From NCBI GenBank assembly GCA_934526015.1, contig CAKSZY010000013.1, positions 1-64,000 on the forward strand: DNA of 64,000 nucleotides. Direction: 5' to 3'. A program made the position numbers and the translations under genes. The DNA is from an uncultured Dokdonella sp. (GTDB lineage: Bacteria > Pseudomonadota > Gammaproteobacteria > Xanthomonadales > Rhodanobacteraceae). The notes below the pieces were generated by a model. That model did no database searches and was not told the DNA's origin. It saw only the letters and a list, made by a program, of their open reading frames with translations. Below, piece by piece: positions 1 through 64,000 of the stretch (positions within the stretch are counted from its first letter, which is position 1; every line of letters starts with the position of its first letter).

Positions 1-49
1 TGGCAAGTGCGGGCGGGAATGCGTGCTCTCGAAAAGGGTTTTTCTACAA

Positions 50-109
50 CGTCAACACCTGAGTTAAGCCGCGCCGCGAAGCGGCGTCGGCTTGAATGAA
101 TTGTTAGCC
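50..109 (-). other. attC recombination site (59-base element)
   Basis: Read on the minus strand, this 60-base segment has an R'' core GGCTAAC, an AATTCATTCAAGCC arm, a GC-rich snapback centre (GCCGCTTCGCGGC), the opposing GGCTTAACTC arm and an R' core GTTGACG. From memory it matches the attC of aadA-type cassettes at nearly every position. R' differs from the cassette's own leading core, as expected because R' is completed by whatever DNA lies downstream. The snapback would form the single-stranded hairpin used by integron integrases. Confidence 0.8.
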
Positions 110-553
110 CGCACCGGAGCGCCACTCAGCCAAGCGGCTATCCAAAACAGGCTTGAGCTTATCGAAGTTTTCCCAAGTGTCGGCGATGTGGTACAGGCTG
201 TTTCGACCAGCAGGAAGGTCCTTGCCGAGAGTTCTCTCGTAGTCGGCAAGATAGCCTCCCGACTCAACGTCGTAGTAGAAGCCGGCGAAAGCATTGCCCT
301 CCTCGGATAAGTCCTCATCTGTGAACTTTCCGTCGCAGGCCGACAAGAAGAAAGCTCCAGGCGTTGTCGATCGCTCCCGAAGCACGGGAATATCCTCGGG
401 GAAATCTGAAGTGTGAAGGTCGCCGGAAAGCCCGGACAGCAGTGCCCATGCGATGAACATGCCTGCGTGAGTAGCCCCAGCCTCCTGCGGAAGATCTGCT
501 GGGAAGTCGCCGCCGTAGTGCCAAGCTGCTGCGTCGTATTTCATGCGGGCTAA
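57..553 (-). mobile_element. Integron-type gene cassette
   Basis: The unit reads on the minus strand. It opens at a core site GTTAGCC (554 to 548), has an ATG only three bases later, carries one short gene, and ends in a 60-base attC site. The leading GTTAGCC is the exact reverse complement of the attC R'' core GGCTAAC (109 to 103), which is what is expected if the cassette was once a closed circle. The stop codon TAA lies inside the R'' core, and there is no room for a normal Shine-Dalgarno sequence; both are typical of cassettes. No integrase gene lies in the 435 bases on the attI side, so this is either a stray insertion or the edge of an attC cluster without integrase that continues off the left end. 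Confidence 0.75.
104..544 (-). CDS. DUF7832-like hypothetical protein, cassette-borne
   Basis: A 146-residue soluble acidic protein that opens with MKYDAAAWHYGGDFP. I recognise it as resembling a family of small uncharacterised proteins (DUF7832), usually annotated only as hypothetical. There is no signal peptide or membrane segment. It is rich in Asp, Glu and aromatic residues, with motifs such as SACDGKFTDEDL and YHIADTWENFDKL. The start at 544 lies three bases inside the cassette boundary and the TAA stop is embedded in the attC R'' core, so the gene fills the whole cassette. By eye the base composition is less G+C-rich than putA next door, in keeping with lateral transfer. The function is unknown; an immunity or antitoxin role is possible but nothing here shows it. 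Confidence 0.7.
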   Translation of the reverse strand: MKYDAAAWHYGGDFPADLPQEAGATHAGMFIAWALLSGLSGDLHTSDFPEDIPVLRERSTTPGAFFLSACDGKFTDEDLSEEGNAFAGFYYDVESGGYLADYERTLGKDLPAGRNSLYHIADTWENFDKLKPVLDSRLAEWRSGAG

Positions 554-554
554 C

Positions 555-990
555 TACAAATATCCCGCAGATGTGCGGGTTATCGGTGGATGGTGGGCGC
601 GTTCGGGCGGTCGGTCAAGCAAGATGTCCATGCGAATCATCGACATGCGCAGAGTGTGGCGCACTTGGACGGGGACCGTATGCGTGGATAGCCCGCTTGG
701 GAGCGGTGCTATCGGATATCACCGCGGCCGAGCGGTGTTATCGGCTGAAGCGGGTGGGCGGGTGCGCTGCGGTCGGTTGAAGGAGATCACGGACGTTCGC
801 TCGGGAAGACGGCCGTATCGGTCGCGGGATCCCTGTATGCACGTTCGATCGTGCGTTGAATCCGTTCAGGCGGATTCGGGTGGCGGGGCGTGTCGTGGCG
901 ACGGTCGGGTTGCCGAACCGGGTCATCGGGATGGCGTCGACGCGTGGCTCCGGCGGGCCGGACAGGGCCCGCCATGCCGTCGCGATCGTC
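555..990. other. Gene-free stretch between cassette and putA
   Basis: No convincing gene is present; open frames here lack codon bias and family resemblance. It contains a 15-base direct repeat with one mismatch (701-715 and 730-744, core GAGCGGTG-TATCGG), with a CACCGC/GCGGTG inverted pair between and overlapping the copies. A short hairpin (CCCGCA/TGCGGG) lies at about 565-580, next to the cassette boundary. I found no remnant of an integron integrase. Confidence 0.5.
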
Positions 991-3900
991 TCACTCGCCC
1001 AGCGTCAGCAACGACGCATTGCCGCCGGCCGCGGTGGTGTTGATCGTGACCGTGCGTTCGGTGACGAAGCGCAGCAGGTAGTGCGGGCCGCCGGCCTTGG
1101 GGCCGGTGCCGCTGAGGTTCTCGCCGCCGAAGGGCTGCACGCCGACGACCGCGCCGATCTGGTTGCGGTTGACGTAGCAGTTGCCGACCCGGGCGCGGCG
1201 GACGATGTGCTCGATGGTGTCGTCGATGCGGCTGTGGATGCCGAGGGTGAGGCCGTAGCCGGTGGCGTTGATCGCGTCGATGACCTGGTCGAGCTGGTCG
1301 GCCTTCCAGCGCACGAGGTGCAGGATCGGGCCGAACACTTCGCGCTGGAGGATGTCGAGCGAGGGGATCTCGTAGGCGCGCGGGGCGAAGAAGGTGCCGT
1401 GCGCGGTGCTGGCGCCGAGTTTGACTTCGGCGATCTTCGTCGCTTCGCGGTCCATGCGCGCGGCGTGTTCCGCGAGCACCTTGTGCGAGGCCTCGTCGAT
1501 GACCGGGCCGACGTCGGTGGAGAGCAGGCCGGGATCGCCGACGGTGAGTTCCTCCATCGCGCCGGCGAGCATGGTCTTGACCTTGTCGGCGATGTCGTCC
1601 TGGACGAACAGCACGCGCGCGGCCGAGCAGCGCTGGCCGGCGGAGTCGAAGGCGGAGGCGATGACATCCTTGACCAGTTGTTCCGGCAGCGCGGACGAGT
1701 CGGCGATCAGCGCGTTCTGGCCGCCGGTCTCGGCGATCAGCGCGGCGATCGACGAATCGCGCGCGGCGAGCGTGCGGTTGATCGTCCATGCGGTCTCGGT
1801 CGAGCCGGTGAAGCAGACGCCGGCGATCTCGGGGCGCGTGAGCAGGGTCTGGCCGAGCACCGAGCCCTTGCACGGCACGTACTGCAACACGCCTTCCGGC
1901 ACGCCGGCTTCGTGCAGCAGCTTGACCGCGGCATGGCCGATCAGGGTGGTCTGGTCGGCCGGCTTGGCGATCACGCTGTTGCCGGCGGCCAGCGCGGCGG
2001 CGACCTGGCCCATGAAGATCGCCAGCGGGAAGTTCCACGGGCTGATGCAGACGAACACGCCGCGACCGTGCAGGTGCAGGGCGTTGGATTCGCCGGTCGG
2101 ACCCGGCAGCGCTTCCGGCTGTGCCAGCAGCTTGCGCGAGATGGCGGCGTAGTAGCGGCAGAAGTCGGCCGCTTCGCGGACTTCGGCGATCGCTGCCGAC
2201 AGGGTCTTGCCGGCCTCGCGCACGGCCAGGGCGATGAAGTCGCCGCGGCGCGCCTCGAGCAGGTCGGCGGCGTGTTCGAGGATCTTCGCGCGGCTGGTGG
2301 CCGGCAGGGCATCCCATGCCGGCTGCGCGTCGAGCGCGTTGGCCAGCGCCTTTTCGATCGTGGCCGCGCCGGCGGCGCGCGATTCGCCGATCACGCGGCG
2401 GCGGTCGGCCGGATCGGTCACCGGGCGGGCTTCGCCGTCGATCGCGGCGCCCGGCACCAGCGGGGCCGAGGTCCAGGGTCGGCGTGCGGCGTTGACGCTG
2501 TCGGCGAGCGCACGCAGTTCGTTGTCGTTGGCGAGGTTGGCGCCCATGGAGTTCTTCCGTTGTTCGCCGAACAGGGCGATCGGCTGGGGGATGCGCGGAT
2601 GCGCTTTCGAGGCGAGCGGGCGCACCAGCTCGCAGGGATCGGCGACGAGGTCGCGGATCGACACGTCCTCGTCGACGACGCGGTTGACGAAACTGGTGTT
2701 GGCGCCGTTCTCGAGCAGGCGCCGCACGAGGTAGGGCAGCAGGTCCTCGTGGCTGCCGACCGGTGCGTAGACGCGGCACGGCACATCGAGGTTGTCGGCG
2801 CCGATCACTTCGTCGTAGAGGTCGGCGCCCATGCCGTGCAGGCGCTGGTGTTCGTACGGGCGCCCCCTGGCGATGTGGTGGATGGCGGCGATCGTGTGCG
2901 CGTTGTGGGTGGCGAACTGCGGATAGATCAGTTCCGCGCCGGCCTCGAACATCTGCTTCGCGCAGGCGAGGTAGGACACGTCGGTGTTCGGCTTGCGGGT
3001 GAACACCGCATAGCCGGCGAGGCCGAGTTCCTGGGCGCGCTTGATCTCGGAATCCCAGTAGGCGCCCTTGACCAGGCGCACGCACCAGCGGCGGTTCGCC
3101 TTGCGCGCGGTCTCGGCCAGCCAGTCGATCACGAACGGCGCGCGCTTCTGGTAGGCCTGCACGGCGAGTCCGAAGCCGTTCCAGCCTTCCAGCGAGGGAT
3201 CGGCGAACACCGCGCCGATGACGTCGAGCGACAGTTCGAGGCGGTCGGCCTCCTCGGCGTCGACGGTCATGCCGATCGCGTTGGCCTTCGCCCGTTGCGC
3301 CAGCTCGAGCACGCGCGGAACCAGTTCGGCGAGCACGCGCGCGCGGTTGGCGACCTCGTAGCGCGGATGGATCGCCGAGAGCTTGACCGAGATCGACGGC
3401 GCGGCGAGCACGTCGGGCCACGGACCGCGCTTGCCGAGCGCGTCGATCGCGTCGCGGTAGGCCTGCAGGTAGCGCTCGGCGTCGCGCGCGGTCAGCGCCG
3501 CTTCGCCGAGCATGTCGTAGGAATGGCGGTAGGCGCGGTTGTCCTTGTGCCCGGCGCGGTCCTGCGCTTCCTCGATCGTGCGGCCCATGACGAACTGGTG
3601 GCCCATGATGCGCATGGCCTGGCGCACGGCGAGGCGGATCACCGGTTCGCCGGCACGGCCGACCAGGCGCTTCAGCGCGCCGCTGAAGTTGCGCCGGGTC
3701 TCCTCGGCGAGTCCGACCAGGCGGCCGGTCAGCATCAGGCCCCAGGTGGAGGCGTTGACGAACAGCGATTCGCTGGCGCCGACGTGCTTCTTCCAGTCCG
3801 CTTCGCCGAGCTTGTCGCGGATCAGCTTGTCGGCGGTCTCCTTGTCGGGGATGCGCAGCAGGGCCTCGGCCACGCACATCAACAGCACGCCTTCCTCGCT

Positions 3901-4140
3901 GGAAAGGTCGTATTCGCGCATGAACGATTCGACCGCGCTCTGGTTGGAAGCCTTGGCGCGCACGCGCGCGACCAGTTCGGCGGCGCGCGCCAGCACCAGC
4001 TCGCGCTCGGCCGGCGGCAGGCTGGCCTGGGCGAGCAGGTCGTTGACCGCCTCGGTTTCGTCGCGCGTCCACGCCGCGGTGATGCGCGCGCGCGCGGGAT
4101 CGGCCGGGGCGGGCAGTTCGGGAGTCAGGATTTCGCTCAC
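991..4140 (-). CDS. putA: Bifunctional proline dehydrogenase / L-glutamate gamma-semialdehyde dehydrogenase PutA
   Basis: Oxidises proline to P5C with FAD, passing electrons to quinone, then oxidises glutamate semialdehyde to glutamate with NAD+. The 1049-residue length is that of the short bifunctional type; the N-terminal ribbon-helix-helix repressor domain of the 1300-residue E. coli protein is absent. The PRODH barrel covers roughly residues 130-450 and includes VKGAYWD near 357. The ALDH domain covers roughly 520-1020, with general base Glu804 (ETGGQN) and nucleophile Cys838 (SAGQRCSAAR). The PWNFPL substrate and cofactor motif is also present. It is divergent from the cox genes, with 471 bases between the two starts. 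Without the DNA-binding domain it should not repress its own gene, so any proline control must come from another regulator. Confidence 0.97.
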   Translation of the reverse strand: MSEILTPELPAPADPARARITAAWTRDETEAVNDLLAQASLPPAERELVLARAAELVARVRAKASNQSAVESFMREYDLSSEEGVLLMCVAEALLRIPDKETADKLIRDKLGEADWKKHVGASESLFVNASTWGLMLTGRLVGLAEETRRNFSGALKRLVGRAGEPVIRLAVRQAMRIMGHQFVMGRTIEEAQDRAGHKDNRAYRHSYDMLGEAALTARDAERYLQAYRDAIDALGKRGPWPDVLAAPSISVKLSAIHPRYEVANRARVLAELVPRVLELAQRAKANAIGMTVDAEEADRLELSLDVIGAVFADPSLEGWNGFGLAVQAYQKRAPFVIDWLAETARKANRRWCVRLVKGAYWDSEIKRAQELGLAGYAVFTRKPNTDVSYLACAKQMFEAGAELIYPQFATHNAHTIAAIHHIARGRPYEHQRLHGMGADLYDEVIGADNLDVPCRVYAPVGSHEDLLPYLVRRLLENGANTSFVNRVVDEDVSIRDLVADPCELVRPLASKAHPRIPQPIALFGEQRKNSMGANLANDNELRALADSVNAARRPWTSAPLVPGAAIDGEARPVTDPADRRRVIGESRAAGAATIEKALANALDAQPAWDALPATSRAKILEHAADLLEARRGDFIALAVREAGKTLSAAIAEVREAADFCRYYAAISRKLLAQPEALPGPTGESNALHLHGRGVFVCISPWNFPLAIFMGQVAAALAAGNSVIAKPADQTTLIGHAAVKLLHEAGVPEGVLQYVPCKGSVLGQTLLTRPEIAGVCFTGSTETAWTINRTLAARDSSIAALIAETGGQNALIADSSALPEQLVKDVIASAFDSAGQRCSAARVLFVQDDIADKVKTMLAGAMEELTVGDPGLLSTDVGPVIDEASHKVLAEHAARMDREATKIAEVKLGASTAHGTFFAPRAYEIPSLDILQREVFGPILHLVRWKADQLDQVIDAINATGYGLTLGIHSRIDDTIEHIVRRARVGNCYVNRNQIGAVVGVQPFGGENLSGTGPKAGGPHYLLRFVTERTVTINTTAAGGNASLLTLGE

Positions 4141-4453
4141 GGCAGCAGGCTCTTGCGGGCGGCGTGCCGGGAGGGGCCCGCCGCGGGGCGGCTAGTGTAG
4201 GCGAAGGGGCGCGCATCCGGCGCAGGGCGGCGGTGTCGCAGGACGCACGGAGGAAGCGTCGAAGGAGCCGGGTGAACGGCCCGGAGCGGACGCTCCCGCC
4301 GTCCGGGACATGCCGCCCGTTCGCTGCGACGTGGCGAGGCCAAACCGCAATCACGGCGGTTGCACGGTCCGCCGCGCGCCCGTTGCCCGCTTGCCGGGGC
4401 TCCAGGTGGTTGGCGGACGGGTGCCCGGAAACCGGGCCGTGGCGGGGTCGTCC

Positions 4454-4483
4454 TTGCCGCTGCCGCGGGCGGTCCACTATCAT
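4454..4483 (+). promoter_or_regulatory. Candidate sigma-70 promoter for the cox genes
   Basis: A TTGCCG -35 (4454-4459), an 18-base spacer and a TATCAT -10 (4478-4483) lie about 125 bases before coxB. The rest of the 4141-4611 gap is very G+C-rich and holds no gene that I can support. This is a pattern match only. Confidence 0.35.
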
Positions 4484-4611
4484 CCGGCGTTTCCACGCCC
4501 GGTGTTTCGACGGATGCCGGGCCGGGGAACGCACTCCGCGGCCCCGGGGGACAAGGCGTGTCGTCCGCGTCATGGCGCGGACTCCGATGGTTTCCATTCA
4601 AGGTGATGGCG

Positions 4612-5520
4612 ATGACGTCAGTTGGGATCCCGCGAATCCGCCGCGCGCTGGCCGCGTCGGCCGTGCTGCTGTCGGCGTGTCTGGCGAGCGCGTCGGTCTG
4701 GGCTGCGAACCCGCAGCGCTGGCAGCTCAACATGACGCCCGGCGTCACCCAGACCTCGGCCGACGTGCATTTCCTGCACATGGCGATCCTGTGGATCTGC
4801 GTGATCATCGGTGCGCTGGTCTTCACCGTGATGTTCGTCGCCATCTTCCGCTTCCGCAAATCGAAGGGCGCGGTGCCGGCGAAGTGGAGCCACAGCATGA
4901 AGCTCGAGGTGACCTGGACGATCATCCCGGTGCTGATCCTCATCGCCAGCGCCTGGCCGGCGACGCGTGTCCTCGTCGACATGGCCGACACCACCGAATC
5001 GGAAATGACCGTCAAGATCACCGGCTACCAGTGGAAGTGGCGCTACGAGTACGTCGACTACTTCGGCACGAATCCCGGCATCAACTTCCTTTCCAGCCTC
5101 GAGCAGCAGTCCAACCGCGTGCGCCAGCTGCGTTCCGGCCTCGATCCGCACTCGGTCAAGGCGGGCGACTACTCGAGCTACCTGCTCGACGTCGACAAGC
5201 CGCTGGTGCTGCCGGTCGGCGTGAAGGTTCGTTTCGTCATCACCGCCGACGACGTCATCCATGCCTGGTGGGTGCCCGCGCTCGGCTGGAAGCAGGACGC
5301 CATTCCCGGAATCATCAACTCGACCTGGACCCGGGTCGACGAGCCCGGCCTCTATCGCGGCCAGTGCGCCGAACTGTGCGGCAAGGACCACGGCTTCATG
5401 CCGATCGTCGTGCGCGCCGTGCCGAAGGCCGAATTCGAGCAGTGGATGACCGAGCAGGCGCCTGCGCCCGCCGCGGCCACCGCTGCCACTCCCGCTCCGA
5501 CGACGGCCCCGCAGGGCTGA
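4612..5520 (+). CDS. coxB: Cytochrome c oxidase subunit II
   Basis: This subunit accepts electrons from cytochrome c at its periplasmic CuA centre. The 302-residue product starts with a cleavable signal ([19 protein letters not shown]). Two membrane helices follow (about residues 55-80 and 100-120), then the cupredoxin domain. CuA ligands are visible: His217 in VIHAWW, then the C-x3-C-x3-H-x2-M block with Cys252, Cys256, His260 and Met263. There is no fused cytochrome c domain. I chose the ATG at 4612 because AAGG at 4600-4603 sits at a good distance from it; the ATG at 4606 is also in frame but only two bases from that AAGG. It is followed after 28 bases by coxA. Confidence 0.96.
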
Positions 5521-5548
5521 TCCAGACATCGCAATCGAGGTTGAGGCC

Positions 5549-7168
5549 ATGGCCCACGCTGCCGTCCACGACGATCTTCACGACCACCACGCCGCGCCGA
5601 AGGGCTTCCTCGCGCGCTGGGTGTTCGCCACCAATCACAAGGACATCGGCACGATGTACCTGGTGTTCTCGCTGCTGATGTTCTTCGTCGGCGGCACGAT
5701 GGCGATGATCGTCCGTGCGGAACTGTTCCAGCCGGGCATGCAGCTCATGGAGCCCGAGTTCTTCAACCAGATGACGACGATGCACGCGCTGATCATGATC
5801 TTCGGCGCGGTCATGCCGGCGTTCGTCGGCCTCGGCAACTGGATGATTCCGCTGCAGGTGGGCGCGCCCGACATGGCGCTGCCGCGCATGAACAACCTGT
5901 CGTTCTGGATCCTGCCGTTCGCCTTCCTGTTGCTGCTCTCGACCCTGTTCATGCCGGGCGCGGGCCCGCAGGGCGGCTGGACGCTGTACCCGCCGCTGTC
6001 GATGCAGGGCGGCCACAGCGTCGCCTTCGTGATCTTCGCGATCCACCTGATGGGCATCAGCTCGATCATGGGCGCGATCAACATCATCGCCACCATCCTC
6101 AACATGCGCGCGCCGGGCCTCGACCTGCTGAAGATGCCGATCTTCGTGTGGTCGTGGCTGATCACCGCGTTCCTGCTGATCGCGGTCATGCCGGTGCTGG
6201 CCGGTGCGGTCACCATGCTGCTGACCGACAAGTACTTCGGCACGAGCTTCTTCAACGCCGCCGGCGGCGGCGACCCGGTGATGTTCCAGCACATCTTCTG
6301 GTTCTTCGGGCATCCCGAGGTCTACATCATGATCCTGCCGGCGTTCGGCATCGTCTCGGAGATCATCCCGACCTTCGCGCGCAAGCCGCTGTTCGGTTAC
6401 CAGGCGATGGTGTACGCGATCGCGGCGATCGCCTTCCTGTCGTTCATCGTCTGGGCGCACCACATGTTCACGGTCGGCATGCCGCTCGGCGGCGAGCTGT
6501 ACTTCATGTACGCGACGATGCTGATCGCGATCCCGACCGGGGTGAAGGTGTTCAACTGGGTCACCACGATGTGGGAAGGCTCGATGACCTTCGAGACGCC
6601 GATGCTGTTCGCGCTGGCGTTCGTCGTGCTGTTCACCATCGGCGGGTTCTCCGGCCTCATGCTGGCGATCGTGCCGGCCGACTTCCAGTACCACGACACC
6701 TATTTCGTGGTCGCCCACTTCCACTACGTGCTGGTCACCGGCGCGGTGTTCGGCATCATGGCCGCCGTGTACTACTGGCTGCCGAAGTGGTGCGGCAACA
6801 TGTACAGCGAGCGCTGGGGCAAGATCCATTTCTGGTCGAGCACGATCTCGGTCAACGTGCTGTTCTTCCCGCAGCACTTCCTCGGCCTCGCCGGCATGCC
6901 GCGACGCATCCCCGACTACAACGTCGCCTTCGCCGACTTCAACATGATCTCCTCGATCGGCGGCTTCTGGTTCGGCGCGAGCCAGCTGCTGTTCGCCGGC
7001 GTCATCATCCATGCCGTGTTCTTCTCGAAGCAGCGCGCGACCCAGCAGGTCTGGGAAGGCGCACGCGGCCTCGAATGGACGGTGCCCTCGCCGGCGCCGC
7101 ACCACACGTTCGAGACGCCGCCGGTCATCGACGACTCGATGCTCGCCCACGGCGACGTCAGTCATTGA
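5549..7168 (+). CDS. coxA: Cytochrome c oxidase subunit I (aa3 type)
   Basis: Catalytic core subunit of the proton-pumping terminal oxidase; it holds heme a and the heme a3-CuB site. The 539-residue protein has the usual twelve membrane helices. The CuB ligand His255 and the cross-linked Tyr259 lie in WFFGHPEVY, and the heme ligands His390 and His392 are in VAHFHYVL. Two features of aa3 (A-type) oxidases are visible: the PEVY motif, and the Asp/Asn-rich MHALIMIF...NWMIPL entry region. It lies between coxB and ctaG in the expected order for this order of bacteria. Confidence 0.98.
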
Positions 7169-7249
7169 GCCTGTGCGTTCGTCCATGAACGCCGAGATCG
7201 GCAGTGGTGCGCGACTCGGGTGTTCGTTCGCCGGGTCGTGAATCTCCAA

Positions 7250-7267
7250 GCGGCCATCCCTGGCCGC
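7250..7267. other. Perfect 7-bp hairpin between coxA and ctaG
   Basis: GCGGCCA and TGGCCGC flank a TCCC loop. There is no T tract, so it is not a classical terminator; it may modulate the balance between the structural subunit messages and the assembly genes. The rest of the 173-base gap shows no small hydrophobic reading frame. Confidence 0.4.
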
Positions 7268-7341
7268 ACTGCGGGAAAAGCGGAAGCAGGCTTTGTCGGT
7301 GTTTGCGAGCAGATTGAAAGATCGGAAGTACGGTTGAAGCG

Positions 7342-7941
7342 ATGAGCGAAGGGCAGGCACAAACGAAGCGGGGCGTGCGCGAACTCGCGAAGATCGCGGG
7401 TGGCGTCGTGCTGGCGTCGTTCCTGTTCGGCTTCGCGATGGTGCCGATCTACCGCATCGCCTGCGAGCAGGTGTTCGGCATCCGCATGGCCAACGCCGTC
7501 GTCGCGCCGGAGAAGGTCGCGGCGATGGATGTCGACCGTTCGCGCAAGGTCACCGTCGAGTTCGTCGCCGCGGTCAACAGCCGCCTGCCGTGGGCGTTCG
7601 CGCCCGAGGTTTCGCGCATCGAGGTGCATCCCGGCGAGCTGACCGAAGCCTGGTTCGATGCCACCAACACGTCCGGCGAGGCCATCGTCGGCAACGCCGT
7701 GCCGAGCGTGGCGCCGAGCGCGGCCTCGCTCTACTTCAACAAGACCGAGTGCTTCTGCTTCACCGAGCAGAAGCTCGATGCCGGCGAATCGCGCCGCATG
7801 CCGGTGCGTTTCGTCGTCGATCCGCGCCTGCCGGAACACGTCAAGACGCTGACGCTGTCCTACATGTTCTTCGAAAACGAGGTTGCGACCCGGCGTCTCG
7901 CCGCGCGCACGATGTCCACGCCGATCCTGGCGCAACACTGA
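7342..7941 (+). CDS. ctaG: Cytochrome c oxidase assembly protein CtaG (Cox11)
   Basis: Copper chaperone that delivers Cu(I) to the CuB site of subunit I. The 199-residue protein has one N-terminal membrane anchor (about residues 17-38) and a periplasmic Ig-like domain. The diagnostic copper-binding CFCF motif is at Cys137-Phe-Cys139 in KTECFCFTEQ. The usual VPIYR motif lies just after the anchor. It sits between coxA and coxC, which matches its role in maturing the oxidase made by the neighbouring genes. Confidence 0.97.
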   Translation: MSEGQAQTKRGVRELAKIAGGVVLASFLFGFAMVPIYRIACEQVFGIRMANAVVAPEKVAAMDVDRSRKVTVEFVAAVNSRLPWAFAPEVSRIEVHPGELTEAWFDATNTSGEAIVGNAVPSVAPSAASLYFNKTECFCFTEQKLDAGESRRMPVRFVVDPRLPEHVKTLTLSYMFFENEVATRRLAARTMSTPILAQH

Positions 7942-7972
7942 GCATACCAGCCAACATCCGGGGCCCACGTCC

Positions 7973-8845
7973 ATGGCGCATTCGAAAGAGATCTACTACG
8001 TCCCGCACGGCAGCATGTGGCCGATCGTGGCTGCCATCGGCATGTTCCTCACCGTCATGGGTGCGGCGAACCTGATCAACGGCAGCGGCGGCCTGCTCGG
8101 CCAGCCGCTCATGTTCCTCGGCATCGCCGTGGTGATCTTCATGTTCTTCGGCTGGTTCGGTTCGGTCATCCGCGAATCGGTCAGCGGCCTCTACAACCGC
8201 CAGGTCGACGTCTCCTTCCGCATGGGGATGATGTGGTTCATCTTCTCCGAGGTGATGTTCTTCGGTGCCTTCTTCGGTGCGCTGTTCTACGCGCGGGCGC
8301 TGTCGGTGCCGTGGCTCGGCGGCGAAGGCCACGGCATCCTCACCAACGAGTTCCTCTGGCAGGACTTCGCCCCGGCCTGGCCGACCAACGGTCCAGGCAA
8401 CGTCGGCGGCACCTTCGAGACGATCCCGGCCTGGGGCATCCCGCTGCTCAACACCCTGCTGCTGCTGGCCTCGGGCGTGACCATCACGCTTGCCCACCAT
8501 GCGCTGCGCGCCGGTCATCGGCGTGCGCTCGTGCTGTGGCTGGCGGCGACGATCGCGCTCGGCCTGGTCTTCCTCTACTACCAGGTGCACGAGTACGCCG
8601 AAGCCTACGGTCACCTCAACCTGACCCTCGGCAGCGGCATCTACGGTTCGACCTTCTTCATGCTGACCGGCTTCCACGGCATGCACGTCACGCTCGGCGT
8701 GATCATGCTGACGGTGATCCTGTTCCGCTGCCTGAAAGGTCACTTCACCCGCGACGATCACTTCGGCTTCGAGGCGGTGGCCTGGTACTGGCACTTCGTC
8801 GACGTGGTCTGGCTCGGCCTGTTCATCTTCGTCTACGTCGTGTAA
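7973..8845 (+). CDS. coxC: Cytochrome c oxidase subunit III
   Basis: A 290-residue integral membrane subunit of the aa3 oxidase that supports long-term turnover. Seven membrane helices are visible. Family motifs include the FGSVIRES region, the YYQVHEYAEA segment, FYGSTFFMLTGFHGMHV-type residues and the closing WHFVDVVWLGLF. The ATG at 7973 starts MAHSKEIYYVPHG, which is the normal N-terminus; in-frame upstream codons run into ctaG. It is 31 bases after ctaG. Confidence 0.97.
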   Translation: MAHSKEIYYVPHGSMWPIVAAIGMFLTVMGAANLINGSGGLLGQPLMFLGIAVVIFMFFGWFGSVIRESVSGLYNRQVDVSFRMGMMWFIFSEVMFFGAFFGALFYARALSVPWLGGEGHGILTNEFLWQDFAPAWPTNGPGNVGGTFETIPAWGIPLLNTLLLLASGVTITLAHHALRAGHRRALVLWLAATIALGLVFLYYQVHEYAEAYGHLNLTLGSGIYGSTFFMLTGFHGMHVTLGVIMLTVILFRCLKGHFTRDDHFGFEAVAWYWHFVDVVWLGLFIFVYVV

Positions 8846-8933
8846 CGGCGGGAAAGCGGAGCCGGAACGGCGGGATCGCGAACGCGCCGGCCTGCGACGA
8901 CTCCGCGCTTCCGGCAGCCGGTGCCGTGCGGTG

Positions 8934-9143
8934 TCAGCCGCCGACGCCGTGCGGCTGGATCACGCCGGTGGCGATGCCGATGAGGATCAGCACGATCAGC
9001 AGGACCGACAAGCCGATGCGGCGCGTCAGCGCCTTGACCGTGCGGTCGCTGCCGCCCTTGTCGGTCATCATGTAATAGAGGCCGGCGCCGAGGTTCCAGA
9101 CGATGGCGACCAGGAACACGATGATGATGATCTTGCCGGTCAT
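8934..9143 (-). CDS. DUF2909-type twin-transmembrane small protein
   Basis: A 69-residue protein with two hydrophobic helices (about residues 4-24 and 43-62) separated by a short basic loop with TDKGGSDRTVKALTRRI. This matches the DUF2909 family of small membrane proteins, which in many gammaproteobacteria and betaproteobacteria is encoded, as here, inside cytochrome oxidase loci. It is transcribed against its neighbours, between coxC and SURF1. A role in oxidase assembly or stability is likely from context but unproven. Confidence 0.85.
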   Translation of the reverse strand: MTGKIIIIVFLVAIVWNLGAGLYYMMTDKGGSDRTVKALTRRIGLSVLLIVLILIGIATGVIQPHGVGG

Positions 9144-9200
9144 GGCGGGAGTCCGTTGCGGACACCAGTGTCCGTTCGAGCGCGCAGTATAAGCGTCGCC

Positions 9201-9932
9201 GTGGCCCGTCGCTGGAAATCGCCGTCGTGGTTCGCATGGGTGCTGCTTGCGGCCGGACTCGCCTCGTTCATCTTCCTCGGCTTCTGGCAGCTCGAGCGCG
9301 CGCGCGAGAAGGAAGACCTGCTCGCCGCCTTCGTGAGCGAAGCCGCGCAGACGCCGCAGACGCTGGCCGAGGCGCGGCGCATGCGCGACGCCGCCGGCTA
9401 TCCGCACGTCCGCGTGCGGGGGCGCTACGACGCTGCGCATGCCTACCTGCTCGACGACCAGGTGCGCGACGGTCGCCAGGGCCTGTTTGCCTTTGCCGTG
9501 TTCGCGCCGGAGGAAGGCGGCCCGCTGCTGCTGGTCAATCGCGGTTTCCGCGTGCGTGCGCACGACGGCAAGCCGCCGTCGCTGCCGCCGCTGGAGACCG
9601 GCGGGATCGAACTGGCCGGCCTGTATGCGCCGCCGCCCGGCAGCGGCCTGCGCCTTGGCGGCAATGCCCTGCCGCGGCAGACGCAATGGCCGAAGTCGAC
9701 GATCTACATCGACACCGCGGAAATCGCCGCCGACCTCGGTCGTGCGGTCGATCCGCATGTGCTGCTGCTCGATGCCGATCCGGCGTCGGGATTCATGCGC
9801 GACTGGACTCCGCAGATCCTGCCGCCGGAGCGACATGACGGCTATGCGCTGCAGTGGTTTTCCTTCGCCCTCGCGGCGATCTTCCTTTTCATCGCGCTGC
9901 ACTGGCGGCGCGTGCAACCCGGGTCCGATTGA
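9201..9932 (+). CDS. SURF1 family cytochrome oxidase biogenesis protein
   Basis: SURF1 proteins help insert heme a into subunit I. The 243-residue product has the family layout: an N-terminal helix (WFAWVLLAAGLASFIFLGFWQLERA), a periplasmic domain containing RVRGRYD and the LLVNRGF motif, and a C-terminal helix ending AIFLFIALHWRR. I chose the GTG at 9201 because it places the first helix correctly and the codons before it look like untranslated sequence. The TGA stop overlaps the next ATG, suggesting translational coupling. Confidence 0.93.
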   Translation: MARRWKSPSWFAWVLLAAGLASFIFLGFWQLERAREKEDLLAAFVSEAAQTPQTLAEARRMRDAAGYPHVRVRGRYDAAHAYLLDDQVRDGRQGLFAFAVFAPEEGGPLLLVNRGFRVRAHDGKPPSLPPLETGGIELAGLYAPPPGSGLRLGGNALPRQTQWPKSTIYIDTAEIAADLGRAVDPHVLLLDADPASGFMRDWTPQILPPERHDGYALQWFSFALAAIFLFIALHWRRVQPGSD

Positions 9933-10480
9933 TGCAACCGCGCAACCGCAAACGTCTCCAGCTGATCCTCGTCGCCTCGTGCTTCTTCGTGCCGATGCTC
10001 GTCGCCGGCGTGCTCGTCGCCAGCGGCTGGGTGCCCGGCGCACGCAGCCACGGCGAAGGCATCGTGCCGCAACGCAGCTTCGACGGCATCGCCGTCGAAC
10101 TCGCCGACGGCACCCCGCTGAACTGGAAAGACCCCGACTGGCGCTGGATGGCCGTCGCCGTGCCGGGGCGGACCTGCGCCGAAGCCTGCCAGCGCCAGCT
10201 CGATTTCGTGCATCGCGCACACGTTTCGCTGAACCAGAATGCGATGCGCCTGCGCCTGCTCTACGTCGGCGAGCCGCCGGCCGGCGAGGCGGCGGCCACC
10301 CTGATGCAGCCGTGGTTGCTCGGCCGCGATGTCGGCGGGCGACTCGCCGAGTGGGCGCCGGCGGTCGACGACGGCCTCGCGGTCGTCCTCGTCAAGCCCG
10401 ACGGCACCGCATTGACCGTCTACCGCAACGGTTTCGACCCGAGCGGCCTGCGCAAGGACCTCGCCAAGGTGACCAAATGA
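9932..10480 (+). CDS. SCO-like thioredoxin-fold protein in the cox cluster
   Basis: A 182-residue membrane-anchored protein: one N-terminal helix (about residues 10-32), then a periplasmic domain. Cys82 and Cys86 (GRTCAEACQRQL) form a C-x3-C pair like that of the copper chaperone Sco1/SenC, and VLVKPDGTALTVYR resembles the SCO strand VIDPDG. The conserved distal His of SCO proteins is not obvious, and the region between is short. It overlaps SURF1 by one base upstream and ctaA by an ATGA downstream, so it is made with oxidase assembly factors. A thiol-disulfide or copper role for CuA is inference. Such proteins are usually labelled hypothetical in related genomes. Confidence 0.8.
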   Translation: MQPRNRKRLQLILVASCFFVPMLVAGVLVASGWVPGARSHGEGIVPQRSFDGIAVELADGTPLNWKDPDWRWMAVAVPGRTCAEACQRQLDFVHRAHVSLNQNAMRLRLLYVGEPPAGEAAATLMQPWLLGRDVGGRLAEWAPAVDDGLAVVLVKPDGTALTVYRNGFDPSGLRKDLAKVTK

Positions 10481-11619
10481 TTCCTTCGCCGTCGCCGTGG
10501 CCGGCACGACTGGCCTGTCTCGCCGCTGCGCTTGCGCTGTGCGTCAGCGTGTTCGGCGCCTTCGTGCGCCTTTCGCACGCGGGGCTTTCCTGCCCGGATT
10601 GGCCGACCTGCTACGGCCAGGCCACCTGGCCCGGCCACGAAGGGGAAGTCGCCGCCGCCAACGCGAGCTTCGAGCGGCCGGTCGAGTCGCACAAGACCTG
10701 GCGCGAGCAGGGCCATCGCATGGTCGCCGGCACGCTCGGCCTGCTGATCCTCGCGGTCGCCATGGCCAGCGCCTGGCGCAGGCCGCGCGTGCTCGCCCTG
10801 GTGGCGATCGCGGCGGTCGCCGCCGCCGCCGGCGTGATCGCCTGGATGCGCGGCGAGGTGTTCGCCTCGGCGGCGTTGTCGGCCATCGCCCTGTCGGCAC
10901 CGCTGCTCGGAGCCATCCTGCTCGATCGTCCGGCGGCGTGGCGGATCGGTGTCGCCGTGTTCGCGGTGGTCATCCTGCAGGCCATGCTCGGCATGTGGAC
11001 GGTGACCTGGTTGCTGAAGCCGGTCGTCGTCATGGGCCACCTGCTCGGCGGACTGACCACGTTCGGCCTGCTCGCGTACGTTGCCCTGCGCTGGTCCGGT
11101 GTCGGTGCGGACGATGCCGGCAGGGCGCCGCTGCGTCCGTGGATCGTGCTCGCCCTCGTCGTGCTCGGCCTGCAGATCGCGCTCGGCGGATGGACCAGCG
11201 CGAACTATGCCGCGCTCGCCTGCGGCAACACCTTCCCGACCTGCCTCGGCCAGTGGTGGCCGGCCACCGATTTCCGCGAAGGCTTCGTGCTCTGGCGCGG
11301 CATCGGCGTCGATTACGAAGGCGGCGTGCTCGACGGTCCGGCGCGCGCGGCGATCCAGCTCGCCCACCGCATCGGCGCGCTGCTGACCTTCCTCTACGTC
11401 GGCTGGCTGAGCGGCCGCCTCGTGCGTGCCGGCCTGCGCGGCATCGGTCGCGTGCTCGGCGCCCTGCTGCTCGTGCAGGTCGCGCTCGGCATCGCCAACG
11501 TTGTGCTGTGGCTGCCGCTGGCGGTTGCCACCGCGCATGTCCTCGTCGCCCTGCTGCTGCTGTTCGTGCTGATCCTCGCCCTGGCGCGCACGCAGCCGCG
11601 CGTGACGGTCGTGACTTGA
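10477..11619 (+). CDS. ctaA: Heme A synthase (CtaA/COX15)
   Basis: Converts heme O to heme A by oxidising the C8 methyl group. The 380-residue protein has eight membrane helices in two pseudo-symmetric halves. Each half carries the family Cys pair, in [12 protein letters not shown] and [15 protein letters not shown]. Conserved heme-ligand histidines are visible, for example [23 protein letters not shown] and AHVLVAL. The ATG overlaps the previous TGA (10477-10480). ctaB follows after a 49-base gap, giving the two successive heme-modifying steps side by side. Confidence 0.95.
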
Positions 11620-11668
11620 CCGGCGCGATGGGGCAGCCAACACTCCACGCCCTTGCAGCGGCACGTCC

Positions 11669-12580
11669 ATGACTTCCCTCGCCAGCCAGTACCTCGAACT
11701 GACCAAGCCGCGCGTGGTCGCCCTGATCGTGTTCACCGCGATCATCGGCATGTTCCTTGCCGTGCCGGGCTGGCCGCCGTTGCGGCAGTCGGTGTTCGGA
11801 TTCATCGGCATCTGGCTGGCCGCGGCCTCGGCGGCGGCGATCAACCACCTGATCGACCAGCGCATCGACCGCCTGATGGCGCGCACCTCGCACCGGCCGC
11901 TGCCGACCGGCAGCCTCACGCCGACCCAGGTGCTGACCTTCGCGATCGCGCTCGGAACGCTGTCGATGGCGATCCTGATCGCGCTGGTCAATCCGCTGAC
12001 CGCCGTGCTGACCTTCGCTTCGCTGATCGGCTACGCGATCATCTACACCGCCTTCCTCAAGCGCGCGACGCCGCAGAACATCGTCATCGGCGGCGCCGCC
12101 GGGGCCGCGCCGCCGCTGCTCGGCTGGGTCGCGGTCACCGGCGAGGTGCATCCCTACGCCCTGCTGCTGTTCCTCATCATCTTCGTATGGACGCCGCCGC
12201 ACTTCTGGGCGCTGGCGATCTTCCGCCGCGACGACTATTCGCGCGCGCAGGTGCCGATGCTGCCGGTGACGCATGGGGTGACCTACACGCGCTGGCACGT
12301 GCTGGCGTACACGATCCTGCTCGTCATCGTCACCGTGTTGCCGTACCTGACCGGCATGAGCGGCCTGTTCTACCTCGGCGGCGCGCTCGTGCTCGGCGCC
12401 GGTTTCCTCTGGTACGCCGTGCGCCTGCTCAACCCGCCCGACGACTGGTTCGCCATGAAGGTGTTCAACTACTCGATCGTCTACCTGATGGCCTTGTTCG
12501 CCTTCCTGCTGGCCGACCACTACCTGATGCCGCAGGCCTTCGCGCCGGTGCCGGCGATCCGTTTCGATCCGGTCGGCTGA
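11669..12580 (+). CDS. ctaB: Protoheme IX farnesyltransferase (heme O synthase)
   Basis: Transfers a farnesyl group to protoheme IX, giving heme O, the substrate of CtaA. The 303-residue UbiA-superfamily membrane protein carries the first prenyl-diphosphate binding motif as [15 protein letters not shown], and the second Asp-rich region as [33 protein letters not shown] is the characteristic middle segment. It closes the oxidase biogenesis block; a hairpin-rich gap separates it from the convergent transporter gene. Confidence 0.96.
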
Positions 12581-12643
12581 CGGAACGGCAGCGGAGCGGG
12601 CTCCGCTCCACAAAAAGCCGTGAATCGTGCGTGCTTTTGCAGA

Positions 12644-12659
12644 GCCGGGCTTGCCCGGC
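12644..12659. terminator. Candidate bidirectional hairpin between ctaB and the transporter
   Basis: GCCGGGC and GCCCGGC form a perfect 7-bp stem with a TT loop, in the gap between two convergent genes. A second short inverted repeat (GGAGCGG/CCGCTCC region) lies at about 12593-12609. Neither has a clean T tract, so intrinsic termination is only probable. Confidence 0.45.
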
Positions 12660-12676
12660 CGAAGCCTCTGGATCCG

Positions 12677-13645
12677 TCACCGATCGATCGGTTCCGCGTG
12701 CGACCAGTGCTGTGCAAGCACCGCGCAGGCGACCAGCTGCAGCGGATGGAACAGCATGATCGGCAGCAGGATCACGCCGATCACCGGATCGCCGGCGAAC
12801 AGCACGCCGGCGATCGGCACGCCGCTGGCCAAGCTCTTCTTCGAGCCGCAGAACACCAGCGCGATGGTGTCGGCACGGTCGAAGCCGCACACGCGGCCGG
12901 CGAAGCGCGTCGCCAGCAGCACGATCGCCAGCAGCGCGATCGCCAGCGCGCCGACCGCGACCAGCGAGGCCGGCGGCACGCGCTGCCAGAGTCCTTCGAC
13001 CACCGAGGCACTGAAGGCGACATAGACCACCAGCAGCACGGTGCCGCGATCGGTGATCGACAGCAGGCGTCGCCGGCGTTCGACGAAACCGGCCAGCCAC
13101 GGCCGCAGCGCATGGCCGAGCAAGAACGGCGCGAACAGCAGCAGGGCGATCTTGCCGATCGCTTCCAGCGGCGAGGCCGGGCCGCCGTGGGTGGCCACCA
13201 TCAGCGAGACCAGCAGCGGCGTCAGGAACACGCCGAGCAGGTTCGACAGCGAGGCACTGCACACCGCCGCAGCGACGTTGCCGTGCGCGATCGAGGTGAA
13301 GGCGATCGACGACTGCACGGTCGAGGGCAGGGCGCACAGGAACAGCACGCCGATTACGAGCTCCGGCGTCAGCCACGGCCGCGCCAGCGGCAACAGGGCA
13401 AAGCCGAGCAGCGGAAACAGCACGAAGGTGCAGGCCAGCACGGTCAGGTGCAGGCGCCAGTGCGCCATCCCGGCAACGATCGCCTCGCGCGGCAGGCGCG
13501 CCCCGTAGAGGAAGAACAGCAGGGCGATGCCGGCATTCGTGACCAGCCCGGCCACCACCGCCGCGTCGCCACGCACCGGCAGCAGGCTGGCCAGCACGAC
13601 CGAGGCGACAAGGGCGAACAGGTAGGGGTCGATCAGCTTGCGCAA
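12677..13645 (-). CDS. Bile acid:sodium symporter family (SLC10A7-like) transporter
   Basis: A membrane transporter of about 322 residues with around ten hydrophobic segments. It opens with LRKLIDPYLFALVASVVLASLLP and contains LYGARLPREAI, CALPSTVQSSIAFTSIA and FCGSKKSLASGVPIA. These are hallmarks of the YocS/SLC10A7 branch of the bile acid:sodium symporter superfamily; the crossover motif around CGSKKSL is well conserved. The substrate cannot be read from the sequence. No ATG precedes the first helix at a sensible place, so the TTG at 13645 is my best start; this is uncertain. It is convergent with ctaB. Confidence 0.82.
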   Translation of the reverse strand: MRKLIDPYLFALVASVVLASLLPVRGDAAVVAGLVTNAGIALLFFLYGARLPREAIVAGMAHWRLHLTVLACTFVLFPLLGFALLPLARPWLTPELVIGVLFLCALPSTVQSSIAFTSIAHGNVAAAVCSASLSNLLGVFLTPLLVSLMVATHGGPASPLEAIGKIALLLFAPFLLGHALRPWLAGFVERRRRLLSITDRGTVLLVVYVAFSASVVEGLWQRVPPASLVAVGALAIALLAIVLLATRFAGRVCGFDRADTIALVFCGSKKSLASGVPIAGVLFAGDPVIGVILLPIMLFHPLQLVACAVLAQHWSHAEPIDR

Positions 13646-13675
13646 ACGGGGGTCCGGCCGGCCGAGACTCCGCTC

Positions 13676-13730
13676 GCATTCCCTTCTTCTTCCGGGAGAA
13701 GGTGGCCCGGAGGGCCGGGTGAGGATTCGA
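13676..13730. repeat. Hairpin-forming intergenic repeat, Xanthomonadales type
   Basis: Two adjacent small hairpins, CTTCTTCCGGGAGAAG and GGCCCGGAGGGCC, followed by GGGTGAGGATT. Sequences of this form (a CTTCTCCC hairpin, then GGTGGCCCGAAGGGCC) recur in intergenic DNA of this order as I remember it, so this is probably a copy of a dispersed repeat. Only this copy was noticed in the window. It lies in the 142-base gap between the transporter and the methylase. Confidence 0.45.
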
Positions 13731-13787
13731 AGCTTGGCAGTGCGCGCATGGCGGATTGCGGGCCATGCTGGTGTGGGGCACAGCCGG

Positions 13788-14618
13788 TTAGCGTGAACCT
13801 CCGCGCGGTCGGAATGGTGTCCCGGCCGCATTGAGCAAGGTTCTCACCCGACCGATCGAGTACGACGTCTGTTCCGACAGTTCACGGATGGAGCGCCCCT
13901 CCTCGTATTGCTCGCGGAGTGCCTTGCCGATGCCCTCCGTCTCGTCTTCGTCGAGGCGCGCATACTGCGAGATCAACGGAAGTTGCATCGGACCGCCCGC
14001 ATAGCCCTTGTGCTGTTTGCCGCGCGGTTGTATCTCGGGTGCCGACTCGGCTCCCCAAGCCGTCCAGCCAGCGAGTGGATGGCGTGCAAAAAGTTCGAGA
14101 CGGGGGCCGGGAGAGCAGCGCTCGATCAATCCATACTGCTCGTCCGGTTTGCGTGAGTGCTCTCGTTTGCGTGTCTCGATCATGTTGACCTGGCTGCGTG
14201 CCGGGGCCAGTGTGCGCAGCGAACCACGCACACCAAACAGCAGCAGCTCCGTGACATTGCGGAAGTAGAAACCGACACCGCGCCCGTCCGGTCCGCCATC
14301 CTTTCGTCGTTTCGCCCAGACGATGTTGGAGACGTAGCGGAATCCCCAGGCTTCCATGACCTTGAGGCCATCCGGCAGCAAGGCATTGGGAACCCACAGG
14401 TACAGGTGGCCGTTCTTCGCGGCAACGTTCTTCACGGGCATCGCGCAGATGGCAGCGAGGTCCATCGTCGAGTAGCGATCCAGACGCCGGTGCTCCGGTG
14501 CGACTTTTCCCGTGCGATTGGTGAATCGCCACGGCGGATCGGCAAGAATGGTTGCCCACCCCCCTTCGGTCGCGGGCAACGGAACGCTGTGGTCCTGTTC
14601 GACGAGCGGGCGTGCCAT
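13788..14618 (-). CDS. MT-A70 family DNA N6-adenine methyltransferase with C-terminal HTH
   Basis: A 276-residue protein. The catalytic motif DPPW is at residues 27-30 (ILADPPWRF), and VWAKRRKDG...GVGFYFRNVTELLLFGVRG is the MT-A70 fold typical of phage and restriction-linked m6A methylases. Residues from about 226 to the end (ALREQYEEGRSIRELSEQT, then SIGRVRTLLNAAG) look like a small helix-turn-helix of the type found in stand-alone actinobacterial HTH proteins. A strong AGGAG lies six bases before the ATG. The endonuclease gene lies just upstream on the same strand, 135 bases away, so this is the protective partner of a type II system. The HTH could let it control its own promoter, like a fused C protein; this is inference. 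Composition is less G+C-rich than the flanks. Confidence 0.88.
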   Translation of the reverse strand: MARPLVEQDHSVPLPATEGGWATILADPPWRFTNRTGKVAPEHRRLDRYSTMDLAAICAMPVKNVAAKNGHLYLWVPNALLPDGLKVMEAWGFRYVSNIVWAKRRKDGGPDGRGVGFYFRNVTELLLFGVRGSLRTLAPARSQVNMIETRKREHSRKPDEQYGLIERCSPGPRLELFARHPLAGWTAWGAESAPEIQPRGKQHKGYAGGPMQLPLISQYARLDEDETEGIGKALREQYEEGRSIRELSEQTSYSIGRVRTLLNAAGTPFRPRGGSR

Positions 14619-14635
14619 CGTGCGCTCCTAAAAGT

Positions 14636-14664
14636 GGATCTTCGGATCGCACTATATTAGATCT
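14636..14664 (-). promoter_or_regulatory. Methylase promoter with overlapping RGATCY sites
   Basis: On the minus strand a TAATAT -10-like box (14659 to 14654) shares one base with AGATCT (14659-14664), and GGATCT lies at 14636-14641, between the -10 and the Shine-Dalgarno. Both hexamers fit RGATCY, the BstYI target; AGATCT is also the BglII target. No good -35 is seen. If the enzyme pair recognises this sequence, methylation state at the promoter could set methylase level. Confidence 0.5.
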
Positions 14665-14753
14665 TGCGGTAGTCGCCTAGCGGAATTTGGTTTGATGCGT
14701 TCGAGTTGACCCGAATCGCGAACCCATCATTTTGGGGGCGCGAGACGAGGTGC

Positions 14754-15392
14754 TCATCCTGCATCGCGACCGGTGCGTCGCGATGCTGACAGCCGTTCCG
14801 GCGGCACATCGTCAACGTACAGGCGCTCACTGATGCCGAAGACCAGCACTGGACAACCTCCGCCGCCCCCGCCTTCGATGCGCGGTAGGAGCTTGGACAT
14901 GTGCGTCGTGCTGTTGCCGTACGAAGACCCCTTTCCCAGTGCATTGAAAATGGTTTGAAGCGCGGAACACCGGGTCACGATGACGCCGACGCTGATGGCG
15001 CGCAGTTCGAAAAGCAGGCGGAAGTTGTTGAGGTCCCGGTCGAAGAAAGGGTCCTTGTTGTTCCACTCGATTTCCAGCGCCACTCGATTCTTGAAGCAGT
15101 CGACCTTGTGGGTAGGGGTTTCAGTGGTCGTGTCGTCGACACGAATCTGCGTGTCGAACTTCTTCTCGACCCATCCCCGCTGCGACAGACAACCATCGAT
15201 CCAACCCGAGATTTCGGACTTGGCCCCACCAGGTGCCATGACCTTGCTGCGAAACAATCGGAAGTCGCTGAGGATTGCCTGGATATCGGCGTACTCCTCG
15301 GGAAAGTCCGCCGCGAGGATGGCGGTGGCGTGCCGCCACTCGTGAACTTCGTAGTGGTCCAGGATGAATCGGGATAGCGAGGCGATGGGCAT
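14754..15392 (-). CDS. BglII/BstYI family type II restriction endonuclease
   Basis: A 212-residue protein. The catalytic block VDCFKNRVALEIEW places Asp98, Glu107 and Glu109 with the same spacing (9 and 11) as Asp84, Glu93 and Gln95 of BglII, the unusual D-ExQ version of the PD-(D/E)xK nuclease site. NNKDPFFDRDLNNF follows, as in the family. The glycine run and CPVLVFGISERLY near the C-terminus are also family features as I know it. It should cut unmethylated DNA at a GATC-containing hexamer, perhaps RGATCY; the exact target is inference. It is transcribed with the downstream methylase gene. G+C is visibly lower than in neighbouring genes, suggesting acquisition. Confidence 0.88.
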   Translation of the reverse strand: MPIASLSRFILDHYEVHEWRHATAILAADFPEEYADIQAILSDFRLFRSKVMAPGGAKSEISGWIDGCLSQRGWVEKKFDTQIRVDDTTTETPTHKVDCFKNRVALEIEWNNKDPFFDRDLNNFRLLFELRAISVGVIVTRCSALQTIFNALGKGSSYGNSTTHMSKLLPRIEGGGGGGCPVLVFGISERLYVDDVPPERLSASRRTGRDAG

Positions 15393-15553
15393 ATTGCGCG
15401 AATCCTACACGTCCGACCATGTTTCGGCGCAGCTAGCGATGCGAGCCTAGCCTCCGCACCGAATCGGCGGCATGCACACGGACTGCCCGGGGGTTCGGTT
15501 CTCCAGGTGTGCCACGCTTGGCGGCACCTTCGGTTCCTGCTGATAATCAACCC

Positions 15554-17170
15554 ATGAGCATGAGTTCGACATCCCTCGACGCGATCATCATCGGCGCCGG
15601 CCACAACGGCCTGGTCTGCGCGGCCTATCTGGCCAGGGCGGGGCTGAAGGTCTGCGTGCTGGAGCAGCGCGGCGTGGTCGGCGGCGCGGCGGTGACCGAG
15701 GAGTTCCATCCGGGTTTCCGCAATTCGGTCGCCGCGTACACGGTGTCGCTGTTGCAGCCGAAGGTGATCCGCGATCTCGACCTGGCGGCGCACGGCCTGC
15801 GCGTGGTCGAGCGCCGGCGCAACAACTTCCTGCCGCGGCCCGACGGGTCGTACCTGCTGACCGGCGGCGGGCAGACGCAGGCCGAGGTCGCGAAGTTCTC
15901 GAAGCGCGATGCCGAGCGCCTGCCCGAATACGAGCAGCGCCTCGATGCGATCGCCGATGTGCTGCGCGCGCTCGCGCTCGAGCCGCCGCCGAACGTCACC
16001 GACGGCGGCTGGTGGAAGGCGCTGCCGGAACTCGTGCGCGCGGGAAAGCTCGGCAAGCGCCTGCACGGGCTCGATCCGTCGCTGCGTCAGGAACTCCTCG
16101 ACCTGTTCACGATTTCGGCCGCCGAATACCTCGATCGCTGGTTCGAGAGCGAACCGATCCGTGCCGTGCTCGGCTTCGATGGCGTGGTCGGCAACTACGC
16201 CAGCCCGTACACGCCGGGCAGCGCCTACGTGCTGCTGCACCACGTGTTCGGCGAGGTCAACGGCGTCAAGGGCGCCTGGGGTCACGCGATCGGCGGCATG
16301 GGCGCGATCACCCAGGCAATGGCGAAAGCGGCGGTGGCCGCCGGCGCGGAAATCCGCACCGGTTGCGGTGTGCGCGAGGTGATCGTCGAACGTACCGGAT
16401 CAGAGCCGGGGCGCGCCGTCGGCGTCATCACCACGCAGAGTGACGTGCTGCGCGCGCGCGCCGTCGTCGCCAACGTCAATCCGAAACTGCTCTACGAACG
16501 ACTGCTCGCGCGCGAGGTCGTGCCGGCGCCGACGCGCGAGCGCATGGCGAACTGGCGCTGCGGTTCGGGCACGTTCCGCATGAACGTCGCCCTCGACCGC
16601 CTGCCGGACTTCAGTGCGCTGCCGGGCGACGGCGATCACCTGACTGCCGGCATCATCCTCGCGCCGAGCCTCGACTACATGGACAAGGCTTACCGGGATG
16701 CGGTCGCCAGCGGCTGGTCACGCGAGCCGATCGTCGAGATGCTGATCCCGTCGACGCTCGACGATTCGCTCGCGCCGCCCGGCCAGCACGTCGCCAGCCT
16801 GTTCTGCCAGCACGTCGCGCCGGTGCTGTCCGGCGGACGCTCGTGGGACGACCACCGCGACGAAGTCGCCGACCTCATGGTCGCCACGGTCGAGCGCTAC
16901 GCGCCGGGTTTCGCCGCCAGCGTCGTCGGCCGCCAGATCAAGAGCCCGCTCGACCTCGAACGCGACTTCGGCCTGATCGGCGGCGACATCTTCCACGGCG
17001 CCCTGAGCCTCAACCAGCTGTTCAGCGCGCGCCCGATGCTCGGCCAGGCCGGCTACCGCGGCGCGCTGCCGGGCCTTTATCTTTGCGGCGCCGGCACCCA
17101 TCCCGGCGGCGGCGTCACCGGCGCGCCGGGGCACAATGCCGCGCGCGTGCTGATCAAGGACCTCGGCTGA
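15554..17170 (+). CDS. CrtI/PYROXD2-like FAD-dependent oxidoreductase
   Basis: A 538-residue flavoprotein with a dinucleotide-binding N-terminus (AIIIGAGHNGLVCAAYLARAG) and the GG motif VVGGAAVTEEFHPGFRNS. The C-terminal FAD-contact region LYLCGAGTHPGGGVTGAPGHNAA is typical of the phytoene desaturase/PYROXD2 branch. No carotenoid genes are nearby, so a true carotenoid desaturase is unlikely; PYROXD2-like proteins are widespread and their substrate is not settled. The ATG at 15554 (or 15560) precedes the Rossmann strand directly. It is followed 35 bases later by a small TPR protein gene, with which it may be co-transcribed. Confidence 0.85.
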   Translation: MSMSSTSLDAIIIGAGHNGLVCAAYLARAGLKVCVLEQRGVVGGAAVTEEFHPGFRNSVAAYTVSLLQPKVIRDLDLAAHGLRVVERRRNNFLPRPDGSYLLTGGGQTQAEVAKFSKRDAERLPEYEQRLDAIADVLRALALEPPPNVTDGGWWKALPELVRAGKLGKRLHGLDPSLRQELLDLFTISAAEYLDRWFESEPIRAVLGFDGVVGNYASPYTPGSAYVLLHHVFGEVNGVKGAWGHAIGGMGAITQAMAKAAVAAGAEIRTGCGVREVIVERTGSEPGRAVGVITTQSDVLRARAVVANVNPKLLYERLLAREVVPAPTRERMANWRCGSGTFRMNVALDRLPDFSALPGDGDHLTAGIILAPSLDYMDKAYRDAVASGWSREPIVEMLIPSTLDDSLAPPGQHVASLFCQHVAPVLSGGRSWDDHRDEVADLMVATVERYAPGFAASVVGRQIKSPLDLERDFGLIGGDIFHGALSLNQLFSARPMLGQAGYRGALPGLYLCGAGTHPGGGVTGAPGHNAARVLIKDLG

Positions 17171-17205
17171 TCCGGGTCTGTTTTCCAACCTCCAAGGAGC
17201 ATTCC

Positions 17206-17730
17206 ATGAAGAAGTCCTGGCTCGCCGCAAGCGGCGCGCTCGTGTTCGCGTTCGGCGTCGGTACCGGCATGGCGGCGAAGAAGACGCTCGACGCCAGCGC
17301 CTATGCAGGCATGGAGAAGCAGGCGGCCGGCAAGGCGTTGCTGACCGAAGCGCTTGCGCAGGCCGGCAAGGGCAGTTGGGAGCGCATCGGGGTCGGGCGC
17401 GTGTACCTGCTTGCCGGCATGAAGGACGAAGCGAAGGCGATCTTCGACGGCGTGCTCGCGAACGATCCCGATGCCAGCGACGTGCTGCGCATCGCCCGCG
17501 CGTACCGCGAAGCCGGTGACTGGCAGAGCGCGAAGCCGCTGTTCGACCGTTTCGTCGCCGAGAATCCGAAAGAGAAGAATGACATCGCCGAGATCGGTGC
17601 CTACACGATGCTCGCCGGCGACCGCGCCGGTGCCGAGGCGTTGTTCGCGAAATCGTTCGCGCTCGGCGAGGAGTTCTGGGCGACGCTGGCGGCAGGCGCG
17701 GGCTATCTCGGGATTGCGCCGCAGGATTGA
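17206..17730 (+). CDS. Exported TPR-like protein
   Basis: A 174-residue protein with a clear signal peptide (MKKSWLAASGALVFAFGVGTGMA). The mature part is made of helical tetratricopeptide-like repeats, for example GVGRVYLLAGMKDEAKAIFDGVLANDP and VLRIARAYREAGDWQSAKPLF. AAGGAG lies nine bases before the ATG. It probably acts as a periplasmic scaffold; no specific function can be assigned. It follows the flavoprotein gene closely on the same strand. Confidence 0.75.
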   Translation: MKKSWLAASGALVFAFGVGTGMAAKKTLDASAYAGMEKQAAGKALLTEALAQAGKGSWERIGVGRVYLLAGMKDEAKAIFDGVLANDPDASDVLRIARAYREAGDWQSAKPLFDRFVAENPKEKNDIAEIGAYTMLAGDRAGAEALFAKSFALGEEFWATLAAGAGYLGIAPQD

Positions 17731-17929
17731 ACGCGGGCCAACCCCTTCAGGGGACGAACGACGCGTAGCGCGGTTGCCGGGCGCCGGACACGAGATTGAG
17801 CTCATCCGGCGCGTCGTGGCATCCGATCGTGCAAGCCAGGGGGAAACGGATCGAGCCTGATGTCGCCGACTGCGCGCGCACGGGCCGGGGCGAACCGTGT
17901 CGGTGTGCTGGCCGCTGGCTGTGCCCACC

Positions 17930-18427
17930 TCAGTCGAAATCGTCGGCGAAGATGCGGTCGGTGCACGCGAACACCTGGGCCGGGTCGATGACGACGTTGA
18001 AGGCGGTGCCGGCCTGGTAGCTCGCGGGCGAGAAGATCCGCCAGCGTCCGATGGCCGGACTGAATTCGAGATCGTGGGCAGCGACGGGGCCGGTTGCGCC
18101 GGACGGGATGATGCGGGTGACGTGGATCGCGGCACAGGAAACGTCGTTGATCAGCGGATGGTCGATGGTGACGCGGTTGGCCCCGGCCTGCGCCTCGAGC
18201 CGGAATGCGTTCGGGCTTGGCGACTGCGAGTAGATGTTGAAGGCGCTCGTTTCCGGCAGCGCAGCGCCGTTGATGGTGCCGACATGCCAGCGTCCGGCGC
18301 TGCCGGCGCCGGTGTAGTGCACGCCGATCGGATGGGTGAGATAGGTCGGTGTCGCGGTCCAGTTGTGGGTGGCAATCAGGATGCGGCCGGGCTGGCCATT
18401 GGTCACGGCGCTGTCGATCTGCGTGCG
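17930..18427 (-). pseudogene. C-terminal part of the interrupted secreted repeat protein
   Basis: This segment continues the reading frame of the gene at 18428-20011 after one in-frame TGA. It encodes a full copy of the same repeat (TNGQPGRILIATHNW, then YLTHPIGVHYTG) that begins just before the stop, a further copy starting at RVTIDHPLINDVSC, and an end CTDRIFADDFD. That tail resembles the acidic, aromatic C-terminus seen on many exported proteins in this order. An internal ATG at 18406 could start a 158-residue product, but it would lack a signal peptide. The simplest reading is that the segment is no longer translated, unless the TGA is a sequencing error or is read through. Confidence 0.75.
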
Positions 18428-20011
18428 TCAGTCGATGGTGTTGGCCGCGGTGCCGAAATGGGTGAAGACACCGCTGCCGCTGCCCGGCACGAACACGTTC
18501 CACTTGAGCCCCGTGGCGAGCGGGGAAAAATCCTCGTGGTAGAGGGTCCAGACGGAAGGCTCGTAGTAGACGCCGAACGCGGCGGAAGACTCCGGCCCGT
18601 CGACGCCGTAATTGCGCGTGGCGTGCACGCTGGCGCCGATCTGGCCATTGGTGGCGGCGAGGTCGATGCGGGTGATGTAGGCGTTCACGGCATTGGCCGC
18701 CGAGGCGACGTGCAGCGCGGAAACGTCGCCCGATTCGTAGGCGCCGATGTCGGTGCCGCCACCCTTCGTGCGGCGCAGGCCGTCGGCATCGGTCAGCGGC
18801 AGGCCGTATTCGATCAGCACATTGGCGAGGAACAGGGCGTCGGCGGCGTTGATCGCCGGCGAGCCGGGGCGCAGGCGCGGCGCCACCGCGGCGACGAGAC
18901 CGGCCGGCACCGACAGCGTGTGCGCGCCGAGACTGGTGTTGGCCAGGGTCGGCGCATTGATGAGGTTGTAGTCGTTCTGCAGGTTCGGGGTGAGGTCGGC
19001 GGTGAAGTTCAGGCCTTCGCTCGAGGCGACGACGAGGTTGTTCCAGACGTGGCCGTTGACGCGCGCGGTCGCCGAGCCGCCGCTCCAGCGCGAGGCGAAC
19101 ACGCCGCGTGCGCAACCGGTGGTGGTGTTGTTGGCCGTCGTCGCGGTGATCGTGCCGCTGTTGGCAACGAAGGCGATGCCGTTGCCGGATCCCGGTGTGC
19201 CGGTGCAGATCACCGCGTTGTTGACCACGGCCGCCGTGTAATGGCTCGGCGTCGTGCTGGCGAGACCTTCGCTGAGGAAGATGCCGCCGCGGTTGTAGGT
19301 GCCGCGGATCTCGTTGGCGAACATGCGCAGCACGCCGCTGCCGGTTCCGCCGAGGCTGATCACGTCGGCAAAGATGCCGGCCCCGTCGCTGTTGGCCGCG
19401 GAGTTGCGCGCGATGCGGTTGTGGGCGACGTAGGCATTGAAGGTGCCGCCGGTGGACTTGAGATCGATGAGGCCGCTGTTGATTCCGGCCGGCACGCCGT
19501 CGATGCGGTTGCCTTCGAGGGTTGCGTCGAGGACGCAGCCGGATATCGACTGCACGGCCAGATGGGCCGGCGTGCCGCCGGCGCTGCGGGTGAGCTGCAG
19601 GTCGCGCATTTCCAGGGAGGCCGTGGCGCCGCCGCTGCAGGTGTAGCTGACGCGACCGTCGCTGAAGGCGAGTCCGCGCAGGCGCACGCTGCCGTTGACG
19701 GCGCCGATCGTGTTCGCGGTGAGGCTGCGGCCGGCGGCGAAGCGCGGATGGGCACCGGCTGCCGCGACGAGGCTCAGGCTGCGGTTGGTGAGGGTGATGG
19801 CTTCATCGATCGGGATGTCGGTTCCGATTTCGATGATCGAGTCGTCGACCACGCCATCGATGCAGGCCTGCAGGGTCGTCGAGCAGACGCCGGCGGAAGC
19901 CGGCCAGACCACGGCGGGACTGCCGGCCAGGGCATCGGATGCGCCGGCGACGATCAGGCTGGCGGCGAGCAGGTGCGCGAAGCGGACGGGAAGCAAGGGC
20001 ATGACGGGCAC
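18428..20011 (-). CDS. Secreted right-handed beta-helix protein, truncated by an in-frame stop
   Basis: A 527-residue protein with a signal peptide (FAHLLAASLIVAGASDALA). Residues of about 45-400 form irregular parallel beta-helix coils with many Asn, Thr and Gly (GNRIDGVPAGINSG, NEIRGTYNRGGIF), like polysaccharide-lyase-fold or adhesin proteins annotated as choice-of-anchor or NosD-like. From about residue 430 it enters an immunoglobulin-like repeat (TNGQIGASVHATRNYG) of the kind now called DUF7452. The chain ends in HFGTAANTID followed by TGA, in the middle of the second repeat, and the repeat resumes in the same frame after the stop. The intact gene would span 17930-20011. It lies downstream of the kinase gene on the same strand, so it may be a target of that signalling pair. 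Confidence 0.8.
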   Translation of the reverse strand: MPVMPLLPVRFAHLLAASLIVAGASDALAGSPAVVWPASAGVCSTTLQACIDGVVDDSIIEIGTDIPIDEAITLTNRSLSLVAAAGAHPRFAAGRSLTANTIGAVNGSVRLRGLAFSDGRVSYTCSGGATASLEMRDLQLTRSAGGTPAHLAVQSISGCVLDATLEGNRIDGVPAGINSGLIDLKSTGGTFNAYVAHNRIARNSAANSDGAGIFADVISLGGTGSGVLRMFANEIRGTYNRGGIFLSEGLASTTPSHYTAAVVNNAVICTGTPGSGNGIAFVANSGTITATTANNTTTGCARGVFASRWSGGSATARVNGHVWNNLVVASSEGLNFTADLTPNLQNDYNLINAPTLANTSLGAHTLSVPAGLVAAVAPRLRPGSPAINAADALFLANVLIEYGLPLTDADGLRRTKGGGTDIGAYESGDVSALHVASAANAVNAYITRIDLAATNGQIGASVHATRNYGVDGPESSAAFGVYYEPSVWTLYHEDFSPLATGLKWNVFVPGSGSGVFTHFGTAANTID

Positions 20012-20072
20012 TCGGCAAGGGTGATTTCCGAGTGGAAGCGCAACAAGGCGCCGATCGAGGACATCGCGTCAC

Positions 20073-22988
20073 TCACGGCGTCCGCGCGCCGGCGGCGACG
20101 CGATCCGCGCGCAGCCGCCGCGACACGTAGGGGAGTGCGGCGACGAGTTCGTCGGCGCGCGCGCGGGCGGCGCGCGCCGCCGCCTCGCGCCCGGCAGCGT
20201 GTTCGCAACCGGCAATCAACAGTTCGGCTGCGGCGTGCTCGCTGCGCAGGCCGCTGCCGCCGCGCGCGAGGGCGGCCGCCACCGTGGCCAGCGCCGGCAG
20301 CGCTTCGGCGCAACGCCCTTCGCGCACGGCCAGCCGCTGCACGACGAGTTGCACGCGTGCACCGCGCGGGTCGAGGGTGGCGGCATCGACCGTTGTCGGC
20401 ACGTCGGCCAGGGTGGCACGGGCACCGTCGACATCGCCGGCACGCAGCAGGCTGTCGGCGACGGCGGCGCGGGCCAGGCCGACGTCGGCATGGTCGTGGC
20501 CGAGCGCGGCTTCGAGCACGGCCAGCGCACGCCGCTGTTCGGCGAGTGCGGCGGCCTCGTCGCCTTGCTCGACGCGCACGCCGGCGAGGCCGAGGCGGGC
20601 GATGCCGGCCAGGTAATGCCGTGCACCGAGCGCGGCCTCGACCGCAGTCAGGGCGGCCTGCTGGTCGCGGGCGGCGTCGTCGATGCGTCCGGCCGCACGT
20701 TCGATGCCGGCGAGGTTGCCGAGCATCGTCGCCACGGTCGGATGGGTGTCGCCCCAGGCGGCGCGTGCCGCCACCAGGGCTTCCCCGAGCCGGCCGATGG
20801 CGGCGTCGAGCCGGCCTTGCGCGTAGTCGAGCATGGCCAGCGAATTGAGGCTGCTGGCGACATCCGGATGGTGCTCGCCGAGCACGGCGCGCTGGGTGGC
20901 GAGCGCCTCCTCGTAGAGCGTGCGCGCACGCACCGCATCGCCGAGGCGCTGGCGGGCGACGGCGAGATTGAAGCGGGTCTGGGCGACATCCGGATGGCGC
21001 TCGCCGAGCAGGCCGGTGCGCGTGCGCAAGGCCGTTTCGAGCAGTTCCGCGGCGGCGGCGGCGTCGCCGCGCTGGAGCAGGACCACGGCCAGGTCGTGCT
21101 GCAGGCCGGCCGTGCGCGTATGCGACACGCCGTGCAGATCGCGCGAACGGGCCAGCGCGTCCTCGAGGGCCTGTGCGGCACCGGCGAGGTCGCCGGCGCG
21201 GAAACGCACGCGGCCGAGGGCGGCGGTGTCGCGCAGCAGCAGGCCGGCATCGCCGCGATCGGCGGCAATGGCCTCGTCCAGCAGGGTCAGCGCGGCATCC
21301 GGCTGGCCACGGTCGGCGAGCAGTTCGGCCAGGCGCACGCGCGCGGCGGCGGCCGCCGCCGGTCCCGTGGCCGTGGCGAGGGCGTCGCGCAGGGCGGCCT
21401 CGGCCTCGTCGACCTGCCCCTGTGCGGCCAGCACGTTGCCGTGTTCGAGCGAAGCGGCATGACGGGTGACGGCATCGGTGGCGACTTCACGCGCGCGCGC
21501 CGCCAGGTCGGCGGCACGCTCGAGCGCGCCGAGCTGGCGCCAGGCACCGGCCAGCACCGTGCTGAGTTCGGCTTCGAGTTGCGGTTGCTGCGCGAGCACC
21601 TCGGCGAGCCGGGCCTCGCCGCGTTCGAGCAGTTCGCGCGCGCCGATCTCGCGGCCGCGGCTCTCGTCGGGACTGACCCCGGCGAACAGGGCGAGCACGA
21701 AGTCCTTCGCCGCATCGGCGCGTTCGGCTTCGCGCAGCGCCTGGGCGGCGGCGACGCGGGCATGCTGCGACTCGCGCAGGGTGGCGACGACGCCGGCGAC
21801 GAGGCTCAGGACGAGCAGCAGGCCGAGCGCGCTGGCGCTGCGGTGGCGGCGCAGGAAACGGGCGAGGCGATCGCCGGCGGACGTGCGGCGGGCGCGCAGC
21901 GGACGTTGCGTGCGGTGCCGGCGAAGATCCTCGGCGAGTGCCTCCGCGCCGGCATAGCGGCGGGCCGGATCGCGCGCGAGGGCGACGCCCAGCACGGTGT
22001 CGAGATCGCCGCGCAGGCGGCGCACGAGGGCGCGCACATGCGTCGAGCGCGCTTCGGCGAGGGCCTGCACATTCGCGGCCGCGGCCAGCACGGCGGAGGG
22101 CAGGCGGACGTCGCCGCCGGCGTCCCGCTGCGGGCGCAACCCGGTCAGCAGTTCGTGCAGCAGCACGCCGAGTGCGTAGACGTCGGTGGCGGTGGTGATC
22201 GCGCTGCCGTCGAACTGCTCGGGCGCGGCGTAGGCCGGGGTCATCCGGCGCATGCCGGTGCGGGTGACCTGTTCCGGCGCGGTCGGGTCGAGCAGGTGGG
22301 CGATGCCGAAGTCGAGCAGGCGCACGCGGCCGTCGCCGTCGACGAGGATGTTGGCCGGCTTGAGGTCGCGATGGACGACAAAGGCGCGGTGCGCGTGGGC
22401 GACCGCCGCGCAGATGTCGTCGAACAGGGCCAGGCGCGCCTCGACGTCGAGCCGGCGCCGGTCGCACCATGCGGTCAGCGGTTCGCCGTCGACGTACTCG
22501 AGCGCGAACCACGGCACGCCGTCGTCGTCGAAGCCGCCGTCGAGCAGGCGCGCGATGTGCGGGTGTTCGAGGCGGGCGAGGATGCGACGCTCGCGGCGGA
22601 AGCGCTCGCGCTCGAGCGGATCGCGCACGCCGCTGCGCAGCAGCTTGAGGGCGACCCGCTGCACGTAACCGTCGACGTCGCGTTCGGCGAGGAAGACGCT
22701 GCCGCTGCCGCCTTCGCCGAGCAGGCGCACGATGCGGTACGGGCCCACTGCCTTCGGCCATTCGATCGCCGGCGCCGGGTCGAGCAGGGCATGGGCGACG
22801 CGCCCGCTGTCGCCATCGAGGATGCCGGCCCCGGCATCGTGGGCAACCAGCGCACGCAGGCGCTCGCGCAGGTCCTCGTCGATCGCCAGGGTGGCGATCA
22901 GCGCTTCGCGGTCGGCGGTGGCGGCATCGAGCACGCGATCGAGCAGCGGGGCGAGCTCGGCCCAGCGCGTCGATGGCGAGGTGTTCAC
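20073..22988 (-). CDS. Membrane-anchored Ser/Thr protein kinase with TPR sensor region
   Basis: A 971-residue Hanks-type kinase. The kinase domain has a P-loop LLGEGGSGSVF, ATP-binding Lys115 (ALKLL), the catalytic loop HRDLKPANIL with Asp208, the metal-binding DFG at Asp226, and an APEQ segment. One membrane helix (SALGLLLVLSLVAGVVATL) at about residues 385-405 is followed by AAKDFVLALFAGVSPDESRG and then a long array of tetratricopeptide repeats (about 470-930) in the periplasm. The gene overlaps the sigma factor gene by ATGA (22985-22988). Kinase and ECF pairs of this type (ECF43 group; EcfP/PknT in Vibrio is a studied case) use phosphorylation of the sigma factor as the switch. The ligand of the TPR region is unknown. 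Confidence 0.93.
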   Translation of the reverse strand: MNTSPSTRWAELAPLLDRVLDAATADREALIATLAIDEDLRERLRALVAHDAGAGILDGDSGRVAHALLDPAPAIEWPKAVGPYRIVRLLGEGGSGSVFLAERDVDGYVQRVALKLLRSGVRDPLERERFRRERRILARLEHPHIARLLDGGFDDDGVPWFALEYVDGEPLTAWCDRRRLDVEARLALFDDICAAVAHAHRAFVVHRDLKPANILVDGDGRVRLLDFGIAHLLDPTAPEQVTRTGMRRMTPAYAAPEQFDGSAITTATDVYALGVLLHELLTGLRPQRDAGGDVRLPSAVLAAAANVQALAEARSTHVRALVRRLRGDLDTVLGVALARDPARRYAGAEALAEDLRRHRTQRPLRARRTSAGDRLARFLRRHRSASALGLLLVLSLVAGVVATLRESQHARVAAAQALREAERADAAKDFVLALFAGVSPDESRGREIGARELLERGEARLAEVLAQQPQLEAELSTVLAGAWRQLGALERAADLAARAREVATDAVTRHAASLEHGNVLAAQGQVDEAEAALRDALATATGPAAAAAARVRLAELLADRGQPDAALTLLDEAIAADRGDAGLLLRDTAALGRVRFRAGDLAGAAQALEDALARSRDLHGVSHTRTAGLQHDLAVVLLQRGDAAAAAELLETALRTRTGLLGERHPDVAQTRFNLAVARQRLGDAVRARTLYEEALATQRAVLGEHHPDVASSLNSLAMLDYAQGRLDAAIGRLGEALVAARAAWGDTHPTVATMLGNLAGIERAAGRIDDAARDQQAALTAVEAALGARHYLAGIARLGLAGVRVEQGDEAAALAEQRRALAVLEAALGHDHADVGLARAAVADSLLRAGDVDGARATLADVPTTVDAATLDPRGARVQLVVQRLAVREGRCAEALPALATVAAALARGGSGLRSEHAAAELLIAGCEHAAGREAAARAARARADELVAALPYVSRRLRADRVAAGARTP

Positions 22989-23542
22989 GCGGCGGCGCCG
23001 ATGGCGGCGTGCAGGAACAGGCGCGCCTTCTGCCAGTCGCGCACGACGCTGCGCGAGGTGATGCCGAGCACGGCGCCGGTCTCCTCGACCGAGAGGCCGG
23101 CGAAGAAGCGCAGTTCGACCACCCGCACCAGGCGCGCATCGACTTCGGCGAGCTGGCCGAGCGCGGCATCCAGCGCGAGCATTTCGCCGGCGATCGCCTC
23201 GACCGGAATCGCATCCGATTCGCGGTCGAGCGAGAGCTTGGTGCCGCCGCGCTTGATCGCGCCGCGCCGGCGCGCGTGATCGACGAGGATGTGGCGCATC
23301 GCCACGGCCGCGTAGCCGAGGAAATGCGCGCGGTCGGCCCAGCCATGCGCGGCATTCTGGGCGAGGTTGATCCAGGCTTCGTGGACCAGCGCGGTGGTGT
23401 CGAGCGTGTGCACGCCCTCGCCGGCAAGCTGGCGGTGGGCCATGCGGCGCAGGCGCTCGTAGACCTCGGGCATGAGGCGCTCGACGTCGGGTGGGTCATC
23501 CCCCGCGGGAACCGGCGGTGCGAGCGGCTCGTCGCTGTTCAT
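22985..23542 (-). CDS. ECF sigma factor of the kinase-linked (ECF43/TIGR02999) group
   Basis: A 185-residue sigma-70 family factor with region 2 (VYERLRRMAHRQL, ALVHEAWINLA, FLGYAAVAMRHILVDHARRR) and region 4 (VVELRFFAGLSVEETGAVLGIT). The LSLDRE segment between them is typical of the TIGR02999 type. No anti-sigma factor gene is adjacent; instead it overlaps a Ser/Thr kinase gene by 4 bp, so activity is probably controlled by phosphorylation. I chose the ATG at 23542, which gives MNSDEPLAPP; earlier codons are non-coding in character. Its regulon is unknown. It is divergent from fadE, with 202 bases between the starts. Confidence 0.92.
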   Translation of the reverse strand: MNSDEPLAPPVPAGDDPPDVERLMPEVYERLRRMAHRQLAGEGVHTLDTTALVHEAWINLAQNAAHGWADRAHFLGYAAVAMRHILVDHARRRGAIKRGGTKLSLDRESDAIPVEAIAGEMLALDAALGQLAEVDARLVRVVELRFFAGLSVEETGAVLGITSRSVVRDWQKARLFLHAAIGAAA

Positions 23543-23744
23543 GCCCGCATGGTAGCCGGGCGCGGCGATGCTGCGAACGGGACTGGTCGGCGGCGGCATT
23601 GTGACCGGCTGCACGGATCGGCAAGCGCGCGCCCTGCTGCGCCTGCACGTGCATCTGCGTGCACATGCGTTTCCAATGGGCACGGCCGGCTTTGCGGCCG
23701 ATCCGCGGAATCCGCCTCCGGTCCGCACCGAATGGAGCCGTGCC

Positions 23745-26159
23745 ATGCTCGTCGCCTGCATCCTCGCGCTCGTCGTCTTTCTCGTGCTGGCCTTCCGCGG
23801 TCTTGGTTTTCTCGCCTGGCTGGCCGCGGCCGGCGTCGTCCTCGTCGGCTGGCGCCTGACCGGCATCGCCTCGCCGCTGGTGTTCCAGGCGACGGTCGTC
23901 GTGCTGGTCACGGCCGCCGTGCTCGGTGGCGTGCCGGCGCTGCGCCGCCATCTGGTCACGCGCTTCCTGATGCCGCGCTTCGCCCGCGTGCTGCCGCGCC
24001 TCGGCGACACCGAGCGCATCGCCCTGGAGGCCGGCTCGGTGTGGTGGGATGCCGATCTTTTTTCCGGCATGCCGGACTGGCAGAAGCTGCTCGACTTCCA
24101 GCCGCAGCCGCTGAGCGACGAGGAGCGTGCCTTCCTCGATGGGCCGGTCAACGATTTCTGCGCGCGTCTCGACGACTGGGAGGTCTACCAGCAGCGCGAC
24201 CTGCCGGCGGAGATCTGGGCGATGATCCGCGAGTACCGCCTGTTCGGCCTGATCATCCCGAAGGAATTCGGCGGCCACGGCTTCTCGGCGATCGCGCAGT
24301 CGCGCATCGTCACGCGCATCTCCAGCCGTTCGGTGACGGCGGCGGTGACGGTGATGGTGCCGAACTCGCTCGGCCCCGGCGAACTCCTCATGCACTACGG
24401 CACCGAAGCGCAGAAACAGAAATACCTGCGCCGGCTCGCCGAGGGCGTGGAGATTCCCTGCTTCGCGCTGACCGGCCCCGAGGCCGGATCCGATGCCGCG
24501 GCAACGCAGTCCGAGGGCATCGTCGAGAAGCGCATCGTCGATGGCGTCGAGGTGCTCGGCGTGCGTTTCAACTGGATGAAGCGCTACATCACCCTGGCGC
24601 CGGTGGCGACCCTGATCGGCCTCGCCTTCCGCCTCAAGGATCCCGACCACCTGATCGGCGAAGTGGTCGATCGCGGCATCACCTGCGCGCTGATCCCGCG
24701 CAATACGCCCGGCGTCGAGATCGGCCAGCGCCACGATCCGATGGGCGTGCCGTTCCACAACGGACCGATCGTCGGCCGCGACGTGTGGGTGCCGTTCGAC
24801 GCCGTCATCGGCGAACACGCCGGGGTCGGCAATGGCTGGCGCATGCTGATGGAATGCCTCGCCGCCGGCCGCTCGATCTCGCTGCCGGCGCTCAGCATCG
24901 GTGCCGCGCAGATGGCCACGCGCATCTGCGGCGCCTATGCCACCGTGCGCGAGCAGTTCGACACGCCGATCGGCCGCTTCGAGGGCATCGAGGAACCGCT
25001 CGCGCGCATCGCCGGCCTGACCTACCTGATGACGGCGACGCGCACGCTGACCTGCGGCGCACTCGATGCCGGCGAGAAGCCGGCCGTGCTCGGCTCGATC
25101 GCCAAGGCCTACCTCACCGAAGGCATGCGCACGGTGGTCAGCGATGCCATGGATATCCGCGCCGGCAGCGCGATCCAGCGCGGCCCGCGCAACACGCTGT
25201 CGCGCGCGTGGGCGGCGGTGCCGATCGGCATCACCGTCGAAGGCGCCAACATCCTCACCCGCTCGATGATCATCTACGGCCAGGGCGCGATCCGCTGCCA
25301 TCCGTTCGTCGAGAAGGAAATCAATGCGGTCGCCGCGAACGACCTCGCCGCGTTCGACCGCGCGCTGTTCGGCCACATCAACCTGGTGGTCACCCGTTCG
25401 GTGCGCGCGCTGCTGCTCGCCCTCACCGGCTCGCGCATCACCGCGCCGCCGGACGCGCTCGACACCGCACGCTGGTACCAGCACCTGTCGCGCCTGTCGG
25501 CGGCATTCACGATCCTCTCCGACACCGCGATGGGCACGCTCGGCGGCTCGCTGAAGCGCCGCGAAAAACTTTCCGGACGTCTCGCCGATGCGCTGGCCTA
25601 CCTCTACCTCGCTTCGGCCGCGCTCAAGCGCTACCACGACGAGGCCAAGACCACCGCCAATCTCGCCCTCGTGCGCTGGTCGGTCGAGACCTGCCTGCAT
25701 CGCGTGCAGGAAGCCATGCTCGGCGTGCTGGAAAACCTGCCGCTGCGCCCGGCCGCGTGGCTGCTGCGCGTGCTGATCTTCCCGCTCGGTGCGCGTTTCC
25801 GGCCACCCTCGGACGAGATCGGCCGACGCGTCGCCCGCGACATCCTCGAGGACCGCGAGGCACGCCGCACGCTGACCTGCGACGTGTTCGTGCCGCCGCC
25901 CGACGAGCCCGGCCTCGGCACGCTCGAAGCCGCCCTCGACATGGCCGTGGAGGCCTTGCCGATCGAGACCAAGCTGCGCGACGCCGTGCGCGCCGGCACG
26001 ATCGACCGCGCGCCGGGCCACATGCTCGACGAACTCGGCCTCGAGGCCGGCGTCATCACCCAGGCGGAATACGACCGCCTCAACGAGGCCCGCGACGCGC
26101 GCGACGAGGTCATCCAGGTCGATGCCTTCGATGCGGAAACCTACAAGACCCTGCATTGA
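23745..26159 (+). CDS. fadE: Acyl-CoA dehydrogenase FadE
   Basis: First step of fatty-acid beta-oxidation. The 804-residue length is that of the large FadE class rather than the 380-residue ACADs. Two N-terminal membrane helices (residues about 1-65) are followed by the dehydrogenase domain with EIPCFALTGPEAGSDA (flavin-binding strand) and FNWMKRYITLAPVATLIGLA. The long C-terminal extension contains RWSVETCLHRVQEAM and ends VDAFDAETYKTLH. I placed the start at 23745, directly before the first helix. The upstream gap has a TGCACGTGCA palindrome (about 23645-23654) that might bind a regulator. Confidence 0.95.
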   Translation: MLVACILALVVFLVLAFRGLGFLAWLAAAGVVLVGWRLTGIASPLVFQATVVVLVTAAVLGGVPALRRHLVTRFLMPRFARVLPRLGDTERIALEAGSVWWDADLFSGMPDWQKLLDFQPQPLSDEERAFLDGPVNDFCARLDDWEVYQQRDLPAEIWAMIREYRLFGLIIPKEFGGHGFSAIAQSRIVTRISSRSVTAAVTVMVPNSLGPGELLMHYGTEAQKQKYLRRLAEGVEIPCFALTGPEAGSDAAATQSEGIVEKRIVDGVEVLGVRFNWMKRYITLAPVATLIGLAFRLKDPDHLIGEVVDRGITCALIPRNTPGVEIGQRHDPMGVPFHNGPIVGRDVWVPFDAVIGEHAGVGNGWRMLMECLAAGRSISLPALSIGAAQMATRICGAYATVREQFDTPIGRFEGIEEPLARIAGLTYLMTATRTLTCGALDAGEKPAVLGSIAKAYLTEGMRTVVSDAMDIRAGSAIQRGPRNTLSRAWAAVPIGITVEGANILTRSMIIYGQGAIRCHPFVEKEINAVAANDLAAFDRALFGHINLVVTRSVRALLLALTGSRITAPPDALDTARWYQHLSRLSAAFTILSDTAMGTLGGSLKRREKLSGRLADALAYLYLASAALKRYHDEAKTTANLALVRWSVETCLHRVQEAMLGVLENLPLRPAAWLLRVLIFPLGARFRPPSDEIGRRVARDILEDREARRTLTCDVFVPPPDEPGLGTLEAALDMAVEALPIETKLRDAVRAGTIDRAPGHMLDELGLEAGVITQAEYDRLNEARDARDEVIQVDAFDAETYKTLH

Positions 26160-26395
26160 TGACGGCGACCCGGCACTTCGATGCCGTCTCCGCGTTCGCC
26201 GTCTTGCACCGCCGGAAGCGCCGGCTTCGCGAAGCCGCATCCCCGGGTCCGCTGCGCGCCGGACCGACCGCCGGCTGAACACGCCCCACGCGGATCACAA
26301 CGCGTTCATGCAGCGGGGCCTTCAATGCGCGCCGTGGTGCACCTGCACGGCGTCGCGGTGCAGGGCAGGCACCATGCCCTACAGGAGATCCCGTC

Positions 26396-26929
26396 ATGAA
26401 GAACACCATGCTGGCAGCCGCGATCGCGGCGATGCTCGGACTGGTCGGCTGCAATCACCAGGACTCGGCGGCGGAAACGCAACGCAAGATCGAGGAAACG
26501 CGGCAGCAGGCCGCCGAGGACGTCGCCAAGGCCCAGGCCGACGCAACACGCAGGGCCGACGAGGCGCAGCGCGAACTGGATGCCGCGCGTGCGCAGGCGC
26601 GATCCGAAGCGGCGGCGGCCGATGCGAAGGCGAACGAGGCCATCAACGACGCCACCGGCAAGGCGATGGACCAGGCCCGCGAGGCCGGTCGCGACGTCGC
26701 CGAGGTGGAGGCCGACACGATCGAGGCACAGGCGAAGGCCACCCACGACCTCACCATCGCCCGCGCCGAGGCCGATCTCAAGATCGCCAAGGAGCGTTGC
26801 GATGCCTTGCCGTCGGGACAGTCCGGTCCGTGCAAGGATCAGGCGGAGGCGGCGTACGACGCGGCGAAGGCACAGGCGCAGCGCGCGCTCGATGACGCCC
26901 GCACGGCGGCGAAAGACGCCCGTCGCTGA
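26396..26929 (+). CDS. Ala-rich coiled-coil lipoprotein
   Basis: A 177-residue exported protein with a lipobox (LGLVGC, Cys19), so it should be a lipoprotein. The mature chain is almost entirely Ala, Glu, Lys, Asp, Gln and Arg in helical heptads (RKIEETRQQAAEDVAKAQ, RADEAQRELDAARAQA), i.e. a long coiled coil, reminiscent of colicin- or murein-lipoprotein-like helices. Two Cys residues (about 142 and 154) in RCDALPSGQSGPCKD could form a disulfide. It is a single-gene unit: a strong terminator follows seven bases after the stop. Function unknown; an envelope-spacer role is possible. Confidence 0.8.
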   Translation: MKNTMLAAAIAAMLGLVGCNHQDSAAETQRKIEETRQQAAEDVAKAQADATRRADEAQRELDAARAQARSEAAAADAKANEAINDATGKAMDQAREAGRDVAEVEADTIEAQAKATHDLTIARAEADLKIAKERCDALPSGQSGPCKDQAEAAYDAAKAQAQRALDDARTAAKDARR

Positions 26930-26935
26930 GTGTAC

Positions 26936-26967
26936 GGAAAGGACGGCCGCGGCCGTCCTTTCCTTTT
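26936..26967 (+). terminator. Intrinsic terminator after the lipoprotein gene
   Basis: The 28 bases at 26936-26963 are a perfect palindrome (GGAAAGGACGGCCG and its complement) with TTTTCC directly after. With the A-rich left arm it may act in both directions. Confidence 0.85.
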
Positions 26968-26984
26968 CCCCCGGCCTGCGTAGC

Positions 26985-27635
26985 ATGGCGCCCATGCAAC
27001 GATGCCTGCTCCTCGTCATCCTCGCCGGCGTGGCGCCGTCGGCGGCGGCCGTGGAAATCGTCCGCTGCACGAGCGCGGACGGCGAGGTGCGTTACCAGGA
27101 TCGGCCGTGCGCGGCCGGCGAAGCGGTGAAGACGATCCGGCTCGACGACGACCCGCCGTCTCCCGCTGCCGCCGCAGTCGAAGCGCAAGCGGCGGCTACT
27201 CCGGCGCTCGATGCCGCACCGGCGGCGCTCGGGCCGGCGCGGTCGGCGATGCCGCCGGCATGGCTGTGCCGGCGTGACGACGGGTCGCGTTACCTCAGCG
27301 AAACCGGTACCGGCGAACGTCGCGCCGTGCCGCTGGCCATGCTCGGCGTGCCATCCCGTGGCCTCGCCGATGCCTACGGTCCCGGCGGCGCCGGTGTGTC
27401 GGCACCGGGCCTGGCGCGGCCCGGCATCGACCGCTCGCCCGCAGCGCAACTCGGCGCGGCCCATGTGTGGGTCGAAGATCCGTGCGCGCCGGCCAGTGGT
27501 GCCGACGTCTGCCGCTTCCTCGAAGACGGGATCGTCGCCGCGGAGAAGCGCCTGCGCTACGCCTTCAGCGATACCGCGGCGCAGGTGCGTGACGACATCG
27601 CCAGCCTGCGCGAACGCGCCGCGCCCTGTCGTTGA
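26985..27635 (+). CDS. DUF4124 domain-containing exported protein
   Basis: A 216-residue protein with a signal peptide (CLLLVILAGVAPSAAA) and a DUF4124 domain right after it: VEIVRCTSADGEVRYQDRPC, with its two cysteines, followed by KTIRL. The rest is Pro- and Ala-rich, then a second Cys-containing region (WLCRRDDGSRYLSETG and WVEDPCAP). The DUF4124 family is common in this order and is uncharacterised. The ATG at 26994 is an equally good start. It converges on ogt with seven bases between the ends. Confidence 0.85.
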   Translation: MAPMQRCLLLVILAGVAPSAAAVEIVRCTSADGEVRYQDRPCAAGEAVKTIRLDDDPPSPAAAAVEAQAAATPALDAAPAALGPARSAMPPAWLCRRDDGSRYLSETGTGERRAVPLAMLGVPSRGLADAYGPGGAGVSAPGLARPGIDRSPAAQLGAAHVWVEDPCAPASGADVCRFLEDGIVAAEKRLRYAFSDTAAQVRDDIASLRERAAPCR

Positions 27636-27642
27636 ACAGGGT

Positions 27643-28140
27643 TCACTGCAGGCGGAATGTCGACACCGGCGCATGCCGGCGCTCGTGGTCGAGCAGGAAG
27701 CGCTTCGCTTCGAGACCGCCGCCATAGCCGGTCAGCGACCCGTTGGCACCGATCACGCGGTGACACGGCACGATGATCGACAGCGGATTGGCGCCGTTGG
27801 CGAGGCCGACCGCGCGCGATGCGGTCGGCTGGCCGATGCGCCGCGCGAGTTCGGCGTAGCTGATCGTTTCGCCATACGGGATCGACGTCAACGCTTCCCA
27901 CACGCGCAACTGGAACGGCGTGCCGCGCGGCGCGAGCGGCAGGTCGAATTGCCTCAGCGTGCCGGCGAACCATGCGTCGAACTGGCGCCGGGCTTCGTCG
28001 AAACGGCGTGCGTCGCGCTGCCAGTGCGACGGGATCGCGAATGGATGACGCGATTCGGGCAGGCCGATGAAATGCAGCGCGTTGCCGTCCCCGGCGAGCA
28101 GGATGCGGCCGATCGGGCTTTCGATGTGGTCGTGGAGCAT
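27643..28140 (-). CDS. ogt: Methylated-DNA--protein-cysteine methyltransferase
   Basis: Removes the methyl group from O6-methylguanine (and O4-methylthymine) by suicidal transfer to a cysteine. The 165-residue Ogt-type protein has the acceptor Cys126 in IVPCHRVIG, the helix-turn-helix region PYGETISYAELARRIGQP and the ASRAVGLANG arginine-finger segment. It lies 16 bases downstream of the Ada-AlkA fusion gene on the same strand, so the two form an alkylation-repair unit. Confidence 0.96.
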   Translation of the reverse strand: MLHDHIESPIGRILLAGDGNALHFIGLPESRHPFAIPSHWQRDARRFDEARRQFDAWFAGTLRQFDLPLAPRGTPFQLRVWEALTSIPYGETISYAELARRIGQPTASRAVGLANGANPLSIIVPCHRVIGANGSLTGYGGGLEAKRFLLDHERRHAPVSTFRLQ

Positions 28141-28156
28141 GGTCGGTTCCTCGCGA

Positions 28157-29650
28157 TCAGGGGGCGCTGCGCCAGAGCAGCATGACGGCATAGGCGCGCC
28201 ACGGTCGCCATGCTTCGGCACGCGCTTCCATCGCGCGTTCGCCGAGCGGCGTGCCGTCGCCGGCCAGCTTGCGCAACACCAGGTCGCCGGCGGGAAACGC
28301 GTCGGGTTGCGACAGCGCGCGCATGGCGATGTAGTGCGCGGTCCAGGCGCCGATGCCGGGCAAGGCAGCGAGGCGGGTGACGAAATCGGCCAGCGTCTGT
28401 TCGGCACCGAAGCCGATGTGACCGTCCGCGGTCGCGCGGGCGATCGCGCGGATCGCCGCGGCGCGTGCGCGCGGCAGGCCGATCGCCTCGATGCCGGCAT
28501 CGGCAAGCGTGGCTGCCGTGGGGAACAGCGCGCCGAGTCCAAGCGCCGCCGATTCCGCGTGCACGGTGCCGAAGCGCTCGACCAGGCGCGCGGCCAGCGT
28601 GCGCGCAGCGGCCACGCTGACCTGCTGGCCGAGCACGGCGCGCACGGCGAGTTCGAAGCCCTCCCAGGCACCCGGCAGGCGCTGGCCGGGCCAGCGTTTC
28701 ACCAGCGGGCGCAACCAGGCGTCGCGACGCAGCGCGGCGCCGATCGCACGCGGATCGGCATCGACATCGAACATGCGGCGCACGCGTGCGACCAGCGGGC
28801 CGAGCGCCGGCGCGGAGACGCCGGTCACGCGCAGGCGCAAGGCGTCCCGCTTCGCTGCCGCGTCGACTTCGAGCAGCGCAGCCTTGCCGTCGACGACGAT
28901 GCTGCGCCGGTAGCAGCCGGCATCGACCGCCTCGACGCCGGCGATCGTGCGGCGCGCGTAAAACGAAAGCAGGGCGGCAAAGTCATACGGCGGGCGATAC
29001 GGCAGGATCAGTTCGATGGCGTTCGCGTGCACGGCCTGCGGACGCCCGCCTGCCGCAGCCTGTGCATCGCGCAGGCGCGCACGCCGCAGTTCGCGCGGCG
29101 GCTTGCCGTGCGCGTCGAGGAAGGCCGCATTGAATCGCCGCAGGCTGGCGTATCCGGCGGCACCGGCGACCGCGGTCACCGGCATCGTCGTCTCGACTAG
29201 CAACTGGCGGGCGAACAGCAGGCGGCGGGTGGCCGCGACATCCTGCGGGCTGGCGCCGAGTTCCGCATCGAACAGCCGACGCAGGTGCCGCTCGCCGACG
29301 CCGATGCGGGCGGCCAGTGCGGCGAGCGGTGCGCGGTCGAGCGCGCCGTCCTCGATCAGGCGCAGGGCGGCACGCACGAGTTCGCTGCGCGCGCGATGCA
29401 GCGGCGAACCCGGTGCCGCTTCCGGCCGGCAGCGCAGGCAGGGACGGTAGCCGGCGGCGGCGGCCGCGGCCGCGCTCGCGTAATAGCGGACGTTGCGTGC
29501 GTGCGGCGTCGGCGCCGGGCAGACCGGCCGGCAATAGATGCCGGTCGTCTTCACCGCGGTGAAGAACAGGCCGTCGAAGCGGGCATCACGGGTCAGCCGC
29601 GCCTGCTCGCAGACGCGCTCGCTGAACGGCAGGGGGGCGATGGAATCCAT
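28157..29650 (-). CDS. Ada-type regulator fused to AlkA 3-methyladenine DNA glycosylase
   Basis: A 497-residue three-part protein. The N-terminal Ada zinc domain has Cys40, Cys44, Cys71 and Cys74 (GIYCRPVCPA, CLRCRP); Cys40 corresponds to the phosphotriester methyl acceptor of Ada. An AraC-type HTH pair follows at about residues 85-185 (LAARIGVGERHLRRLF, then YASLRRFNAAF). The C-terminal AlkA glycosylase has the HhH motif LPGIGAWTAHYIAMRA and a catalytic Asp in FPAGDLVLRK. Methylation of the Ada domain should switch on transcription while the glycosylase removes alkylated bases. ogt follows, supplying the O6-guanine activity that this fusion lacks. The start at 29650 is preferred over 29701 because the first 17 codons look non-coding. 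Confidence 0.94.
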   Translation of the reverse strand: MDSIAPLPFSERVCEQARLTRDARFDGLFFTAVKTTGIYCRPVCPAPTPHARNVRYYASAAAAAAAGYRPCLRCRPEAAPGSPLHRARSELVRAALRLIEDGALDRAPLAALAARIGVGERHLRRLFDAELGASPQDVAATRRLLFARQLLVETTMPVTAVAGAAGYASLRRFNAAFLDAHGKPPRELRRARLRDAQAAAGGRPQAVHANAIELILPYRPPYDFAALLSFYARRTIAGVEAVDAGCYRRSIVVDGKAALLEVDAAAKRDALRLRVTGVSAPALGPLVARVRRMFDVDADPRAIGAALRRDAWLRPLVKRWPGQRLPGAWEGFELAVRAVLGQQVSVAAARTLAARLVERFGTVHAESAALGLGALFPTAATLADAGIEAIGLPRARAAAIRAIARATADGHIGFGAEQTLADFVTRLAALPGIGAWTAHYIAMRALSQPDAFPAGDLVLRKLAGDGTPLGERAMEARAEAWRPWRAYAVMLLWRSAP

Positions 29651-29745
29651 GGGCGCCAATCTAGCAGCCGGCGGCGGCCCAGACTCGCCGTTTCCGGACA
29701 TTTATGCCGGGCTTCGTCCGCTGAAGGAGCGAAAGACCCAAGACC

Positions 29746-29943
29746 GGAACACGAAGGACACGAAGGAACAGCTTTTCAGCAATCGGCATCTCCTCCGTGT
29801 GCTCCGTGTGCTCCGTGTTTCAATCTTTCGCTTTCGATGGAAGTCGAGGCAGAAGCCTGAAACACGGAGCACACGGAGCACACGGAGAAAGCGTTTTGAC
29901 GATTTGCGCTTTTTCTTCGTGTCCTTCGTGTCCTTCGTGTTCC
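29746..29943. repeat. Nested inverted repeat built from 9-bp units (copy 1)
   Basis: Two inverted repeats sit one inside the other. The outer arms (29746-29767 and 29922-29943) are 22 bases each and perfectly complementary, made of ACACGAAGG units. The inner arms (29793-29821 and 29859-29887) are 29 bases each and perfectly complementary, made of CTCCGTGTG units. Each arm is a short tandem array with a 9-bp period. The element fills the gap between the Ada-AlkA gene and the SDR gene; no protein is encoded. A second copy lies at 55185-55353 and a fragment at 39482-39509. Confidence 0.9.
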
Positions 29944-29968
29944 AGTCGTTCCGCTTCAAGGCCCGGCA

Positions 29969-30745
29969 TCAGAATCCGTAGCGCAGGAAGCCGCCATCGA
30001 TGGCGATGCATTCGCCGGTGATGTAGGACGCCGCCGGCAGGCACAGGAACGCGATCGCGGCGGCGGCTTCCTCGGGCTCGCCGATGCGGCCCATCGGCGT
30101 TCGCGCAAGCACTTCCTCGAGGTAATCGTCGTCGGCGAGCGCGTCCTCGGTGCGCCGCGTGCGGATGTACCACGGCGCAATCGCATTGACGCGGATGCCG
30201 TCGCCGGCCCATTCGCAGGCGAGGTTGCGGGTGAGCTGGTGCAGCGCGGCCTTGGTCATGCCGTACGGCGCGCCGGTGCGCACGTGGATCAGGCCCGACA
30301 CCGAGCCGACGTTGACGATCGCGGCGTTGCCATGTTCGGCCAGGTGCGGATGCGCGAGCCGGCACATCTCGAATGCGGCGAGCAGGTTCGTGCCGAGCAG
30401 CGCACGCACCTCGTCGACCGTGTAGTCGAGTGCCGGCCGGGTCACGTTGTCGCCGACGTTGTTGACCAGCAGCGAGGGGCCGGCATCGAGGTCGGCGACC
30501 CAGTCGAACACTTCGAGGCGCTGCTCGGGGTCGCCGACATCGGCGGCAAAGCCGCGCAGCACGCGTGCGGGAAATTCGTCGGCGAGTTCGCCCAGCGTCT
30601 GCTCGAGATGGGCTTCGTCGCGCGCGACGAGCAGCACGTCGGCGCCGAGTCCGGCCAGTTCGCGCACGGTCGCCAGGCCGATGCCGCGGCTGGCGCCGGT
30701 GACGAGCGCGGTCTGTCCGTCGAGTCGCCAGCGCGATGCCTGCAT
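29969..30745 (-). CDS. SDR family NAD(P)-dependent oxidoreductase
   Basis: A 258-residue classical short-chain dehydrogenase. The cofactor motif TGASRGIG is near residue 20, NNVG follows, and the catalytic Ser lies in VGSVSGLI with Tyr and Lys in YGMTK. The RVNAIAPWYIRTRRTE and GECIAIDGG segments resemble the tropinone-reductase-like branch. The start at 30745 is chosen because GGAGG lies eight bases upstream; the ATG five codons earlier has none. Substrate unknown. It is divergent from a small lipoprotein gene. Confidence 0.9.
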   Translation of the reverse strand: MQASRWRLDGQTALVTGASRGIGLATVRELAGLGADVLLVARDEAHLEQTLGELADEFPARVLRGFAADVGDPEQRLEVFDWVADLDAGPSLLVNNVGDNVTRPALDYTVDEVRALLGTNLLAAFEMCRLAHPHLAEHGNAAIVNVGSVSGLIHVRTGAPYGMTKAALHQLTRNLACEWAGDGIRVNAIAPWYIRTRRTEDALADDDYLEEVLARTPMGRIGEPEEAAAAIAFLCLPAASYITGECIAIDGGFLRYGF

Positions 30746-30833
30746 CGCCGTGTCCTCCATCGCCTTGCCGGGGGCCGCGCCGGCGCGCAGACTCGCGCAT
30801 GCGGCCGTCGCCGCCGCCAGCGGGGTGCTCCGA

Positions 30834-31049
30834 ATGGTACGTCAAACCTCCGTCGTCGCCGTCGTCCTGCTGGCATTGCTCGGCGGCTGCGGCGAACGCA
30901 CGGCCGTGCCGGAGCCGGCGCCGGCCGAGCGCCAGCCGACCGTGTTCGACGATCAGCTCAAGGCCCTCGACAAGGCGAAAGCCGTGCAGCAGGAACTCGA
31001 CGAGGCCGCACGCCGGCGCGACGAAGCGGCCGACGCGCAGGAACCGTGA
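30834..31049 (+). CDS. Small lipoprotein
   Basis: A 71-residue protein: a hydrophobic signal with the lipobox LLGGC (Cys19), then a short Pro-rich linker and a charged helix (FDDQLKALDKAKAVQQELD) ending in Asp, Glu and Arg residues. The size and layout suggest a small lipoprotein with a coiled-coil tail. It is convergent with sppA, 34 bases apart. No family could be assigned. Confidence 0.65.
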   Translation: MVRQTSVVAVVLLALLGGCGERTAVPEPAPAERQPTVFDDQLKALDKAKAVQQELDEAARRRDEAADAQEP

Positions 31050-31083
31050 AGCGCCGCGCCGGCGCGACGCGGCCAGGCGCCGC

Positions 31084-32925
31084 TCAGTCCGGCGTGCAGA
31101 AGCAGTGCGCGACGACGCCGAAGCGGTTGCCGGCGAGCGTGCGCAGCAGGTCGACCGTCTGTTCGATCTCGGCCTTTGGCAACATGCCGGTCGGCAGGCC
31201 GAGGCCGGTCAGGCGGGCGATCGCGGTGGCCGCGCGCGTGTGGCCGAAGCTGAGGGCGAGGCGCTCCCAGCTCGACAGCGGTTCCTCGATGTAGCGCGCG
31301 CGGTAGTCCCCGTCGATGCCGGCGCGTCCGGCCGCCGCGGCAATCGCCTGCTGCAGGCCGCCGAGCTTGTCGACCAGGCCGCGTTCGCGGGCCTGTGCAC
31401 CCGACCACACGCGCCCGCGGGCGATGGCGTCGATCTCCTCGACCGGCTTGCCGCGGGCCGCAGCGATGCCACCGATGAAGTCGCGGTAGCCCTTCTCGAT
31501 CACGCTGGTGATGATCGATTCGACCTTCGGGTCGAACGGGCGACGGATGTCGAAGGCGCCGGCGATCGGCGTGGTGCCGACGCCGTCGGTGTGGATGCCG
31601 AGCTTGCCGAGCGCCTCCGGAATCGTCACGAACAGGCCGTAGATGCCGATCGAGCCGGTGATCGTGGTCGGCTGCGCCCAGATCTCGTCGGCATTCATCG
31701 AGATCCAGTAGCCGCCGCTGGCGGCGACGTCGCCCATCGAGACGAGCACCGGCTTGCCGGCCTCCTGGGTCAGTTCGACCTCGCGCCGGATCACTTCCGA
31801 GGCGAACATGTCGCCGCCCGGCGAATCCACCCGCAGGACGAGCGCCTTGATCCCGTCGTCGCCGCGTGCCTGGCGGATCAGTTGGGCGACGCTGGCGGCG
31901 CCGACCGTGCCCTGCGGCTGTTCGCCCGGCACGATGTCGCCCTGGGCGACGACGATGCCGACCTGCGGGCGCGGGTCCGGCAACTCCACCCGGGCATCGA
32001 GGTAGTCGCTCCAGTGGATCTGGCGGAAAGTCTCGCCGTCGGCACTGGCGACGCCCTTCGCCTTGAGCAGTTCACGCGCCTCGGCGCGGGTGGCCAGGCG
32101 GTCGACCAGCTTGCGTTCGAGGGCGAGGCGGGCGAGGTCGCCGCCATAGGCCTTGATTTGCCGGTCGAGGTCGGCGATGTCGTTGCGCAGGCTTGCCGGA
32201 TCGAGCTTGCGCAGGGCGGCGACTTCCTCGAGGTAGTCGTCCCACACCGCACCCATCCAGTACCGCGCGGCTTCGCGGGCGTCGTCCGAGGCCTGGTTGA
32301 GGACGAACGGTTCGGCCGCCGACTTGTACTCGCCGACCTTGATCAGATGCACGTCGACGCCGAGCTTGTCGAGGGCGTCGCGGTAATAGCTGCGGTACGA
32401 GGACAGCCCTTCGAGGAGGACCGAGCCGAACGGGTCGAGCAGGATCTCGCTGGCGTGCGCGGCGAGGTAGTAGGCGCCCTGGCCCATGCCTTCGGAGACG
32501 ACCACGACGTCCTTGCCGGTGTCGCGGAAACGGTCGAGAGCCTGGCCGATCTCGCGCAGCGAGGCGAGGCCGGCGCCGATCGAGTCCGGCAGCAGGACGA
32601 TGCGCTCGATGCGCGCATCGGCGGCGGCGAGGTCGATCGTGCGCAGGATGTCGCGCAACTGGATCTCGCGGCTGCCGTCTCCGCTCATGTTGGCGAGCGC
32701 GCGGGTGACCGGGTCGGCGCTGTACTGCTCGACCACGGTGCCGTTCGGATCGAGCACGAGCGCGGTGCGCGACTCCACCGTCGGCCTGCCGCGCATCAGG
32801 CTGGCCAGCACGAACACGAGGACCAGCAGGAACAGCAGGTTGAAGACCAGCCGGCGGGTGAAGTTCAGCGTGTCCCACACGCCGCGGAAGAAGCGGCGCA
32901 AGAGGCCGGGAGATTTGTCGGACAT
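31084..32925 (-). CDS. sppA: Signal peptide peptidase SppA, 67K type
   Basis: A membrane-bound serine protease that degrades signal peptides and other membrane-embedded fragments. The 613-residue length marks the long, duplicated bacterial form. One N-terminal helix (VFNLLFLLVLVFVLASLM) anchors it. The catalytic pair is split between the halves as in E. coli: Lys201 in VGEYKSAAEPF and Ser403 in VAASGGYWIS. RVDSPGGD and TGSIGIYG are also conserved. GGAG lies upstream of the ATG at 32925, which gives MSDKSPGLL. A MATE exporter gene lies upstream on the same strand. Confidence 0.95.
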   Translation of the reverse strand: MSDKSPGLLRRFFRGVWDTLNFTRRLVFNLLFLLVLVFVLASLMRGRPTVESRTALVLDPNGTVVEQYSADPVTRALANMSGDGSREIQLRDILRTIDLAAADARIERIVLLPDSIGAGLASLREIGQALDRFRDTGKDVVVVSEGMGQGAYYLAAHASEILLDPFGSVLLEGLSSYRSYYRDALDKLGVDVHLIKVGEYKSAAEPFVLNQASDDAREAARYWMGAVWDDYLEEVAALRKLDPASLRNDIADLDRQIKAYGGDLARLALERKLVDRLATRAEARELLKAKGVASADGETFRQIHWSDYLDARVELPDPRPQVGIVVAQGDIVPGEQPQGTVGAASVAQLIRQARGDDGIKALVLRVDSPGGDMFASEVIRREVELTQEAGKPVLVSMGDVAASGGYWISMNADEIWAQPTTITGSIGIYGLFVTIPEALGKLGIHTDGVGTTPIAGAFDIRRPFDPKVESIITSVIEKGYRDFIGGIAAARGKPVEEIDAIARGRVWSGAQARERGLVDKLGGLQQAIAAAAGRAGIDGDYRARYIEEPLSSWERLALSFGHTRAATAIARLTGLGLPTGMLPKAEIEQTVDLLRTLAGNRFGVVAHCFCTPD

Positions 32926-32992
32926 CGGGGAGCTCCGGTGAACACGCAGGTGCAGGGTAGCCGAACGCGCTGCAGGCGACATGTCCGGGAAG

Positions 32993-34363
32993 TCAGGTGA
33001 CGGCAGCCGGACGGCGCGCGGTCAGGCGCCAGAAGCGCCAGCTCAGCAGCAGCGCGGCGACGCTGAGGCCGGCGATGAGGCCGTACCACATGCCGTGCGC
33101 GCCATGGCCGGCGCGGAACGCCAGCGCATGGCCGACCGGCATGCCGACGCCCCAGTACGCGAACAGGGTCAGGAACATCGGAACGCGGGTGTCCTTGAGC
33201 CCGCGCAGGGATCCGTTGGCGACCGCCTGGATGCCGTCGGAGAGCTGGAAGATCGCCGCCAGCACGATCAACTCCGCGGCCAGCCGGCTGATTGCCGCGT
33301 CGATCGTGTACAGCGCGGCGATGCGCGAGGCCAGCACGGCCAGCAGCAGTGCCGAGACGACTTGCACGAACGCGGTCAGCAACAGGCTGGCTCCGGCGGC
33401 CAGGCGCACGCCGGCGGCCTCGCCGCGGCCGACCGCGTGGCCGACCCGCACGGTGGTCGCCAGGGCGATGCCGAGCGGCACCATGAACGCGACCGAGACG
33501 ACATTGATCGCGATCTGGTGGCTGGCGACGATCGCCGTGCCGAGCGAGCCGAGCAGCAGGGCGACGGCGACGAACAGGCTCGCTTCCATGAACAGGGTCA
33601 CCGCCATCGGCACGCCGATCCAGAGCAGGGCGCCGATCGCACGCGGATCGGCCGCCTCGCAGCGGGCGAACGGCGCCACTGCGCGGTAGCGCGGATGCAC
33701 GGCGACGTAGCCGGTGAAGGCCAGGCATTGCAGCCACAGCACGATCGCCGTGGCCATGCCGCAACCGCGTGCGCCGAGCCGCGGCAGGCCGAAGGCGCCG
33801 TACATCAGCACATAGCCGATCGGCGCCAGCAGGGCCAGGCCGAGCAGGCTGAACCACATCGTCGGCCGGGTCAGGCCGAGGCCCTCGCTGAGTCCGCGCA
33901 GGGCGAAGAACAGGGTCAAGGCCGGAGCCCCGAAGGCGACCGCGTTGAGGAATCCGCCGGCGTCGGCGACCAGCGCGGCATCGACGCCGATCAGGCCGAA
34001 CAACAACGGGCCGGCGAGGGCGACCACGAAGGCAAGCGCCACGCCGAGCGGAATCGCGATCCACAGCGCCTGGCGGAACAGCGGCCCGATTTCGGCGACG
34101 CGTCCGGCGCCGTGCAACTGCGCCACCGACGGCTGCAAGGCCATCATCACGCCGATCACGATGACGATCGCCAGCACCCACACGTTGGTGCCGACCGCGA
34201 CCGCACCGAGGGTGTGGCCGTCCAGGTGGCCGGCCAGCATGGTGTCGACCACGTTCATGCCGATCGCCGACAGCTGGCCGAGCACGAGCGGCGCCGCCAA
34301 CACGATCGTGGCGCCGAGTTCGCGTGCCAGACGCGGTCGGTCGATGGGTAGAATGGCGGACAT
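32993..34363 (-). CDS. MATE family efflux transporter
   Basis: A 456-residue protein with twelve membrane helices in two halves, as in NorM-type Na+- or H+-coupled drug exporters. Family signatures include APLVLGQLSAIGMNVVDTMLAGHLD near the N-terminus, RGLSEGLGLTRPTMWF, and in the second half ASHQIAINVVSVAFMVPLGIA and VRVGHAVGRG. Substrate range cannot be read from sequence. The ATG at 34363 is directly before the first helix. sppA follows 67 bases downstream on the same strand; the start is divergent from the epimerase gene. Confidence 0.94.
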   Translation of the reverse strand: MSAILPIDRPRLARELGATIVLAAPLVLGQLSAIGMNVVDTMLAGHLDGHTLGAVAVGTNVWVLAIVIVIGVMMALQPSVAQLHGAGRVAEIGPLFRQALWIAIPLGVALAFVVALAGPLLFGLIGVDAALVADAGGFLNAVAFGAPALTLFFALRGLSEGLGLTRPTMWFSLLGLALLAPIGYVLMYGAFGLPRLGARGCGMATAIVLWLQCLAFTGYVAVHPRYRAVAPFARCEAADPRAIGALLWIGVPMAVTLFMEASLFVAVALLLGSLGTAIVASHQIAINVVSVAFMVPLGIALATTVRVGHAVGRGEAAGVRLAAGASLLLTAFVQVVSALLLAVLASRIAALYTIDAAISRLAAELIVLAAIFQLSDGIQAVANGSLRGLKDTRVPMFLTLFAYWGVGMPVGHALAFRAGHGAHGMWYGLIAGLSVAALLLSWRFWRLTARRPAAVT

Positions 34364-34426
34364 CGGGGAACTCGGCGGGGCGCGGAGTATAGCGGCCTGC
34401 CGGTCCGGCCTTCGGCGGGGAGCGGG

Positions 34427-35413
34427 ATGCGCGTACTGGTGACCGGAGCCACCGGCTTCCTCGGCGGACATCTGCTGGAGGCCTTGCGCGCCGCCGGCGC
34501 GCAGGTCGCCGCGCTGGTGCGCTCGGCCGATGCGGCCACCCGCCTCGGTGCGGACGGCATCGAGGTCCGTGCCGGCGCGCTCGACGATGCCGCGGCCCTG
34601 CGCGCGGCCCTGCAGCCGGCGACCGATGCAGTGTTCCACGCGGCCGCCGACACCAGTCCCTGGCGCGGCCATGCCGAACGCCAGACCCGCACCAATGTCG
34701 AGGGCACGCGCGCCGTGCTCGCCGCGGCCGAAGCGGCCGGCGTGCGCCGCTTCGTGCACACCTCGTCGGTGTCGGCCTACGGTCGCCAGGAGCGCGTGCT
34801 CGACGAGAGTGCGCCGCGCCTCGGCGCGCAGTCGTGGATCAACTACGAGCGCACCAAGGCGATTGCCGAGGAACTGGTTGCCGAGGCCGGCGCGCGCGGG
34901 CGCATCGAAACGGTCATCCTCAATCCCGCGCACATCCTCGGTCCCGGTGACCGCCACAACTGGGCGCGCCTGTTCCTGCTGATCGACCAGGACAAGCTGC
35001 CGGGTGCACCTCCGGGGTCGGGGGCGTTCGCCGACGTGCGCGAGGTGGCGCGCGCGCAGGTCGCCGCCTGGCAACGGCCGGTGGCCGGCGAGCGGTTCCT
35101 GCTCGGCGGCGAACACGCGCGTTTCCTCGAACTCGTGCAGGCGATCGCCGGCGTGCTCGGCCGCAAGGCGCCGACGCATGCCTTGCCGGCGCCGCTGCTG
35201 CGTGCCCATGCGCGCATGCTCGAGCTGGTGGCGGCGATCACCGGTCGCGAACCCGCGTTGACCCCGCAGGCGGTCGCCTACACCTGTCACCACCTGCGCG
35301 TCGACAGCGCCCGCGCGCAGCGCCTGCTCGACTACCGCATCACGCCCTTGCCGGCACTCGTCGCCGACACCGCCGGCTGGTTGCGCGCGCAGGGGATGTT
35401 GCAGGCCCGATGA
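34427..35413 (+). CDS. NAD-dependent epimerase/dehydratase family protein
   Basis: A 328-residue extended SDR protein with TGATGFLGGHLLEAL at the N-terminus, a catalytic Ser in VHTSSVSAYG and Tyr-x3-Lys in YERTK. The AADTSPWRGHAERQTRTNVEG segment and the NPAHILGPGDRHNW substrate loop place it near the dihydroflavonol-reductase-like or sterol-dehydrogenase-like branch. The substrate is unknown. Its TGA overlaps the ATG of the DUF3667 gene (35410-35413), so the two are probably translated together. Confidence 0.9.
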   Translation: MRVLVTGATGFLGGHLLEALRAAGAQVAALVRSADAATRLGADGIEVRAGALDDAAALRAALQPATDAVFHAAADTSPWRGHAERQTRTNVEGTRAVLAAAEAAGVRRFVHTSSVSAYGRQERVLDESAPRLGAQSWINYERTKAIAEELVAEAGARGRIETVILNPAHILGPGDRHNWARLFLLIDQDKLPGAPPGSGAFADVREVARAQVAAWQRPVAGERFLLGGEHARFLELVQAIAGVLGRKAPTHALPAPLLRAHARMLELVAAITGREPALTPQAVAYTCHHLRVDSARAQRLLDYRITPLPALVADTAGWLRAQGMLQAR

Positions 35414-36852
35414 ACACCGAACCCGATCCGCCGCCGCCGATCCCGCCGCCTCCCGGCAAGGCGCTGACCGCCGCCGCGCCCGCGACCGCGGAAGCCGACC
35501 ACGGCCAGGTCGAAGCCGATGCCGCGTTCGCTGCCGAGGCGCACGCCTGTCCGAATTGCGGCGCGCCGGTGCACGGTCCGTACTGCCATGCCTGCGGCCA
35601 GTCCGAAAAGGGCATGGTGCGCCACCTCTCGGAAGTCTTCAGCGATCTTGCCGACATCGTCTTCAACGTCGATTCGCGCGTGTTCCGCTCGCTGTTCGAC
35701 CTCTACTTCCGCCCCGGCTTCCTGACCACCGAATACATCGCCGGCCGCCGTGCCCGCTACGTGACGCCGTTCCGCCTGTTCTTCGTGCTGAGCCTGATCG
35801 CGTTCTTCTCGATGCAATCGCTGATCAACGAAAACCTGCTCGCCAACGTCGACCGCGTGGTCGCCGTGCGCAGCACGATCGATGACGCGGCGAACGTGGC
35901 GGCGGTCGACGAGGCGGTGCGCCAGGGACTCGCCGGGGTGGAGGAATCGCTCGCCGCGGCCGGGCTCGATGTGCAGGCGCGCAAGGAGCTCGGCGAGGTC
36001 GCCGACGAGGTCAGGGACGCCGGGCGTGTGCGCAAGTTCGAGCTGGCGCGCAGCGCCATCGAGGCAGCGGCCTCGACCGCGGAGATCGAGCGCGCGGTTG
36101 ACGAGGGGATTGCCGGACTGGGCCGCGGCGACGAGCTTGCGGCGCTGTCGGTGAAATCGCGCAAGAAGGTCGAGGTCTGGCAGGAACGGCTGCGCGAGGC
36201 CGGCGAGAAGCGCAAGGGCATCCTCGCCGGCTCGATCGCGCCGGAGGTGGCGCCGGAACCGCCGCCGCAGTCGTGCGGCAAGTCGAACGTCACCCTGTTC
36301 TCGTTCAACGGCAAACCGTGGCACCGCGAGGCGAACCCGACGGCGATCGGCTGGCTGCCGGATGCCGCCAACGCGAAGCTCAACGACACCCTGCAGCACA
36401 TGTGCGAGAACTTCGATCGCTGGTTCGAGAAGCCGTCGCGGGCGCTGCAGGCGATCTTCTCGGTGTTGCCGCAGACGCTGTTCTTCCTGATGCCGTGGTT
36501 CGCCCTGCTGCTCAAGCTGTTCTACGTGTTCAAGCGGCGGCTCTACATGGAGCACCTGCTGGTCGCCCTGCACAGCCATTCCTTCCTGCTGCTGTCGATC
36601 CTGGTGATCCTGCTGCTCGGGATGCTGAAATCGTGGGCCGGCGAGATCGCCTGGATCACCCGCCCGCTCGGCTGGCTGCAGGTGTTCGCCTGGCTGTGGG
36701 TGTTCGTCTATCTGTACTGGATGCAGAAGCGCGTCTATCGCCAGGGCTGGATCATGACCACGCTGAAATACTGGATGACCGGCATTTCCTACGTCGTCCT
36801 GCTGTCCTTCGGCGCGATCATCGCGATCACCGTGAGCCTCGCGGTGACCTGA
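35410..36852 (+). CDS. DUF3667 domain-containing membrane protein
   Basis: A 480-residue protein that starts with a Pro-rich tail and a zinc ribbon (Cys47, Cys50, Cys59 and Cys62 in CPNCGAPVHGPYCHACGQ). A helix and RPGFLTTEYIAGRRARYVTPFRLF follow, which are diagnostic of DUF3667. The middle (residues about 150-290) is charged and helical and probably lies in the periplasm. Four or five membrane helices occupy the last 150 residues (FFLMPWFALLLKLFYVF onward). It is common in this order and has no known function; it overlaps the epimerase gene upstream. Confidence 0.88.
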   Translation: MNTEPDPPPPIPPPPGKALTAAAPATAEADHGQVEADAAFAAEAHACPNCGAPVHGPYCHACGQSEKGMVRHLSEVFSDLADIVFNVDSRVFRSLFDLYFRPGFLTTEYIAGRRARYVTPFRLFFVLSLIAFFSMQSLINENLLANVDRVVAVRSTIDDAANVAAVDEAVRQGLAGVEESLAAAGLDVQARKELGEVADEVRDAGRVRKFELARSAIEAAASTAEIERAVDEGIAGLGRGDELAALSVKSRKKVEVWQERLREAGEKRKGILAGSIAPEVAPEPPPQSCGKSNVTLFSFNGKPWHREANPTAIGWLPDAANAKLNDTLQHMCENFDRWFEKPSRALQAIFSVLPQTLFFLMPWFALLLKLFYVFKRRLYMEHLLVALHSHSFLLLSILVILLLGMLKSWAGEIAWITRPLGWLQVFAWLWVFVYLYWMQKRVYRQGWIMTTLKYWMTGISYVVLLSFGAIIAITVSLAVT

Positions 36853-37289
36853 ACCGGCACGCCGCGCGCTGCCCCGCGCCTGTCCGCGGCTCGCGCGGCC
36901 CGGGCCGCGCCCACGCCGTCCCTGCGGCCAAGTCAAGAGGGTTTTGCACAAGCGCGGGCTTGCCGGTCATGGTTCGGCGGATGCTCCACGGCGACCTGGC
37001 AGGACCCGCTTCGGCAGCGCGCAAGTCATTGATCCGGAAAGGGCCGGATCGACTGGTCAAAGTTTCACCAAGATGACGAATGAAGCCCATGTCTCGTTCG
37101 CCGAGACGTTATGCAGCGCCTGATCCACACACTTATCCACAGCGCTTGTGGATAAGGAAGAAAAGCCCGTCCCGGCAGCAGCTTGGGGCACTTTCCTGCC
37201 GTTTCCCTCAACACTGTGCGGCAAGTGGCCATCTCCGGTTCCCGGCGCCTTCGCTACACTGCCGGGCCGTGTCGCAAGCCCTTGATCCG
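36853..37289. other. 437-base gap before priA, no gene seen
   Basis: The first 260 bases show no supportable gene or repeat. The DnaA-box cluster is at 37121-37155, and the stretch just after it is less G+C-rich than usual here (GGATAAGGAAGAAAAG). No clear -10 and -35 pair stands out before priA. Confidence 0.5.
37121..37155. promoter_or_regulatory. DnaA-box cluster upstream of priA
   Basis: Three 9-mers in 35 bases: TGATCCACA (37121-37129, one mismatch), TTATCCACA (37133-37141, perfect consensus) and TGTGGATAA (37147-37155, the perfect consensus inverted). The last two are separated by GCGCT and face each other. The cluster ends 134 bases before the priA ATG. This makes DnaA binding very likely; control of priA by DnaA is inference. 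Confidence 0.8.
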
Positions 37290-39476
37290 ATGCCGCGCTT
37301 CGTCCGTGTCGCGGTGCCCGTGCCGCTGCATTGCCTGTTCGACTACCGGCTGCCGGATGCCCTCGCTGCAGCGGCGATCGGTGCGCGCGTGCTCGTGCCG
37401 TTCGGCCGGCGCCGGCTGGTCGGCGTCGTGCTCGGCCACGAAAGCCGCTCGGAGCAACCCGAGGACAGCCTCAAACCGGTGCTCGAGGTGCTCGATCCGC
37501 TGCCGCTGCTGACGCCGGAGTTGCTCGGCACGCTGCGCTGGGCGGCGCGCTACTACCAGCATGCGATCGGCGAAGTCATCGAGGCCGCCTTGCCGGTCGC
37601 CCTGCGCGGCAGCGCGGCGATGCCGCGCGCACGCCCGACCCATCTGCAACTGACCGCCGCCGGACGCAGCGCGCTGGCCGATCCCGGGCGCCGGCGGGGC
37701 ACGCGCATCGATGCCCTGCTGCAGCGCCTGCAGTCCGGCCCGCTGGCGACCGCGCTGCTCGATGCCGAGTTGCCGGACTGGCAGGGCGCGGCGCGGCGCC
37801 TGCGCGAGCGCGGCTGGATCGAGGCGATCGCGGTCGCCGGCGAAGCGCCGCTGCAGGTGGCCGAATCCTCCGGGCCGGTGGCGAACGCCGCACAGGCGGC
37901 CGCGGTCGCGGCGATCGCGGCGGCGGCCGGACGTTTCGCCCCGTTCCTGCTCGACGGCGTGACCGGCAGCGGCAAGACCGAGGTCTACCTGCGCGCGATC
38001 GAGGAGGCGGTCGGGCGCGGCCGGCAGGCGCTCGTGCTGGTGCCGGAGATCGCCCTGACCCCGCAGACGATGCGCCGCTTCCGCGACCGCCTCGGTTTCG
38101 AGATCGCGATCCTGCATTCCGGTCTCGCCGACGGCGAGCGCGCGCGCGCCTGGACCGCCGCCGCGCGCGGCGATGCGGCGGTCGTGCTCGGCACGCGCTC
38201 GGCGGTGTTCGTGCCGCTCGCCCGGCCCGGCCTGATCGTCGTCGACGAAGAGCACGATGCCTCCTACAAGCAGCACGAGGGCTTCCGCTACCACGCCCGC
38301 GATCTCGCCGTGGTGCGGGCGAAGGCGCTCGGCATTCCGCTCGTGCTCGGCTCGGCCACGCCGTCGCTGGAGAGCCTGGCCAACGTCGAAGCCGGGCGCT
38401 ATCGGTGCCTGCCGCTGCGCGAGCGCGCCGGCGTCGCCCGTCCGCCCGCCCTGCGCGTCATGGACATCCGCCACAAGCGTCTCGAGCAGGGCCTGGCCGT
38501 CGAGACCCTGCAGGCGATCGGTCGCCATCTCGACGCCGGCGGCCAGGTGCTGGTGTTCCGCAACCGCCGCGGCTATGCGCCGGTGCTGTTCTGCCATGCC
38601 TGCGGCTGGACCGCGCAGTGCACGCGCTGTGCGCGGCCGATGACCGTGCATCGCGGTTCGGCGCGATTGTGCTGCCATCATTGCGGGGCGGAGACGCGGA
38701 TGCCTGCGGCCTGCCCGGAATGCGCCGGCACCGCGCTGGCCCCGCAGGGGCAGGGCACCGAACGCCTGCAGGAAACCCTCGCCGCGCGCTTCCCCGCGGT
38801 GGCGATCGTGCGCGTGGATCGGGACAGCACGAGCAGCCGCGGTCGGCGCGAAGCCGTGTTCGCCGAACTCGGCGGTGCGGGACCGCGCATCTTCGTCGGC
38901 ACGCAGATGCTGGCCAAGGGACATGATCTCGCCGCCCTGACCCTGGTCGTCGTGGTCGGGGTCGACGAGGGTCTGTACAGCGTCGACTTCCGCGCCGGAG
39001 AACGGCTCGGCCAGCTGGTCGTGCAGGTGGCCGGCCGCGCCGGCCGCGCCGAACGCGCCGGCGAGGTGATCCTGCAGACGCACCACCCTTCGCATCCGCT
39101 GTTGCTGGCCCTGCTCGACGGCGGCTATCCGGCGCTGGCGAAGCGCCTGCTCGAGGAACGCCGCGCCGCGCAGTTGCCGCCGTTCGGGCAGCTGGCCCTG
39201 CTGCGGGCGGAGGCCCGCGAGGGCGCCATGGCCGTGGCCTTCCTCGGCCTCGCGCGCGACCAGGCGCAGGCCGTCGACGGCATCGCCGTGCATGCGCCGA
39301 TGCCGGCGCCGATGCCGCGGCGGGCCGGTTACGAACGCAGCCAGCTGCTGGTCGAGGCGAGCGACCGTGCCGCCCTGCAGGCCTTCCTCGGTCCCTGGCT
39401 CGAACGCGTGCGTGCGCTGCCGGAGGGCAGGCGCGTGCGCTGGTCGATCGACGTCGATCCGGTCGATCTGTATTGA
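37290..39476 (+). CDS. priA: Primosomal replication restart helicase PriA
   Basis: 3'-5' helicase that reloads the replisome at stalled forks. The 728-residue protein has the 3'-end-binding N-terminal domain (RVAVPVPLHCLFDYRLP), Walker A GVTGSGKTEVYL, the DEEHDASYKQ box, and the helicase C domain with LVFRNRRGYAPVLFC. The zinc-binding cysteine cluster lies in CHACGWTAQCTRC, CCHHCG and CPECAG. GTQMLAKGHD and RAGRAER complete the helicase motifs. The start is taken at 37290 (MPRFVRV); a GTG at 37269 is possible. A DnaA-box cluster lies upstream. Confidence 0.96.
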   Translation: MPRFVRVAVPVPLHCLFDYRLPDALAAAAIGARVLVPFGRRRLVGVVLGHESRSEQPEDSLKPVLEVLDPLPLLTPELLGTLRWAARYYQHAIGEVIEAALPVALRGSAAMPRARPTHLQLTAAGRSALADPGRRRGTRIDALLQRLQSGPLATALLDAELPDWQGAARRLRERGWIEAIAVAGEAPLQVAESSGPVANAAQAAAVAAIAAAAGRFAPFLLDGVTGSGKTEVYLRAIEEAVGRGRQALVLVPEIALTPQTMRRFRDRLGFEIAILHSGLADGERARAWTAAARGDAAVVLGTRSAVFVPLARPGLIVVDEEHDASYKQHEGFRYHARDLAVVRAKALGIPLVLGSATPSLESLANVEAGRYRCLPLRERAGVARPPALRVMDIRHKRLEQGLAVETLQAIGRHLDAGGQVLVFRNRRGYAPVLFCHACGWTAQCTRCARPMTVHRGSARLCCHHCGAETRMPAACPECAGTALAPQGQGTERLQETLAARFPAVAIVRVDRDSTSSRGRREAVFAELGGAGPRIFVGTQMLAKGHDLAALTLVVVVGVDEGLYSVDFRAGERLGQLVVQVAGRAGRAERAGEVILQTHHPSHPLLLALLDGGYPALAKRLLEERRAAQLPPFGQLALLRAEAREGAMAVAFLGLARDQAQAVDGIAVHAPMPAPMPRRAGYERSQLLVEASDRAALQAFLGPWLERVRALPEGRRVRWSIDVDPVDLY

Positions 39477-39481
39477 GCGAC

Positions 39482-39509
39482 AAGCCTGAAGCACGGAGCA
39501 CGCCGGGAG
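39482..39509 (+). repeat. Fragment of the nested 9-bp-unit repeat
   Basis: AAGCCTGAAGCACGGAGCAC at 39482-39501, with its continuation to 39509, matches the inner right arm region of the copy at 29746-29943 (29852-29871), with one base changed in the first 20. The opposing arm is absent, so this is a decayed remnant. Confidence 0.6.
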
Positions 39510-39545
39510 TATCGTCCGGATGGCATCGGCAGGCCGGAAAAGAAA

Positions 39546-39565
39546 CGGCCCGCATCAGCGGGCCG
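39546..39565 (-). terminator. Intrinsic terminator of rpoH
   Basis: CGGCCCGC and GCGGGCCG form a perfect 8-bp stem with an ATCA loop. Read on the minus strand the stem is followed by TTTCTTTT, so it ends the rpoH transcript about 120 bases after its stop codon. Confidence 0.85.
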
Positions 39566-39688
39566 CATGGGAGGTGCTTCTGGTTGTAAGCGCGGCCATG
39601 GGAGCCGCTCCTGGACGCTCACGGAATCGTGCAAACCCATACTTGCACGGTTCCTGTCGAAGCAGCGGTCACGGACGATCGCAAAAAT

Positions 39689-40558
<870 letters not shown>

Positions 40559-40587
40559 CGTCGGTCTCCTCATTGACAAGGGGGATG

Positions 40588-40614
40588 CTAGCACTCAAGT
40601 AGTGAGAGTGCTAA
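40588..40614. promoter_or_regulatory. CIRCE element (HrcA operator) upstream of rpoH
   Basis: Read on the rpoH coding strand: TTAGCACTC, a 9-base spacer, then GAGTGCTAG. The consensus is TTAGCACTC-N9-GAGTGCTAA, so 17 of 18 arm bases match and the spacer is exact. The left arm contains a TTAGCA -35-like box and TAGCAT at the right end could be a -10 with an 18-base spacer, in which case the operator would cover the promoter. CIRCE normally controls groESL and hrcA-grpE-dnaK. Confidence 0.88.
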
Positions 40615-40746
40615 ACGGTCCGCCGAGTTCCCGGAGGTGGCCGGGTCCCCGATAGAAACTGAACCGACGGGTATAGTAGCCCGGAATCCGTCGACGTGCC
40701 GTGACCGGATTGCCGCGGAGGCTTCAACAATCGTGTCGTTCGGCCG

Positions 40747-41463
40747 TCAGGCGGCGTCCGCCGGCAGTTCGCGGCGGGGCGGCAGGCTCCAGTCGATCGG
40801 CGTCTGCCCGGTTTCCGCCAGCCAGGCATTGCAGGCGGAGAAATGCCGGCAGCCGAAGAAGCCGCGATGGGCCGACAGCGGCGAGGGGTGGGGCGCCTTC
40901 AGCACCCGGTGGCGGCGTGGATCGATCAGCCGGCCCTTGGCCTGCGCGTAACTGCCCCAGAGCAGGAACACCAGTTGCTCGCGTTCGCGGTCGAGGGCTT
41001 CGATGCAGGCATCGGTGAAGCCTTCCCAGCCCTTGCCCTGGTGCGAGCCGGCATGGCCTTGCTCGACGGTCAGCACGGCGTTCAGCAGCAGCACGCCCTG
41101 GCGGGCCCACGGCACCAGCCAGCCATGGTCGGGGCGCGCCAGCCCGAGATCGCGCTCGATCTCGCGGAAGATGTTCTCCAGCGACGGCGGCATGGCGACG
41201 TCCGGCAACACCGAGAAGCACAAACCGTGTGCCTGGCCGGGTCCGTGGTAGGGATCCTGGCCGAGGATGACGACCTTCACCTCGTCGAACGGGGTGGTGT
41301 CGAGCGCGGCGAAGATGCGCGAGCCGCGCGGGAAGATGACCTTGCCCTGCTGCTTCTGCTCGCGCAGGAAGGTCGACAGCGCGCGCATCTCCGGGCGTTC
41401 CAGATGGTCGCCGACCTGCCGTCGCCAGGACGGCTCGAGCTTGATCCCGACGGCGCCGCTCAC
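40747..41463 (-). CDS. ung: Uracil-DNA glycosylase
   Basis: Family 1 UDG that removes uracil from DNA. The 238-residue protein has the catalytic water-activating loop [13 protein letters not shown] with Asp70, the uracil-binding LLLNAVLTV, and the DNA-minor-groove loop [12 protein letters not shown] with His193. Its ATG overlaps the TGA of the dual-receiver gene by 4 bp (41460-41463), making it the last gene of a coupled ftsE-ftsX-receiver-ung set. This pairing of a repair enzyme with divisome genes is probably a matter of operon economy. Confidence 0.96.
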
Positions 41464-42305
41464 GCGGTCGTGGCCAGGCGCGCGCGCAGGTGGCGCCCGA
41501 CCCGCAGCTGGAACAGCAGCTTGGTCAGCAACAGGCGCTCGTCGATCGGTTTCTCGACCAGATCGTTGGCGCCGGCATGCAGCAGGGCCGCCTGGTTCTG
41601 CGGGTTGTCGTCGCCGGTCATGACGATCACCGGCAACTGGCCCTTGCCGTAGCCGAGGCGATGGCGCACGCGCTCGAGCAGGTCGCCGCCGGTCAGCTCT
41701 CCCTTGAGGTTGACGTCGGTGAGGACGAGGTCGGCGCCGATGCGGTCCATGGCCTGGGCGGTCTCCAGCATGTCGATCGCCTCCTCGACGGTGACCACGT
41801 GGAGGACGGTCAAGCCGTGTTTCTCGAGCATGCGGCGCGTGGCCAGGGCGACCACCCGGCTGTCCTCGACATAGAGCACTTCGCCCGGCGTCGCCTCGGT
41901 CGGGCGCACGTAGCCGCGGATGAATTCGGCCAGCGCCTGGAAACCGAGCGACTTGTCGAAGTAATCGGTGACATCCTCGCTCAGCGAGCGCTGCACGAGG
42001 CGCTCCTGGACGTCGCCGGAGACGACCACGATCGGCATGTAGGCCTGCGGCGCGCTTTCGCGGATGCGCCGGGCGAGTTCGAGGCCGTCCATGTCGGGCA
42101 GGCGCAGGGCGGTGGTGACGAAGTCGATCGCGCCTTCACCGAGACGGGCGAGTGCCTCGGCACCGCTTTCGCACGGGAAAACGGTGACGCCGGGCAGGCA
42201 GGCGACGAGGGTCTGCTCGATCAGCCGGCGCACCACCTTCGAGCCGTCGACGACGAGCACGCGCGGATGGTCGGACGACAGGTGGCGGCCGAGGGAGACG
42301 CTCAT
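41460..42305 (-). CDS. Dual receiver-domain response regulator, first receiver degenerate
   Basis: A 281-residue protein with two CheY-like receiver domains and no output domain. The second (about residues 142-265) keeps the acidic pair Glu147-Asp148, the phosphoacceptor Asp197 ([10 protein letters not shown]), the Thr switch in VMTGDD and a Lys in VEKPID. The first (about 14-135) has VVDGSK in place of the acidic pair and [11 protein letters not shown], where Ala66 replaces the phosphoacceptor Asp, so it should not be phosphorylated. It overlaps ftsX and ung by 4 bp on either side. No sensor kinase is nearby. It may relay a signal to the divisome or to another histidine kinase; this is inference. 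Confidence 0.88.
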
Positions 42306-43321
42306 GCCGGCTCCACGCCGCGGCGTCCGGCGCGCAGGTGGCCGGTGCTGACCAGCCAGGCGCCGAGCCAGCCGAGCAGCGCACCGCCGGCGAGGACGAC
42401 GGACGCCTCGCGCAGGCCGAAGCCGCGGATGCCGAAGCGGTGGCGGTAGCTCTCGAGCAGCACGTCGGCCGGCGCCGCGACCGACCACTCGACGAGGCCG
42501 ACCGCGAGCAGCGCCAGCGCGCCGCCGAGCAGGCCGTAGGCGGCGCCGGAGTAGAGGAACGGGCGCCGCACGAAGGCGTCGCTGGCTCCGATGAGTTGCA
42601 GCACGGCTATTTCCTCGGCTCTCCCCTGGATGTCCATGCGCACCGTGTTGCCGATGATCAGCAAGGTGGCCACGGCGAGCAGGGCCATCAGCGCGAGCAT
42701 CGCCCGTTCACCGAATCCGAGCAAGGCCGACAGGCGTTTGCGCCAGGCGGCATCGTGCTGGACCATGCCGGTACGCGCATCGCCGCGCACGGCGCCGAGC
42801 AGGGCCGCGTGGCCGTCGGCCGACGGGATCGCCGGCGTGAGCACCAGCACGCTCGGCAGCGGATTGTGCTGCAGCACGTCGAGAGCCTCGCTGAAACCGG
42901 AAAGTTGGCGGAACTCGGCGAGCCCCTGCGCGGGCGTGCGCAGGGACACCTTCTCCACGTCGGCGCGGCTGCCGAGTTCGCCGGCGAAGGCGGCCGCTCC
43001 GGCCGCATCGACCTCGACGGCGAGGAACACGGTGATGTCGCGTGCATCGCGCAGGCCGCCGGACCACTGGCGGGCATTGTCGAGGATGACGTGGAACAGC
43101 AACGGCAGCGCCAGGGCGATGCCGATCACCAGCACCGTCACCAGACTGGCCCACGGCCGTGCGCCGAGTCGCTGGATGCTGGCGGCGGACGCATCGCGGT
43201 GCGCCTGCCGCCAGCCGGAGAGCCGGGCGCCGAACGGGCGCCGTGCGCGCCGCACGCTGACGTTGGCGGCCGGAGCCGGGCGCAGGCGGTTGCCGCCGTT
43301 GCGGTCGGGCTTCGCCATCAT
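42302..43321 (-). CDS. ftsX: Cell division protein FtsX
   Basis: Permease-like partner of FtsE that activates septal murein hydrolases from the inner membrane. The 339-residue protein has a long basic cytoplasmic tail (RRARRPFGARLSGWRQAH), one helix, a large periplasmic domain (residues about 85-195) and three more helices, as in other gammaproteobacterial FtsX proteins. The periplasmic part includes VEKVSLRTPAQGLAEFRQLSGF. It overlaps ftsE (43318-43321) and the receiver gene (42302-42305) by ATGA, so levels of all three should be tied together. Confidence 0.95.
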   Translation of the reverse strand: MMAKPDRNGGNRLRPAPAANVSVRRARRPFGARLSGWRQAHRDASAASIQRLGARPWASLVTVLVIGIALALPLLFHVILDNARQWSGGLRDARDITVFLAVEVDAAGAAAFAGELGSRADVEKVSLRTPAQGLAEFRQLSGFSEALDVLQHNPLPSVLVLTPAIPSADGHAALLGAVRGDARTGMVQHDAAWRKRLSALLGFGERAMLALMALLAVATLLIIGNTVRMDIQGRAEEIAVLQLIGASDAFVRRPFLYSGAAYGLLGGALALLAVGLVEWSVAAPADVLLESYRHRFGIRGFGLREASVVLAGGALLGWLGAWLVSTGHLRAGRRGVEPA

Positions 43322-43992
43322 GCCGCCTGCGGCCGGAAGTCGTCGATCAGGCGGCCATGGTCGAGCACCAGCACGCGCTTGCCCATGTGGCGGATCAGGT
43401 GCAGGTCGTGGCTGGCGACGATGACCGTGGTGCCGACCTGCTGGAACTCGGCGAACAGGCGCATGACCTCGACCGAAAGCTGCGGATCGAGATTGCCGGT
43501 CGGCTCGTCGGCGATGATCAGCGGCGGCTTGCCGACGATCGCGCGGGCGATGCCGACGCGCTGCTGTTCGCCGGTCGACAGGGTCACCGGCAGCGAACCC
43601 TCGCGCGCGAGCAGGCCGACCTTGTCGAGCGCGGCGCGGGCGCGCTTCGCCGTTTCCTCGCGGCCGGCGCCGGCGATGCGCAGCGGCAGGGCGACGTTGT
43701 CGAACACGTTGCGGTCCATCAGCAGGCGATGATTCTGGAACACCATGCCGATGTCGCGGCGCACGCCCGGGATCGAGCGCGTGCGCACGCGCGCGAGCGG
43801 CAGGCCGTTGACGACGATCTCGCCGCGCGAGGGCCGCTCGATCAGTCCGAGCAGCTTCAGCAGGGTGCTCTTGCCGGCGCCGGAATGGCCGGTCACGAAC
43901 ACCATCTCGCCGGCTTCGACGTCGAAACTGAGCCCGCTGAGGGCTTCATGGCCTTCGGCGTAGCGCTTGCTGACCTGATCGAAGTGGATCAT
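43318..43992 (-). CDS. ftsE: Cell division ATP-binding protein FtsE
   Basis: ABC-type ATPase that drives FtsX. The 224-residue protein has Walker A GHSGAGKST (residues 35-43), a Q-loop in FQNHRLL, the signature LSTGEQQR, Walker B LIIADEPTGNLD and the switch His in ASHDLHL. I chose the ATG at 43992 because it gives the normal N-terminus MIHFDQVSKRY; upstream in-frame codons have no coding character. It is the first gene of the ftsE-ftsX-receiver-ung set. Confidence 0.96.
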   Translation of the reverse strand: MIHFDQVSKRYAEGHEALSGLSFDVEAGEMVFVTGHSGAGKSTLLKLLGLIERPSRGEIVVNGLPLARVRTRSIPGVRRDIGMVFQNHRLLMDRNVFDNVALPLRIAGAGREETAKRARAALDKVGLLAREGSLPVTLSTGEQQRVGIARAIVGKPPLIIADEPTGNLDPQLSVEVMRLFAEFQQVGTTVIVASHDLHLIRHMGKRVLVLDHGRLIDDFRPQAA

Positions 43993-44051
43993 CGCTGCGG
44001 AGACGGGGAAGGCCGGGAGTGGACTGGATGGATTGTAGGGTGCGCGATGGA

Positions 44052-44174
44052 GCCTTGTACCCGTTCCGGATTTCGATGCGTCGGTTTCGCCATTGCCTGG
44101 CATGAAAGGCGAAAGCGAAGGACCCGGGCAAGCCTTGAGCCCGTTCCGGATGTCGACGCCTCTATTTCACCATT
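44052..44174. repeat. Pair of 43-base imperfect direct repeats at the end of gspF
   Basis: 44052-44094 and 44132-44174 match at 35 of 43 positions (shared core CCCGTTCCGGAT, shared TTTC-C-CATT end). The second copy contains the gspF stop codon and its last codons; the first lies in the gap before ftsE. This looks like an old tandem duplication of the gspF tail. Confidence 0.6.
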
Positions 44175-45370
44175 TGATTCAAGTTGAAGATCGGCAGCAG
44201 GATGGCGAGGACGATGAAGAGGACGATGGCGCCGACGGCGAGGATGACGATCGGTCCGAGGGTCGCGGCGAACACGCCGAGCCAGCGATCGAGGTCGCGT
44301 TGCTGCTGGGCGGCGGCTTCGTCGAGCATGCGCGGGAGTTCACCGGAGCGTTCGCCGCTGGCGATCAGGCGCAGGGCGACCGGCGGGAACTGGCCGCTCT
44401 CGCCGAGCGCGCGGGCGAAACCGCTGCCTTCGCGCACCTTGTGCGCGGCCCGCCGCAGTGATTCGCGCATCGGCAGGTTCGGCACCACCTGGGCGGCGAT
44501 CGCCAGCGCGTCGAGCAGCGGCACGGCGGCGCCGGCCAGCAGCGCCAGCGTGCGCGCCGCGCGCGCGGTGTTGGCGGCGCGCACGAGACGTCCGACCAGC
44601 GGCAGGCGCAGCAGCCACGCATGCCAGCGCATGCGCACGGGATCGCGGCGCAGGGCCAGGCGCGCGCCGACGACGGCGGCGATGACGAGCAGGATCGCCA
44701 GCCAGCCCCAGTCGCGCAGCACGGCCGAGGTCGCGATCAGCGCCCGCGTCGCCCACGGCAGGGTCTGGCCCATGTTCTCGAACACGCCGATGATCTGCGG
44801 CACCACCCAGGCCAGCAGGCCGGCGACGACGGCCAGCGCGACGACCGTCAGCAGCAACGGATAGGTCAGCGCGGCGAGCAGCTTCTGGCGCAGGGCATCG
44901 TGCGCCTCGGCATGGTCGGCGAGCTTGCCGAGCACGGTGTCGAGATGGCCGGACTGTTCGCCGGCGGCGATGCTGGCGCGGTGGATCTCGGAAAAGCTGT
45001 CGGGAAAGTCCGCCATCGCCTGGGCGAGGCCGGCGCCTTCCATGACGCGTGCGCGCAGGGCGACGGTGAGGGCGTGCTGGCGTTCGTTGTCGTTCTGTTC
45101 GGCAAGTGCGGCCAGCGCTTCGTCGATCGGCAGGCCGGCGCCGACGAGGGTGGCGAGCTGGCGCGTCAGCACGGCGAGTTCGGGCGCCGACAGTCCGCGG
45201 CGGCGCAGGCGGAATCCGCCCGTTGCGCGGCTACCGACTTCCTCGACCGCGAGTGGATTGAGCCCGCGCTCGCGCAGCAGGCCGCGCACGGCGCGCGCGG
45301 TATCGCCCTGCAGGACACCCCGTAGCGTCTTCCCTTCGCTGTCGAGCGCCTGGAATGCAAAGGCCGGCAC
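44162..45370 (-). CDS. gspF: Type II secretion system inner-membrane protein GspF
   Basis: A 402-residue polytopic protein. The N-terminal MPAFAFQALDSEGKTLRGVLQGDTA segment, two GspF/PilC repeat domains (LATLVGAGLPIDEALAALAEQ and LALLAGAAVPLLDALAIAAQVVPN) and three membrane helices are typical. The C-terminal PIFNLNQMVK and the short N-terminus fit GspF better than the longer pilus protein PilC. In many bacteria gspF sits with gspE and the pseudopilin genes; none of these is adjacent here, so it is either displaced from a gsp cluster elsewhere or belongs to a split system. Confidence 0.87.
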   Translation of the reverse strand: MPAFAFQALDSEGKTLRGVLQGDTARAVRGLLRERGLNPLAVEEVGSRATGGFRLRRRGLSAPELAVLTRQLATLVGAGLPIDEALAALAEQNDNERQHALTVALRARVMEGAGLAQAMADFPDSFSEIHRASIAAGEQSGHLDTVLGKLADHAEAHDALRQKLLAALTYPLLLTVVALAVVAGLLAWVVPQIIGVFENMGQTLPWATRALIATSAVLRDWGWLAILLVIAAVVGARLALRRDPVRMRWHAWLLRLPLVGRLVRAANTARAARTLALLAGAAVPLLDALAIAAQVVPNLPMRESLRRAAHKVREGSGFARALGESGQFPPVALRLIASGERSGELPRMLDEAAAQQQRDLDRWLGVFAATLGPIVILAVGAIVLFIVLAILLPIFNLNQMVK

Positions 45371-45425
45371 AGCGTCTCCCGTTGCGGTCGGAACCGGCGC
45401 ATTGTCGCCGGATCGGGCCCGCGCG

Positions 45426-46295
45426 TCAGGTGTAGAGGATCACGCTCAGGGTCGCCAGCCAGCCGCAGGTGGCCGCCAGCAGCCACGGATCGCGGACCGC
45501 GAGCCGGCTCGGATCGCCGCCGGCGGCGTGGCGGAACACCAGCACGAGGTAGCGGGCGACGCCGAGCGCGACCCAAGGCGCCGAGTAGACGAGGGCGCGA
45601 TGGCCGTGGCGGGCGATCGCCTCCGGCGACAGCGTGTAGAAGATGTAGGCGACGAGGACCGCGCCGGCCAGCACGGCGAGCACGCGCTCGATCGTCACCG
45701 CGCGATAGGAGCCGGTGGCACGAGCACCGGCGTCTTCGACGCGCACGAGGTCGCCGTGGCGCTTGCCGAGGGCGAGCATCAGGGCGAGCAGGAATCCCAT
45801 GACGAGGATCCACGGCGTCAACGGCACGCCGGCACCGAAACCGCCGGCGACGATGCGCAGGGCGAATCCGCAGGCGACGATGGCGACATCGAGCCAGGCG
45901 ACGCGCTTGAGGCCGAGCGAATAGGCAAGATTCAGGGCGAGGTAGGCGGCGATCGTCGCGGCGACCGCCGCGGCCGCGATGCCGCCGATCGCCAGTGCGG
46001 CCAATGCGGCCAGCGCGGCGAACACGAAGGCCGTGCGCAGCGACAGCGCGCCGCGCGCGAGCGGGCGACGGCATTTGTCGGGATGGCGGCGGTCGCGTTC
46101 GACATCGCGCGCGTCATTGAAGGCGTAGACCGCCGAGGAGGCGAGGCAGAATGCCAGCGCGGCGAGCAGCGCGCCGCGCACGGCCGGCGCCGACAGCAGG
46201 GCGTGGCCGAAGAACAGCGGCAACAGCACGAAGCCGTTCTTGAGCCATTGGCCCGGCCGCGCCAGCTCGACGAGGGCCGCCATGGCGGCGCGCAT
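45426..46295 (-). CDS. UbiA family prenyltransferase, DPPR-synthase-like
   Basis: A 289-residue membrane protein. The first Asp-rich motif NDARDVERDRRHPDKCRRP and the N-terminal ARPGQWLKNGFVLLPLFFG segment fit the branch that includes decaprenyl-phosphate phosphoribosyltransferase, which joins a polyprenyl phosphate to phosphoribosyl diphosphate. The second motif is represented by DLVRVEDAGARATGSYRAVT. Eight or nine helices are visible. It is separated by only three bases from the C25 peptidase gene upstream, so the two are probably co-transcribed. A role in making a lipid-linked sugar for envelope glycans is inference. Confidence 0.85.
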   Translation of the reverse strand: MRAAMAALVELARPGQWLKNGFVLLPLFFGHALLSAPAVRGALLAALAFCLASSAVYAFNDARDVERDRRHPDKCRRPLARGALSLRTAFVFAALAALAALAIGGIAAAAVAATIAAYLALNLAYSLGLKRVAWLDVAIVACGFALRIVAGGFGAGVPLTPWILVMGFLLALMLALGKRHGDLVRVEDAGARATGSYRAVTIERVLAVLAGAVLVAYIFYTLSPEAIARHGHRALVYSAPWVALGVARYLVLVFRHAAGGDPSRLAVRDPWLLAATCGWLATLSVILYT

Positions 46296-46298
46296 GCG

Positions 46299-49037
46299 TC
46301 AGTTTCCGGCGAGCTGTGCAGCCGGGGGTTCGGCGTCGAAACCGGCGCGTGAAACGGTGTCCGCTGCGGCCGGCTTCCGTGCCGGCGGCGGCGTCGGCAC
46401 GGAAGCCGGCTGCGCTTGCGGAATGCGCGCGGCGGCCAGCGCGGCGATGCGCTCGCGTTCGGCCCGGATGTCGAAGCTCGCGGTGGCGTCGCGACCGCTC
46501 ACCGGATCGCCCGCGTACAGCCGCACGGAGGCGATTTCGCTGCCGTCGCCCACGCGCGGAATCGGCAGGTCGAAGCGGGTTCCGGCGATGCGGTAACGGC
46601 CGCCGGCCACGCGTCGGCCGTCGGCATCCAGCCAGTCGACATCGATCTCGCCGTCGAAGCGCGGACCCGGCAGGGCGATGCCGAGGCTCGGGTTCCAGCG
46701 GTCGTCGCGCAGGCTGACCAGCGCGGTGTCGCGGGGACGCTCGAGCACCACCGCGGGATCGCCGAGCAGGTTGTACATCTCGACCAGCACGCGATCGGTG
46801 ACCACGGCCTTGGCGCGCACGATGCCCTCGCCGATGGTCGCGCCCGGGGTCAGCAACTCGCTCACCAGGGCTTTGCTGAATTCGGTCGAAGGCGCGTTTC
46901 GCCACGAGGCGGCGAACACCGCGACCGCGCCCTTGTCGCTTTCGCGCAGGAAGCGTTCGCCGATCGAGTCCTCGGTCGGATTGTCGAACGGGGCCGAATA
47001 GCAGGTCATCGAGAGCACCATCGGCAGGCGTCCGCCGTTGTTCAGCGCGCTGACGTCGTCGAGGGTGAACAGGTCGTGGTTCTTGCGGATGTCCGGCGGA
47101 CCGGTGCGCCAGATGTAGCGCCCGCCGTGACCGATGAAATGCACCAGCAGCTGGCCGCCGTTGAGGCCATCCTTGATCGCGCTCTGGTGGGCGAGGTTGT
47201 CGGCTTCGTCCTTGCTTGCGTAGATCTTGTCGGCGAGGAAACCCTCGCTGGCGATGCTGTCGGCGATCTGGTCGGAGGCCTTCTTGAAGTAGTCGCTCTC
47301 GTCGGTGATGAACATGACGTCGCGGCGCCAGTTGCCGGGTTGCGCCGACGTCATGTAGTGGATGGTCTTGTCGACGATGGCGCTGACCTCGTCCGGCTCG
47401 GCGACCGGGAACCGGCCTACCGCCACGACCGGATGGAAGGAGTCGCCATCGACCGATCCGAACGCGTTGTCGCTGGCCGACTGTCCCTCCGGCGAGGGGA
47501 ACTGCCAGGTCGGGATCAGGTTGCGCCCGGCCATGCGCTTGCTCGAGTCGTCGTATTGCGTGCCGGGGATGCCGGCGAAGTGGCCGGGATAGGCGAGTTC
47601 GGTCGGATTGTTGGCGAACTTCGCGTAGGCGAGGTCGTTGTAGGTGTCGTGGCGGATGTCGAAACTGGCGTCGCCGACCAGCAGCAGGAAACGCGGGCGC
47701 GGTGCCGGCCAGTCGTGGTAGGCGTGCTTGACGAGGTTGCGGATCGCCTGCGGGTGGACGATGCCGTGGTTGAAGGTGTCGTAGACCTCCTGCACGTCGA
47801 TCACCGCGACCTTGAGTCCGCGCTTTTCGTGGAATTCCGCCAGCGGCCGGATCGCGTCGATCAGGCTGGCGTGGCTGACGATCAGGTAGTCGTAGCCGGT
47901 CGCCGGCGCCGACCAGCGGTCGGCGGCGGCCGCGCGCAGCGAGACCGGGCGGGCCGGCGAGGCAGTGTCGGCAAGCGGATGCAGGGGCACGCCGGCATCG
48001 GCCGCGGCGAAGGCGAAGCGGCCGCCGCCGAGCGCGGTGCCGGTCCGGCGCACGCCGTCCTCGCCGTACAGGACCGGCGCTTCGCTGCCGCGCGAACGCA
48101 GGGTGAAAGCTCCGGGCGTCGAGGCGACCTGCAGCGCCGTCGATTCCGCGTCGACATTCCCTTGCACGGGAAAGCGGAACGAGGCCCAGTTGAACATGAC
48201 CACATCCACGGCCGGATTGCCGCTCGGGTCCCATGCCAGCGGGCGTTTCGGCACCACCAGGGAAAGCACGTTGCCGCCGGACTTCAGGAAGGCGGCGGGA
48301 ACGGAAAGCGTGTGCGTGGCCTCGTCACGACCGTCCCAGGACTGTGGCGCCATGGCATGCCCGTTGATCGAGACGATGACCTGGTGGTCGTCCGGCTTCA
48401 GCGCGCGATGTTCGTACGGGGCGAACACGCGCGACATGCCACGCAGGTTGAGGGTCAGCTCGACGGGTCCGCCGTGGGCGGCGAGGTCGGGCAGGTCGAA
48501 TGCGGTACTGAACGGCTGCGGGTCGGCGTGGGTCAGCTTGGCCCACTGCCATACATCGGGCTCCTGGCCGGGCTGCTGCTGGCTGTTGTCGAGCCGGATC
48601 ATGAGGTTTTCCTGCTCGAGGCGGACGATGCGCTCGAGGCGGGCATTGCCGGGCGCGCTCGCAGTTGCCTCGCGCATGCGCGCATGCGGCCCCGGCGCCG
48701 CCGACAGCAGGTAGGCGTTGCTCAGGCTGTACTGGTTGTACCAGCTCTCCGGGCCGTGCAGCTGGCGGCCGACCCATTCGATGTGGTCGCCGGCGCCAAA
48801 GCGGCCGTCATCGCCATCGACGACGCGAAGCGGGACCTCGTCACCTCCTTGGGTCAGGCGGAGGTCGGCGCTCGCGCAGTCGGCGAGGGCCGGTTGGGCG
48901 GCCGCCATGGCCGCATGGTCCAGGCGGTAGACCCCGGTATCGCGAATCTCGACGTGGAGGACGCCACTGCAGGCGAGCGCGCCGGCCGGCACGGCGAGGA
49001 GCGCGCACACCAGCGCACGCGGAAGAAGTAAGGACAT
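46299..49037 (-). CDS. Gingipain-like C25 family cysteine peptidase, secreted
   Basis: A 912-residue exported protein with a signal peptide (LPRALVCALLAVPAGALAC). The catalytic His637 lies in HFIGHGGRYIW and the catalytic Cys679 in SMTCYSAPFD, the C25 (gingipain) dyad. An N-terminal beta-rich part (residues about 20-400) precedes the caspase-like core (about 410-720), and an Ig-like beta domain follows, ending in a Pro-Ala linker (QPASVPTPPPARKPAAAD). YLIVSHASLIDAIRPLAEFHEKRG is the typical entry to the core. No type IX sorting domain is visible, so export is likely by Sec plus another route; a gspF gene lies two genes downstream. Probably an extracellular or periplasmic protease with Arg or Lys preference; specificity is unproven. 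Confidence 0.88.
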   Translation of the reverse strand: MSLLLPRALVCALLAVPAGALACSGVLHVEIRDTGVYRLDHAAMAAAQPALADCASADLRLTQGGDEVPLRVVDGDDGRFGAGDHIEWVGRQLHGPESWYNQYSLSNAYLLSAAPGPHARMREATASAPGNARLERIVRLEQENLMIRLDNSQQQPGQEPDVWQWAKLTHADPQPFSTAFDLPDLAAHGGPVELTLNLRGMSRVFAPYEHRALKPDDHQVIVSINGHAMAPQSWDGRDEATHTLSVPAAFLKSGGNVLSLVVPKRPLAWDPSGNPAVDVVMFNWASFRFPVQGNVDAESTALQVASTPGAFTLRSRGSEAPVLYGEDGVRRTGTALGGGRFAFAAADAGVPLHPLADTASPARPVSLRAAAADRWSAPATGYDYLIVSHASLIDAIRPLAEFHEKRGLKVAVIDVQEVYDTFNHGIVHPQAIRNLVKHAYHDWPAPRPRFLLLVGDASFDIRHDTYNDLAYAKFANNPTELAYPGHFAGIPGTQYDDSSKRMAGRNLIPTWQFPSPEGQSASDNAFGSVDGDSFHPVVAVGRFPVAEPDEVSAIVDKTIHYMTSAQPGNWRRDVMFITDESDYFKKASDQIADSIASEGFLADKIYASKDEADNLAHQSAIKDGLNGGQLLVHFIGHGGRYIWRTGPPDIRKNHDLFTLDDVSALNNGGRLPMVLSMTCYSAPFDNPTEDSIGERFLRESDKGAVAVFAASWRNAPSTEFSKALVSELLTPGATIGEGIVRAKAVVTDRVLVEMYNLLGDPAVVLERPRDTALVSLRDDRWNPSLGIALPGPRFDGEIDVDWLDADGRRVAGGRYRIAGTRFDLPIPRVGDGSEIASVRLYAGDPVSGRDATASFDIRAERERIAALAAARIPQAQPASVPTPPPARKPAAADTVSRAGFDAEPPAAQLAGN

Positions 49038-49422
49038 CGGTGACCTGCACGGGTATGGGGGCGCGCACCGGCATGCCGACGCGAACGAAACGGGTAGGCT
49101 AACCATCCCGGTCCGCAGTGGCAACCTGAAACGGGGGCGGTTGCAGGCCCTCGGTCGGCCCCCGCCGGCAGGGCAAGACCCCCTGCCGCCGGCCTGCCGG
49201 GTCGGGAACCCACAGCGGCTCCGGAGCGAATTCCGGTTGACATCTGGCGGCAACACTGGGATTGTTCGGCATGTTGGCGTCGCGTGGCGCCATCCGTGGA
49301 TATCCGACGTTCCGGCCGGGGAGGGGCATGCGACCTTCCGCCATCATCAATGCCGGCAACCAAAGACCTTGATGCACGCTTGACACCTATTGCCATCTAA
49401 CATTTTGCTTGGGGGCGTTTCG
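49038..49422. other. Divergent gap between C25 peptidase and secreted protein genes
   Basis: No gene is supported in these 385 bases. An inverted repeat (GGCAGGG and CCCTGCC region, about 49169-49191) lies in the middle. The 100 bases before 49423 are less G+C-rich (CCATCTAACATTTTGCTTG), as would suit a promoter region, but no consensus pair is convincing. Confidence 0.45.
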
Positions 49423-50007
49423 ATGATCGTTGAAAAGGCTTTGAATCAATCCATTCGCCGCCGTTTCGGTCTGGTGGCCGGAGCAGTCGCACTCTCGATG
49501 GCTTCCGCGTCGAGCATGGCAGCCATCGTTTACAGCGGTCCGGTCAACATTCCGATTCCCGACACTATCGACGGCATCTACATGAACATCGTGACCGGCG
49601 CGACCGGCTCGTCGGGCGGTTCCGTTCCCGGTTATGACATCAACCCGTACTCGGCGCTTGCCGGTCAGCTCAACCTCTGGGGTCCGACGACCGCGGTCTG
49701 GCTGAGCACGGTCGACATCAACGGCTCGTACACGCATGCCCTCGGCACGATCGTCGGCAGTGGCGGCCAGTACTTCCGCCCGGGCGGCAACATCGAGATC
49801 CCGCTGACGGCCAACAGCAGCGACAACTATCTCGCCTTCCAGTTCACCAACGAGAGCACCGGCGCGACCAACTACGGTTGGCTGCAGCTGCAGGTCGGTG
49901 CCAGCCCGGGCACGCGCGCGATCATCGCCTACGCGTATGAAAATGCCGGCGCGTCGATTCCGGTCGGCACGACTCCGGTCTCGCTGCAGAACTTCTCGAT
50001 CGACTGA
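49423..50007 (+). CDS. Secreted beta-rich protein of unknown function
   Basis: A 194-residue protein with a signal peptide (LVAGAVALSMASASSMAA). The mature chain is rich in Gly, Ser, Thr and aromatic residues (YSGPVNIPIPDTIDGIYMN, GGQYFRPGGNIEIPLT) and includes NYGWLQLQVGASPGTRAIIAYAYENAGASIPVG. That last part is very like the body of many PEP-CTERM proteins, but the C-terminal Pro-Glu-Pro, helix and basic cluster are missing; it ends SLQNFSID. It is probably released or surface-bound. It is monocistronic, with a strong terminator 26 bases after the stop. Confidence 0.75.
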   Translation: MIVEKALNQSIRRRFGLVAGAVALSMASASSMAAIVYSGPVNIPIPDTIDGIYMNIVTGATGSSGGSVPGYDINPYSALAGQLNLWGPTTAVWLSTVDINGSYTHALGTIVGSGGQYFRPGGNIEIPLTANSSDNYLAFQFTNESTGATNYGWLQLQVGASPGTRAIIAYAYENAGASIPVGTTPVSLQNFSID

Positions 50008-50032
50008 AGTTCGCTGCGTACCCTGCGTTCCG

Positions 50033-50065
50033 GCAAACGCCCCCTCGCGGGGCGTTTGCTTTTTC
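50033..50065 (+). terminator. Intrinsic terminator after the secreted protein gene
   Basis: GCAAACGCCCC and GGGGCGTTTGC form an 11-bp perfect stem with a short loop, followed by TTTTTT. It also lies downstream of the convergent sulfotransferase gene. Confidence 0.9.
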
Positions 50066-50103
50066 CGGCTCCCGCAATCCGGACGCCCGGCGCCGGTCCG
50101 CGC

Positions 50104-51669
50104 TCAGCCGTCTCCCTGCGCGCGTGACCACGCCTCGCGCAAGTCATCCAGAAGCGCTCCATAGCCTGCGGTGCGCGAGGTCGCCCGGCGCAGGGGCTGG
50201 CGCACCTGGGCGGCACTGGCGGTTCGGGTTTCGCGTCGCTGGCTGGCGAATTCCAGGCAGGCGGGGTCGAAATCCAGGCCGATGAACGCGAGAGTCCGGC
50301 GGATCTCGCCTTCGATGTCGGCAAGCAGTGCCTCATGCGAAAGGAAGTGGCAGCGCTCCGGCTCCCGGCTTGCGACCTGCCGGCACAGCCGCTGGCAGGC
50401 GGCGGCATAGCGGGCCAGTGAATCGAAGTCGTAGCTCCAGGTGAAGAATCCCGGCGCGAACAGCTGCTTGTAGCAGGACCACAGCGTCTCGATCATGTCG
50501 CGTTCGCAGAACACGATGCGGGCGCCCGGCAGCATGCGCGGAATCGCGCCGGCATACAGCCAGTTCTCGGGGTATTTGTCGGTGAACCGGCGCCGCGACT
50601 GGAAGCCGCGCGTGCGCTCGAGGTATTCGGCGCCGAGGCGCAGCCAGTCGGCTTCGCTGGCGCGGGCCACCCACTGCGGAAACGGTTGCCGGCGTCGCTG
50701 CGATTCCGCGGCGATGACCTTCGGCAGGTCGTTCAATTCGCTGGCGCCGACCACGTCGGGATGTGCCGCGAGGATCTGTTCGGCCAGGGTCGAGCCGGAA
50801 CGCGGCATGCCGGGCAGGAAGACGACTTCCGAGCCCTGGCCGCCCGCTGCGGCAGCCGGGGCATCGAAGGCCTGGAGCAGATCCTCGACAAGGCTCTCGA
50901 ACGGCTTTGCCTGCCACGGCGCAAGCCGATGCTGTCGCCGGTTGCCGGCGGCGAAGGCGCGGTATGCCTCCGGCAGTCGTTGCGCCTGTTCCAGCGCCAG
51001 CCCGCAGGCAAAGGCGACCAGGGTCTGCTCGGAGGACGGGAGATTCGGGCTGGCCTGCAGGCGTTGCAGGCGCTGCAGTTCGTCGTCGGCCAGCGGCACG
51101 GTCTTGAGGTCGGCGAGGGCGAACCAGGCACGCGCCGCGGACTCCGGCCGGCGCGTCATCTCGCGATAGATCGCGGCGGCCGCGTCGATGTCTCCGCGCG
51201 CGACCAGGGTCCGCGCCAACAGCAGTTTCGCCCCGGCATGAGCGGGGTCGAGGGTGAGCGCGGACTGCGCCGACTGCATCGCCGCGCTTGCGTCGCCGCC
51301 CTCGTCCTGCAGGCAGCCGAGGGTGAACCAGTCCAGCGCGCTCGCCGGTGGCGGATCGCCGAGCAGGGCGATCGCGTCGTCGCGGCGACCGCGCGCCGCC
51401 AGCACGCCGGCCAGCTCGCGTTTCAGCGCCGGGTCGCCGGGGCTTGCGGCGATCGCATCCCGCAGGCATTGCTCGGCGGATTCCAGCTGGTTGCGCCCGC
51501 GATGGACTCGCGCCAGCACGCGCAACGCGCGTGGATCATCCGCTGCCAGGGCGAGGGCGAGGATCGCCGCGGTTTCGGCGCCGGCAAGGTTGCCGCGCTC
51601 GAAGCATCGCTCGGCTTCGCGGACGTGTGCGGTCGTGCGGTCGGACTTGATCGGTGCGGCTTTCGCCAC
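50104..51669 (-). CDS. TPR-containing sulfotransferase
   Basis: A 521-residue cytoplasmic protein. Residues of about 15-230 form tetratricopeptide repeats (EQCLRDAIAASPGDPALKRELAGVLA, AQSALTLDPAHAGAKLLLARTL). From about 275 the sulfotransferase_3 domain begins with the PAPS 5'-phosphate loop PGMPRSGSTLAEQIL and continues with ELNDLPKVI, FTDKYPENWLYAGAIPRMLPGARIVFCERD (3'-phosphate region) and SYDFDSLARY. It should transfer sulfate from PAPS to an unknown acceptor; the animal tyrosylprotein sulfotransferases belong to the same superfamily. It is convergent with the secreted protein gene. Confidence 0.88.
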   Translation of the reverse strand: MAKAAPIKSDRTTAHVREAERCFERGNLAGAETAAILALALAADDPRALRVLARVHRGRNQLESAEQCLRDAIAASPGDPALKRELAGVLAARGRRDDAIALLGDPPPASALDWFTLGCLQDEGGDASAAMQSAQSALTLDPAHAGAKLLLARTLVARGDIDAAAAIYREMTRRPESAARAWFALADLKTVPLADDELQRLQRLQASPNLPSSEQTLVAFACGLALEQAQRLPEAYRAFAAGNRRQHRLAPWQAKPFESLVEDLLQAFDAPAAAAGGQGSEVVFLPGMPRSGSTLAEQILAAHPDVVGASELNDLPKVIAAESQRRRQPFPQWVARASEADWLRLGAEYLERTRGFQSRRRFTDKYPENWLYAGAIPRMLPGARIVFCERDMIETLWSCYKQLFAPGFFTWSYDFDSLARYAAACQRLCRQVASREPERCHFLSHEALLADIEGEIRRTLAFIGLDFDPACLEFASQRRETRTASAAQVRQPLRRATSRTAGYGALLDDLREAWSRAQGDG

Positions 51670-51718
51670 GGCATGCTTCCGCTGCCCGGGGGCGCCGATG
51701 ATGCCATGTGCGGCGGCG

Positions 51719-52513
51719 TCAGCGCGGCGAGCGGCTGGCTGCTTGCGGACGGCCCGGCCGGAACAGGCGCTCGAGCAGTTCGCAGACGCCGGCGCTGGCT
51801 TGCCGCAACACGCCGGGATCGGAGAAGTACTGCTCGCAGGCCACCGCGAAGAACTCGTCCGCGGCCTCGGCGGCGTACGGATCGAGGAGGGTTTCCTCGC
51901 CGGCGTCGACGCGGGCGACGAAGTCGTCGTAGGCGGCCTGCATGGTCGCGATCCATTCCGCCCGCGCGATCGATGCCGGCAGGCGCGGCACGCCGTTCAT
52001 GGCGCCGTCGAGCATGTCGATCTTGTGCGCGATCTCGTGGATGACCACGTTGAAGCCGGCGAACGGATCGTCGAGATCGGCTTCGATGTCGGCCCAGGAC
52101 AGGATCACCGGGCCGCGCTCCCAGGCTTCGCCGATCAGTTCGTCGTCGCCCTCGGTGACCACGCCGGAATGTTCGTCGTGGTGTTCGCGGCGCACGCGGA
52201 ACCCGCCCGGGTAGACGATCAGTTCGCGCCAGCCGTCGAGCCAGTCGATGCCGAGGTCGACGACCGGCAGGCAGGCCTGGGCGGCGATGGCGAGACATTG
52301 CGCGTCGTCGAGTACATGGCCGGCGGCGGCGCTGAACGACTTGCGCGCGAGAAACTCCCCGCAGCGTTCGCGCAGGCGGGCGAGGCGGTGCGGATCGAGC
52401 TGCGAGAACAGGGCGGAACGCGCGGTCAGCGCCTGCCATTGCGCATCATCGATGACCACCGCCTGCGGCCGGTGCGGCGAGCGCAGGCGCCGCCACAGGG
52501 CGCCGAGGTTCAC
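51719..52513 (-). CDS. mtfA: Zinc-dependent peptidase MtfA (M90 family)
   Basis: A 264-residue cytoplasmic metallopeptidase. The zinc motif HEIAH is at His159-Glu160 and His163 in VVIHEIAHKIDML, and the third ligand Glu is in AADEFFAVACEQYF, as in E. coli MtfA, which binds the glucose repressor Mlc. PWLP-type substrate segments are replaced by VYPGGFRV and GPVILSWADI, normal for the family. The sulfotransferase gene lies 49 bases downstream on the same strand. Confidence 0.94.
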   Translation of the reverse strand: MNLGALWRRLRSPHRPQAVVIDDAQWQALTARSALFSQLDPHRLARLRERCGEFLARKSFSAAAGHVLDDAQCLAIAAQACLPVVDLGIDWLDGWRELIVYPGGFRVRREHHDEHSGVVTEGDDELIGEAWERGPVILSWADIEADLDDPFAGFNVVIHEIAHKIDMLDGAMNGVPRLPASIARAEWIATMQAAYDDFVARVDAGEETLLDPYAAEAADEFFAVACEQYFSDPGVLRQASAGVCELLERLFRPGRPQAASRSPR

Positions 52514-52552
52514 GAAGCGACGCGTGCGGACGCGGTGCGGGTCCGCCGCGGA

Positions 52553-52945
52553 CTACTTGATCGCACCGGGAACGAGCGACTGCCAGCGGTTGCCGGCGCG
52601 CGCGCGATTCGGCACCGACGGCGAGGCCGAGGGGATGATCGCGCGCGGCGGCGGCGACGCACTCGTGGTCGGCGCGATCTCGACATCGGCGTCGCTTTCG
52701 CGGACCGATGCCGGAGCATCGTTCGCAATGAGGCTGCCGGAGCGCGCGTAGGGCAGGCTGGCGTCACCGCCATACGTGCCGTGCGCGGCCGGAGAAGAGC
52801 CGATCGCCGGCGCGTCCTCGATGGAACGGGCGAGGTCGGTCGACATCAGGTCGCTGCCGGCATGGCCGAACTGGCCGGCGAGCACGCAGGTCGGCAACGC
52901 CATCAGGGCGAGCAGGAAAAGCGGGGCTGACTTGTGCGTGATCAT
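52553..52945 (-). CDS. Small exported protein of unknown function
   Basis: A 130-residue protein with a signal peptide (APLFLLALMALPTCVLAG) and a mature part of low complexity, rich in Ala, Ser and Pro (TTSASPPPRAIIPSASPSVP), so probably disordered. GGAGG lies five bases before the ATG. It is 39 bases upstream of mtfA on the same strand. No family is recognised; codon use with G/C at third positions supports that it is real. Confidence 0.6.
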   Translation of the reverse strand: MITHKSAPLFLLALMALPTCVLAGQFGHAGSDLMSTDLARSIEDAPAIGSSPAAHGTYGGDASLPYARSGSLIANDAPASVRESDADVEIAPTTSASPPPRAIIPSASPSVPNRARAGNRWQSLVPGAIK

Positions 52946-53326
52946 GCTCGCCTCCGGGGCATGCAGGGTTGCGGACAGCGTCAGGGCCCGCCATCGTCGC
53001 ATGTTCACTGCGCGGGCTCCAGCCGGTTCCTGGCTGCGTCCGCGAGGTGGCCCGATCGGGGCCGCCGTGGACGCTTCCGGAAACATCGGCACGAGAACGA
53101 ATGCACCGACCATGCCAGAAGTAACGCCGGAGGAACAGCCAGTTACGCCAAGGACTTGCGTAAAACCTCGTAAACAATCCGGCTGACCGGACTGTCCGCG
53201 CGGACAGCACCGGACAGCGGCGGGTGTCCGTACGCGGCCGCTGCGGCCGGTGCCGGCGCTGCCCGGCCGCGCACGCGCCGGCCGCACCCTTGTGGGATGG
53301 ATCAGCGCATCCCTAGACTCGTGCGG
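52946..53326. other. Divergent regulatory gap with CGGACAG motif cluster
   Basis: No gene is supported. A perfect 16-base palindrome, CTGTCCGCGCGGACAG, lies at 53192-53207, followed by another CGGACAG (53211-53217) and a GTGTCCG near 53225. TTGCGTAAAACCTCGTAAACAATCC-like sequence (two CGTAAA copies) lies just before it. The arrangement looks like an operator for a dimeric repressor; there is no T tract, so it is not a terminator. Confidence 0.5.
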
Positions 53327-55186
53327 ATGTCTGCCTCCCTCGTCGTGCCCGTCCCGACCCTTCCCCACGCCGGCGGGCGCATGTTGCGGCGTGCCGTGCT
53401 GGCCGGCATTGCCCGCGTCGTCGCCGAGCGCGACGGCCTCAACCGCATCAATGTCTTTCCGGTCGCCGACGGCGACACCGGCAGCAACCTCGGCTTCACC
53501 CTGATCGCCGTGCGCGAGGCGCTGCGTCCGCTGCGTTCGGCGCATGCCGGAGCGGTGCTGCAGACGGTCGCCGGCGAGGCGATCGACGGCGCACGCGGCA
53601 ACTCCGGGGCGATCCTCGCCCAGTTCCTGCAGGGCATCGGCGAGACGCTCGGCAGCTCGACGAGGTTCGACGCCGATGCGCTCGCCGCCGCCGCCGCGAC
53701 CGGCGCCGCGCAGGCGCGGCTGGCGGTCGCCGAGCCGCGCGAGGGCACCATGCTCTCGGTGATCGCCGCCTTCGCGCAGGCCCTGCAGGCGCGCTCGGGA
53801 CCGGCATACGCCGATCTCGGTGCGGCGTTCAGCCAGGCGCTGCAGGCCAGCCGCGCCGCGCTTGCCGCCACGCCCGTCCAGCTCGCCGTGCTGCGCAAGG
53901 CCGGCGTCGTCGACGCCGGCGCGCAGGGTTTCGTGCACCTGCTCGAAGGCATCGACGACTTCATGCGCCACGGCCGCCATGCGCGGATCGAGGACAGCGG
54001 CGGTGACGCCGGCGAGCATGGCGTGGTGGTCGCCATCGATGCCGATTCCGCCGGCGACACCCACCGCTGGTGCAGCGAATGCGTGCTGTCGGCGCCGGCG
54101 ATCGAGCGCAGCGCCGTGCATGCCGCGCTGGCGCGCATGGACGGCTCCAGCCTCGTCCTCGCCGGCACGCGCGAGAAACTGCGCGTGCACATGCATGTCG
54201 ATGACCCCGACCTCCTGTTCGAGACCCTCGCCGCGTTCGGCGAGGTGCGTGCGCGCAAGGCCGACGACATGCAGGCGCAGCAACGCAGCGCGCGCAGCCG
54301 CGGCGGCGTCGCCATCGTCGTCGATTCGGCCGCCGACCTGCCGGCCGATGCACTCGAGCGCCTGCCGATCCATGTCGTGCCGGTGCGCGTCACCGTCGGC
54401 GCGCGTGACTACCTCGACAAGGTTTCGCTGTCGGCGCCCGATTTCCATGCCCTCGTGCGCACGACCGAACTGCCGGTGCGCACCTCGCAGCCCCCGCCGG
54501 GCGACTTCCGCCGCCTGTTCGAATTCCTCCTCAGCCATCACGACGAGGTCGTCTACGTCGGCCTCTCGCGCGCGCTGTCCGGCACCCTGCAGGCCGGTGA
54601 GAGTGCCGCCGCCGCGCTCGGTGCGCGCGTGCGCGTGGTCGATACCGCCAATGTCTCCGGTGGCCAGGGCCTGCTCGCGATGCAGGCCGCCGAACAGGCG
54701 CACGCCGGCGCCGGCGCCGACGCGATCGTCGCCGCGATCGAACGCGCGCGCGCGGACACGGCGACCTTCGCCTACGTGCGCGACCTGACCTCGGCGGTGC
54801 GCGGCGGACGCGTGCCGCGCTGGGCGCTGCCGATCACGCGCTGGTTGCGCCTGCTGCCGTTCGCGCGCATCGGCGGCGGCGACGGCCGCCTGCACGTGCG
54901 CGGCGTGATGATCGGCCATGCCGCGCTTCCCGAGCGTTTCGCCGCGCGCGTGCTGGCCACGCTCGGCACCGACCGCCGCTGGCGCGCCCAGGTCATGCAT
55001 TGCGACAATCCTGCCGAAGCCGGGCGCGTGCGCGCGGCGCTGCTGGCACAGCGACCCGGCCTCGAATGCGGCGAGGTGTTCGATGCCGGCAGCGCGATCG
55101 CCGCACATGCCGGCAACGGCGCGGTGGCGCTGTCGGTGATGCCACGGCCGGATCCGGAAGAGAAGGCCGAAACGCAGGGAACGTGA
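53327..55186 (+). CDS. DAK2 domain fused to DegV domain (FakA-FakB-like)
   Basis: A 619-residue protein. Residues of about 20-200 are a DhaL/DAK2 kinase domain with the nucleotide- and Mg-binding loop INVFPVADGDTGSNLG and the ARGNSGAILAQFLQG loop. A small middle domain (about 220-285, RWCSECVLSAP...LRVHMHVDDPD) resembles the central part of FakA. Residues of about 295-580 are a DegV fatty-acid-binding domain (VAIVVDSAADLPADALERLPI, PVRTSQPPPGDF, FAYVRDLTSAVRGGRV). In Firmicutes FakA and FakB are separate and together phosphorylate free fatty acids to acyl phosphate. The fused form next to plsY, which consumes acyl phosphate, suggests the same use here; this is inference. The in-frame ATG at 53297 is an alternative start. 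Confidence 0.9.
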   Translation: MSASLVVPVPTLPHAGGRMLRRAVLAGIARVVAERDGLNRINVFPVADGDTGSNLGFTLIAVREALRPLRSAHAGAVLQTVAGEAIDGARGNSGAILAQFLQGIGETLGSSTRFDADALAAAAATGAAQARLAVAEPREGTMLSVIAAFAQALQARSGPAYADLGAAFSQALQASRAALAATPVQLAVLRKAGVVDAGAQGFVHLLEGIDDFMRHGRHARIEDSGGDAGEHGVVVAIDADSAGDTHRWCSECVLSAPAIERSAVHAALARMDGSSLVLAGTREKLRVHMHVDDPDLLFETLAAFGEVRARKADDMQAQQRSARSRGGVAIVVDSAADLPADALERLPIHVVPVRVTVGARDYLDKVSLSAPDFHALVRTTELPVRTSQPPPGDFRRLFEFLLSHHDEVVYVGLSRALSGTLQAGESAAAALGARVRVVDTANVSGGQGLLAMQAAEQAHAGAGADAIVAAIERARADTATFAYVRDLTSAVRGGRVPRWALPITRWLRLLPFARIGGGDGRLHVRGVMIGHAALPERFAARVLATLGTDRRWRAQVMHCDNPAEAGRVRAALLAQRPGLECGEVFDAGSAIAAHAGNGAVALSVMPRPDPEEKAETQGT

Positions 55187-55353
55187 AACACGAAGGGCAC
55201 GAAGGACCGCTCTTCGGCGATCCATTGCTCCGCCCAGTGCTGCGTGTTTCACGCTTTGCCTTTTCTTCCACCGAATACGGAAAGATCGAAACACGCAGCA
55301 CACGGAGAAGAGCGTTTCAGTGAAGCCGTTTTTCCTTGTGCTCCTGGTGTTTC
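55185..55353. repeat. Nested inverted repeat built from 9-bp units (copy 2)
   Basis: The same architecture as 29746-29943, but less perfect. The outer arms are GAAACACGAAGGGCACGAAG (55185-55204) and the TCCTTGTG...GGTGTTTC region (55333-55353). The inner arms contain the perfectly paired GCTGCGTGTTTC (55239-55250) and GAAACACGCAGC (55288-55299), followed by ACACGGAG. It fills most of the gap between the DAK2-DegV gene and plsY. Confidence 0.8.
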
Positions 55354-55390
55354 AATCCTTCTGCTTGCGCCGATCCGGGAACCCCTCGCG

Positions 55391-56020
55391 ATGCTGATCG
55401 TGCTGGCCAAACTCCTCGCTGCCTACCTGCTTGGCTCGGTCTCCGGCAGCCTCGTGCTCGGCCGCCTGCGCGGGCTCGACGTGCGCCGCCACGGCAGCGG
55501 CAATGCGGGCGGCACCAACGCGCTGCGCGTGGCCGGCTGGAAGTTCGCCCTCGCCGTGGTGGTCATCGACATCGGCAAGGGTGCGCTGGCGGCGTGGATC
55601 GGATTCGATGCGGTCGCCGCGGAGCGCGTCGGTGGCGAGGCGATCGCACTCGCCGCGGCCTGCGCCTTCGTCGCCGTGCTCGGCCACTGCTGGCCGGTCT
55701 TCTTCGGCTTCCGCGGCGGCAAGGGCGCCGGCACCGCGGTCGGCGGCGTGCTCGTGCTGGCGCCGCTGCTGGTGCTGCCGATGGTCGCGGTGTGGCTGGC
55801 GATCGTCCTCACCACGCGCTTCGTCGGCCTCGCCACCGTCATCGCCGCCCTGGTGCTGCCGCTGCTGGTCGGACTGGCCGGGCTTGCCGGCTGGCCGCAG
55901 CCACCGGCCGTGCTGGCGTATGCCACGGCAGTCGCCGCCCTGATCGTCTTCACCCATCGCGCGAACCTCGGTCGCCTGCGGCGTGGCGAGGAGCCGCGCA
56001 TCGGCCTGCATCGGCCATGA
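55391..56020 (+). CDS. plsY: Glycerol-3-phosphate acyltransferase PlsY
   Basis: Transfers the acyl group from acyl phosphate to glycerol 3-phosphate, the first step of phospholipid synthesis. The 209-residue membrane protein has the three family motifs: GSGNAGGTNALRVAG, GHCWPVFFGFRGGKGAGTAVG and THRANLGRLRRGEE. Five membrane helices are visible. The ATG at 55391 gives LIVLAKLLAAYLLGS as the first helix. It overlaps birA by ATGA (56017-56020). The DAK2-DegV gene upstream could supply its acyl-phosphate substrate. Confidence 0.95.
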   Translation: MLIVLAKLLAAYLLGSVSGSLVLGRLRGLDVRRHGSGNAGGTNALRVAGWKFALAVVVIDIGKGALAAWIGFDAVAAERVGGEAIALAAACAFVAVLGHCWPVFFGFRGGKGAGTAVGGVLVLAPLLVLPMVAVWLAIVLTTRFVGLATVIAALVLPLLVGLAGLAGWPQPPAVLAYATAVAALIVFTHRANLGRLRRGEEPRIGLHRP

Positions 56021-57012
56021 GCGGCGACACCGCCCGGCGCCTGCTGCTTGCACTGTCGGCGCACGCGCCGCGTTCCGGCAGCGAACTGGCAAGCCGTGCC
56101 GGAGTCACCCGTGCGGCGGTGTGGAAGCAGGTCGAGGCGCTGCGGGCCGCAGGCGTGGCGATCGAGGCGCAGGCCGGGCGCGGCTATCGCTTGACCGCGC
56201 CGGTCGAACTGCTCGACGCCGAGGCCATCGCCGCCCTGCTGCCGGCGGCCCTGCGCCGGCGCCTCGGAGGCGTCGAAGTGCACTGGCAGATCGACTCGAC
56301 CAACAGCGCGCTGCTGCGTGCGGCGCCCACCGATGCGCGCGCGCTCGCTGCCTGTTTCGCCGAACGCCAGAGCCAGGGGCGCGGCCGCCGCGGACGCACC
56401 TGGCACATGCCGCTCGGTGGCGGCATCGCCCTGTCGCTGCGGCGTCGCTTCGATACCGGCATGGCCGGGCTTGCCGGGCTCAGCCTCGCCGTCGGCGTCG
56501 CCGTGGTGCGCGCGCTGGAGGCCTGCGGCGTGCCGGGCTGCGGCCTCAAGTGGCCGAACGATGTCGTCGTCGGCGAGCGCAAGCTGGCCGGCATCCTCAT
56601 CGAAGGGACCGGCGAGGCGCACGGCCCCTGCGAGGCGGTCATCGGCATCGGCCTCAACCTGCGCCTCGGCGCGGGCGCGGAGGCGATCGGCCAGCCGTGG
56701 ATCGATCTCGCCGGCCTCGTCGGCGCGGCCATGCCGGGGCGCAACGCGCTGGCCGCGCAGTTGCTCATCGCGGTGGTCGCGGCAACCGATGCCTTCGCCG
56801 TCGATGGCCTGCGCAGCTTTGCCGCCGAGCATGCCCGACTCGACACCCTGGCCGGCCGGCCGGTGCGCGTGCTCGGCACCGCGGCGGAACGCAGCGGCAT
56901 CGCCCGCGGCATCGACGCCGACGGACGCTTGCGCGTGCAGGGCGCGGCGGGCGAGTTCGTCGTCGACAGCGGCGAGGTCAGCGTACGCGCCGATGCCGGG
57001 GAACGCGCATGA
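56017..57012 (+). CDS. birA: Biotin--[acetyl-CoA-carboxylase] ligase BirA with HTH domain
   Basis: Attaches biotin to the BCCP subunit of acetyl-CoA carboxylase. The 331-residue length and the N-terminal winged helix (GSELASRAGVTRAAVWKQVEAL) show the bifunctional form that can also repress biotin genes. The ligase core has GRGRRGRTW (biotinyl-AMP loop), KWPNDVVVGERKLAGIL and IGIGLNL. A small C-terminal beta domain ends VDSGEVSVR. It overlaps both plsY and coaX by ATGA, so biotin use, CoA synthesis and lipid acylation are coupled in one operon. Confidence 0.95.
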   Translation: MSGDTARRLLLALSAHAPRSGSELASRAGVTRAAVWKQVEALRAAGVAIEAQAGRGYRLTAPVELLDAEAIAALLPAALRRRLGGVEVHWQIDSTNSALLRAAPTDARALAACFAERQSQGRGRRGRTWHMPLGGGIALSLRRRFDTGMAGLAGLSLAVGVAVVRALEACGVPGCGLKWPNDVVVGERKLAGILIEGTGEAHGPCEAVIGIGLNLRLGAGAEAIGQPWIDLAGLVGAAMPGRNALAAQLLIAVVAATDAFAVDGLRSFAAEHARLDTLAGRPVRVLGTAAERSGIARGIDADGRLRVQGAAGEFVVDSGEVSVRADAGERA

Positions 57013-57794
57013 GGTTGCTGGTCGACTACGGCAACACGCGCCTGAAGTGGGCGCTGGACGGGTCGCACGGCATCGAGCCCGGCGCCGCCTTCGCGCATGC
57101 CGGCCATGCCGGCGATGCCGCGCTGGCCGGCCTCTGGTCCACGCTGCCGAGGCCGCAGTCGATCCACGTGGCCAGCGTCGTCGACGCCGCGCGCGAGGCG
57201 GCGCTGCGCAGCGCGCTGGTCGCGCGCTTCGACCGCGAGGTCGAGTTCGTGCGCAGTCCGCCGGCCGCGCTCGGCATCGTCAATGCCTACCGCGAACCGG
57301 CCCGGCTCGGCGTCGACCGATTCCTCGCGCTGGCCGCCGTGCATGCCGAGGCGGCGCGCGCGCAGGTGCTGGTCGGTTGCGGCACCGCGCTGACGCTGGA
57401 TGCGCTGGATGCATCGGGACATCACCTCGGCGGACTGATCCTGCCTTCGCCGACCCTGATGCGGCGTGCCCTCGGCGTCGCCACCGCGCGCGTCGGCGAA
57501 GCAGGTGGCCGTCTCGTCGAGATCGCCGGAGACACCGCCGATGCAGCCTGGTCGGGTCCGGCGCTGGCCGCGGTCGCCGTCGTCGAACGCTTCCGCGCCG
57601 AGGTCGCGCGCCGCCTCGGCAGCGCCGTCGCCCTCGTCGGCGACGGCGGCGGCCTCGACGAATGGCGTCACCTGTTGCCGGATCTCGAGCGCGCACACGA
57701 CCTCGTCCTGCGTGGCCTTGCGTTGTGGGCCGGGTCGTGCGCGACGGCTGCGGAGCCGCCACCGCCAGGCCCGGCACCGCCGCCGCGCGGATGA
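57009..57794 (+). CDS. coaX: Type III pantothenate kinase
   Basis: First step of CoA biosynthesis; ASKHA-fold kinase that needs a monovalent cation and is not feedback-inhibited by CoA. The 261-residue protein has the phosphate-binding LLVDYGNTRLKWAL (Asp6, Asn9), RLGVDRFLALAA and VGCGTALTLDAL. LVGDGGGLDEW near the end corresponds to the adenine-site glycines. The tail of Pro and Gly residues (PPPPGPAPPPRG) is unusual and probably disordered. It overlaps birA by ATGA. Confidence 0.95.
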   Translation: MRLLVDYGNTRLKWALDGSHGIEPGAAFAHAGHAGDAALAGLWSTLPRPQSIHVASVVDAAREAALRSALVARFDREVEFVRSPPAALGIVNAYREPARLGVDRFLALAAVHAEAARAQVLVGCGTALTLDALDASGHHLGGLILPSPTLMRRALGVATARVGEAGGRLVEIAGDTADAAWSGPALAAVAVVERFRAEVARRLGSAVALVGDGGGLDEWRHLLPDLERAHDLVLRGLALWAGSCATAAEPPPPGPAPPPRG

Positions 57795-57851
57795 GGTTCG
57801 CGCAATGCGGGCTAGAATCCGCACTTCCCTGCATCGGCCAGCCGCATCCGG

Positions 57852-58502
57852 ATGTTTCCGCGCTTCCTGTTCCTGTTCCTGCTCGCGCTCAACATCGGCG
57901 GCGCCTGCTGGATCGCCTTCGCGCCGAACGCCGCACCGGCGTCGCCGGAGGCCGTCGTCGAGCCCGGCGTCGCGCGGCTGATGCTGTTGTCGGAACGCGA
58001 TGGCGCGGCCGCGGTCATGGCCGCGCAGGGCGCCGGCGATGCCGGCCGTGCCGATGACGTCTGCCGCACGCTCGGCCCGTTCGCCACCCAGTCGGACATG
58101 CGCGCGGCGATGCAGGCGCTGACGCCGCAGGTGCGGCGGATCCAGTACCGCAATGCGCGCGCCACCCAGTCGCGCGGCTACTGGGTCTACCTGCCGGCGG
58201 TGAAATCACGCGAGGAAGCGCTCGGCGTCGCCCGTTCGCTCTCGGCCAGGGGCGTGCGCGACTACTACGTGGTGACCGCCGGCGAGCAGCAGAACACGGT
58301 CTCGCTCGGATTGTTCCGCGAGCAGGGCAATGCCGAGCGCCGCCGCGCCGAGATCGTCGCCCTCGGCTTCGCTCCCGAAGTCGTCCAGCGCACCGAGGAA
58401 CTGCCGGTCTATTTCGTCGACTACGCGATCGCGCGCGATGCCACGCCGCCGGCACGCCGCGTCGGCGCCGGTGTCGGCGAACAGGTGATCGACTGCTTTT
58501 AG
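57852..58502 (+). CDS. SPOR domain-containing membrane protein
   Basis: A 216-residue protein with one N-terminal helix (FLFLFLLALNIGGACWIAF) and a periplasmic SPOR domain at about residues 105-185 (RGYWVYLPAVKSREEALGVARSL, VSLGLFREQGNAERRRAEI). SPOR domains bind denuded septal peptidoglycan. The linker is Ala-rich and contains VCRTLGPFATQSDM. It follows coaX by 57 bases and may be the last gene of the plsY-birA-coaX unit. Probably involved in cell division or envelope maintenance. Confidence 0.85.
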   Translation: MFPRFLFLFLLALNIGGACWIAFAPNAAPASPEAVVEPGVARLMLLSERDGAAAVMAAQGAGDAGRADDVCRTLGPFATQSDMRAAMQALTPQVRRIQYRNARATQSRGYWVYLPAVKSREEALGVARSLSARGVRDYYVVTAGEQQNTVSLGLFREQGNAERRRAEIVALGFAPEVVQRTEELPVYFVDYAIARDATPPARRVGAGVGEQVIDCF

Positions 58503-58552
58503 CGCGCCGCGTCGCCAGCCGCGCCGCGAGCGACTAGAATCCGCCGTCCTGT

Positions 58553-58625
58553 GCCGGCATAGCTCAGTTGGTAGAGCAACCGCCTTGTAAGCGGTAGGTC
58601 CCCAGTTCGAATCCGGGTGCCGGCA
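58553..58625 (+). tRNA. tRNA-Thr (anticodon TGT)
   Basis: A full cloverleaf: acceptor GCCGGCA with TGCCGGC, D arm GCTC...GAGC, anticodon stem ACCGC/GCGGT with loop CTTGTAA (anticodon TGT), T loop TTCGAAT and discriminator A. The T stem has one A-C mismatch. No CCA is encoded: AGGAAC follows. Confidence 0.95.
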
Positions 58626-58668
58626 GGAACCCTGCGCCATGCGCCGCTGCGGCAACGTCGCGGAATGG

Positions 58669-58742
58669 CGCGCCCGAGAGGATTCGAACCTCCGACCACC
58701 GCCTTCGGAGGGCGGTACTCTATCCAGCTGAGCTACGGGCGC
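58669..58742 (-). tRNA. tRNA-Arg (anticodon CCG)
   Basis: Read on the minus strand: acceptor GCGCCCG with CGGGCGC, D arm GCTC...GAGT, anticodon stem CCGCC/GGCGG with loop CTCCGAA (anticodon CCG), T arm GGAGG-TTCGAAT-CCTCT and discriminator G. It is convergent with tRNA-Thr, 43 bases between the ends. Confidence 0.95.
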
Positions 58743-58855
58743 ACGGATTGGCGAAGCGCGGAATGCGTGGCGGCGGGACGCCGTCCGGCCATGACGCGGC
58801 GCGGATGATAGCGTGCCGGCGCCATGCCGACCAACGCCCCCGGCAAGGCGCGCCC

Positions 58856-58884
58856 TTCCGCGTGCGGAAGGCGCTGGCTATACT
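58856..58884 (+). promoter_or_regulatory. Candidate sigma-70 promoter for the cytochrome gene
   Basis: TTCCGC (58856-58861), a 17-base spacer and TATACT (58879-58884), 55 bases before the GTG start. The -35 is part of a small inverted repeat CTTCCGCGTGCGGAAG. Confidence 0.5.
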
Positions 58885-58939
58885 TGCGCGTCGAATTGCG
58901 CCCGCCAGTGGGGTCGGGCGCGCCAAGAGGTGGCCCTCC

Positions 58940-59473
58940 GTGAGCAATCCCGTCCCGCAGACCGATGCGGTCTTCCTCAAGCATTTTGCCCAGCTGATCT
59001 CCGCGCTGATCGTCCTTGCCCTGGTCCTGATCGGGCTGTCGAGCCTGGTCTACAGCAAGGCAAACAAGCCGGCGCGGACGGCGAACCAGGCCGCGGTCGT
59101 CGAACAGCGCCTCGCGCCGGTCGGCGGCGTGCATGCCGGCGAGACCGGTCGCGCGGCGATTGCCGCGGCGGAAGAGGCGGCACGCGCCGCGGCGGCCTCG
59201 CAGGTCGCCTACGGCGGCACCACCGACGGCTCGATGATCTACACCAACCTCTGCAGCGCCTGCCACGGCAGCGGTGCCGGCGGCGCGCCGAAGCTGACCG
59301 ACGCGGCGCACTGGAACCAGCGCATCGCGCTCGGCGTCGACACCCTCATCCAGCACGCGACCGAGGGCTTCACCGGCAGCCTCGGCCTGATGCCGGCGCG
59401 CGGCGGCAATGCCGCCCTCAACGACGAGCAGGTCAAGGCCACCGTCGAGTGGATGATCGCTCAGGTCAAGTGA
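58940..59473 (+). CDS. Membrane-anchored cytochrome c5 family protein
   Basis: A 177-residue protein with one N-terminal helix (ISALIVLALVLIGLSSLVY), an Ala-rich linker and a single-heme cytochrome c domain: Cys105-x2-Cys108-His109 (NLCSACHG) with a probable axial Met151 in GLMPARGG. The DAAHWNQRIALGVDTLIQHATEGF segment is typical of cytochrome c5. It should carry electrons in the periplasm, perhaps to the aa3 oxidase encoded earlier in the window. GTG at 58940 is the only start that fits the helix; an AGAGG lies 11 bases before it. A terminator follows. Confidence 0.9.
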   Translation: MSNPVPQTDAVFLKHFAQLISALIVLALVLIGLSSLVYSKANKPARTANQAAVVEQRLAPVGGVHAGETGRAAIAAAEEAARAAAASQVAYGGTTDGSMIYTNLCSACHGSGAGGAPKLTDAAHWNQRIALGVDTLIQHATEGFTGSLGLMPARGGNAALNDEQVKATVEWMIAQVK

Positions 59474-59498
59474 CTGCCCGCCCGCGTCGACACGATCC

Positions 59499-59522
59499 AC
59501 GCCGCCTCCGGGCGGCGTTTTT
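59499..59522 (+). terminator. Intrinsic terminator after the cytochrome gene
   Basis: ACGCCGCC and GGCGGCGT form a perfect 8-bp stem with a TCCG loop, running into TTTTT. Confidence 0.9.
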
Positions 59523-59606
59523 GTTTCTGCGCCCGCCACCGGGAGCGGTGCGGCTGGCGGCCTCGCGCAGGAAAACGAGCAGAATTGGTGCAATGAGTGG
59601 CATTGA

Positions 59607-59623
59607 TGCACAGGATGCGTGCA
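59607..59623. promoter_or_regulatory. NtrC-like enhancer site upstream of glnA
   Basis: A 17-base dyad TGCAC-N7-GTGCA, matching the arms of the NtrC consensus TGCACCAATTTGGTGCA. A half site TTGGTGCA lies at 59585-59592. Its position about 100 bases before the predicted transcription start is normal for NtrC. Confidence 0.65.
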
Positions 59624-59694
59624 TTTCGCGACCCGGTGCGGATCGCGTGCTTATCAAGTCATTGATGTAAAAAGGTTGCTGCACGGCAGCAGGC

Positions 59695-59711
59695 TTGGCA
59701 CGGCGGTTGCT
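59695..59711 (+). promoter_or_regulatory. Sigma-54 promoter of glnA
   Basis: TTGGCACGGCGGTTGCT fits the -24/-12 consensus TTGGCACG-N4-TTGCW at every position; GG (59697-59698) and GC (59709-59710) are exactly 12 bases apart. Transcription should begin near 59722, giving a leader of about 24 bases before the ATG. Confidence 0.9.
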
Positions 59712-59745
59712 GGACGGGTTTCGCCATTCCCTTGCCGAGGTCTCC

Positions 59746-61161
59746 ATGTCCGTGTCTGTCGAAAACGTCCTCACCCTGATCAAGGACCGCAACATCCAGT
59801 ATGTCGACCTGCGCTTTGCCGACCTGCGCGGCGTGCAGCAGCACGTGACCTTCCCGGCGTCGGCGATCAGCGAGGCGACCTTCGAGGACGGCAAGATGTT
59901 CGACGGCTCGTCGATCGCCGGCTGGAAGGGCATCGCCGAGTCGGACATGGTCCTGCTGCCCGATGCCGATACGGCGGTGGTCGATCCGTTCGTCGCCGAT
60001 CCAACCCTGATCCTCCACTGCGACGTGCTCGAACCGCACACCATGCAGGCCTACTCGCGCGACCCGCGCTCGCTGGCGCGCCGCGCCGAGGCCTATCTCA
60101 AGTCGACCGGCATCGCCGACACCGCCTATTTCGGTCCCGAACCCGAGTTCTTCGTGTTCGACTCGGTGCGCTGGCAGAACGACATGGGCAAGGTGTTCTT
60201 CGAGATCGAGTCCGAAGAGGCTGCGTGGTCGTCCGGCAAGCGTTTCGACGGCGGCAACAGCGGCCATCGTCCCGGGGTGAAGGGCGGCTATTTCCCGGTG
60301 CCGCCGGTCGACTCGCTGCACGACCTGCGCAGCGAGATGTGCAACGTGCTCGGCGAACTCGGCCAGGTCGTCGAGGTGCACCACCACGAAGTCGCCACCG
60401 CCGGCCAGTGCGAGATCGGCGTGCAGTTCAACACCCTGACGAAGAAGGCCGACGAGCTGCAGATGCTGAAGTACGTGGTCAGGAACGTCGCCCACAGCAA
60501 CGGCAAGACCGCGACCTTCATGGCCAAGCCGCTGGTCGGCGACAACGGCTCCGGCATGCACGTGCACCAGTCGCTGGCCAAGGGCGGGGTCAACCTGTTC
60601 TCCGGCGACCTCTACGGCGGGCTTTCGCAGACGGCGCTGTGGTACATCGGCGGCATCTTCCGCCATGCGCGCGCGATCAACGCCTTCTCGAACTCCACCA
60701 CCAACAGCTACAAGCGCCTGGTGCCGGGTTTCGAGGCGCCGGTCATGCTGGCCTACTCGGCACGCAACCGCTCGGCGAGTTGCCGCATCCCGTTCGTGTC
60801 GAGTCCGAAGGCGCGCCGGATCGAGGTGCGCTTCCCGGATCCGATGAACTCCGGCTACCTCACCTTCGCCGCGCTGCTGATGGCCGGCATCGACGGCATC
60901 CTCAACAAGATCGATCCCGGTGCACCGGCCGACAAGGATCTCTACGACCTGCCGCCGGAAGAGGAGAAGAACATCCCGCAGGTCTGCTCGAGCCTCGACC
61001 AGGCGCTCGACGCGCTCGACCGCGACCGCGACTTCCTCAAGGCCGGCGGCGTGTTTTCCGACGACTTCATCGACGCCTACATCGAACTGAAGATGGGCGA
61101 GGTCACGCGCTTCCGCGCCGCCACCCACCCGATCGAATACCAGATGTACTACTCGGTCTGA
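59746..61161 (+). CDS. glnA: Glutamine synthetase type I
   Basis: Makes glutamine from glutamate, ammonia and ATP; central enzyme of nitrogen assimilation. The 471-residue protein has [14 protein letters not shown] near the N-terminus, EPEFFVF, the ATP-binding [16 protein letters not shown] and the [20 protein letters not shown] motif. Tyr400 in DKDLYDLP corresponds to the adenylylated Tyr397 of the enteric enzyme, so GlnE control is expected. The sigma-54 promoter and NtrC-like site upstream indicate induction under nitrogen limitation. Its last 13 bases overlap the 3' end of acpH on the other strand. Confidence 0.98.
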
Positions 61162-61808
61162 GCGTTCGGCGCCGCGGCGCTGCGGGCTTCGCCCGCTGCC
61201 TCGGCGCCGTTCTCCGCCGGCGGCGGGTGCGCTTCGCGCCAGGCGCCGGCGAAGTCGATCAGCTGCGGCAGGAACGCGGCGAAGCAGTCCTCGAACGCCG
61301 TGCCGATCCGGGCGATCTCCTGCGGTGCGTGCTCGAGCGGATTGGCATGGTGCAGGCGCGTGGCGACGCCGGCGAACACCTGCGCGATCACCGCGCGCTC
61401 GGCATACGCCGCCGGCAGGCCGTGCGCGCGCATGTAGCGCACGAACGCCTGCATGCGCGCCGGCAGCGGCACCGGCGCGGCATCGACCAGCTCGTGCAGG
61501 CGCCGCGAACACGCGGCCAGCGGCTCGTCGCTCCAGCGGCCGAAATCGCGGGCGAGCAGGTGGTCGAAGCCGATGTCGATGATGATCCCCGCATAGCGCC
61601 GGAACGGCGGCACGAAGCGCGTGCGCAGGGTGGCGATCAACGGATGCGCGTCGGTGTGGCTGTCGATCGCGCGATGCAGGGCGATGCCGCGGCGCAGGCC
61701 GTCCGGCAGGCCCGGGTCGATGCGGCCGTGGACGAAGTCGCCCATCAGCCCGCCGAGCACGAGACCGGGCTCGGTTCCCGACAAAAGGGCATGGGCGAGA
61801 TGGTTCAT
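61149..61808 (-). CDS. acpH: Acyl carrier protein phosphodiesterase (DUF479)
   Basis: Removes the phosphopantetheine arm from holo-ACP. The 219-residue HD-like protein has [28 protein letters not shown] at the start, [17 protein letters not shown] and the metal-site region [20 protein letters not shown], all typical of AcpH. The C-terminus is an Ala-rich tail ([17 protein letters not shown]) that overlaps the end of glnA. Its start codon is followed upstream, within ten bases, by a G-rich heptamer array. Confidence 0.92.
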
Positions 61809-61817
61809 TGGGGGCGA

Positions 61818-61862
61818 GGGACTAGGGACTAGGGACTAGGGGCTAGGGACTTGGGGCTAGGG
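61818..61862 (+). repeat. GGGACTA heptamer tandem array (left arm)
   Basis: Six G-tracts follow one another at a 7-base step (GGGACTA, with variants GGGGCTA and GGGACTT), and a seventh closes the array. The first four tracts already satisfy the G3-N4-G3-N4-G3-N4-G3 rule for a G-quadruplex. It lies ten bases before the acpH start. Confidence 0.9.
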
Positions 61863-61949
61863 CGCGACAACCAGACGTCAGCGCATCCGAACAAGTTGTA
61901 CGGCCATTGTTGCGCACTATCGAACTGGTCCCGATCGTCGATTTGCGTG

Positions 61950-62085
61950 CCCTGGCCCTGGCCCTGGCCCTAGCCCCTAGCCCCTAGCCCCTAGCCCCTA
62001 GTACCCAGTCCCCAGTCCCCAGTCCCTAGCCCCTAGTCCCTTGCCCCTAGTCCCTAGTCCCTAGTCCCTAGCCCTGGCCCCTGCC
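61950..62085 (-). repeat. Heptamer tandem array in inverted orientation (right arm)
   Basis: About 18 units on the plus strand of CCCTAGT and variants (CCCTAGC, CCCCAGT, and a 6-base CCCTGG run at 61950-61970), i.e. the complement of the left array. The 87 bases between the arms are ordinary sequence. The two arrays together could form a long imperfect hairpin. The right arm ends 13 bases before the hydrolase ATG. Confidence 0.9.
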
Positions 62086-62098
62086 TTATCATCCCCTC

Positions 62099-62791
62099 AT
62101 GCCGTCCGAACCTGCCACTCCACCGCCGGTCTTCCCCGCCGAGCACGTCACCTTCCTGCTGCCGGGTCCGGCCGGCGCTCTCGAAGTGACGACCTCGCCG
62201 GCCGATGCCGGGAGCGACGCGGTGCGCGGCGTCGCCGTCATCTGCCATCCGCATCCGCTGCATGGCGGCACCATGCACAACAAGGTGGTGACGATCGTCG
62301 AGCGCTCGCTGCGCGAACTCGGTCTGGCCTGCGTGCGCTTCAATTTCCGCGGCGTCGGCCACTCCGCCGGCAGTCACGACGAAGGTCGCGGCGAGGCCGA
62401 CGATCTGGCCGCCGTGGTGGCCTGGGCGCGCGCCGCGAGTCCCGGCGACGCGCTGTGGCTGGCCGGGTTCTCGTTCGGCAGCTACATCACCCTGGCGGCG
62501 GCGAAGCCGCTGGATGCCGCCGCCCTGATCTCGATCGCGCCGCCGGTCGGGCGCTGGGATTTCGAGTCCATCGAGCTGCCGGACTGCCCGTGGCTGGTCG
62601 TGCAGGGCGAGGAAGACGAGATCGTCGATCCGGCCGCCGTGTTCGACTGGATCGAGACCTTGCCGAAGCCGCCCCATCTCGTGCGCATGGCGGAAACCTC
62701 GCACTTCTTCCACCGCCGCCTGATGGACCTGCGCGGAGCGATCAAGCACGCCATGCGCGCGCACCTGCCGGCACCGCGCACGCCGGCATGA
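62099..62791 (+). CDS. Alpha/beta hydrolase
   Basis: A 230-residue cytoplasmic protein of the small bacterial family that starts with a beta-strand and CHPHPLHGGTMHNKVV, followed by RFNFRGVGHSAGSHDEGRGE. The nucleophile Ser125 lies in AGFSFGSY, an acid in QGEEDEIVDP and His in ETSHFFHRRL. Substrate unknown. It overlaps zapE by ATGA (62788-62791), and the heptamer array sits directly upstream in place of an ordinary promoter. Confidence 0.88.
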   Translation: MPSEPATPPPVFPAEHVTFLLPGPAGALEVTTSPADAGSDAVRGVAVICHPHPLHGGTMHNKVVTIVERSLRELGLACVRFNFRGVGHSAGSHDEGRGEADDLAAVVAWARAASPGDALWLAGFSFGSYITLAAAKPLDAAALISIAPPVGRWDFESIELPDCPWLVVQGEEDEIVDPAAVFDWIETLPKPPHLVRMAETSHFFHRRLMDLRGAIKHAMRAHLPAPRTPA

Positions 62792-63879
62792 GTGCCGTCG
62801 AACGGCCGGGCGCGAGGTACGCGCGCGGAGTCGAGGCGGGCGAATGGCAGGCCGATCCGGCCCAGCAAGCCGCGCTCGCCGCGTTCGACCGCATCCATGC
62901 CGGACTGGCCGCACGGACCCCGCCGAGCCTGTGGCAGCGCCTGCGCGGCACGCGGCCGGCGGCGCCGCGCGGCCTCTACCTGTGGGGCAGCGTGGGTCGC
63001 GGCAAGACCTTCCTGATGGACCTCTTCTTCGAGTCGCTGCCGACGCCGCGCAAGCAGCGCGTGCACTTCCACCGCTTCATGCAGGGCATCCATGCCGAAC
63101 TGCGCGGACTCGCCGGCCACCGCGATCCGCTGGTCGAGGTGGCGGCGCGCATCGCCGCCGGCGCCGAGGTGCTTTGTCTGGACGAGTTCTTCGTGCTCGA
63201 CATCGGCGATGCGATGATCCTCGCCAACCTGCTGAAGGCGCTGTTCGCCGAAGACGTGGTGCTGGTGACCACCTCGAACACGGCACCGGCGAACCTCTAC
63301 CGCGACGGCCTGCAGCGTGCGCGCTTCCTGCCGGCGATCGCCCTGTTGGAGACGCACTGCGAGATCCTCGAACTGGTCTCGCCGATCGACTGGCGCCTGC
63401 GCGCGCTGCGCCAGGCGCCGGTCTACCACACGCCGCCCGACGCGGCGGCGGAGCGCGCCCTGCGGGCGACCTTCCAGCGGGTCGCCCGCGGCCACGAGCG
63501 CGAAGGCTTCCCGATGATCCTCAACGATCGTCCGGTCGAGGTGCGGCGCGAGGCCGACGGCGTCATCTGGTTCGATTTCACCGCGCTCTGCGAGGGGCCG
63601 CGCGGGGTCGCCGACTACATCGAGCTGGCCCGCAGCTACCACACGATCCTCGTTTCCGGCGTCCCCGAGTTCACCCCGCAGACCGAGGATGCCGCGCAGC
63701 GTTTCATCGAGTTCGTCGACGAGGCCTACGACCGCGGCGTCAACCTCGTGCTGTCGGCGGCCGTGCCGATCGTCGAGCTCTACGACGGCCGGCGCCTGCG
63801 CGCGATGTTCGCGCGCACCGAGTCGCGCCTGATCGAGATGCAGAGCGAGGAATACATGACGCGCGAGCATCTCGCCTGA
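62788..63879 (+). CDS. zapE: Cell division AFG1-like ATPase ZapE
   Basis: P-loop ATPase that acts on the Z-ring under stress in E. coli and belongs to the AFG1 family. The 363-residue protein has Walker A GSVGRGKT (residues 67-74), HFHRFMQGIHAEL, Walker B VLCLDEFFV, the sensor region LVTTSNTAPANLYRDGLQRARFLPAI and the C-terminal EEYMTREHL. The start overlaps the hydrolase stop by 4 bp. The last 121 bases of the window hold no gene that I can support. Confidence 0.95.
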   Translation: MSAVERPGARYARGVEAGEWQADPAQQAALAAFDRIHAGLAARTPPSLWQRLRGTRPAAPRGLYLWGSVGRGKTFLMDLFFESLPTPRKQRVHFHRFMQGIHAELRGLAGHRDPLVEVAARIAAGAEVLCLDEFFVLDIGDAMILANLLKALFAEDVVLVTTSNTAPANLYRDGLQRARFLPAIALLETHCEILELVSPIDWRLRALRQAPVYHTPPDAAAERALRATFQRVARGHEREGFPMILNDRPVEVRREADGVIWFDFTALCEGPRGVADYIELARSYHTILVSGVPEFTPQTEDAAQRFIEFVDEAYDRGVNLVLSAAVPIVELYDGRRLRAMFARTESRLIEMQSEEYMTREHLA

Positions 63880-64000
63880 GTCTGCGCCTGAGCCGACACC
63901 GACACCGTCGATGCGGCAAGCGGGAAATCTCCCGGCCCTGCGCAGGAAAAGCGCCGAGGCAAGGCATCGGGCACATGGCAGCCCGGCGCAGCGGAATCCG

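Follow-up and report, generated by a model that had tools for sequence, protein, structure and literature searches.

A predicted HrcA operator overlying a probable sigma-E promoter of rpoH in a Dokdonella genome and in other Proteobacteria

Accounts of heat-shock control usually assign it either to a repressor, HrcA, or to a sigma factor, sigma-32. The closest described system to the one presented here is that of Geobacter sulfurreducens, in which a CIRCE element, a perfect dyad, lies 51 bases before the start of rpoH (PMC545781, Table 8; 2004). The operator, its spacer and the kind of target are the same there as at our locus. In the sections of that paper that deal with the element, rpoH is among the predicted targets of a single deltaproteobacterium of those studied and is not linked to a sigma-E promoter; the arrangement described here, by contrast, occurs repeatedly among beta- and gammaproteobacteria, has a probable sigma-E promoter beneath the dyad, and is accompanied by hrcA-grpE loci that are mostly without CIRCE. 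A second line of related work concerns the promoter. In Escherichia coli (P3) and at fam, the rpoH of Bordetella bronchiseptica, an envelope-stress sigma factor reads rpoH from a proximal GGAACTT / TC-type promoter, as appears to be the case here, and B. bronchiseptica SigE transcribes fam in vitro (PMC3490749). Unlike here, HrcA goes unmentioned in the parts of that account that treat fam (PMC3490749). The E. coli control genome gave no hrcA match.

CIRCE before rpoH (in G. sulfurreducens) and transcription of rpoH by sigma-E are already known; the overlap of the dyad with a probable sigma-E promoter is new. No paper joining HrcA and sigma-E at rpoH was found in the open-licence PMC literature, which is weak evidence of absence. 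The 2003 survey of HrcA and sigma-32 regulons in beta-, gamma- and epsilonproteobacteria by Permina and Gelfand may already list rpoH, and RegPrecise could likewise list rpoH under HrcA. At the rpoH locus described here, HrcA, sigma-32 and sigma-E appear to converge on a single promoter in a wide range of Proteobacteria.

The dyad in the window and at rpoH of relatives

The window, by which we mean the whole 64 kb stretch of DNA that was analyzed, carries the following features at the start of rpoH.

39689..40558 (stop included), minus strand: rpoH, RNA polymerase sigma-32, 289 aa, matching TIGR02392
40566..40571, minus strand: GAGGAG, likely ribosome binding site, judged from the sequence
40588..40614, minus strand: CIRCE dyad, predicted HrcA operator, with one arm mismatch and 0 such matches expected; kept at rpoH in relatives and tracking hrcA

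A pattern scan of the whole window for TTAGCACTC-N9-GAGTGCTAA with up to three mismatches returned a single match, at 40588-40614, which carries one mismatch (17 of 18 arm bases, with the 9-base spacer) and reads TTAGCACTC-TCACTACTT-GAGTGCTAG on the coding (minus) strand. The same pattern at the same limit gave 0 matches in 100 dinucleotide-preserving shuffles of the window. The dyad lies upstream of rpoH on the coding strand, 29 bases from the ATG, and the gene product scores 409 bits against TIGR02392 (cut-off 323). Both the near-perfect CIRCE with exact spacer and its position before rpoH, which the original prediction had read from the letters, were borne out by these searches, and the dyad is very probably an HrcA operator. 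The longest open frame for rpoH begins at a GTG at 40594 (minus strand), within the CIRCE; the ATG at 40558, together with its ribosome site, appears to fit the homologues better. Past rpoH, priA lies on the opposite strand, and upstream of rpoH its own strand carries genes for a uracil-DNA glycosylase and for a protein with two receiver domains, then ftsX and a gene for an ABC ATPase, presumed to be ftsE. ftsX adjoins rpoH in E. coli; in the window, the glycosylase and two-receiver-domain genes (40747-44103, minus strand) separate the two.

A contig scan with an 868-nt rpoH query, which starts at 40559 and is one base off frame, yielded 80 loci, and the sample is defined by the reach of that query. 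Two loci were uncounted (L026, which has no upstream sequence, and L075, which has no rpoH match). A dyad with at most six mismatches within 300 bases of the start was present at rpoH in 64 of the 78 readable loci, which by their record titles include Lysobacterales, Burkholderiales, Rhodocyclales and other beta- and gammaproteobacteria. The dyad is lacking in 14 loci: L023, L025 and L045; six from Aeromonas, Dickeya, Leclercia, Pantoea, Ferrimonas and Tolumonas (L033, L050, L057, L059, L065, L070); L078, from Anaeromyxobacter; and four remote, alphaproteobacterial matches (L076, L077, L079, L080). L025, from a genome with hrcA, has a diverged dyad, ACGACAGTC-N9-GACTGTTAG, in position before rpoH.

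The original prediction had staked itself on the dyad being kept in other Lysobacterales and in close relatives. It is found in both: Lysobacterales are among the 64 loci, and the four RpoH rows nearest the window on the RpoH tree (L134, L002, L133, L135) all come from genomes that have hrcA and a dyad at rpoH. CIRCE at rpoH had not been regarded as a general arrangement; it is in fact common in hrcA-bearing beta- and gammaproteobacteria.

Co-occurrence of the dyad with hrcA

hrcA was detected in 59 and undetected in 62 of the 121 genomes that make up an order sample around G009. The sequence upstream of rpoH was compared in 111 of these genomes; the ten uncounted genomes had either an unread upstream region (G026, G046, G125, G130) or no clear whole rpoH (G037, G051, G066, G093, G099, G135). 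Among hrcA-bearing genomes, the rpoH dyad was present in 56 of 57, with 54 dyads within five mismatches at a 9-base spacer (49 at no more than two mismatches, 4 at three or four, and 1, in G079, at five) and 2 at an 8-base spacer. The remaining genome, G138, has a shortened, altered rpoH dyad only and was scored as absent. The two dyads with the 8-base instead of the 9-base spacer, L189 (G052) and L190 (G034), have perfect CIRCE arms. Where hrcA was undetected, the dyad was found in 0 of 54 genomes at up to five mismatches and an 8- or 9-base spacer, the best match being at six mismatches in two of them.

The named collection, for which six named loci were left out of the hrcA search, comprises 50 genomes, one of which (L023) also figures in the order sample, as G114. 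All 40 dyad-bearing genomes have hrcA above the cut-off (one match being partial and one split), while eight of the ten dyad-less genomes have no hrcA above the cut-off (two of them with sub-threshold scraps) and two (L025, L078) have hrcA. In 18 further dyad-bearing genomes, hrcA was found in 17. The eighteenth, G013, yielded neither hrcA nor grpE, and because grpE is also undetected, an assembly gap may hide hrcA there.

The presence of the dyad agrees with that of hrcA in 134 of the 138 rows placed with the window on the RpoH tree; the four rows against the rule are L152 (G138), L021 (G013), L025 and L078. The tree requires 8 changes for hrcA and 10 for the dyad, although the number of separate losses is uncertain because support is weak for many of its inner branches (48 of the 135 are drawn open). 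Well-supported branches provide five independent contrasts, about four for and one against (sign test p 0.375), a number too small for the formal test to reach significance. Whole-genome scans for CIRCE at up to two mismatches returned none in any of eight genomes without hrcA and 2 or 3 matches in each of six genomes with it, against a background, from the reversed control pattern, of 0 to 2 matches per genome. That rpoH is under HrcA control, as originally predicted, is in this comparative sense a well-supported reading, given the 134 agreeing rows and the lack of any dyad in the 54 genomes without detected hrcA.

G031, which falls among Xanthomonas- and Stenotrophomonas-like rows on the tree, appears to capture a loss of the repressor. 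It has grpE (locus L315), and hrcA was not found by the family search or in the 1.4 kb upstream of grpE; in G127, the two genes are adjacent, with hrcA immediately 5' of grpE. The rpoH of G031 (L159) is preceded by a damaged dyad, TGGTCAGTC-N10-GACTGCTAA, and hrcA was likely lost recently.

A probable sigma-E promoter beneath the dyad

The pattern GGAACTT / TCnnA is that of sigma-E promoters. Two candidate boxes of this kind are found at the window's dyad.

40625..40631, minus strand: probable sigma-E -35 box GGAACTC, 6 of 7 to GGAACTT, in the offset class of -14 to -17
40603..40607, minus strand: probable sigma-E -10 box TCTCA, 17 bases from the -35 and weaker than the TCnAA of many relatives

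TCTCA straddles the boundary between arm and spacer: its first two bases close the first CIRCE arm, and its other three belong to the spacer. The window's boxes, GGAACTC and TCTCA at 17-base spacing, are present but not strong, and TCTCA is not the commonest form. Across 120 sites, GGAACTT was matched in at least six of seven bases at a fixed offset from the dyad in 81 (61 at -16, 13 at -17 and 7 at -14). The same test on 500 shuffles of these sites averaged 0.53 matches and never exceeded 4, and a reverse-complement control gave 15 matches, of which the 7 at -14 presumably reflect overlap with GGAACTTCC. With near-copies removed, 105 non-redundant sites were left, and 70 of them had a GGAACTT-like box in the same offset class as the window's: 55 of the 71 Lysobacterales and order-sample sites and 15 of the 34 from the other named loci. 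TCnnA (or TCnA) followed 15-17 bases beyond the -35 in 50 of the 55 and 13 of the 15 boxed sites. No -35 at 6 of 7 was found in the two offset ranges scanned for 31 of the 105 dyads.

Because TC is CIRCE sequence anyway, the independent part of the -10 evidence lies in the spacer. The third spacer base is A in 86 of 118 rpoH dyads versus 0 of 17 groE dyads, and a sigma-E -35 box was found at 0 of the 17 groE dyads. In several cases with the -35 at -14, TCnnA or ACTAA is likewise displaced by two bases into the spacer, and at L031, L036, L042 and L047 the promoter is shifted such that TCnnA lies just 5' of the dyad, outside the arms. GGAACTT-N15-17-TCnnA is also kept before rpoH in 39 of the 54 genomes without hrcA (shuffles, 0.85); such genomes, which retain the promoter after natural loss of hrcA, make it possible to trace how a regulatory layer is shed. 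RpoE scored above its cut-off in all 16 related genomes searched, and hrcA is present in the nearest relatives, G127, G049, G002 and G071; from such relatives, we infer that the window's own genome has both hrcA and rpoE. Taken from its sequence, the dyad probably overlies a sigma-E promoter of rpoH.

We consider it likely that an HrcA operator overlies the core of the sigma-E (RpoE, ECF02) promoter of rpoH and that transcription is gated by HrcA. HrcA bound there would mask the -10 element together with the start region and so keep sigma-E polymerase off. When HrcA is inactive, through heat or chaperonin overload, and sigma-E is free, rpoH would be transcribed; sigma-32 would then raise the chaperones, and restored GroE would re-arm HrcA and shut the gate at rpoH. 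The dependence of HrcA on GroE comes from work in Bacillus subtilis, and by analogy GroE would feed back on HrcA at rpoH, just as HrcA would presumably bind and repress at the dyad and sigma-E would presumably be used in this organism. The logic of rpoH is probably sigma-E AND NOT HrcA, which is a sharp, testable prediction. It had originally been proposed that loss of HrcA activity would raise RpoH directly. The placement of HrcA above rpoH is retained here, but loss of HrcA alone may not suffice, since the underlying promoter seems to depend on sigma-E. If the gated promoter operates as proposed, cytoplasmic and envelope signals would meet at one box, with a heat repressor sitting on an envelope-stress -10.

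In the portion of a Xylella nitrogen-starvation time course considered here, hrcA had increased four-fold at 2 h and groESL decreased, while rpoH showed a two-fold increase at 8 and 12 h (PMC3224663). These data fit badly, as simple repression would not predict such a pattern, for which sigma-E or another promoter could be the cause. We lean slightly towards the broader view that control of rpoH by an HrcA-gated sigma-E promoter is the norm, and an old one, among hrcA-bearing beta- and gammaproteobacteria, and that the E. coli sigma-E promoter of rpoH would be a remnant after loss of hrcA and the operator.

The most credible alternative, though one we regard as unlikely, is that the HrcA operator acts on another promoter, such as a housekeeping sigma-70 promoter, or roadblocks transcripts started upstream, with the sigma-E box minor or unused. 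The 31 dyads without a recognisable -35, the imperfect boxes of the window, and a TGTAC-TAT-like element 41-65 bases 5' of the dyad in some relatives would all be accommodated. A consensus search, however, returned no sigma-70-type promoter in 40540-40800 of the window, and the sigma-E box has an offset fixed far above shuffles, persists after loss of hrcA and is absent at groE dyads.

In favour of an RNA hairpin in the rpoH leader (a thermometer or stability element) instead of a DNA operator, the inverted repeat is perfect and lies near the ribosome site, and among 945 pair cells at 105 sites G-U-compatible mismatched pairs on the coding strand outnumber the mirror A-C pairs, 27 to 13. C-C, G-G and other non-pairing cells nevertheless amount to 30 of the 945, and if the sigma-E start is used, the first arm would be mostly untranscribed. 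An RNA element would also not track hrcA, whereas the dyad is absent in all 54 rpoH-bearing genomes without detected hrcA. The types of arm pair and what becomes of the dyad in genomes lacking hrcA led us to reject the hairpin as main cause, and we hold it very improbable. More improbable still is a regulator other than HrcA acting on a CIRCE-like rpoH dyad, at least for the TTAGCAGTC arms of Lysobacteraceae. There the rpoH dyads are often symmetric, TTAGCAGTC-N9-GACTGCTAA, while groE dyads are mixed or retain GCACTC; yet genomes with the TTAGCAGTC type have hrcA, dyads that combine one arm of each type are found at rpoH as well as at groE, and the sites vanish together with hrcA. A chance inverted repeat has nothing in its favour and stands last: none is expected in the window, and the dyad is kept before rpoH in 64 of 78 readable loci. 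An HrcA operator over a probable sigma-E promoter is the reading we prefer.

Other CIRCE sites, operator variants and an upstream repeat

A slightly degenerate CIRCE pattern with one mismatch allowed was used in a regulon scan of 18 genomes, in which 16 rpoH sites and 19 others were found; the rpoH sites of G004 and G006 exceed the mismatch limit. Seventeen of the 19 lead into groES (16) or groEL (1), and the remaining two (G014, G017) lie in the hrcA loci L099 and L101. No groE site was found in G005 or G009 at one mismatch to the degenerate pattern. At up to three mismatches, CIRCE is present in 2 of 47 hrcA loci, again L099 and L101, neither from the order sample, and CIRCE at hrcA-grpE was rejected as a general feature. 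Of the companion sites anticipated originally, the one at groESL is what most non-rpoH sites represent, and the one at hrcA or grpE is largely missing.

Lysobacteraceae-like rpoH dyads (e.g. L011, L014, L018, L028, L160, L165) carry the same change in both arms, TTAGCAGTC / GACTGCTAA, a symmetric shift of the operator. In HrcA, a change from VGSR to VGSQ accompanies the TTAGCAGTC form in most Lysobacteraceae, and NIL partly does so too, in a comparison whose helix pattern was unmatched in 12 of the 47 hrcA loci. Strict tracking of the TTAGCAGTC form by this residue was rejected, as R accompanies the form in G012 and G021, the residue is K in G079, and Q is paired with the standard form in G073.

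Finally, a second inverted repeat, TGTAC-N6-GTACA, lies 41-65 bases 5' of the rpoH dyad in L004, L013, L019, L137, L143, L146, L154, L155 and L157. It is possibly the site of another regulator or a promoter element. Among the 71 non-redundant Lysobacterales and order-sample sites, the repeat is exact in 9 and occurs as TGTAC-N6-GTTCA in 9 more.
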